Origin: Sphingomonas bacterium
GTDB lineage: Bacteria > Pseudomonadota > Alphaproteobacteria > Sphingomonadales > Sphingomonadaceae
Direction of reading: 5' to 3'
DNA length: 33,003 nt
NCBI RefSeq assembly: GCF_028292925.1
Contig: NZ_JAQGLK010000057.1
Span: forward strand, 1-33,003
Positions 1-33,003 of the stretch are shown here, one piece after another. Made by a program: the position numbers and the translations under genes. A model generated the notes under the pieces. The model was not told where the DNA came from. It made no database searches and saw only the letters and a program-made list of their open reading frames with translations. Every line of letters begins with the position of its first letter. The stretch's first letter is position 1.

Positions 1-308
1 CCGGACACGCGGAGCAGAAGTTCCCTGATCTCGTCCGGGTGGATGCGGGCTACCGCCTCGCGGTCGCGGAAGTCGGGCACGGCGCTTTCATGGGGGATCA
101 GCGCGAATCCTTCGCGGTCCATCCGGGGCGGATCGTCGCTGCTTCGCATGTCCTCGATCTCCACCGTGCAGCGATCGATCACGATCGTATCCCGGCTGGA
201 ATCGTTGGCATGGTAGCGCGGCCGGTGCGGGGTCGCGGCGATATAGTTGACGGTGGAGCGCACGCGCCGCGCGGCGGCCTGTGCCTCCCGCATACCGATC
301 CCAGCCAT
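1..308 (-). CDS. CmcJ/NvfI-family oxygenase, N-terminal part (cut by window edge)
   Basis: The reading frame opens with ATG at 308 and runs off the window without a stop, giving the first 102 residues. A GGGAGAGG ribosome binding site lies just upstream. The visible part contains STVNYIAATP, VEIEDMR, DREGFALIPHES and DFRDREAV. These align in order with QLNYLLPGP, VTIRDAR, DTHGFTLGDCP and DFYDRAHV near the N-terminus of the protein at 4239-5165, so the two are paralogues. The family comprises Fe(II)/2-oxoglutarate-type enzymes named after cephalosporin hydroxylase subunit CmcJ and fungal NvfI. The metal-binding half lies outside the window, so activity cannot be judged. It sits 56 bases downstream of the LysR gene on the same strand and is probably co-transcribed with it. 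The family call rests on this internal similarity; the substrate is unknown. Confidence 0.7.
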   Translation of the reverse strand, partial: MAGIGMREAQAAARRVRSTVNYIAATPHRPRYHANDSSRDTIVIDRCTVEIEDMRSSDDPPRMDREGFALIPHESAVPDFRDREAVARIHPDEIRELLLRVS

Positions 309-364
309 TAACCTCTCCCGTTATCGTTGGGCCGACAGTGAAAGCCCCGGCTGGCCCGCGCCAA

Positions 365-1312
365 TCATGTTTGCTGATCGGGATCATTTTCGTTCAGTGA
401 TGCATCGATCGGATCCGCGGGCTCCAGTCCCTCACCGTTCACCACCTCGCGCACCAGCGCGCGCAGCCACGATGTCGCGGGCTCGCCGTCGGCGTCGTGG
501 TGCCATTGCATGCCGATCACGTGGGCGCCGATCGGTGCGGGCAGGGGGCGGACGCGGAGGTCCGCCGGCCGTGGCGCGCGGCGGATCATCCCGCGCGGGA
601 TCGTCGCCAGCAGCGGCGTTCCGGCCACCGCCCCGGGCAGCAGCAGATGCGGGACGATGGCGGCAACCTGCCGGCGGACGCCGATCGCCTCCAGCTCCCA
701 GCCGACGGACTGTTGCGTGTCCGGCAGGATGTGCCGCCCGGCCGTATATTCCTCCCACGTCAGTTCGTCCGGCACGTCGGCGCGATCGGCACTCGTGACG
801 CAGACCCATTCGTCGCGGAACAGCGGCTCGCGCCGGTGATGGCGGTGGAGCACGTACCAGGGCAGGATCAGCAGATCGATCTCGCCGCGCTCGAACTCGT
901 CGGTGTTGCTGGAGATCGGGCGGCATTCCAGGTCGATGCCCGGCGCGATCTCCGCCATGCGGCGGACCAGCCCCGGCACGATCATCGCCGCGCAATATTC
1001 GGAAAGGGTGATGCGGAAGCGGCGGGTGGCGGTGCCGACATCGAAGCCCGGCCGATCGAGCGCGACGGTGCGGAAATCGAGCAGCAGCCGCCGCACGGGT
1101 TCGCGCAGCCGTTCGGCGAACGGCGTCAGCCGCAGCGTCCGCCCGCCGCGGACGAGCAGCGGATCGCCGAAATGCCGCCGCAGCCACGCAAGCGAATTGC
1201 TGATCGCCGGCTGTGACAGGTTGAGCCGCTGCGCCGCGCGGCCGACGTGCAGTTCGGTGAACAACGTGTCCAGGATCGTCAGGTGGCGAACGTCGAAACC
1301 CTGGAAGTTCAT
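365..1312 (-). CDS. LysR-family transcriptional regulator, NodD-like
   Basis: A 315-residue regulator of usual LysR length. Residues about 6-66 form the winged helix-turn-helix (FDVRHLTILDTLF, then RAAQRLNLSQPAISNSLAWL). The rest is the periplasmic-binding-protein-like effector domain, with SSNTDEFERGEIDLLILP typical of the NodD-type branch. I chose ATG 1312 because MNFQGFDVRHL is the usual family beginning and GAGGACAGG lies upstream; the frame stays open to 1483. It is transcribed away from the TonB-dependent receptor, a layout in which LysR regulators commonly control the divergent gene. By inference it senses the substrate, or a breakdown product, handled by the receptor, the two CmcJ-like enzymes and the LigE-like protein. 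The inducer is unknown. Confidence 0.9.
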   Translation of the reverse strand: MNFQGFDVRHLTILDTLFTELHVGRAAQRLNLSQPAISNSLAWLRRHFGDPLLVRGGRTLRLTPFAERLREPVRRLLLDFRTVALDRPGFDVGTATRRFRITLSEYCAAMIVPGLVRRMAEIAPGIDLECRPISSNTDEFERGEIDLLILPWYVLHRHHRREPLFRDEWVCVTSADRADVPDELTWEEYTAGRHILPDTQQSVGWELEAIGVRRQVAAIVPHLLLPGAVAGTPLLATIPRGMIRRAPRPADLRVRPLPAPIGAHVIGMQWHHDADGEPATSWLRALVREVVNGEGLEPADPIDASLNENDPDQQT

Positions 1313-1337
1313 GACGGCCTGTCCTCGGCAACTCATA

Positions 1338-1363
1338 ACGAAAGGCGAATGTCGGATATTCGT
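1338..1363. promoter_or_regulatory. Candidate LysR operator in the divergent intergenic region
   Basis: In the 152 bases between the LysR start and the receptor start there is an imperfect inverted repeat. Inner arms are CGAAT (1346-1350) and ATTCG (1358-1362); outer arms are ACGAA (1338-1342) and TTCGT (1359-1363). LysR proteins usually bind interrupted dyads of this size between divergent genes. The arms are short, so chance is possible. Confidence 0.35.
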
Positions 1364-1467
1364 GCTCGTGATTTTACGGGATCGCGTGCGCCATCTAGCA
1401 TTCCCTGCCAACCTGCGGAAAGCAGGCCGGACGAACGAGCCGGGCACCGAAAGATACGGGAGAGATG

Positions 1468-4221
<2,754 letters not shown>

Positions 4222-4238
4222 TGGAGAGAGGAACGACC

Positions 4239-5165
4239 ATGGCGAGCCTTGCCCCGGACATTGCGGATCCGACGATCGAGGACGGTGCCCGCACCGTCGA
4301 TGCGCAACTCAACTATCTGTTGCCGGGGCCGGATATCAACCGCCGCTTCGTCTCCGCCGGGGTGGAGGTGAACACCGGCACCTACGGGGCGTTCCCGGTG
4401 ACGATCCGCGATGCGCGCCCGATCCGGGAGCATTTCACGCTCGACACGCACGGCTTCACCCTCGGCGACTGCCCGACGAAGGTGACCGACTTCTACGATC
4501 GCGCCCATGTCGACGCGATCTACCTGGATGAGGTGCGCGTGGCGGTGGCGGCGCTGACCGGCGCCAACTTCGTCGCGCCGATGGGGTGGATGATCCGCAA
4601 TTCGGGCGACATCGCCGGCTACCAGAAGAAGCAGGAGGGGCCGTACGTTCATGCCGGCGGCGTTCAGCCCCCCGCCGGCGAGGTCCACATCGATACCGAA
4701 CCCAGCCGAGCCGACCGGGCAGCGGAGATGCTCTATCGCAAGCTGAAGCCGGATGGGCCCGGCTACAGCCGCTTCATCTATTCGAGCTTCTGGCGCACCT
4801 TCAGCCCGCCGCCGCAGGATTGCCCGCTCGCCGTGTGCGATTTCCGCAGCGTGCGGGATGACGAGGGCACGCCCAACGTCCTCCACGTCGTCGACGAGAT
4901 CCCGCAGGGGGACGCGATGTTCGCGCCGATGGATGACGACGTTCGGCCCGCGGCGGCGATCTTCCGCTACAGCCCGGATCATCGCTGGTGGTATTTCTCG
5001 AACATGTCGAAGGATGAGGCGCTGCTGCTGAAGTTCCACGACAGCGATCATTCGGTAGCGTGGCGCACCCCGCACACCGCCTTCTGGGACAACAGCCTGC
5101 CCGGCGGCAATGTCCGCGCCAGCATCGAGTGCCGGTCGGTCGCCTTCTTCGAACACCAGTCCTGA
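4239..5165 (+). CDS. CmcJ/NvfI-family Fe(II)/2-oxoglutarate-type oxygenase
   Basis: A complete 308-residue member of the family represented by cephamycin CmcJ, AsaB and NvfI. Likely iron ligands are visible: His150 and Asp152 in GEVHID, and His279 in RTPHTAFWD. The family-typical C-terminal run VRASIECRSVAFF follows. This is the facial triad arrangement expected of hydroxylases or desaturases that use molecular oxygen. I chose ATG 4239 because GGAGAGAGGAA (4223-4233) sits five bases upstream. ATG 4221, overlapping the receptor stop, is a less likely alternative adding six residues. The protein is cytoplasmic, with no signal peptide. It is paralogous to the partial gene at 1-308. Lying between an outer-membrane receptor and a LigE-like enzyme, it probably oxidises the imported compound. 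The substrate cannot be read from sequence. Confidence 0.8.
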   Translation: MASLAPDIADPTIEDGARTVDAQLNYLLPGPDINRRFVSAGVEVNTGTYGAFPVTIRDARPIREHFTLDTHGFTLGDCPTKVTDFYDRAHVDAIYLDEVRVAVAALTGANFVAPMGWMIRNSGDIAGYQKKQEGPYVHAGGVQPPAGEVHIDTEPSRADRAAEMLYRKLKPDGPGYSRFIYSSFWRTFSPPPQDCPLAVCDFRSVRDDEGTPNVLHVVDEIPQGDAMFAPMDDDVRPAAAIFRYSPDHRWWYFSNMSKDEALLLKFHDSDHSVAWRTPHTAFWDNSLPGGNVRASIECRSVAFFEHQS

Positions 5166-5172
5166 TCCTGCC

Positions 5173-5200
5173 CGTGCCGGCCGGCGGCCCGGCCGGCACG
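5173..5200 (+). other. Perfect 10-bp hairpin between oxygenase and LigE-like genes
   Basis: Arms CGTGCCGGCC (5173-5182) and GGCCGGCACG (5191-5200) enclose an 8-base loop. The hairpin begins seven bases after the oxygenase stop and about 90 bases before the LigE-like start. There is no T-run, so it is more likely an mRNA processing or stability element, or a partial terminator, than a full intrinsic terminator. Confidence 0.5.
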
Positions 5201-5288
5201 GATCCGCTTCGCCGTCAGCACCGAAGGCCGTTCGCGCCCATCCTATCCCTGTCGGCGGATCGCGGACGTTCCCGCTGAGAGGAAGAAG

Positions 5289-6128
5289 ATGGCAGACGAC
5301 AACAAGATCACCCTGTACGACCTGCAATTATCGACAGGCGCCACGATCAGCCCGTTCGTATGGGCAACCAAATACGCCATCGCCCACAAGGGCCTGGAAC
5401 TCGATATCGTGCCGGGCGGCTTCACCGGCATCATGGATCGCACCGGCGGCAAGACCGAGCGGCTGCCCGCCATCGTCGACGATGGCGAATGGGTGCTGGA
5501 TAGCTGGCTGATCGCCGAACATCTCGATCGCAAATATCCCGACCGGCCGGTGCTGATCGGCGATCCCGGCGTCAAGCCGCTGACCCAGCTTGTCGAGACG
5601 TGGCTGTGGCAGCAGGCGATCAGCCCGTGGATGACGTGCTTCCTGAAAAGCTACCGCGATCTCTCGCTGCCGCAGGATCATGCCTACGTGACCGAGAGCC
5701 GCGAGCGGATGTTCGGCCGCAGGATCGACGAGATCATCGTCGGCCGCGAGGATCGCCTGCCGGCCGTTCCTCCGAAGCTGGAACTGCTGCGGCAGGTGCT
5801 GCGCGAGCATAAGTGGCTCGGCGGCGATGCGCCCAACTACGCCGATTATCGCGCGCTCTCGGTCTTCCTGTTCTGCGCCTCGGTTGCCGACACGCCGGTG
5901 CTGACCGATGACGACCCGTTGCGCGACTGGATCGAGCGCGGATTCGATCTGCATGGCGGGCTGGGGCGGCATCCGGGCATGCACCCGATCTTCGGACTGA
6001 AGCTGCGCGAGGGCGATCCCGAGCCGTTCAACAAGGCCGCCGCGGCAGGCGGGCTCGTCAGCCGCAATACCGGCCCGCAGTCCACGGCCGCGGAGACCGC
6101 GCGGCTCAAGGGCCAGCCCGCCGGCTGA
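5289..6128 (+). CDS. LigE/LigP-like glutathione S-transferase (putative beta-etherase)
   Basis: A 279-residue GST-fold protein. The N-terminal thioredoxin-like domain (about 5-85) has ITLYDLQLSTGATISPFVW, then DIVPGGFTGI, the glutathione-binding LPAIVDDGEWVLDSW and AEHLDRKYPDRP. The C-terminal helical domain (about 95-230) has SLPQDHAYV, GREDRLPAVPP and FDLHGGLGRHPGM. From memory these blocks match the lignin beta-etherase LigE of Sphingobium SYK-6 (about 281 residues) far more closely than generic GSTs, including Thr19-Ile-Ser21 at the same positions. LigE and LigP use glutathione to cleave beta-O-4 aryl ethers of (R)-configured lignin dimers. A GAGAGGAAG site precedes the ATG. No partner resembling LigD, LigF or LigG is in the window, so true etherase activity is inferred. 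Another glutathione-dependent ether or aromatic reaction is possible. Confidence 0.85.
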   Translation: MADDNKITLYDLQLSTGATISPFVWATKYAIAHKGLELDIVPGGFTGIMDRTGGKTERLPAIVDDGEWVLDSWLIAEHLDRKYPDRPVLIGDPGVKPLTQLVETWLWQQAISPWMTCFLKSYRDLSLPQDHAYVTESRERMFGRRIDEIIVGREDRLPAVPPKLELLRQVLREHKWLGGDAPNYADYRALSVFLFCASVADTPVLTDDDPLRDWIERGFDLHGGLGRHPGMHPIFGLKLREGDPEPFNKAAAAGGLVSRNTGPQSTAAETARLKGQPAG

Positions 6129-6139
6129 GGCGAGACAGA

Positions 6140-6168
6140 CCCGGCGGCCCGTGTCTCTCGCCGCCGGG
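6140..6168 (+). terminator. Hairpin after the LigE-like gene
   Basis: Nine-base perfect stem CCCGGCGGC (6140-6148) / GCCGCCGGG (6160-6168) with an 11-base loop, starting 12 bases after the LigE-like stop. A T-run is absent, so it is a candidate only. It could serve both the plus-strand operon and the small minus-strand gene ending at 6175. Confidence 0.45.
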
Positions 6169-6174
6169 AAACGC

Positions 6175-6390
6175 TCAGGGCTGGCGGGTATCCGCCGCCG
6201 GCGCCACCCACACGCTGACCGGGGTGACGAACTTGCCGGGGGCGGGCTTGCCGATGTCGACCCGCTGCGCGGTCACCTGCTTGCCGGAGGCAAGAACGAA
6301 GGCGGTGCCCGCGCGCGGCATCCGCCCGAACGTCATTTTCTGGATCGGCTGCGCCGTGGCGCTGTCCATTATCGTTGCGATGATCGGCAT
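6175..6390 (-). CDS. Small hypothetical protein
   Basis: A 71-residue frame starting MPIIATIMDSATAQPIQKM and ending WVAPAADTRQP. It contains two runs of alternating hydrophobic and polar residues (GTAFVLASGKQVTAQRVDI and KFVTPVSVWVAP), which suggest a small beta-rich protein. It has no signal peptide, membrane segment or Cys pair. The amino-acid mix is balanced and not Arg-heavy as expected of an antisense shadow, and no other good frame occupies this stretch. The start is uncertain: the ribosome binding site is weak, and the frame extends to an upstream ATG at 6441. It lies opposite to both flanking genes. I do not recognise a family. Confidence 0.4.
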   Translation of the reverse strand: MPIIATIMDSATAQPIQKMTFGRMPRAGTAFVLASGKQVTAQRVDIGKPAPGKFVTPVSVWVAPAADTRQP

Positions 6391-6789
6391 CGGCGCTTCA
6401 TAGCTCCGCCGCGGGGTATGTCCATCGCCGCATCCGGGCACATGCCCGCCGGCCCGTCCGCTCTCCGGCAGGCTGCGAACGAAGAAGCCAAAACCAGAAA
6501 CGGCGACTAAACCAGATCAATATCACCGCATCGCCATGCCCGCCGCATCGGCTCTGGAGTGAATCCGCCCCATGATCTTGCGTCCTGTTCCCACGGGATC
6601 ATGGCTGAACGCGGCTGTACATGGCAGGTTGCTATCGCTTTATGGGGACAATTGTATGCCCGTGGCGCTAAACCGGATCGGGAAGGAGGAACGCTTTAAT
6701 CTCCATCGCAGGAACGTTCCGCGGCTTCATCGTTTTTGCTTTGTTGCGGAATGGGTAGAACCCAGGCGGCTAACGGGGAAGGTTGGCAA
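6391..6789. other. Intergenic stretch, no gene seen apart from promoter-like sequence
   Basis: About 400 bases without a convincing protein frame; frames here are extensions of neighbours. Base composition is more AT-rich than the surroundings around 6480-6740. It holds a perfect GGAACGTTCC palindrome (6711-6720) that forms part of a promoter-like site described separately. No RNA gene was recognised. Confidence 0.5.
6711..6734 (+). promoter_or_regulatory. Weak candidate EcfG-type promoter for the fusion gene
   Basis: GGAAC (6711-6715) is followed after 15 bases by CGTT (6731-6734). The general-stress sigma factor of alphaproteobacteria prefers GGAAC, 16-17 bases, CGTT, so the spacer is one base short. 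A transcript starting near 6742 would leave a leader of about 48 bases before GTG 6790. Confidence 0.3.
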
Positions 6790-9000
6790 GTGGACGACCT
6801 CGAACTCTGGGGCGGGCTGGAATGCACCGTCAATCGTGTCGGCGATGGCTTTCGGGATCAGTTTGCGGAGAGCGGGCATCATGACCGGCCCGAGGATCTG
6901 GATTGCATCCGGGCGCTCGGCATCCGGACATTGCGATACCCGGTGGCCTGGGAACGGGTTTCGCCCGATCGCCCCGACATAGCCGAATGGGGCTGGTACG
7001 ATGCCCGGCTGGATCGGTTGCGGCAGCTCGGCATCCGGATGATCGCCGGCCTCGTCCACCACGGCAGCGGGCCGCGCTACACCGATCTTCTCGCTGACGA
7101 TTTCGCCGCCGGGCTGGCGCGCCACGCGCGGGGTGTGGCCGAACGTTACCCCTGGATCGAGGATTGGACGCCGGTCAACGAACCCGTGACGACGGCGCGC
7201 TTCTCCGCTTTGTACGGGCACTGGTATCCCCATCACCGGGACGAACGGTCCTTCTGGGTGGCACTGCTCAATCAGATCGACGGCACCCGGCTGTCGATGC
7301 GCGAGGTTCGCCGGATCAACCCGGCCGCGCGGCTGATCCAGACCGACGATCTCGGCCGGACCTATGCGACAGCGGCGCTGCAGGAACAGGCCGCCTTCGA
7401 TAATTGCCGCCGCTGGATGTCGTGGGATCTGCTGTGCGGGCGCGTCACCCCCGATCATCGGCTGTGGCAGCGTCTGTGCGGCTTCGGGCTGGAGGACCGG
7501 CTGCGCGCGATCGCGGACGATCCGTGTCCACCCGACATCGTGGGCGTCAACCATTACCTGACGAGCGACCGCTTCCTCGATCACCGCATCGATCGTTATC
7601 CGGTGGAGACGCGCGGCCACAACCACGCGCAACGCTTCGCCGATGTCGAAGGGGTGCGCGTGCTTCAGCCGCCGCCGCCGGGGCTGGCGGGCGTGCTGCG
7701 CGAGGCGTGGGCGCGGTACGGCATCCCGCTTGCCGTCACGGAAGTACATAACGGCTCCACCCGTGAGGAGCAGTTGCGCTGGACCCAGCAGGCCTGGCGC
7801 ACCGCCCATGCGCTGCGTGAAGAGGGGATCGATCTGCGCGCGATCACCGCCTGGGCGCTGTTGGGCAGCCACGGCTGGAACACGCTGCTGACCGACACCG
7901 GCACCTATGAGCCTGGTGCATTCGACGTGCGCGGCGGCGAGCCGCGGCCGACCGCCCTGGCGGGGCTGCTCGCGTCCTTGGCGGGGGCGGGGCCGGCGGA
8001 GGTGCATCCGGTGCTTGCGGGGGAGGGCTGGTGGTCCCGCCCGATCCGGCTTCACCACGCGCCCGTGCCACGGCCGGCGCGCATCCGCGAACATGCGCTG
8101 AGGGAATCGCGGCCGATCGCCTCCGCCGCGCCGATCCTCATCGTCGGCGCGGGCGGGTTGCTTGGCGGTGCGCTCGCCGCGGCCTGCCGGCACCGCGATC
8201 TTCACCACGTCGCGCTCCACCGCCGCGATCTCGATCTGGCGGACGCCGACGGGATCGGCCGGGTGCTGGACGTGCATCGCCCCTGGGTGGTCATCAACGC
8301 GGCCGGCTGGGTCCGTATCGACGCTGCGGAAACCGATCCCGATGCGTGCTTTCGCGTGAACAGCGAGGGCGCGGCCTTGCTCGCCTGCGCCTGCGCGGAG
8401 CGCGGCATCCCGACGGTCGGCTTCTCCAGCGATCTGGTGTTCGACGGCGCGGCGAACGCGCTTTACACGGAGGCGGCACACCCGGCACCGCTCAACGTGT
8501 ACGGGCGCAGCAAGGCGGCGTTCGAAGCCGCCATCGCCGGCACGCGCGGGGATCATCTGGTCGTTCGCACCGCGGCGTTGTTTTCCCCCTTCGATCCGGG
8601 CAATTTCGCGATGCAGGCAATGGCTGCGCTCCGCGACGGGGAGGCCCATCCGGTCGCGGCGGACGAGATCGTCTCGCCCACCTACGTGCCGGACCTGTGT
8701 GATGCCGTGCTGGATCTGGCGACGGACGGTGCGACAGGCCTTTGGCACCTCAGTCACGGCGAAGCGGTCGGGCGCGCGGAATTCGTCGGCCGTCTGGCTG
8801 CGGCGTGCGGCTTGGACGCGCGGTCGATCGCGTCGGTCCCGGGCGCCTATCTTCGCCGGTCCGCGCCGCGCCCGGCGTTTACGGCCCTGGCAAGCGACCG
8901 CGGGCAGATGCTGCCGCCACTGTCCGACGCGATCGCCCGCTTCGCCCATGAGGTTCGGCGCGGCGATGCCGCCCATGCGACGACCTCCCGGATCGCCTGA
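6790..9000 (+). CDS. Fusion of GH1-like glycoside hydrolase and RmlD-like sugar-nucleotide reductase
   Basis: A 736-residue two-domain protein. Residues about 1-400 form a GH1-like barrel: LELWGGLECTVNRVGD at the start, Glu131 in TPVNEP as acid/base and Glu318 in AVTEVHNG as nucleophile. The spacing of 187 is close to classical GH1 enzymes. Residues about 449-730 resemble dTDP-4-dehydrorhamnose reductase: Rossmann motif VGAGGLLGG, substrate region FSSDLVFDG, and catalytic Tyr571 and Lys575 in YGRSK. I chose GTG 6790 because GGGGAAGG lies seven bases upstream; ATG 6751 and TTG 6736 are in-frame alternatives with poorer sites. I recall this fusion from other proteobacterial genomes as an uncharacterised architecture. 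The two domains may act on the same sugar, but the substrate is unknown. No rhamnose pathway genes are nearby. Confidence 0.85.
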   Translation: MDDLELWGGLECTVNRVGDGFRDQFAESGHHDRPEDLDCIRALGIRTLRYPVAWERVSPDRPDIAEWGWYDARLDRLRQLGIRMIAGLVHHGSGPRYTDLLADDFAAGLARHARGVAERYPWIEDWTPVNEPVTTARFSALYGHWYPHHRDERSFWVALLNQIDGTRLSMREVRRINPAARLIQTDDLGRTYATAALQEQAAFDNCRRWMSWDLLCGRVTPDHRLWQRLCGFGLEDRLRAIADDPCPPDIVGVNHYLTSDRFLDHRIDRYPVETRGHNHAQRFADVEGVRVLQPPPPGLAGVLREAWARYGIPLAVTEVHNGSTREEQLRWTQQAWRTAHALREEGIDLRAITAWALLGSHGWNTLLTDTGTYEPGAFDVRGGEPRPTALAGLLASLAGAGPAEVHPVLAGEGWWSRPIRLHHAPVPRPARIREHALRESRPIASAAPILIVGAGGLLGGALAAACRHRDLHHVALHRRDLDLADADGIGRVLDVHRPWVVINAAGWVRIDAAETDPDACFRVNSEGAALLACACAERGIPTVGFSSDLVFDGAANALYTEAAHPAPLNVYGRSKAAFEAAIAGTRGDHLVVRTAALFSPFDPGNFAMQAMAALRDGEAHPVAADEIVSPTYVPDLCDAVLDLATDGATGLWHLSHGEAVGRAEFVGRLAAACGLDARSIASVPGAYLRRSAPRPAFTALASDRGQMLPPLSDAIARFAHEVRRGDAAHATTSRIA

Positions 9001-9093
9001 CTGCCCGCTTGTCGTGCCGGCGCGGCCGCGGCGGCGCCGATCCGAACCCCGTGTTATTGCTCTGGGTTAATTCAATAAGATCAATGTCAAACC

Positions 9094-9119
9094 GGAACAT
9101 GTGCCCGAAAGCGAGAGTT
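9094..9119 (+). promoter_or_regulatory. Candidate EcfG (general stress) promoter of the catalase gene
   Basis: GGAAC at 9094-9098 is followed after 17 bases by AGTT (9116-9119), one mismatch from the CGTT of the EcfG consensus. A start near 9127 would give a short leader containing the AGGAGG site (9136-9141). Manganese catalases are frequently general-stress genes, which fits. Confidence 0.5.
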
Positions 9120-9149
9120 TGACAACCGAACTTTCAGGAGGCCATTTCA

Positions 9150-10106
9150 ATGTTCATGCACAATAAGCGGTTGCAATATACCGTGCGTGTCGCCGAGCCG
9201 AACCCGCGGCTGGCCACGATGATGCTGGAGCAGTTCGGGGGCGCGGATGGCGAGCTTTCGGCAGCCATGCGCTACTTCACCCAGGGCCTTGCCGAAGACG
9301 ACGCGGGCCGCAAGGACATGCTGCTCGACATTGCCACTGAAGAACTCAGCCACCTGGAAGTAATCGGTTCGATCGTTGCTATGCTCAACAAGGGCGTTAA
9401 AGCCCAGCTCGCCGAAGGCTTGATGGAAGAGGCGGAACTGTACCGCACCATCGGCGCAAGCGGCGTCAGCGCCAAGGAGTCCTTGTTGTTCGGTGGCGGC
9501 CCGGCATTGATCGATTCCGCCGGCGTGCCATGGACGGGTGCCTACGTGGACAGCCGCAGCGAACCGACCGTGGATCTGCGATCGAACATCGCGGCGGAGA
9601 GCCGGGCAAAGATCGTCTACGAACGGCTGATCAACATCACCGACGATCCCGGGATCAAGGAGGCGCTCGGCTTCCTGATGACGCGCGAGATCGCGCACCA
9701 GAAGTCGTTCGAGAAGGCGCTCTACGCGATCGAGGACAACTTCCCGGTGGGCAAGCTTCCGGGCCTCGAAAAGTATGCGAACATCTACGTCAACACCTCG
9801 CAGGGCGAGGGCGACATGACCGGTTCGTGGAATTCCGGGGCGCAGTGGGATCGGATCGACGATCTGACGCAGACGATGCCGATCGATGGCGGTGCCGGCA
9901 CGGCGACGGTGGATCTGGATCACAGCGACGCCAAGGTGCTCGACAAGCTGGCGCTGCGTACCCTTTCCAATCCTGCCGTGAACCCGACGACGGGCGTGGA
10001 TCTCGGCGCTGGGCCGGGTGCGGGGCGGACGACGGAAGCCGATTTCGGTGGTGCCGCCAGCATCGCCGAAGCCCCGGCAATGGGCGAGGCAAACGCACCG
10101 ACGTGA
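9150..10106 (+). CDS. Manganese catalase
   Basis: A 318-residue dimanganese catalase that converts hydrogen peroxide to water and oxygen in the cytoplasm. The four-helix-bundle metal ligands are all in place: Glu35 (DGELSAAMRY), Glu65 and His68 (EELSHLEVIG), Glu150 (AESRAKIVYERL) and His183 (REIAHQKSFEKAL). The C-terminal part after about residue 225 (GSWNSGAQW onward) is the low-complexity, Gly/Ala-rich tail usual in bacterial members. The start is fixed by AGGAGG eight bases before the ATG. A stress-type promoter is likely upstream. Two strong hairpins separate it from the alcohol dehydrogenase gene on the same strand. Confidence 0.95.
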   Translation: MFMHNKRLQYTVRVAEPNPRLATMMLEQFGGADGELSAAMRYFTQGLAEDDAGRKDMLLDIATEELSHLEVIGSIVAMLNKGVKAQLAEGLMEEAELYRTIGASGVSAKESLLFGGGPALIDSAGVPWTGAYVDSRSEPTVDLRSNIAAESRAKIVYERLINITDDPGIKEALGFLMTREIAHQKSFEKALYAIEDNFPVGKLPGLEKYANIYVNTSQGEGDMTGSWNSGAQWDRIDDLTQTMPIDGGAGTATVDLDHSDAKVLDKLALRTLSNPAVNPTTGVDLGAGPGAGRTTEADFGGAASIAEAPAMGEANAPT

Positions 10107-10114
10107 AGCGTGAA

Positions 10115-10140
10115 GCTGCGGGCCGGGAAGGGCCCGCAGC
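10115..10140 (+). terminator. Hairpin directly after the catalase gene
   Basis: A perfect ten-base stem, GCTGCGGGCC (10115-10124) / GGCCCGCAGC (10131-10140), with loop GGGAAG, begins nine bases after the catalase stop. It lacks a T-run and may act as a terminator or as 3' end protection. Confidence 0.5.
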
Positions 10141-10180
10141 GAACCGTGCGGCACTACCTGCCTCCAGCCACCAGAATCGG

Positions 10181-10209
10181 CATCGCCCGGCCTGACCGGC
10201 CGGGCGATG
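10181..10209 (+). other. Perfect 12-bp hairpin in the leader of the alcohol dehydrogenase gene
   Basis: Arms CATCGCCCGGCC (10181-10192) and GGCCGGGCGATG (10198-10209) with loop TGACC. It ends 11 bases before the GGAGGG ribosome binding site of the next gene. It could be a second terminator or a leader structure. Confidence 0.5.
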
Positions 10210-10234
10210 GTTCGGCCCCCGGAGGGTGTGGCTT

Positions 10235-11383
10235 ATGTTAGCGATGAACTACCGCGGTCCTTACCGTGTCCGCGCCGAAGAGCGGCCCATGCCGGTGATC
10301 CAGCATCCCGAGGATGCTATCGTCCGCGTCACCCGCTCGTGCATCTGCGGATCGGATCTGCATCTCTATCACGGGATGGTGCCCGATACCCGCGTCGGCA
10401 TGACGTTCGGCCACGAATTCTGCGGCATCGTCGAGGAAGTCGGGCCGGAGGTCCGAAACCTCAAGGTCGGCGACCATGTCCTGGTCCCGTTCAACATCGC
10501 CTGTGGCAAATGCCACTTCTGCCAGCAGGGCCTGTTCGGCAACTGCCACGAATCGAACGCGCAGGCGACGGCGGTTGGCGGCATCTACGGCTACTCGCAC
10601 ACTGCCGGCGGCTATGATGGCGGGCAGGCGCAATATGCCCGCGTGCCTTATGCCGATGTCGGCCCGATGGTCATCCCCGAATGGATGGACCCGGACGACG
10701 CGGTGCTGCTGACCGACGTCGTGCCGACCGGCTATCAGGCGGCCGAGATGGGCGGCATCCGCCGGGGCGATACGGTGGTGGTGTTCGGCGCAGGGCCTGT
10801 CGGCCTGATGGCGGCGAAGAGCGCCTGGCTGTTCGGCGCGGGACGGGTGATCGTGATCGATCACCTGGAATACCGGCTGGAATTTGCGCGCACCTTCGCC
10901 AACGCCGAAGTCTACAACTTTCGCGAGATGGACGATCCGGTCGTCTTCCTGAAGAAGACCACGGACTCGCTCGGCGCCGACGTGTGCATCGATGCCGTCG
11001 GCGGCGATGCTGCCGGCAACGCCCTGCAATGGCTGCTCGGCACCAAGCTGAAGCTGGAGGCCGGCAACGCCATCGCGCTGCACTGGGCGATCAACTCGGT
11101 GAAGAAGGGGGGGATCGTCTCGATCGTCGGCGTCTATGGCCCCACCGGAAACATCGTCCCCATCGGCAACGTCGTGAACAAGGGCATCACGATCCGCGCC
11201 AACCAGGCGTCGGTCAAGCGGCTGCTGCCGAAGCTGATCGAACATGTCCGCGAAGGGCGGCTCAATCCCAAGGCGATGATCACCCACCGGGTCGGGCTGG
11301 AGGACATTGCGGATGCGTACCACATGTTCTCCGCCAAGCTGGACGGCTGCATCAAACCGCTGCTGATCCCGAACGCCGCCTGA
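10235..11383 (+). CDS. Zinc-dependent alcohol dehydrogenase (medium-chain family)
   Basis: A 382-residue medium-chain dehydrogenase. Catalytic zinc ligands are in SCICGSDLHLYHG and GHEFCG. The structural zinc site has four Cys in ACGKCHFCQQGLFGNC. The nucleotide-binding Rossmann motif is VVVFGAGPVGLMA, followed by VIVIDH. The insert and C-terminal pattern resemble the formaldehyde-dehydrogenase-like group, but no glutathione dependence can be deduced. ATG 10235 is preferred because GGAGGG (10221-10226) lies eight bases upstream; GTG 10226 is the upstream alternative. The next gene follows after 12 bases, so they form an operon. With the catalase upstream, a role in oxidative or aldehyde stress is plausible. 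The substrate is unknown. Confidence 0.9.
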   Translation: MLAMNYRGPYRVRAEERPMPVIQHPEDAIVRVTRSCICGSDLHLYHGMVPDTRVGMTFGHEFCGIVEEVGPEVRNLKVGDHVLVPFNIACGKCHFCQQGLFGNCHESNAQATAVGGIYGYSHTAGGYDGGQAQYARVPYADVGPMVIPEWMDPDDAVLLTDVVPTGYQAAEMGGIRRGDTVVVFGAGPVGLMAAKSAWLFGAGRVIVIDHLEYRLEFARTFANAEVYNFREMDDPVVFLKKTTDSLGADVCIDAVGGDAAGNALQWLLGTKLKLEAGNAIALHWAINSVKKGGIVSIVGVYGPTGNIVPIGNVVNKGITIRANQASVKRLLPKLIEHVREGRLNPKAMITHRVGLEDIADAYHMFSAKLDGCIKPLLIPNAA

Positions 11384-11395
11384 AGGAACCAGCCG

Positions 11396-11923
11396 ATGAC
11401 CAAGGCACTCGTCGATCCGTCCACGATTCCGGGCTGGGGGATCGATGCCGATCCGCAGAACGATCCGACCTATCCCATGCGCCATGTCGAGGATCAGACC
11501 CGCGGCCTGACCTGGGAGCGCCCCGTACAGCAGCAACCCGATGTCGAGATCCTGCAGTCGATCGAGTATAACCGCACACCCGCGGTGGTCGGCACGTCCA
11601 CGCCGCCCAGCGGTCTCAGCGGCATCATCCGGCGGATTGCTTTCCGCCGCAGCGAATCCGACTGGTGGCATTGGCTGATGCTGATGGGCGCCGATCGGAT
11701 CAACGTGGTCGAAGGCGTCGTGGCCGATCTGGCCCACGGCAGGATCCCCAACATCCCGGCGGAGATGGGCATCCGCGCCGAATGGCAGCACAACCGCAAG
11801 GGCCTGGCGGTCAAGGCCGGGGTCGCGTTGGCCCTGTCGATCGGCGTCTTCGCGCTCGTCCGCTCCCGCCGGGGGAGTGCGGAAGCCCGGCGGATTTCGA
11901 ACGATGCGGATGAAGCCGGATGA
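11396..11923 (+). CDS. Conserved hypothetical protein with C-terminal membrane anchor
   Basis: A 175-residue protein without a recognised domain. The N-terminal half is polar and Pro/Trp-rich (PSTIPGWGIDADPQNDPTYP, then LTWERPVQQQPDVEILQS). A central block, FGTSTPPSG-like (here VGTSTPPSGLSGIIRRIAF), is followed by SDWWHWLMLMGADRINVVEG. One hydrophobic segment at about 139-158 (KAGVALALSIGVFALV) ends in RSRRGS, so the chain is probably tail-anchored with its bulk in the cytoplasm. I recall near-identical hypothetical proteins in other sphingomonads and rhizobia, with no known function. It begins 12 bases after the dehydrogenase stop behind AAGGAA, so a functional link to that enzyme is likely. 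Confidence 0.75.
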   Translation: MTKALVDPSTIPGWGIDADPQNDPTYPMRHVEDQTRGLTWERPVQQQPDVEILQSIEYNRTPAVVGTSTPPSGLSGIIRRIAFRRSESDWWHWLMLMGADRINVVEGVVADLAHGRIPNIPAEMGIRAEWQHNRKGLAVKAGVALALSIGVFALVRSRRGSAEARRISNDADEAG

Positions 11924-12190
11924 AGCCGGATGATGCGACGTCCAAGCGCGCGCGCTGGCCGTCGTCTGTGATGTGATCCGATCGCAGGCCACCGATTTCC
12001 GCGGCGCAGTCCGGTCGAGATTATGACGCGCGGGCGGGGCAGGCTCAGCACGCGAAGATCGTGAGGTCGGCGCGGAGTGGCTGGGGACCTGCCGTCGCAT
12101 ATGGCAGTATCCGTTTGAGGATGCCGCCAGCGCGCTGGCATCGTCGTCATCATCCGCCGCGCCGTACCCGCGCGCTGCGCCGGGCGGAGG
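11924..12190. other. Gene-free stretch with short repeats
   Basis: No protein frame beyond antisense shadows was found. The stretch starts with a short direct repeat (GATGAAGCCG twice, about 11910-11930). It contains a perfect palindrome GCCAGCGCGCTGGC (12126-12139) that could act as a terminator stem for the upstream operon. Nothing else is recognised. Confidence 0.4.
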
Positions 12191-12191
12191 T

Positions 12192-12209
12192 AAAACCAGC
12201 CTGGGCTGG
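12192..12209 (-). terminator. Rho-independent terminator of tRNA-Glu
   Basis: On the minus strand, stem CCAGC / GCTGG with loop CCAG is followed by TTTT (12195-12192). It lies 23 bases beyond the tRNA 3' end. Confidence 0.65.
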
Positions 12210-12231
12210 GTCTCTGCGGCTTTCACCGAAA

Positions 12232-12307
12232 TGGTGACCCCTACGGGAATCGAACCCGTGTTTTCGCCGTGAGAGGGCGACGTCCTAGACCGCTAGACGA
12301 AGGGGCC
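12232..12307 (-). tRNA. tRNA-Glu, anticodon CTC
   Basis: A 76-base cloverleaf read on the minus strand. The acceptor stem pairs GGCCCCT with AGGGGTC, with one G-T pair, then discriminator A and an encoded CCA. The D arm contains the GTCTAGCGGTCTAGGAC type sequence. The anticodon stem TCGCC/GGCGA holds loop CTCTCAC with anticodon CTC (plus strand 12271-12273), reading GAG. The T arm is CGGGTTCGAATCCCG. All expected pairs are present. It has its own promoter and terminator, so it is a monocistronic tRNA gene. GAG is a heavily used Glu codon in this GC-rich genome. Confidence 0.97.
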
Positions 12308-12322
12308 GCGGCAGAGGCCGGG

Positions 12323-12351
12323 CGTTTATGGGGGCGGGCGCCGGGTGTCAA
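12323..12351 (-). promoter_or_regulatory. Sigma-70 promoter of tRNA-Glu
   Basis: On the minus strand, TTGACA (12351-12346), a perfect -35 box, is followed after 17 bases by TAAACG (12328-12323) as -10. Transcription would start near 12316, nine bases before the mature tRNA. Confidence 0.7.
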
Positions 12352-12386
12352 GCCGATCACGTCCGCCCCCTCATTACCTGGCCAAA

Positions 12387-13760
12387 TCAGGCGGCGCGGC
12401 GTTCGCGCTCACGCATCTCCTGGTTGAGCATTTCGGCGAGCAGGAAGGCAAGCTCCAGGCTCTGCCCGGCATTGAGCCGCGGGTCGCAATGCGTGTGGTA
12501 ACGATCCGCGAGGCTCTGCTCGGTCACGTCGATCGCGCCGCCGGTGCACTCGGTGACGTTCTGGCCGGTCATCTCGGCATGGATGCCGCCGCCATGCGTG
12601 CCCTCGGCACGGTGCACCGCGAAGAAGCCGCGCACTTCCGCCAGGATCCGCTCGAACGGGCGCGTCTTGTACCCGGTCGCCGCCTTGACGACGTTGCCGT
12701 GCATCGGATCGCACGACCAGACGACCTCCCGGCCCTCGCGCTTCACGGCGCGCACCAGGGTCGGCAGGTGCTTCTCGATCTTGTCGTAGCCGTAGCGGGT
12801 GATGAGGGTCACGCGGCCCGGCTCGCGGGCGGGATCGAGCACGTCGAGCATGCGCAGCAGCGCGTCCGGCTCCAGGCTGGGGCCGCACTTCAGGCCGATC
12901 GGGTTGCCCACGCCACGCAGGAACTCGACATGCGCCGATCCCTCGAAGCGGGTGCGATCGCCGATCCACAGCATGTGCGCCGATGTGTCGTACCAGCCGC
13001 CGGTCAGGCTGTCCTGGCGGGTCAGCGCCTGCTCGTACGGAAGCAGCAGCGCCTCGTGGCTGGTGAAGAAGCTCGTTCCGTTCAGCTGCGGCACGGTCTG
13101 CGGATTGATCCCGCATGCCTTCATGAAATCGAGCGCCTCGCCGATGCGATCGGCCAGCGTCTGATACTGCGCCGCCCACGGCGAACGGCCCATGAAATCC
13201 AGCGTCCAGGCGTGGACCTGGTGAAGGTTGGCATAGCCGCCCTGCGCGAAGGCGCGAAGCAGGTTGAGCGTCGCCGCGGACTGATTGTACGCCTTGATCA
13301 GCCGCTGCGGATCGGGCGCGCGGGCGGCCGCATCGAAGGCGATGTCGTTGACGATATCGCCCCGGTAGCTGGGCAGCGATACCCCGCCCACCTCTTCCAT
13401 GTCCGCCGAACGCGGCTTGGCGAACTGGCCCGCCATCCGGCCGACCTTCACGATCGGCAGCTTGGAGGCAAAGGTCAGCACCACCGCCATCTGAAGGATG
13501 ACGCGGAAGGTATCCCGGATGTTGTTCGGGTGGAACTCGGCAAAGCTCTCCGCGCAGTCCCCGCCCTGCAGCAGGAAGGCGCGGCCCGCCGCCACTTCCG
13601 CAAGATCGGCGGTGAGCGCGCGTGCCTCACCGGCGAATACCAGTGGCGGATAATGGCCGAGTTCGGCCTCCGCCGCGGCCAGCGCCGCGGGATCGGGATA
13701 GTTGGGGAGCTGCCGCGCTTCGTGCTGCCGCCAGCTGTCGGGCGCCCAGTTAATGGCCAT
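12387..13760 (-). CDS. Class II 3-deoxy-7-phosphoheptulonate (DAHP) synthase
   Basis: A 457-residue enzyme for the first step of the shikimate pathway: phosphoenolpyruvate plus erythrose 4-phosphate to DAHP, the entry to aromatic amino acids. Length and motifs fit the plant-like class II family. Metal ligands are the Cys in [11 protein letters not shown], His in SCDPMHGNV, Glu in [10 protein letters not shown] and Asp in [10 protein letters not shown]. Substrate motifs include [10 protein letters not shown] and [16 protein letters not shown] 13760 ([10 protein letters not shown]) is the usual start; no better in-frame start is seen, although the AAAGGA site is a little far upstream. It is cytoplasmic, and class II enzymes are standard in sphingomonads. 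It is probably monocistronic, 95 bases downstream of wecB on the same strand. Confidence 0.95.
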
Positions 13761-13855
13761 GGTCGTGATGGTCCTTTCGCCCGGGGCTATTGGGCGCGGC
13801 AGGCGTCGAAAGCAAGCATTCGGCGCGGCGCAGCACCGCGGGACTGGCGCGCTAC

Positions 13856-14947
13856 TTACCGTTCCGCCGCCCATTCCTCGATCGCGTCGAGCATGCACTC
13901 GGCTGCACGCCCTGCGCCGTAGGGGAAGCATGGGATGGCCATCGCGGCATGCGCCTCCGGATCGTCGAGCAGGCGTGTCGCCGCCGCTACGATCGCCTGC
14001 GGATCGGTGCCGACCAGCGCGATGTTGCCGCTGGCCAGCGCCTCGGGCCGTTCGGTATTCTCCCGCAGCACCAGCAGCGGCACGCCGAGCGCGGGTGCCT
14101 CCTCCTGCAATCCGCCCGAATCGCTCAGCACCAGGTGGGCGCGCGCGAGCAGGGCCACCATCTCGGGATAGGGCAGCGGCTCGATCAGGTGGACGCCCGC
14201 TACCCTGCCCAGCGCGGCGACGATACCGGCGCGCACCGCCGGATTATCGTGCATCGGCAGCACGATCCGCACGTCCGTCCTTGCTGCCAGGACGGCCAGC
14301 GCGGCCGCCACCCGCGCGATCGGTTCGCCGATATTCTCGCGGCGGTGGCAGGTGACGAGGATCAGCTTCTCGCCTGGTGTCGGCAGCACGTCGGTACGGG
14401 CATGCATCCACAGCAGGGCATCGATGCCGCTGTTGCCGGTAACGTGGATGCGTCCGGTGACCGCAGGCTCGGCCATAAGGTTGGCGCGCGCTTGTGCGCT
14501 CGGTGCGAACAGCAGGGTGGCGATCGCGTCGATCTCCACGCGGTTGCGCTCCTCGGGCCAGGGCAGCAGCGGATCGTGCGAGCGGAGCCCCGCCTCGACA
14601 TGGCCGACCGCCGCGCCCGCGGCATGGGCGGCCAGCGCGGCGGCCCATGCCGTCGTCGTATCGCCTTGCACCAGCACCAGATCGGGGCGGAGTTCGCCGA
14701 CAAGCCTGGTCACGGCCTTGCCGATCCGTTCGGTCAGCCCGTCGATCGACTGGCCGGGCCGCCCGAGGTGGAGGTTGCGCGCCACGCCCAGCCCGAATGC
14801 CTCGGTCACATCGTGGAACAGCCGCTCGTGCTGGCCGGTCGCGATCAGGCGGTGGTCGATGTGCGGGCGGCGCGATGCGGCGATGGCGATCGGGGCGATC
14901 TTGATCGCTTCCGGCCGGGTGCCGACGATCGACAGCAGCCCGATCAG
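13856..14947 (-). CDS. wecB: UDP-N-acetylglucosamine 2-epimerase (non-hydrolysing, WecB type)
   Basis: Interconverts UDP-GlcNAc and UDP-ManNAc, supplying ManNAc-type sugars for surface polysaccharide. About 363 residues, normal for the family. Motifs are [17 protein letters not shown] at the start, [48 protein letters not shown] and [12 protein letters not shown]. The frame has no ATG, GTG or TTG near the N-terminus. The family normally begins M-x-x-(L/V)-x-I-x-GTRPE, and here the matching codon is CTG at 14947-14945, overlapping the TGA of the upstream gene. A G-rich site (GGGGGTG) lies upstream. I therefore propose a CTG start coupled to the upstream gene; a sequencing error is the alternative. 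The WecB family is certain; the start is not. Confidence 0.88.
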
Positions 14948-15885
14948 ACGCCCGGCACCCCCAGCGCGCGTGCCGCCTCGGCGATGCGGTGCTGTGCCGG
15001 GGCGTCTCCGGCAAAGGCGGCGGTGGCATCCCGGTAGGCCTGTGTCGCCGCCGCCTTGTCGCCCAGCACCAGCCGTGCGCGCATCAGCCTGATCCAGCCG
15101 TCGCCGTCTTTCGGGTTGGCCTTCAGCCGCGTTGCCAGCGCCTCGACCATGCCGCTGATCATTGCCGCCTGCTGCCCCGGCGGCAATGCGGTGGCCGCGG
15201 CGATCTGGTCGCCGGTCGGCCCGGCCCTTGTGCCGGCGGGGGCGGGCGCGGGCACCCGGCCGGTTACGTCGATCCGGTACTTCTGGGCGGCCTGCGCGAT
15301 CGTCTGGCGGACATTCTCCTCCCAGGGCGCGCCGGCCGGCGTCTCCTTCAGCAGAGCGATCCAGCCGTCGATCGCGCCCTGGTGATCCCCGGCGAGATCC
15401 TTTTCGACCGCCAGGAAGTAGCGCGCGCGTGCATCGGCCGGATCGATCGCCACCGCCTTGCGGAACGCGGCGGCCGCCTCGGCGGGGATGTCGCCCTTGC
15501 CGGCCAGCGCGATCGCCTCGCCCAGTGCGGACCAGCCCTCGGCATCGCCGGGCGCGGCGGCGGTGGCGCGGCGATAGGCCGTCACCGCATCGGTATAACG
15601 CTGCATCTGGTAATAGGCCCAGCCCAGCATGCGCCATCCCTTCGCATCGCCGGGGTTGGCCTTCATCCGCGCCTCGAGCTTGGCAACCGCGTTGTCGAGA
15701 CTCTCCGCGGCGGCCGCCGCCGTCGGCGGGGCGGGCGGCGGGGCCGGTGCGGCCTCGGGCTGCGCACGCCAGACGGAGAGGGCGATCGCGCCGGTGGCGA
15801 CGATCCCCCCGGCGATCAGCGCAATCCGGCCAAAGCCCGGCGCACCCGCCCGCGCAGACGTCTTGCCACCATCTCCATCGACCAT
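14944..15885 (-). CDS. TPR protein, C-terminal CcmI/CycH-like
   Basis: A 313-residue membrane-anchored protein. It starts with a polar segment, one transmembrane helix at about 19-41 (IALIAGGIVATGAIALSVW) and an Ala/Pro linker. TPR repeats follow from about residue 65 (AKGWRMLGWAYYQMQRYTDAVTAYRRA; AEGWSALGEAIALAGKGD; ARARYFLAVEKDLAGDHQGAIDGW). A second helical block after about 215 contains KDGDGWIRLMRARLVLGDKAAA. This is the layout of the periplasmic half of CcmI/CycH, which presents apocytochrome c to the haem-ligation machinery. No other cytochrome c maturation gene is nearby, so the role is inferred. Its TGA overlaps the proposed CTG start of wecB. The ribosome binding site before ATG 15885 is weak. 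Confidence 0.75.
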   Translation of the reverse strand: MVDGDGGKTSARAGAPGFGRIALIAGGIVATGAIALSVWRAQPEAAPAPPPAPPTAAAAAESLDNAVAKLEARMKANPGDAKGWRMLGWAYYQMQRYTDAVTAYRRATAAAPGDAEGWSALGEAIALAGKGDIPAEAAAAFRKAVAIDPADARARYFLAVEKDLAGDHQGAIDGWIALLKETPAGAPWEENVRQTIAQAAQKYRIDVTGRVPAPAPAGTRAGPTGDQIAAATALPPGQQAAMISGMVEALATRLKANPKDGDGWIRLMRARLVLGDKAAATQAYRDATAAFAGDAPAQHRIAEAARALGVPGV

Positions 15886-15989
15886 TGCGGCCCGTATCCC
15901 CGATCCAAAGTACCCGCTTACTCTTAGCGGTGGCGGGCCAAGATGGTAGTGCCTCGATGATCGAGCCGGGCTGCGTCGAAACGCCCGCG

Positions 15990-16036
15990 TGGCAGCGATC
16001 CTCCGGACGATCCCCCGGACGATCCGCCCACCCGCC
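15990..16036. repeat. Short tandem repeats between the TPR gene and cysS
   Basis: A twelve-base unit, CGGACGATCCCC, occurs about two times near 16006-16029, followed by a four-base CCCG/CCCA run (about 16027-16040). It lies just beyond the cysS stop on the minus strand and has no recognised function. Confidence 0.45.
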
Positions 16037-16044
16037 CGCCCGCC

Positions 16045-17496
16045 TCAGTCGAAGCGCGGCCGCCAGTCCCAGCCGAGCGCGTCGCCGTCCATGATGTCGA
16101 CGCCCGCCGCCATCAGCGTGTCGCGGATCGCGTCGCCCGCGGCAAAGTCCTTCGCGGCGCGCGCCGCCTTGCGTTCCGCCAGCAACGCCTCGACCTCGTC
16201 GTCGGTCAGTGTCGCCGTGGCCGGGCGCACCCGCAACGCGCTCCGCTCGAGAGCGAGCAGGCCGAGCCCCAGCACCTCGTCCATGCGCGCGACCGCCGCC
16301 AGCCTCTCGCCCGCGTCGATCCGCTTGGCGGTGATCGCCGCGTCCAGATGGGTCAGGGCCGCCGCGGTGTTCAGGTCGTTCGCCACCGCCGCGTCGAACA
16401 GGCCGAGCTGCTCGGTCAGCTTGGGGTGGCGGATGCTGTCGGAGGGCGTGGCCGCCGCGCGCAGCGGCGCCAGCGCGATCACCAGCCGCTTCAGCCGGGT
16501 CAGCGCGGCCAGCACGTTTTCCGCCGAAAACTCCAGCTCGCTGCGATAATGCGCCGACAGGCACAGCATGCGATAGGCGAGCGGGTGGACGCCGGCATCG
16601 ACCAGCGTGTCCAGCGTGGCGAACCCGCCGGACGATTTGGACATCTTCGCGCCGCGCTCGACCAGGAAGTTGTTGTGCATCCACAAATTGGCGCCGGTGC
16701 CTGCCGTGCCGGTATAGGCCTGGTTCTGCGCGATCTCGTTCGGGTGGTGAATCTCGCGGTGGTCGATCCCGCCGGTGTGGATATCGAACTGCGCGCCCAG
16801 ATACTTCATGCTCATGACGGAGCATTCGAGGTGCCAGCCCGGCGCGCCGATCCCCCAGGGGGAGGCCCACTCCATCTGCCGCCGCCCCGGCTCCTCCGAC
16901 TTGCGCCAGATCGCGAAGTCGGCCGGGTGGCGCTTGCCCTCCACGCTGTCGATGCGGGCGACATCCGGCGCGGCCGCATCCTCGCGGTGGCCCGCCAGCT
17001 TGCCGTAATCGGGCACCGTGGTCGTATCGAAATACAGCCCGGACGGCGCCTCGTAGGTCGATCCGCCGATCCGCCCCGCAAAGGCGATCATGTCGTCGAT
17101 ATGATCGGTCGCCACGCTCCACCGGGTCGGCTCGGCAACGTTCAGCCTGGCCAGGTCCGCCTTGAACAAGGCGGTGTAGCGCGCCGCGACATCCCATGCC
17201 GAAACCTGCTCGGCGGCGGCCGCCTTCTCGATCTTGTCGTCGCCGGCATCGGCGTCCGAGGTGAGGTGGCCGACATCGGTGATGTTGATGACGTGGCGGA
17301 CCGGCCAGCCCTTCCAGCGCAGCACGCGCGTCAGCGTGTCGGTGAACACATAAGCGCGCATGTTGCCCAGGTGCTGGCGGGCATAGACGGTCGGCCCGCA
17401 ACTATAGACGCGCACGGCCGCGGGATCGATCGGTACGAACGGTTCTGCCGCGCGGGTCAGGCTGTTGAACAGCACCAGGGGGGCGCTATCGGTCAT
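16045..17496 (-). CDS. cysS: Cysteinyl-tRNA synthetase
   Basis: A 483-residue class I aminoacyl-tRNA synthetase that charges tRNA-Cys. Zinc ligands are Cys33 (VYSCGPTVY), the Cys in GWHLECSVMS and His residues in DIHTGGIDHREIHHPNE. The HIGH-type motif is HLGN (42-45) and the KMSKS loop is GAKMSKSSGG. The C-terminal anticodon-binding domain follows from about 350, ending GWDWRPRFD as in many alphaproteobacteria. ATG 17496 is the first start. The next gene downstream on the strand is the TPR protein, 159 bases away, so separate transcription is possible. Confidence 0.97.
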   Translation of the reverse strand: MTDSAPLVLFNSLTRAAEPFVPIDPAAVRVYSCGPTVYARQHLGNMRAYVFTDTLTRVLRWKGWPVRHVINITDVGHLTSDADAGDDKIEKAAAAEQVSAWDVAARYTALFKADLARLNVAEPTRWSVATDHIDDMIAFAGRIGGSTYEAPSGLYFDTTTVPDYGKLAGHREDAAAPDVARIDSVEGKRHPADFAIWRKSEEPGRRQMEWASPWGIGAPGWHLECSVMSMKYLGAQFDIHTGGIDHREIHHPNEIAQNQAYTGTAGTGANLWMHNNFLVERGAKMSKSSGGFATLDTLVDAGVHPLAYRMLCLSAHYRSELEFSAENVLAALTRLKRLVIALAPLRAAATPSDSIRHPKLTEQLGLFDAAVANDLNTAAALTHLDAAITAKRIDAGERLAAVARMDEVLGLGLLALERSALRVRPATATLTDDEVEALLAERKAARAAKDFAAGDAIRDTLMAAGVDIMDGDALGWDWRPRFD

Positions 17497-17657
17497 GGGG
17501 GTCGGGCCTTCGGCAGGGCGCGGACGCCGGGGAGGGGCCGTCTAGCGTGGTGGCACCGGCAGGGGCAAGCCTGCCGGTACGTGCGCCCGAGGGGGCGATG
17601 CTCACCGCGGGATCGGCATGGAGAAAGAACCTGCGCAGCGAATCCGGCCGCAACGAA

Positions 17658-17692
17658 AACGGGCGCCTCCCCGCTATGGGAAGGCGCCCGTT
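17658..17692 (-). terminator. Strong intrinsic terminator of the lipoprotein gene
   Basis: An eleven-base perfect stem, AACGGGCGCCT (17658-17668) / AGGCGCCCGTT (17682-17692), with further G-C pairs inside. On the minus strand it is followed by a short T-run. It lies about 40 bases after the lipoprotein stop. Confidence 0.75.
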
Positions 17693-17734
17693 CAATTCGC
17701 GCATCAATCCCGCCGGAGCGGGATCGACGGCAAA

Positions 17735-17992
17735 TTACATCGCGTTGCCGGTCGCGTCGTCGGCCGCATCTTCGGCGTTGTCGGCGGCGGCATGCATGTT
17801 CTCGGCAGCGTTCTCGAGAGCCTGCTCGTCCAGGACGTTCGTTGCGTTGTCCGCAGCGTCTTCCATGTTCTCGGCGGTTGCCTCAAGCGCTTCCGAGGTG
17901 TTCTCGGCGGCGTTCTCGGCCGGGGTGTTGCTGCTGCAGGCGGCCAGAGACATCAGGCCGGCGGCAACGAGAAGAAAGCTCTGCTTCTTCAT
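17735..17992 (-). CDS. Small acidic, Ala/Asn-rich lipoprotein
   Basis: An 85-residue precursor. A lipoprotein signal peptide (MKKQSFLLVAAGLMSLAAC) ends in lipobox LAAC, so the mature chain starts at Cys19 and is lipid-anchored. The mature part has almost no basic residues and is made of Ala, Glu, Asp and Asn. It carries two related copies of an ENAAEN...DAADNAT-type segment (about 28-53 and 58-82), suggesting an amphipathic helical hairpin or coiled coil. No catalytic residue is visible. ATG 17992 is chosen because it begins the signal peptide; an upstream ATG at 18013 would spoil it. It resembles hypothetical lipoproteins common in sphingomonads, and a structural or envelope role is only a guess. 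It is monocistronic with its own terminator. Confidence 0.8.
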   Translation of the reverse strand: MKKQSFLLVAAGLMSLAACSSNTPAENAAENTSEALEATAENMEDAADNATNVLDEQALENAAENMHAAADNAEDAADDATGNAM

Positions 17993-18046
17993 TCGAGCGG
18001 CTCCATTATTCATAACAGGTCCGGCCCGAATGCCGTCCCGAGCGCC

Positions 18047-18074
18047 CCAATAACGTTGCTTCGTCGGCCGTCAA
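18047..18074 (-). promoter_or_regulatory. Candidate sigma-70 promoter of the lipoprotein gene
   Basis: On the minus strand TTGACG (18074-18069) is followed after 16 bases by TATTGG (18052-18047), or after 15 by TTATTG. It would give a leader of about 50 bases. The match to -10 is moderate. Confidence 0.35.
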
Positions 18075-18236
18075 CGGCGAAATCGCGCTCCGTGCCACCC
18101 GGACAGGCCGGAATGGTGCATCGCACAATGGCGCTCGGCAACCTTTCACCTATATGAACATTTAGGAATCGCAGATCGCCAAGGGCCCGCGCACGCGGTT
18201 TGCCTGCGATCGGCTACAAACAATGGAGGTGGCGCC

Positions 18237-20522
18237 GTGAAGGAGCTCCGATTGGGTAAGCCGGTTCGTCGGGTGGCGATGATCGGAAACTTCCCGCCTC
18301 GGCTGTGCGGGATCGCTACCTTCACTTTCGACGTACGCAACGCGCTGACTGCCGCCGCGCAAGGTGCCGCTGTCGACGTCTATGCGATGGACGAGCCGTC
18401 GGTCGGCCATGCCTATCCGCCCGCGGTGGTGTGCACGATCCGCCAGGACGAGGCCGCCGACTATCTGGCCGCCGCGCGCCGCATCAACGAAAGCGGCGCC
18501 GAAATCGTGCTGGTGCAGCATGAATATGGAATATTCGGCGGGGCGTCCGGTGCCCTTCTGCTCCGGCTTCTCGACCGCGTAACCGCGCCGGTCGTCGTGA
18601 CCCTGCATACCGTGCTCGAACAGCCGAACAGCGATCAGCATGCCGTGATCGAGGCACTGGCGGCGATGGCATCGCGGCTGATCGTCATGGCCGAAAAGGG
18701 CCGCGAGATCCTGATCCGCGTCCACGGGGTCGCACCGGAAAAGATCGTGGTCATCCCCCACGGCGTTCCGGACCGTCCGCTGGCCGATCCCGATCTGGTC
18801 AAGCCGCGCTTCGGCTTCGATGGGCGGCGGGTGCTGATGACGTTCGGCCTGCTGTCCCCCAACAAGGGCATCGAGACGATGATCCGGGCGATGCCGCGGA
18901 TTGTCGCGGCCGATCCGCGGGCGCTCTATGTCGTCCTCGGCGCGACCCACCCGCACCTCGTCGCGCATGAGGGCGAGGCATATCGCGACAGCCTGATCGC
19001 GCTCGCCGCCGAACTGGGCGTCAGCGATCATGTCCGCTTCATCGACGGGTTCATGGAGCAGCAGCGCCTGCTCGACTATATCGAGGCGGCCGACATCTAC
19101 GTGACGCCGTACCTGAACGAGGCGCAGATCACGTCCGGCACGCTCTCCTACGCGGTCGGGCTCGGCAAGCCGGTCGTCTCCACCCCTTATTGGCATGCGT
19201 CCGAGCTGCTGGCCGGCGGCGTCGGCACTCTGGTCGGCTTCGGCGACAGCGAGGGCTTCGCCGCTGCGATCTGCGCTCTGCTGGCCAGCGAGGGGAAGAT
19301 GGCCGAGATGCGCGATCGCGCGTGGAACATCGGCCGCGGCATGACGTGGGAGCAGCTGGCGCAGGGCTATTATTCGGTCTTCCGCTCCGCCGTGGCCGAG
19401 CGGCCGGTCCGGCTGCCGGTCGCGGGCAGCCAGGCCGACGACACGATCGCCTCGCTCCGCCTCGACGGGGTCGAGCGGATGTCCGACAGCACCGGCATGC
19501 TCCAGCATTCGATCTACAGCATCCCCGATCGGGATCATGGTTATTGCGTGGACGATAATGCCCGCGCCCTGATCCTGATGCATCGGATCGAAGGGCCGCT
19601 CGCGCCACGCGCCGACGAACTGGCGCGGATCTATGCCTCCTTCGTCCAGCATGCCTGGAACGGCGAAAAGGGGCGGTTCCGCAACTTCATGGATTTCAGC
19701 CGGCGCTGGCTGGAGGAGGCGGGGTCGGAGGACAGCTTCGGGCGTTCGCTCTGGTCGATCGGCGTCACGGCCGGGTCGGCGCGGCGAAACGATCTGCGGC
19801 GCTGGGCGCTGCACCTGTTCGATCAGGTCGCGCCGCGCACGCTCGCGCTCGGCAGTCCGCGGGCCTGGGCGTTCGCGATGCTCGGCGCCGCCGCCGTGCT
19901 GGAGGCGCGTCCCGGCCAGAGCCTCGCCACGTCGCTCCTCGCCGAACTCACGGCGCGGCTGCGCAAACGGCTCGCGGACAGCCGCAGGCCCGACTGGGTC
20001 TGGTTCGAATCGGTTCTGAGCTACGACAATGCCCGGCTGAGCGAGGCGCTGATCGTCGCCGGCCGCCTGCTCGGCGATGCCGATGCACTGGCCGACGGCA
20101 TCGCGACGCTCGAATGGCTGGACGGCGTCCAGACCAGCGAGGACGGCCATTTCCGCGCCGTCGGAACGGAGAGCTTCGGCCTGCCGTACAGCGCGCCGTC
20201 GCGCTACGATCAGCAGCCGCTCGAGGCGTGGGCCACGATCGACGTGGCGATCGCCGCGCATGTCGCCACGCGGGATGCCCGCTGGATCGATATGGGCTGG
20301 CGCGCCTACCGCTGGTATCTCGGCGCGAACGATGTCGGCGTGCCGGTCGCCTCGGTATCGGACGGCGATTGCTATGACGGGCTGATGGCGGACCGGGCGA
20401 ACCTCAACCGCGGCGCGGAGTCCGTGCTCTCGTTCCAACTCGCGACGAGTGCCATGGAAAGGTTGGCTAATCGCGCCGGGCAGAGCATATCCTGCGAGTC
20501 GTCCGAGGCGCTGGTTTCTTAA
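18237..20522 (+). CDS. GT4-family glycosyltransferase with C-terminal helical-barrel-like domain
   Basis: A 761-residue protein. Residues about 10-390 are a GT-B fold, GT4 glycosyltransferase: MIGNFPPRLCGIATFT, LVQHEYGIFGG, VIPHGVPD, TFGLLSPNKGIETMIRA and PYLNEAQITSGTLSYAVGLG. The usual second Glu of the EX7E motif is Leu here. Residues about 395-750 (MSDSTGMLQHSIYSIPDRDH, GYCVDDNARALI, then helical repeats) resemble an (alpha/alpha)6-barrel glycosidase-like domain. GTG 18237 is the start, seven bases after GGAGG. There is no signal peptide, so it is cytoplasmic. It is followed after 42 bases by a GH130 gene, implying shared work on one saccharide, perhaps a mannoside. Donor and product are unknown. 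Confidence 0.85.
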   Translation: MKELRLGKPVRRVAMIGNFPPRLCGIATFTFDVRNALTAAAQGAAVDVYAMDEPSVGHAYPPAVVCTIRQDEAADYLAAARRINESGAEIVLVQHEYGIFGGASGALLLRLLDRVTAPVVVTLHTVLEQPNSDQHAVIEALAAMASRLIVMAEKGREILIRVHGVAPEKIVVIPHGVPDRPLADPDLVKPRFGFDGRRVLMTFGLLSPNKGIETMIRAMPRIVAADPRALYVVLGATHPHLVAHEGEAYRDSLIALAAELGVSDHVRFIDGFMEQQRLLDYIEAADIYVTPYLNEAQITSGTLSYAVGLGKPVVSTPYWHASELLAGGVGTLVGFGDSEGFAAAICALLASEGKMAEMRDRAWNIGRGMTWEQLAQGYYSVFRSAVAERPVRLPVAGSQADDTIASLRLDGVERMSDSTGMLQHSIYSIPDRDHGYCVDDNARALILMHRIEGPLAPRADELARIYASFVQHAWNGEKGRFRNFMDFSRRWLEEAGSEDSFGRSLWSIGVTAGSARRNDLRRWALHLFDQVAPRTLALGSPRAWAFAMLGAAAVLEARPGQSLATSLLAELTARLRKRLADSRRPDWVWFESVLSYDNARLSEALIVAGRLLGDADALADGIATLEWLDGVQTSEDGHFRAVGTESFGLPYSAPSRYDQQPLEAWATIDVAIAAHVATRDARWIDMGWRAYRWYLGANDVGVPVASVSDGDCYDGLMADRANLNRGAESVLSFQLATSAMERLANRAGQSISCESSEALVS

Positions 20523-20564
20523 AGCAACACGCGGCCGGACTAACTTATCTGGAGGTGGCCGGGC

Positions 20565-21845
20565 TTGTTCGATGTCATTCACTGTCCGCTGCGGCTGCAG
20601 GCGGACGCCTCGCGCGTAGTCGTCCGGCCCTTCCACATCCCGATCGAAGGTGGATCCACACCGGGACGGCCCGGCCGCGTCCGGCGCATCGTCGATGCCG
20701 TGCTCGCGCTGGATGAGGCCGCGGCCGAGGCCGAGCTCGATCTTGTCCTCCGAGATTTCGAAGCGCGCCACTGGCAGACGCGCGGCGTCTTCAACACCCG
20801 CTTCACCGCGATCGAGGCAGGCCTCGGGCTGGACCGCGAGACGATCTCGCCGTTCAAGCAGCAGCTGATCGGCGCCTATTTCTGCCACGAATATAGCTAT
20901 GCCGCCGCTGCCCTGATGAACCCCAGCATCATCGCCCATCCCGACCAGAGCGGGCTGAGCGACGGCGCGGTGCGCATCGCCATGTCGCTGCGCGCGGTGG
21001 GGGAGGGACATATCTCCTCCGTGGCGTTCCGCGAGGGCATCGTCGGCCCTGGTGCTAAGTTCGAACTTATCGCCGAGCCGCCATTCGCCACTTCGGCCGA
21101 TACCGCGATCGAGCTGGAGCAGGGCGCGATCGAGGTGCGCCGCCACCCGGAAAGCCCGCTCTCCGGCACGGTCCTGTTCCCGATGACGGCGGCGCAGCGC
21201 AACGGGCTGGAGGATCTCCGCCTCGTCGAGTTCACGCACGAAGACGGCAGCATCGAGTGGCTGGGCACCTACACCGCCTATAGTGGCTCGACGATCCGAT
21301 CGGAGCTGCTCCGCACGCGCGACTTCCGGTCCTTCATCCTCGCGCCGATGAGCGGCCCGGCGGCGCGCAACAAGGGCATGGCGCTGTTCCCGCGCAAGGT
21401 CGGCGGGGAATATCTGATGATCGGCCGGCAGGACGGCGAGAACCTGTTCCTGCTGCGATCGGACCGGCTGGATAATTGGGGGGAGGGCGAACTGCTGCTC
21501 ACGCCCGAACATCCGTGGGAGATGGTCCAGATCGGCAATTGCGGATCGCCGATCGAGATCGATGAGGGCTGGATCCTGCTGACCCACGGGGTCGGCGCGA
21601 TGCGCAAATATTCCATCGGCGCCGTCCTGCTCGACAAGCAGGATCCGTCGAAGATCATCGGCCGGATGACGGTGCCTCTGCTCTCTGCCGCGGACGAGGA
21701 TCGGGAGGGCTATGTGCCCAACGTCGTCTATACCTGCGGCGCGCTGCGCACCGGCGACCTGCTGTTCATCCCTTATGGGGTTGCCGACAGCTCGGTCGCG
21801 TTCGCCTTCGTCTCGATCCCGCAGCTCGTCGCGGCGATGCGCTGA
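20565..21845 (+). CDS. GH130-family glycoside phosphorylase/hydrolase-like protein
   Basis: A 426-residue five-bladed-propeller protein of family GH130, whose known members mostly phosphorolyse beta-mannosides. Family blocks present are NPSIIAHPDQSG, GLEDLRLVEFT, RNKGMALFPRKVGGEYLMIGR, GSPIEIDEGWILLTHGVG and YVPNVVYTCGAL followed by IPYGVAD. The catalytic Asp of the usual E-D-P-R motif is kept as Asp217 in Glu216-Asp-Leu-Arg219, with Pro replaced by Leu. Phosphate-binding basic residues seem present, but whether it is a phosphorylase or hydrolase cannot be told. The start is TTG 20565, six bases after the strong GGAGGTGG; no ATG or GTG fits. It is co-transcribed with the GT4 gene. Confidence 0.88.
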   Translation: MFDVIHCPLRLQADASRVVVRPFHIPIEGGSTPGRPGRVRRIVDAVLALDEAAAEAELDLVLRDFEARHWQTRGVFNTRFTAIEAGLGLDRETISPFKQQLIGAYFCHEYSYAAAALMNPSIIAHPDQSGLSDGAVRIAMSLRAVGEGHISSVAFREGIVGPGAKFELIAEPPFATSADTAIELEQGAIEVRRHPESPLSGTVLFPMTAAQRNGLEDLRLVEFTHEDGSIEWLGTYTAYSGSTIRSELLRTRDFRSFILAPMSGPAARNKGMALFPRKVGGEYLMIGRQDGENLFLLRSDRLDNWGEGELLLTPEHPWEMVQIGNCGSPIEIDEGWILLTHGVGAMRKYSIGAVLLDKQDPSKIIGRMTVPLLSAADEDREGYVPNVVYTCGALRTGDLLFIPYGVADSSVAFAFVSIPQLVAAMR

Positions 21846-21890
21846 ACGCGGCGGCTGCGGCGACCATCGCCGCCGCAGCCATCGCCGGCA

Positions 21891-23276
21891 CTACTGTTGC
21901 GCTGCGGGCGTGATCGGGCCGAACTCGTCGCGGGTATTCGCCACCACCGATAACAGCGCCGTCCATGCCGCGACGTTCTGGCGCAGCTGCTCGGGATCGA
22001 TCTTGTCGAGCGTGTCGTCCGGCGTGTGGTGCAGATCGAAGTAACGGGTGCCGTCCTGCCGCAGATCGGCGATCGGCACGCCAAGCGCCGCCATCGGCTC
22101 CACGTCGGTGCCGCCATGCGCCTCGTTGGTGCCGCGCGCGATGCCGAGCGGCAGCAGCGCCGCGGCGACCGCGGCCGCGGCGGGCGCCTTGGGGTTCGCG
22201 AACCGCGTATCGAAGCGCCAGACCCGGTCCGCCCCGAAATCGGATTCGCCGACCAGCACGTGCTTCTCGGCGGCGTGCCGCTTGGCATAGGCGATCCCGC
22301 CGAAGCCGCCGACCTCCTCCGCCCCGAACCAGACGACGCGGATCGTGCGCAGCGGCCTGCCTGCATCCCCCACGCGCTTTGCCGCCGCCGCGGTGATCGC
22401 CACGCCCGCTGCGTCGTCGATCGCGCCGGTGCCGAGGTCCCAGCTGTCGAGATGCCCGCCGACCAGCACGATCCCTGCGTTCGCGTCGCGCCCCGGCACC
22501 TCGGCGATCACGTTGCCCGACTGGTGCACCCCGGTCATCTGCGGCGTGAGCACCAGCCGCATCGTCACAGGGCGCCCACGCTTCAGGATGCGCTCAAGCT
22601 GCTCGGCATCGGGCACCGAGAGCGCGGCGGCGGGGATCGGCGTGACGCCCGCCGCCCAGCTCTGCACGCCGGTATGCGGGTTGCGGTGGTGATCGGTGCC
22701 GATCGACCGGATGACGATAGCCGCGGCACCCAGCTTTGCCGCAGCAGAGGGCCCGGCGCGGCGGACGTTGCCGAACGGGCCGTAGCTCGATCCGTCCTGC
22801 GTTGCCCCCATGCGGTGCGTCACGAACACGATCTTGCCGCGCACCTTGGCCGGATCGGCGGCGATCAGCGCATCCAGGCTGGCGAAGCCCACCACCTCCG
22901 CGGTCAGCCCGGCGGGCGGGGTCGCGCCGCTGTTGCCCAAGGCAGTGATCGCCAGCTTCTGCGGGAAGGGGGCGGTAATTTCCGCCGTCTCCGCGCCGCG
23001 TATCCACACCGGCATGTCGAACGGCTCGATCCGCACGTTGGCGAAGCCGAGTGCCTTCAGCCGGGTGACCGCCCAGGTCCGCGCGCGCGCCTCCGCCTCG
23101 GTGCCCGCCAGCCGCTGGCCGACCTCGGTCGTCAGCCCCTCCGTCAGATCCCAGGCGACATCGTCCTTCAGCGCCGCGTCGCGCAGCACCTCCGTGGTCG
23201 CAGGCTGCTTCTGCGCGCCGGCAGGCGCGGCGAGGGCGATCAGGGCGGCGCCTGCACGGATCATCGTTTTCTTCAT
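21891..23276 (-). CDS. Secreted M28-family metallopeptidase with PA domain
   Basis: A 461-residue exported peptidase. A signal peptide (about 1-21, MKKTMIRAGAALIALAAPAGA) comes first. A PA-type insert lies at about 105-245 (KVRGKIVFVTHRMG; AAIVIRSIGTDHH). The M28 di-zinc catalytic domain has His275 and Asp277 in GGHLDSWDLG, the bridging Asp in GAIDDAAG, the catalytic Glu pair in WFGAEEVGGFG and a late His in DLHHTPDDTLDKI. Such enzymes are periplasmic or secreted amino- or carboxypeptidases resembling glutamate carboxypeptidase and aminopeptidase Q. ATG 23276 fits the signal peptide, though its ribosome binding site is weak. It is convergent with the GH130 gene and divergent from ettA. The substrate is unknown. 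Confidence 0.92.
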   Translation of the reverse strand: MKKTMIRAGAALIALAAPAGAQKQPATTEVLRDAALKDDVAWDLTEGLTTEVGQRLAGTEAEARARTWAVTRLKALGFANVRIEPFDMPVWIRGAETAEITAPFPQKLAITALGNSGATPPAGLTAEVVGFASLDALIAADPAKVRGKIVFVTHRMGATQDGSSYGPFGNVRRAGPSAAAKLGAAAIVIRSIGTDHHRNPHTGVQSWAAGVTPIPAAALSVPDAEQLERILKRGRPVTMRLVLTPQMTGVHQSGNVIAEVPGRDANAGIVLVGGHLDSWDLGTGAIDDAAGVAITAAAAKRVGDAGRPLRTIRVVWFGAEEVGGFGGIAYAKRHAAEKHVLVGESDFGADRVWRFDTRFANPKAPAAAAVAAALLPLGIARGTNEAHGGTDVEPMAALGVPIADLRQDGTRYFDLHHTPDDTLDKIDPEQLRQNVAAWTALLSVVANTRDEFGPITPAAQQ

Positions 23277-23381
23277 GCTGGAAAGCCTAGGGTGGGCACC
23301 CCATGTTTGCCAACAATGGCGTGCTCAGCTAGGGCGTCGCCACCGAATTCCACAGCACAAGTGACCCGGAGACCACAGCCG

Positions 23382-25061
23382 ATGGCTGCGCAATACGCTT
23401 TCGTCATGAAGGACATGACCAAGACCTTCCCCGGCGCGCCAAAGCCGGTGCTGAACAAGATCGATCTGCAATTCTATCATGGCGCCAAGATCGGCATCGT
23501 CGGCCCGAACGGCGCCGGCAAGTCGACCCTGATGAAGATCATGGCCGGCGTCGACAAGGATTTCACCGGCGAGGCGTGGCCGGGCGAGAACGTCACGGTC
23601 GGTTATCTGGAGCAGGAACCGCTCCTCGATCCGACCAAGACCGTGCTGGAGAACGTCAAGGACGGCGCCCGCGAGGTGGCCGACATGATCGATCGGTTCA
23701 ACGCGATCTCCGCCGAGATGGGCGAGCCCACGGACGATACCGACTTCGACAAGCTGCTCGAGGAAATGGGCATCCTGCAGGAGAAGATCGACGCGGTCGA
23801 CGGATGGACGCTCGACAACCAGCTTGAGATCGCCATGGAGGCGCTGCGCTGCCCGAGCGGCGATCTGGCGGTCGACACGCTTTCCGGCGGTGAGCGGCGG
23901 CGCATCGCGCTGACCCGCTTGCTGATCCGCAAGCCGAAGATCCTTCTGCTCGACGAGCCGACCAACCACCTCGATGCCGAAAGCGTCGCCTGGCTGGAGA
24001 ACCACCTCAAGGATTATCCGGGCGCCGTCCTGATGATCACCCATGATCGCTACTTCCTCGACAACGTCGTCGGCTGGATCCTGGAGATCGATCGCGGCAA
24101 GTATTTCCCCTACGAGGGCAATTACTCGACCTACCTCGAGAAGAAGGCCAAGCGGCTCGAGCAGGACGAGCGTGAGGAATCGGGCCGGCAGACCGCGATC
24201 CGCAACGAACTCGAGTGGATCCGGCAGGGCGCCAAGGCGCGGCAGACCAAGTCCAAGGCCCGCATCGCCAAGTTCGACCAACTGGTCGAGGCGCAGAACA
24301 ATCGCACCCCTGGCAAGGCGCAGATCGTCATCCAGGTGCCGGAGCGGCTGGGTGGCAAGGTGATCGAGGTCGAGAACATCGCCAAATCGTACGGCGACAA
24401 GAAGCTGTTCGAGAATCTCTCCTTCACGTTGCCCGCGGGCGGGATCGTCGGCGTGATCGGTGCCAACGGTGCCGGCAAATCGACGCTGTTCAAGCTGATC
24501 ATCGGCCAGGAAGCGCCGGACAGCGGCACGATCGAGAAAGGCACCACGGTGCGCCTCGGTTATGTCGATCAGAGCCGCGATCATCTCGATCCGAAGAAGA
24601 ACGTCTGGGAGGAAATCTCCGACGGGCTCGATTACATGAAGATCAACGGCCACGACCAGTCGACCCGCGCCTATGTCGGTGCGTTCAACTTCAAGGGCCA
24701 GGATCAGCAGAAGATCGTCGGCAAGCTTTCGGGTGGTGAGCGCAACCGCGTCAACATCGCCAAGATGCTCAAGCGCGGCGGCAATGTCCTGCTGCTCGAC
24801 GAGCCGACGAACGATCTCGACGTGGAAACGCTCGGTGCTCTGGAAGAGGCGATCGAGAATTTCGCCGGCTGCGCGGTGGTCATCAGCCACGATCGCTTCT
24901 TCCTCGATCGCCTGGCCACGCACATTCTGGCATTCGAGGGCAACGGCCACGTCGAGTGGTTCGAAGGCAATTTCGAAAGCTATGAGGAAGACAAGCGCCG
25001 CCGCCTGGGCGAAGCCGCCGATCGCCCCGGCGCGAGTGCCTACAAGAAACTGACGCGGTGA
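23382..25061 (+). CDS. ettA: Energy-dependent translational throttle protein EttA (ABC-F)
   Basis: A 559-residue cytosolic ABC-F ATPase that binds the ribosomal E site and gates early elongation by ADP/ATP ratio. Two ABC domains are present: Walker A GPNGAGKST, signature LSGGERRR and Walker B ILLLDEPTNHLD in the first; GANGAGKST, LSGGERNR and VLLLDEPTNDLD in the second. The arm insert (DFDKLLEEMGILQEKIDAVDGW) and the charged inter-domain linker (about 240-320) are intact. The length is normal for EttA. The start is ATG 23382 (MAAQYAFVMKDMTK); the frame is open far upstream, but that part only shadows the peptidase gene. Its stop overlaps the GTG of the CYTH gene. Confidence 0.96.
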   Translation: MAAQYAFVMKDMTKTFPGAPKPVLNKIDLQFYHGAKIGIVGPNGAGKSTLMKIMAGVDKDFTGEAWPGENVTVGYLEQEPLLDPTKTVLENVKDGAREVADMIDRFNAISAEMGEPTDDTDFDKLLEEMGILQEKIDAVDGWTLDNQLEIAMEALRCPSGDLAVDTLSGGERRRIALTRLLIRKPKILLLDEPTNHLDAESVAWLENHLKDYPGAVLMITHDRYFLDNVVGWILEIDRGKYFPYEGNYSTYLEKKAKRLEQDEREESGRQTAIRNELEWIRQGAKARQTKSKARIAKFDQLVEAQNNRTPGKAQIVIQVPERLGGKVIEVENIAKSYGDKKLFENLSFTLPAGGIVGVIGANGAGKSTLFKLIIGQEAPDSGTIEKGTTVRLGYVDQSRDHLDPKKNVWEEISDGLDYMKINGHDQSTRAYVGAFNFKGQDQQKIVGKLSGGERNRVNIAKMLKRGGNVLLLDEPTNDLDVETLGALEEAIENFAGCAVVISHDRFFLDRLATHILAFEGNGHVEWFEGNFESYEEDKRRRLGEAADRPGASAYKKLTR

Positions 25062-25606
25062 TCCGCGGGATCGACGAGGAACTGAGCGGCGCCAAGTACG
25101 CGCATATCGAGCGCGAACGCCGGTTCCTTGTCGATCCCTCCAAGCTGCCGGATCTCGCCGCATCGTCCTCGATCCTGATCGAGGACGCCTATATCGACGG
25201 CACGCATATGCGATTGCGGCGGATGACGGCGTCGAACGATGGCCGGGTCGTTCTCAAGCTGACCAAGAAGTACGAGACGACCGATCCGCTCGCCCGCCCC
25301 ATCGTGACGACCTATCTGGACGCAACCGAGTTCGCATTGCTCGCGGCCCTGCCGGCGCATCCTGTCGTCAAGCGCCGCTATGCCTGCGGTGCGTTCAGCG
25401 TCGATCGGTTCGAGGGCGATCTCGCCGGGCTATGGCTTGCCGAAATCGAGATGCCGGATGACGCCGCACTGATCGCGGCGACGCCGCCGTCATGGGCTTC
25501 GCGCGAGGTGAGCGACGATCGCGGGTTCGATGGAGGATCGCTCGTCCGTCTGAACCCGAACGATCTCCGCGCGCGATTGGCTGCGAACCCGCCGGCCGTT
25601 CAGTAA
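25058..25606 (+). CDS. CYTH-domain protein
   Basis: A 182-residue protein of the CYTH (triphosphate tunnel metalloenzyme) superfamily. It shows the N-terminal Glu-x-Glu-x-(R/K) signature IERERRFLV, MRLRRM, VVLKLTKKYE, VVKRRYACG and the acidic strand WLAEIEMPDD, which line the phosphate-binding tunnel in characterised members. Those members hydrolyse inorganic triphosphate or similar polyphosphorylated compounds; the exact substrate here is unknown. It starts with GTG inside the ettA stop (GTGA), so it is translated by coupling. Its 3' end overlaps the convergent gene ending at 25600 by seven bases. Confidence 0.8.
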   Translation: MIRGIDEELSGAKYAHIERERRFLVDPSKLPDLAASSSILIEDAYIDGTHMRLRRMTASNDGRVVLKLTKKYETTDPLARPIVTTYLDATEFALLAALPAHPVVKRRYACGAFSVDRFEGDLAGLWLAEIEMPDDAALIAATPPSWASREVSDDRGFDGGSLVRLNPNDLRARLAANPPAVQ

Positions 25607-26037
25607 TAGTCCGCCGGGCGCGGGGTCGGCAGCTTGCAGGCCTTCAGCTTGCCCTTCTCGCAGGCGATCGTCTGGGCGCGCCACTGCGCCATCGCATCGG
25701 CATAGGCGCGCTGCTGGCGGTTGAAGCGGGCCACGTCGTTCATCGCGTCCGCACGGCTGGCCATGATCTCGTCATGATAGGCGGCAAGGTCAGCCTCGTA
25801 GGCGGCCTGGTCCGCGGCGGTCGCCTCGCCCTTCACCTCTGCGCCGAGGGCCGAAGTCGCGTTCAGCTGGCGTGTGCGGGGTCCCTCCTGCGCGTCTACC
25901 GCGTCGTGCTTGGGCGTGTCCTTGTCGTAGCCGCGATCCTGCGGAGCCTCGGGCGTGGGCGAGGGGTTGGGCACCTGCGCGGGGGCGGCGGTGGCCAGCG
26001 CCAGCAGCAGCGCGGGGATCAGCCTGGTGGTACGCAT
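25600..26037 (-). CDS. Small secreted protein of unknown function
   Basis: A 145-residue precursor with a signal peptide (MRTTRLIPALLLALATAAPAQ). The mature part starts Pro-rich, then has a long Ala/Asp/Tyr/Arg-rich helical stretch (about 65-120; AADQAAYEADLAAYHDEIM, NRQQRAYADAMAQWRAQ). It ends with two Cys (IACEKGKLKACKLP) that could form a disulfide, then PADYY. I recognise no family; it resembles periplasmic helical proteins seen in sphingomonads. ATG 26037 is set by the signal peptide and GGAGAG five bases upstream. A well-matched EcfG promoter 33 bases upstream suggests general-stress induction. Confidence 0.75.
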   Translation of the reverse strand: MRTTRLIPALLLALATAAPAQVPNPSPTPEAPQDRGYDKDTPKHDAVDAQEGPRTRQLNATSALGAEVKGEATAADQAAYEADLAAYHDEIMASRADAMNDVARFNRQQRAYADAMAQWRAQTIACEKGKLKACKLPTPRPADYY

Positions 26038-26069
26038 AACATCTCTCCGGCTTGATGAGCTGGCCGGGG

Positions 26070-26095
26070 AACGTTGCGGATACGTTCCTTGTTCC
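26070..26095 (-). promoter_or_regulatory. EcfG-type general-stress promoter of the secreted-protein gene
   Basis: On the minus strand GGAAC (26095-26091) is followed after exactly 17 bases by CGTT (26073-26070), a full match to the alphaproteobacterial EcfG consensus. Start near 26063, leader of about 26 bases containing the GGAGAG site. Confidence 0.65.
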
Positions 26096-26109
26096 GCCGG
26101 GTTGCCGCT

Positions 26110-26121
26110 CTGCCGATGCAG
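26110..26121. promoter_or_regulatory. PhaR-like operator, perfect CTGC-N4-GCAG
   Basis: CTGC (26110-26113), CGAT, GCAG (26118-26121) matches the CTGC-N3/4-GCAG site recognised by the PHA-sensing repressor PhaR in Paracoccus and Rhodobacter. It lies about 90 bases before the PHB depolymerase start. Confidence 0.45.
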
Positions 26122-26143
26122 CCTAAATCGCGTCCGAACGTTG

Positions 26144-26154
26144 CTGCATTGCAA
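26144..26154. promoter_or_regulatory. Second PhaR-like site, CTGC-N3-GCAA
   Basis: CTGC (26144-26147), ATT, GCAA (26151-26154): one mismatch from the PhaR consensus. Its centre is about 33 bases (three helical turns) from the first site. It lies within a wider GTTGC...GCAAC dyad and next to likely -35/-10 sequence of phaZ. Confidence 0.35.
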
Positions 26155-26210
26155 CCAGTACCTAATTGACGTTAAACGACGCGCCGGTCTCCGGCAGGAG
26201 GAAGTTCCAG

Positions 26211-27518
26211 ATGCTCTACGACGCCTATGAGTTCCAGCGCTCGCTGCTGGCCGGCGCAAGCGCATTCGCGAACATGGGATCGGAGTGGATGCAAAATCCG
26301 GTCAACCCGCTCTCCTATACGCAGACCGGCACGGTAGTCGCCTCCGGGCTGGACGTGTTCGCCCACGCCTCGGCGCCGCGCGGCAAGCCGGTATTCGATT
26401 TCGGCACGATCACCGTCGAGGGCCGCAGCGTGGCGGTGAGCGAGGAACTCGTCGCCAGCAAGCCGTTCGGCCAGCTCCGCCACTTCAGGCGCGAGGGGAT
26501 CGATAACGGGCGCAAGCTGCTGATCGTCTCGCCGATGTCCGGCCACTATGCCACGCTGCTGCGCGGCACGGTGGAGCGGATGCTCCCCGGCAACGATGTG
26601 TACATCACCGACTGGGCGGATGCGAAGCTGGTGCCGCTGGACGACGGCAGCTTCGATCTCGACGATTATATCGATTACCTGATCGGCTTTCTCGAGCATA
26701 TCGGCCCCGGCACGCACATGCTCGCCGTCTGCCAGCCGGCCGTGCCCTGCTACGCGGCGGCGGCCTTGATGTCGGAGGATCGCCACCCCTGCCGGCCGCG
26801 CACGCTCACCATGATGGGCGGGCCGATCGACACGCGGGAGGCGCCGACCCAGGTCAACACGGTAGCCACCCAGCGTCCGCACGCCTGGTTCGAGCAGAAC
26901 GTGATCGCCACCGTGCCCTTTTACTATCCGGGCGGCGGCCGCCGGGTCTATCCGGGGTTCCTGCAACTCGCCGGCTTCATGGCGATGAACCTGGGCAACC
27001 ACCTCGCCAGCCACTGGGGCATGTTCAAGCACCTCGTCGAGGGCGACGAGGAGAGCGCAGACGCCACCAAGCGTTTCTACGAGGAATATCGTTCGGTCTG
27101 CGACATGACGGCGGAGTTCTACCTTCAGACGATCGACCAGGTTTTCCAGAAGCATGCGCTGCCCAAGGGCGAGTTCATGCACCGCGACCGGCTGGTCGAT
27201 CCCGCTGCGATCACCGACGTCGGGCTGCTCGCGATCGAGGGCGAGCGGGACGACATCTCCGGCATCGGCCAGACGAAGGCGGCGCTGACCATCGCGACGG
27301 CGCTGCCGGACGAGCACAAAAAGTATTTCATGGCCGCGGGCGTCGGCCATTACGGCATCTTCAACGGCCGCCGCTGGCGCGAGATGATCGCGCCGGTCTG
27401 CGAGGAGTGGATGGCCGCGCATGACGACAAGGGCGTTCCCGATCGGGCCGCGGTCGTCGATGCCGGGGCGGATGCCGACGCCATCGCGCGCGAGGCTGCC
27501 CCGGTCAGCTTTGCCTGA
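26211..27518 (+). CDS. phaZ: Intracellular polyhydroxybutyrate depolymerase
   Basis: A 435-residue cytosolic or granule-bound enzyme that mobilises stored PHB. The catalytic triad can be placed as Cys174 (MLAVCQPAVP), Asp347 (EGERDDISG) and His380 (GVGHYGIFNG). Spacings of 173 and 206 residues almost equal those of Cupriavidus necator PhaZ1 (Cys183, Asp355, His388). Other family blocks are VSPMSGHYATLLRGTVE, VYITDWADAKLVP and FYYPGGGRRVYPGFLQ. ATG 26211 has AGGAGGAA (26197-26204) upstream; the frame is open to 26166, but that part lacks a site. Two PhaR-like motifs precede it. A dipeptide epimerase gene follows after 26 bases. No PHA synthase is in the window. Confidence 0.93.
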   Translation: MLYDAYEFQRSLLAGASAFANMGSEWMQNPVNPLSYTQTGTVVASGLDVFAHASAPRGKPVFDFGTITVEGRSVAVSEELVASKPFGQLRHFRREGIDNGRKLLIVSPMSGHYATLLRGTVERMLPGNDVYITDWADAKLVPLDDGSFDLDDYIDYLIGFLEHIGPGTHMLAVCQPAVPCYAAAALMSEDRHPCRPRTLTMMGGPIDTREAPTQVNTVATQRPHAWFEQNVIATVPFYYPGGGRRVYPGFLQLAGFMAMNLGNHLASHWGMFKHLVEGDEESADATKRFYEEYRSVCDMTAEFYLQTIDQVFQKHALPKGEFMHRDRLVDPAAITDVGLLAIEGERDDISGIGQTKAALTIATALPDEHKKYFMAAGVGHYGIFNGRRWREMIAPVCEEWMAAHDDKGVPDRAAVVDAGADADAIAREAAPVSFA

Positions 27519-27544
27519 CCCGGCCCGTCCGGGGCATCGGGGCG

Positions 27545-28531
27545 ATGGCGCTTAGGCTGACCGCAGCGATCGAACGCTGGCCGGTGGCCGGCGCCTTCAC
27601 CATCGCCCGCGGCGCCAAGACCCACGTCGACGTCGTTGTCGCCGAAATTACCGACGGCGAACATGTCGGCCGCGGCGAAGCGACGCCGATCTACTATCAT
27701 GGCGAGACGGCGGAGACGGTGCTGGCGCAGGTTCTGGCGCTGGCGGGCGATGTTTCCGCCGGGATCGACCGCGCCGGCCTGGCGGTAAAGGCGGGCCGCG
27801 GCGCCGCGCGGAACGCGGTCGATGCCGCTTCGTGGGACCTGCAGGCGAAGCGCAGCGGTGTCCCGGCCTGGGCGCGCGCCGGGCTCTCGCCGCCTGTGCC
27901 GCTCATTACCGCTTTCACAATCTCGCTCGGCGATCCCGATCGGATGGAGGCGGACGCCCGCGCCGCCGCCGGGCGCTACCCGCTGCTCAAGCTCAAGCTG
28001 GCGGGGGAGGGCGATCTTGCCCGCGTCGCCGCCGTCCGTCGCGGCGCGCCGGATGCCCGGCTGATCGTGGATGCCAATGAATCGTGGACCGGGCGCGACG
28101 TCGCGGCCGAAGCTGCGGCCCTGCTGCCGTTCGGCGTCGAACTGATCGAGCAGCCGGTGGCGGCCGGGCAGGATCGCCTGCTCGACGGCGTGGCCTCGCC
28201 GATCCCGCTCTGCGCCGACGAGAGCTGCCAGGACCGTGCCGATCTGCCGCGCTGCATCGGCCGCTACGCCGCTGTGAACATCAAGCTCGACAAGGCCGGC
28301 GGGTTCAGCGAGGCGCTGGCGCTGGCCGACGAAGCCCGCGCGGCCGGGCTGGATCTGATGGTCGGGTGCATGTTGTCGACCTCGCTTGGCATCGCGCCGG
28401 CCTTCCTGCTCGGCCAAAAGGCGCGCTGGGTCGATCTCGATGGCCCCCTGCTGCTGGCGCACGATCGCCCCGGTGGCTTCCGTTTCGACGGCGGGACGAT
28501 GCCGCCGGTGGATGGCGGCTTCTGGGGCTGA
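27545..28531 (+). CDS. Dipeptide epimerase (L-Ala-D/L-Glu epimerase type, enolase superfamily)
   Basis: A 328-residue member of the muconate-lactonising-enzyme subgroup. The acid/base pair is Lys151 in the KxK motif (LLKLKLAG; Lys149 and Lys151) and probably Lys247 in NIKLDKAGG. Magnesium ligands are Asp in IVDANES, Glu in LIEQPV and Asp in LCADESC. The late VGCMLSTSLG and DLDGPLLL fit Ala-Glu epimerases, which recycle murein peptides. Start ATG 27545 follows phaZ by 26 bases with a G-rich site, so the two are probably co-transcribed, although no functional link is obvious. Exact dipeptide specificity is not readable. Confidence 0.87.
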   Translation: MALRLTAAIERWPVAGAFTIARGAKTHVDVVVAEITDGEHVGRGEATPIYYHGETAETVLAQVLALAGDVSAGIDRAGLAVKAGRGAARNAVDAASWDLQAKRSGVPAWARAGLSPPVPLITAFTISLGDPDRMEADARAAAGRYPLLKLKLAGEGDLARVAAVRRGAPDARLIVDANESWTGRDVAAEAAALLPFGVELIEQPVAAGQDRLLDGVASPIPLCADESCQDRADLPRCIGRYAAVNIKLDKAGGFSEALALADEARAAGLDLMVGCMLSTSLGIAPAFLLGQKARWVDLDGPLLLAHDRPGGFRFDGGTMPPVDGGFWG

Positions 28532-28631
28532 GGCCATTGCTGCCTTGCCGGCGCGGAGCGCGGGCGTCGGACCACCACCATCCCGCAATGCCGCCCGACC
28601 ATCCGGCCGCGATGCAGCCACCGCAAAGAAA

Positions 28632-28657
28632 AACCCCGCCGATCGCTCGGCGGGGTT
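28632..28657 (-). terminator. Intrinsic terminator between the epimerase gene and glnA
   Basis: A perfect 11-base stem, AACCCCGCCGA (28632-28642) / TCGGCGGGGTT (28647-28657), with loop TCGC. On the minus strand it continues GGGGTTTTTCTTTG, so it mainly terminates glnA, 26 bases after its stop. It could also stop plus-strand transcription. Confidence 0.85.
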
Positions 28658-28682
28658 CGTCATCCTCCCGATCGCGTGACGA

Positions 28683-30095
28683 TCAGAGGCTGTAGTACAT
28701 CTCGAACTCGACCGGGCTGGGGGTCATTTCCCAACGCGCGACTTCCGGCATCTTCAGCTCGATGAACGCTTCGATCTGGTCCTCGGTGAACACGCCACCC
28801 TTGGTCAGGAAGGCGTGGTCCGCCTTCAGCGAGTCGAGCGCCTCGCGCAGCGACGAGCAGACCGTCGGCACCTCAGCCAGCTCTTCCGGCGGCAGGTCGT
28901 ACAGGTTCTTGTCCATTGCCGGGCCGGGGTGGATCTTGTTCTCGATCCCGTCGAGGCCCGCCATCAGCAACGCCGCATAGCAGAGATACGGGTTGGCCAT
29001 CGCATCCGGGAAACGGAACTCGACCCGCTTCGCCTTGGCACCTGCGCCGTAGGGGATGCGGCACGAGGCCGAACGGTTGCGCGCCGAATAGGCCAGCAGC
29101 ACCGGCGCTTCGTAGCCCGGCACCAGCCGCTTGTAGCTGTTGGTGGTCGGGTTGGTGAAGGCGTTCAGCGCCTTGGCGTGCTTGATGACGCCGCCGATGA
29201 AGTACAGGCACATGTCGCTCAGGCCGGCATAGCCGTTGCCGGCGAACAAAGGCTCGCCCTTCGACCAGATCGAGAAGTGCGTGTGCATGCCCGATCCGTT
29301 ATCTTCCTTGATCGGCTTCGGCATGAACGTAACCGTCTTGCCGTAGGCGGCAGCGACGTTCCAGCAGACATACTTGTAGATCTGCATCCGGTCGGCGGTC
29401 TGCACCAGCGTGCCGAACGTCAGGCCCAGTTCGTGCTGCGCGGCAGCCACCTCATGGTGGTGCTTGTCGCAGGGCAGGCCCATTTCGAGCATGGTCGAGA
29501 CCATCTCGCCGCGAATGTCGACGGCCGAGTCCACCGGCGCGACGGGGAAGTAGCCGCCCTTGGCACGCGGGCGGTGGCCCAGATTGCCGCCTTCCAGCTT
29601 CTTGCCGTTGTTCGTCGGCAGCTCGACATCGTCCAGCTTGTAGTAAGACGAGTTGTACGTGTTCTCGAACCGCACGTCGTCGAACATGAAGAACTCGGCC
29701 TCGGGGCCGACATAGACGGTATCACCGATGCCCAGCGTCTTGACGTAGGCCTCGGCCCGCTTGGCGGTCGAGCGCGGATCGCGCGAATAGAGTTCACCCG
29801 ACGACGGCTCGACGATGTCGCACACCAGGATGAGCATCGGGGTGGCGGAGAAGGGGTCGGTCCAAACCGCGTCCAGATCCGGCTTCAGGATCATGTCGGA
29901 TTCGTTGATCGCCTTCCAGCCGTCGATCGACGAACCGTCGAACATGAAGCCGTCCGTCAGTTCGTCCTCGCCGACGACGGAGGAGACCATGGTCAGGTGC
30001 TGCCACTTGCCCTTGGGGTCCGTGAAGCGGAGATCGACCCACTCGATCTCCTGGTCCTTGATCATCTTCAGAACGTCGCTGGCGGTATTGGCCAT
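28683..30095 (-). CDS. glnA: Glutamine synthetase type I
   Basis: A 470-residue dodecameric enzyme that makes glutamine from glutamate, ammonia and ATP, the main nitrogen assimilation step. Typical blocks are [41 protein letters not shown], the active-site flap region, [11 protein letters not shown], and the adenylylation site Tyr399 in NLYDLPPEE, indicating the GSI-beta type controlled by GlnE. ATG 30095 is preceded by GGGGAAGG. It lies 70 bases downstream of glnB on the same strand, forming the usual alphaproteobacterial glnBA operon, and ends before a strong terminator. Confidence 0.97.
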
Positions 30096-30165
30096 CTGTT
30101 TTGCCTTCCCCGTGATAATTGATTCGGGCGGCCCGGACGGGCGCCCGCGTGCCTTGCGCCCGCGA

Positions 30166-30696
<531 letters not shown>

Positions 30697-30716
30697 GCCT
30701 CGAATATCCCGGCCGA

Positions 30717-32027
30717 TCACGCTTCCTTGCTGGCCGCGTGGCGCAGGCCGATCAGCAGCAGGATAGCGCCCAGCAGCGATCCCGCCGCCATGACGGGCGA
30801 CACGACGTCCCGGCCAAGCCCGGCCTGGAACAGGAAGCCGGCGATGATCGGCGCCAGGGCAGCACCGGCGCGGCCGAAGCCGATCATGAAGCCGGTTCCT
30901 GTCGCGCGGGCATGGGTCGGGAAGTTTCGCGCCGCCAGGGCGTAGAAGCCGACGACCGCCGAATTCCAGAAGAAGCCGGCGATGAACACGATGATCGTCA
31001 GCGAGGTGAGGTTCGGCGCGACGAAGCCGAACATCGAGACCACCGCCGCCGTTCCGAACGTCACCAGCGTGGTCAGCCGCTTGAGCCCGAACCGGATCGT
31101 CAGCGCGCCGATGGCGATGCCGCCGATCGCCCCGCCCAGATTGGCCCAGACCAGCACGCTGCTGCCCTGTGCCTGGCTGAAGCCCATGTCGACGACGATC
31201 TTCGGGATCCAGCTCTGCATGTAGTAGAAGGTCATGATGTGCAGGAAGTAGGAGACGCTCAGCACGAAGGTCGTGAACGCCAGTCCCGGCCGGAAGATAT
31301 CGGACGGGCGGCCGCGATCCGCGACTGCGGGCATCGGCGGCATGGCGGCGATCGGGGCGTGGCCCATCCGCCCGATGATGCCGTTGATCTTCTCGAGCGC
31401 GCCGTTCGGCCGCTTCTGCACCAGAAAGGAGATCGATTCCGGAAGGAAGATCAGGATCAGCGGGATGAACAGGGCCGAAAAGACGCCACCGAAGATGAAC
31501 ACCGCGCGCCAGTCGAAATGGTTGAGCAGCCAGGCCGCGATCAGCCCGCCGACGACAACCCCCACCGGATAGCCGACCGACATGATCGACACCGAGAGGT
31601 CACGGCGCTTCTGGCTGGAAAACTCCGCGGCGACGGCGTTGATCGATGCGAGCATCCCGCCGATGCCGAGCCCGGTGAGGATCCGCCACAGCGACAGAAT
31701 GTAGATGCCGTCCGCCGTTGCGGACAGGAACATGCCGGCGGTCATCGCCGCCAGGCAGCCGAGCATCAGCGGCCGCCGCCCGACGACGTCGGCCAGCGGC
31801 GCTACCAGCAGCGATCCCAGGCCCATGCCGATCAGGCCCATCGACAGCACGATACCGAGCGCCCCGCGCTCCACGCCCCATTCCAGCGCGATGCCGGGGG
31901 CGGCGAAGCTGATCGAGACCACATCGAACCCGTCGAGCGCATTCAGGCCGACGGTGATCGCCACCGCCAGGATCTGGAGCCGGCTCATCGGTGCGTTCAG
32001 GATCGTCGTACGCGGATCGTCGCTCAT
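30717..32027 (-). CDS. MFS transporter, aromatic acid:H+ symporter (AAHS) type
   Basis: A 436-residue inner-membrane transporter with twelve predicted helices. The AAHS hallmark DGFD is in helix 1 (Asp32-Gly-Phe-Asp35), where PcaK and BenK have their essential Asp residues. The MFS loop 2-3 motif is APLADVVGRRPLM. A cytoplasmic central loop (about 195-245) carries FLPESISFLVQKRPNGAL. The related loop 8-9 motif is IGALTIRFGLKRL. GGGGGGACG directly precedes ATG 32027. Family members import benzoate-type acids, and the substrate here is probably an aromatic or similar organic acid, but this cannot be fixed from sequence. It lies between map and glnB on the same strand, apparently as its own unit. 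It could serve the aromatic-type island at the start of the window; that is only a suggestion. Confidence 0.88.
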   Translation of the reverse strand: MSDDPRTTILNAPMSRLQILAVAITVGLNALDGFDVVSISFAAPGIALEWGVERGALGIVLSMGLIGMGLGSLLVAPLADVVGRRPLMLGCLAAMTAGMFLSATADGIYILSLWRILTGLGIGGMLASINAVAAEFSSQKRRDLSVSIMSVGYPVGVVVGGLIAAWLLNHFDWRAVFIFGGVFSALFIPLILIFLPESISFLVQKRPNGALEKINGIIGRMGHAPIAAMPPMPAVADRGRPSDIFRPGLAFTTFVLSVSYFLHIMTFYYMQSWIPKIVVDMGFSQAQGSSVLVWANLGGAIGGIAIGALTIRFGLKRLTTLVTFGTAAVVSMFGFVAPNLTSLTIIVFIAGFFWNSAVVGFYALAARNFPTHARATGTGFMIGFGRAGAALAPIIAGFLFQAGLGRDVVSPVMAAGSLLGAILLLIGLRHAASKEA

Positions 32028-32128
32028 CGTCCCCCCTCATCGCCCGCGCTGGGTCGGCGGGATAGGGCGATGTCGCCGGGCGGAGCGGCGAAAGCAAGTC
32101 CGGAAACGCGGTTCCGGCCTGCCGGACC

Positions 32129-32956
32129 CTACAGATAGGGAGGTGAATCGTATCCGGCAGGGCTCAGCGTGAAGATCTCGCAGCCATCCTCGGTTATCCC
32201 GATCGAATGCTCGAACTGGGCGGAGAGCGAACGGTCCCGCGTCACGGCGGTCCAGCCGTCGTCCAGCACCTTCACGTCGGGCTTGCCGGTATTGATCATC
32301 GGCTCGATCGTGAAGAACATGCCGGGGCGCAGTTCCGGCCCGGTGCCCGGCCGGCCGACATGCACCACCTCCGGCGCATCGTGGAAATTCCGGCCGACGC
32401 CGTGGCCGCAGAAATCGCGCACCACGCCGTAGCGGTGCTTTTCGGCGAAGCTCTGGATCGCATGGCTGATGTCGCCCAGCCGGTTGCCGGGCTTCGCCTG
32501 CGCGATGCCCAGCATCATCGCCTCATACGTCACCTCGACCAGCCGCCGCGCCTTCACCGGCACGTCGCCGACCAGGAACATCCGGCTGGTATCGCCGTGC
32601 CAGCCGTTCAGCAGCGGGGTCACGTCGATATTGACGATGTCGCCGTCCTTCAGCGTCCGCGAACTCGGGATGCCGTGGCAGACGACGTGGTTGATCGAGA
32701 TGCAGCTGCTCTTGGTATAGCCGCGATAGCCGAGCGTGGCGGGGTGGCCGCCGCCGCGCAGCATCGCCTCGCGGATCATGTCGTCCAGCGCCTCGGTTTC
32801 GACGCCGGGGACGACGTGCGGGGTGATCTCGTCCATCACCTGCGCGGCGAGCCGCCCGGCGGCGCGCATCCCGGCGAACCCTTCCTCGCCGTGCAGCTTG
32901 ATCGCGCCGGTGCGCGGCAGGACGTCGCCGTCCCGAACGGTCATATATTCGGTCAT
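32129..32956 (-). CDS. map: Methionine aminopeptidase, type I
   Basis: A 275-residue pita-bread-fold metalloprotease that removes the initiator Met from new proteins. All five metal ligands can be seen: the two Asp in NIDVTPLLNGWHGDTS, His in GHGVGRNFHD, Glu in FTIEPMINTG and Glu in QFEHSIGI. The N-terminal stretch DVLPRTGAIKLHGEEGFAGM is the usual alphaproteobacterial extension. Start at ATG 32956 or in-frame ATG 32944; neither has a strong ribosome binding site, and I keep the longer form. The C-terminus ends near SPAGYDSPPYL. A promoter would lie at or beyond the window edge. Confidence 0.95.
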   Translation of the reverse strand: MTEYMTVRDGDVLPRTGAIKLHGEEGFAGMRAAGRLAAQVMDEITPHVVPGVETEALDDMIREAMLRGGGHPATLGYRGYTKSSCISINHVVCHGIPSSRTLKDGDIVNIDVTPLLNGWHGDTSRMFLVGDVPVKARRLVEVTYEAMMLGIAQAKPGNRLGDISHAIQSFAEKHRYGVVRDFCGHGVGRNFHDAPEVVHVGRPGTGPELRPGMFFTIEPMINTGKPDVKVLDDGWTAVTRDRSLSAQFEHSIGITEDGCEIFTLSPAGYDSPPYL

Positions 32957-33003
32957 GCCGGCGATATAGGACCGTCTGCGCCACTTTGCGAGCGGGGACG
33001 CGC

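Follow-up and report, generated by a model that had tools for sequence, protein, structure and literature searches.

Known bacterial galactofuranose (Galf) systems, such as those of the Klebsiella O antigen and mycobacterial galactan, combine a UDP-galactopyranose mutase (UGM) with a Galf transferase. Galactose itself is converted to UDP-galactose by GalK, GalT, and GalE. The GH1 beta-glucosidases (CAZy GH1; PF00232), for example BglA of Thermotoga maritima, are TIM-barrel enzymes with catalytic carboxylates in the motifs NEP and TE(x)NG. Roles have been assigned to the residues of the GH1 pocket, including a His, a Tyr, a platform Trp, and a Glu that holds O4 and O6; a −1 subsite with Gln, Trp, and Glu is typical of glucosidases but is not demanded of the GH1 family. 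The dTDP-4-dehydrorhamnose reductase RmlD (PF04321, TIGR01214) has an extended SDR fold, and its human relative MAT2B has a regulatory or structural role.

The window, the whole 33,003-nucleotide stretch of Sphingomonas DNA that was analysed, contains a gene encoding a fusion of a GH1 domain and an RmlD-like domain. The fusion protein shares with GH1 beta-glucosidases the TIM-barrel, both carboxylate motifs, and, in the −1 subsite, the His, the Asn, the Tyr, and the platform Trp; it differs from them in a variable N15, an invariant H91, weak family scores, and a position 362 occupied by D, G, N, or, in rare cases, E. The reductase domain has the extended SDR fold, GxxGxxG motif, and S-Y-K triad of RmlD and MAT2B. 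However, unlike RmlD, it is joined to a GH1 domain, scores below the TIGR01214 cut-off, and has lost the triad in 21 of the 67 sequences compared. The gene cassette to which the fusion is assigned below pairs a UGM of the solved kind (3hdq) with a glycosyltransferase, as the known Galf systems do, but it also contains a conserved GH1(-RmlD) protein, with promoters of the EcfG type in alphaproteobacteria.

The reading frame of the fusion gene is open on the forward strand from TTG 6736 through the stop codon ending at 9000. GTG 6790 is the better, and likely the actual, start, because alignments of homologues with the frame from this codon begin at approximately residue 4, and because GGGGAAGG is positioned ahead of it at 6775-6782. 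An antisense open reading frame of 749 amino acids (6727-8976) overlaps the gene, presumably as a mere shadow of its coding sequence. Both domains score above their Pfam cut-offs in the product: Glyco_hydro_1 with 36.9 bits (cut-off 22.6) and RmlD_sub_bind with 185.5 bits (cut-off 27). The AlphaFold2 model, calculated from an alignment of 28 sequences, has two well-formed domains (mean pLDDT 90.2, pTM 0.89). The original prediction had placed the active sites of a glycosidase and a reductase in one chain. E131, E318, S547, Y571, and K575 were all found there, and a script run on the GTG frame reproduced the predicted numbers of E131, E318, Y571, and K575 exactly, with 187 residues from E131 to E318 and the Y571/K575 pair in YGRSK (Table 1). 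Public records already contain proteins of this architecture, under the annotations 'family 1 glycosylhydrolase', 'sugar nucleotide-binding protein', or 'SDR family oxidoreductase'.

Table 1 Features of the GH1-RmlD fusion gene and its upstream region (window coordinates)
Feature	Coordinates	Strand	Details
EcfG-like element GGAAC-N16-GTT	6711..6734	+	weak; one base under consensus spacing
GH1-RmlD fusion CDS	6790..9000	+	736 codons from GTG, plus stop
GH1-fold (beta/alpha)8 domain	6790..8004	+	residues 1-405; Pfam, VIA-align
E131 codon, putative acid/base	7180..7182	+	N130-E131 in NEP; directly after strand 125-130
E318 codon, putative nucleophile	7741..7743	+	T317-E318 in TEVHNG; inside strand 314-319
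Interdomain linker	8005..8121	+	residues 406-444; low confidence at 423-433 (AlphaFold2)
RmlD-like extended SDR domain	8122..8964	+	residues 445-725; Pfam, VIA-align
S547 codon, S-Y-K triad	8428..8430	+	alignment
Y571..K575 codons (YGRSK)	8500..8514	+	alignment

The region upstream of the fusion gene encodes a TonB receptor (1465-4221), an oxidoreductase of the CmcJ/NvfI family (4191-5165; NF041278, 255.7 bits, cut-off 80; no Pfam match), and a LigE/LigF-type glutathione S-transferase beta-etherase (5289-6128; NF042997, 503.8 bits, cut-off 440), the last of which suggests cleavage of lignin beta-aryl ethers.

The N-terminal part of the fusion protein has the GH1 (beta/alpha)8 fold: residues ~1-402 superimpose in VIA-align on GH1 beta-glucosidases with Z ~35 and rmsd ~3. 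In the strands of the AlphaFold2 model, E131 and E318 occupy the positions of the GH1 carboxylates, NEP on strand 4 and TENG on strand 7, and form a predicted active site of the retaining type. Residues E11, R16, H90, H91, N130, E131, Y256, E318, W355, and W363 are invariant in 67 of 67 sequences, a set that includes the window and omits L040 and L048, whose frames are broken, and the short L049 and L050. A profile of the domain was paired with solved GH1 proteins by hmmsearch at E 0.001, whereas E 1e-20 gave no match. In this alignment, H90 corresponds to the conserved His, H91 is opposite a Trp, Y256 is the Tyr near the nucleophile, W355 is the platform Trp, position 362 is that of the O4/O6-holding Glu of glucosidases, and W363 is the adjoining Trp. 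Position 362 is mostly D or G, also N, and rarely E among the 67 sequences. The window has N15, H91, and G362 where the −1 subsite of beta-glucosidases has Gln, Trp, and Glu; N15 varies among the relatives, and H91 does not. The TIGR03356 score of the fusion is 55.9 against a cut-off of 478.5. As judged from these residues, the GH1 part is a subfamily with an invariant predicted pocket of its own, and the domain is therefore very probably an active enzyme with a substrate that differs from those of beta-glucosidases.

The C-terminal part belongs to the RmlD-like extended SDRs, with PF04321 above its cut-off, the S/T-Y-K triad, and the GxxGxxG motif present as GAGGLLG at residue 453. Residues 446-724 superimpose in VIA-align on RmlD 1vl0 (Z 37.1, rmsd 1.6, 276 residues aligned), and MAT2B chains are among both the sequence and the fold matches of the domain. 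The score for the equivalog TIGR01214 is 191.4 bits, under the cut-off of 224.05, and the domain is therefore not called RmlD. None of the scanned open reading frames of the window, which are a subset of the total, was identified as an rml gene. Since the triad is intact, the reductase of the window may well still be catalytic.

The two domains are joined in most relatives, as the original prediction implied; conservation of both active sites among homologues held for the GH1 residues but only partly for the reductase. A full-length domain with the triad is present in 46 of the 67 sequences, a shortened or altered (degenerate) one in 13, where the letters at the triad columns of the strongly shortened domains depend on the alignment, and none in eight, whereas the GH1 carboxylates are kept in all 67. 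On a tree calculated from the GH1 columns alone ('quick' search, support from SH-aLRT only), the label of intact or lost reductase changes 12 times, and at least seven of the changes are forced by well-supported branches. The row nearest to the window by tree path (L114, from genome G110; identity 74% across the columns used for the tree) has a reductase region of ~96 residues, and that of another family relative (L107, from G029) is ~141 residues long; both retain the two GH1 carboxylates. Because so many relatives have lost the reductase site or the domain, the cassette does not seem to need it, and from the sequences this half of the protein looks optional for the conserved job of the protein.

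The genomic company of the fusion gene was analysed at 55 loci, 42 on genome contigs from many phyla and 13 on plasmids, using tblastn with protein queries from Deinococcus and Sphingobium. The thresholds were at least 50% identity and E <1e-40 for glf, and at least 35% and E <1e-20 for the GT4-like glycosyltransferase; weaker glf-like matches (L027, L037) and a fragment of a glycosyltransferase (L053) fell below them and were not counted. When all open reading frames were clustered by single linkage, genuine genes were grouped with antisense shadows, and these named-query searches replaced the clustering. The 13 plasmid loci come from the best 25 hits on plasmids (H1-H25), and one of them, H24, was chosen after its annotation showed glf; the linkage is therefore quoted for the 42 genome-contig loci. 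Of these 42, 28 have glf and 33 have the glycosyltransferase within the surrounding stretch analysed, a linkage that the original prediction, which proposed a survey of gene neighbourhoods, had missed. Among all 55 loci, glf occurs in 37, within 4 kb in 36 of them, and the glycosyltransferase and glf form one joined match in 17. There are 14 contig loci without an adjacent glf. Thirteen of their genomes were searched, of which nine have glf elsewhere; none was found in the other four, whose records are all labelled MAGs. The cassette occurs in Pseudomonadota, Deinococcota, Cyanobacteriota, Chloroflexota, Myxococcota, Bacteroidota, and other phyla; the fusion is widespread, in agreement with the original prediction, which had placed it in other genomes too.

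The same association is found in the family of the window, where glf is present in 18 of 18 fusion-bearing genomes versus 14 of 131 others (149 genomes; Fisher p 7e-15, uncorrected for relatedness). The fusion search scored at most seven candidates per genome, and the 18 genomes are the 19 matching rows minus G073, which matches only at residues 440-701, in the reductase. Fusion and glf are on separate contigs or far apart in eight of the 18, including the genome of the window, whose sole glf match is a glycosyltransferase-Glf (GT-Glf) fusion on contig C196. Its Glf part is identified as a UGM by a PF03275 score above cut-off and by its match to solved UGMs (3hdq, E 9.5e-168); the glycosyltransferase part has no solved-structure match at E up to 0.1. 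Among the 14 family genomes with glf but without GH1-RmlD (for example G075, G001, and G046), nine have an open frame of at least 780 residues, the length of which suggests that they carry a GT-Glf fusion. A Galf system does not require the GH1 part, as indicated by these 14 genomes and by Deinococcus radiodurans, which has a GT-glf locus without a GH1 gene.

Genes for GH2, galT, galK, or a galE-like protein, the last named from Pfam epimerase families only, are present in 17 of the 42 contig loci, including those of Nannocystis, Ramlibacter, Sorangium, and a cyanobacterium; six of the 17 are from Nannocystis and none is from a sphingomonad. This listing is based on an ad hoc gene call, which did not recover the fusion gene of L041 or that of L052, and on Pfam scans of ten neighbours. 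No galactokinase signature was found in the genome of the window.

EcfG promoters are reported to have the form GGAAC-N17-20-GTT in Sphingomonas melonis (PMC6599016) and GGAAC-N16-CGTT, equal to N17-GTT, in S. granuli (PMC7083833). The alphaproteobacterial copies of the fusion gene are enriched for such general-stress promoter motifs. In the 300 bases ahead of the gene, GGAAC-N17/18-GTT is present on the gene strand in 10 of 37 alphaproteobacterial stretches (mean 0.34 and maximum 3 in 300 shuffles) and on the opposite strand in 15 (mean 0.28, maximum 2), and on neither strand in 20. Outside alphaproteobacteria, the counts are one of 35 and zero of 35, respectively, and every other GGAAC/GTT spacing from 10 to 25 occurs in zero to two stretches. 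After the removal of two repeat rows, the motif remains in 9 of 35 stretches on the gene strand, 14 on the opposite strand, and 16 on one strand or both (L078 and L068 repeat L011 and L047; L048 had been dropped as a copy of L044). At many alphaproteobacterial loci, a divergent GT-Glf gene is positioned on the opposite-strand side of the motif stretch. The N17 or N18 motif is also present in 13 of 26 stretches upstream of glycosyltransferase or GT-Glf genes, a count that includes L078 and has no shuffle control. The gene of the window has only the N16 element, shorter than either published spacing, and may or may not be under EcfG control itself. The GT-Glf gene of the same genome has GGAAC-N17-GTT 54 bases ahead of its start, and the genome encodes a NepR anti-sigma factor (27.8 bits, cut-off 25.7).

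The EcfG-dependent genes of S. melonis Fr1 include a 'Glycosyltransferase' (#1750) and 'Glycosidases' (#1751) with adjacent numbers (PMC6599016). These might be the cassette considered here, in which case EcfG control of the fusion gene is perhaps already in print. The published 25-mer of the #1751 promoter has no match in 397 family genomes. The label 'Glycosidases' may equally denote a GH13 enzyme.

The linkage and co-occurrence with glf leave little doubt that the fusion protein belongs to a Galf cassette. The complete reading, to which a probability of about 50% is given, is a galactofuranoside pathway linked to stress, with the GH1 domain trimming or remodelling its product and with the RmlD-like domain as a dispensable module that binds NAD(P). 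The mutase would convert UDP-galactopyranose to UDP-Galf, and the GT4-like glycosyltransferase, which in the genome of the window forms one protein with the mutase, would transfer Galf onto an acceptor. The GH1 domain, with its remade sugar pocket, may then trim, turn over, or transglycosylate the Galf product. The accessory RmlD-like domain would either reduce a sugar of the pathway or only bind NAD(P), steadying or regulating the enzyme. In alphaproteobacteria, the EcfG general stress response would switch the cassette on.

Three other explanations of the fusion were considered. The original prediction proposed direct reduction, by the attached reductase, of a sugar released by the GH1 domain; a 4-keto sugar could take the place of that sugar. 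Such a coupled two-step enzyme would fit the intact sites in the chain of the window and the 46 rows that retain both, and the pTM of 0.89 suggests that the modelled domains may have a fixed arrangement; however, the degeneration or absence of the reductase beside an invariably intact GH1 carboxylate pair, repeated across the tree, speaks against coupling as the core function and makes this explanation improbable. The repeated loss of the catalytic Tyr and Lys while part of the domain stays would fit a module that binds NAD(P) and has a regulatory or structural role similar to that of human MAT2B, chains of which are among the sequence and fold matches. Nevertheless, the triad is kept more often than would be expected for a purely structural role, and we regard such a module, as an explanation of its own, as rather unlikely.

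The protein could also be a catabolic beta-glycosidase of the ordinary sort, acting on plant or aryl glycosides, in agreement with the genes for the beta-etherase-type glutathione S-transferase, the CmcJ/NvfI-type oxidoreductase, and the TonB receptor just upstream in the window. However, the CmcJ- and LigE-type proteins have no tblastn matches (E up to 1e-6) in the other 55 loci, unlike glf and the glycosyltransferase, which are frequent there, and the pocket, with Trp replaced by H91, Gln by N15, and Glu by G362, does not resemble that of beta-glucosidases. This explanation is very improbable. The stress-linked galactofuranoside pathway is the preferred reading, and under it an odd pairing of domains becomes part of a pathway that can be tested. 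Galactofuranose would be made by a cassette distributed over many phyla, which in alphaproteobacteria is apparently controlled by the general stress response. To our knowledge, no GH1 member acts on furanosides, and the known scope of this well-studied family would widen if the domain does. It is conceivable, although the odds are somewhat against it, that the pathway is at once undescribed, widespread, and general-stress-controlled, with the GH1 domain a new subfamily acting on galactofuranosides and the RmlD-like domain decaying in parallel lineages.

A search of open-licence PubMed Central papers found none that describes the fusion or a Galf cassette under EcfG control, and none joining EcfG, the general stress response, and UGM. 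No characterised member was found among these papers, in agreement with the original prediction. There is published work on a 4-keto sugar that inhibits UGM.

A manganese catalase gene (9150-10106; PF05067, 274.6 bits) is positioned directly downstream of the fusion gene. An EcfG-type GGAAC-N18-GTT at 9094-9119 precedes its start by 56 bases; this motif alone is weak evidence, because there are five such matches across the window. A copy of the fusion from the same genus (L103; G034:C148:2697-4865) has two TGA codons inside the match, and its frame ends after 717 residues; the match therefore probably runs a few codons beyond the stop of the gene. A second GH1-like protein, 27-28% identical, is encoded near the cassette in L012 (14597-15694) and L034 (15309-16385) and served as the outgroup of the tree.
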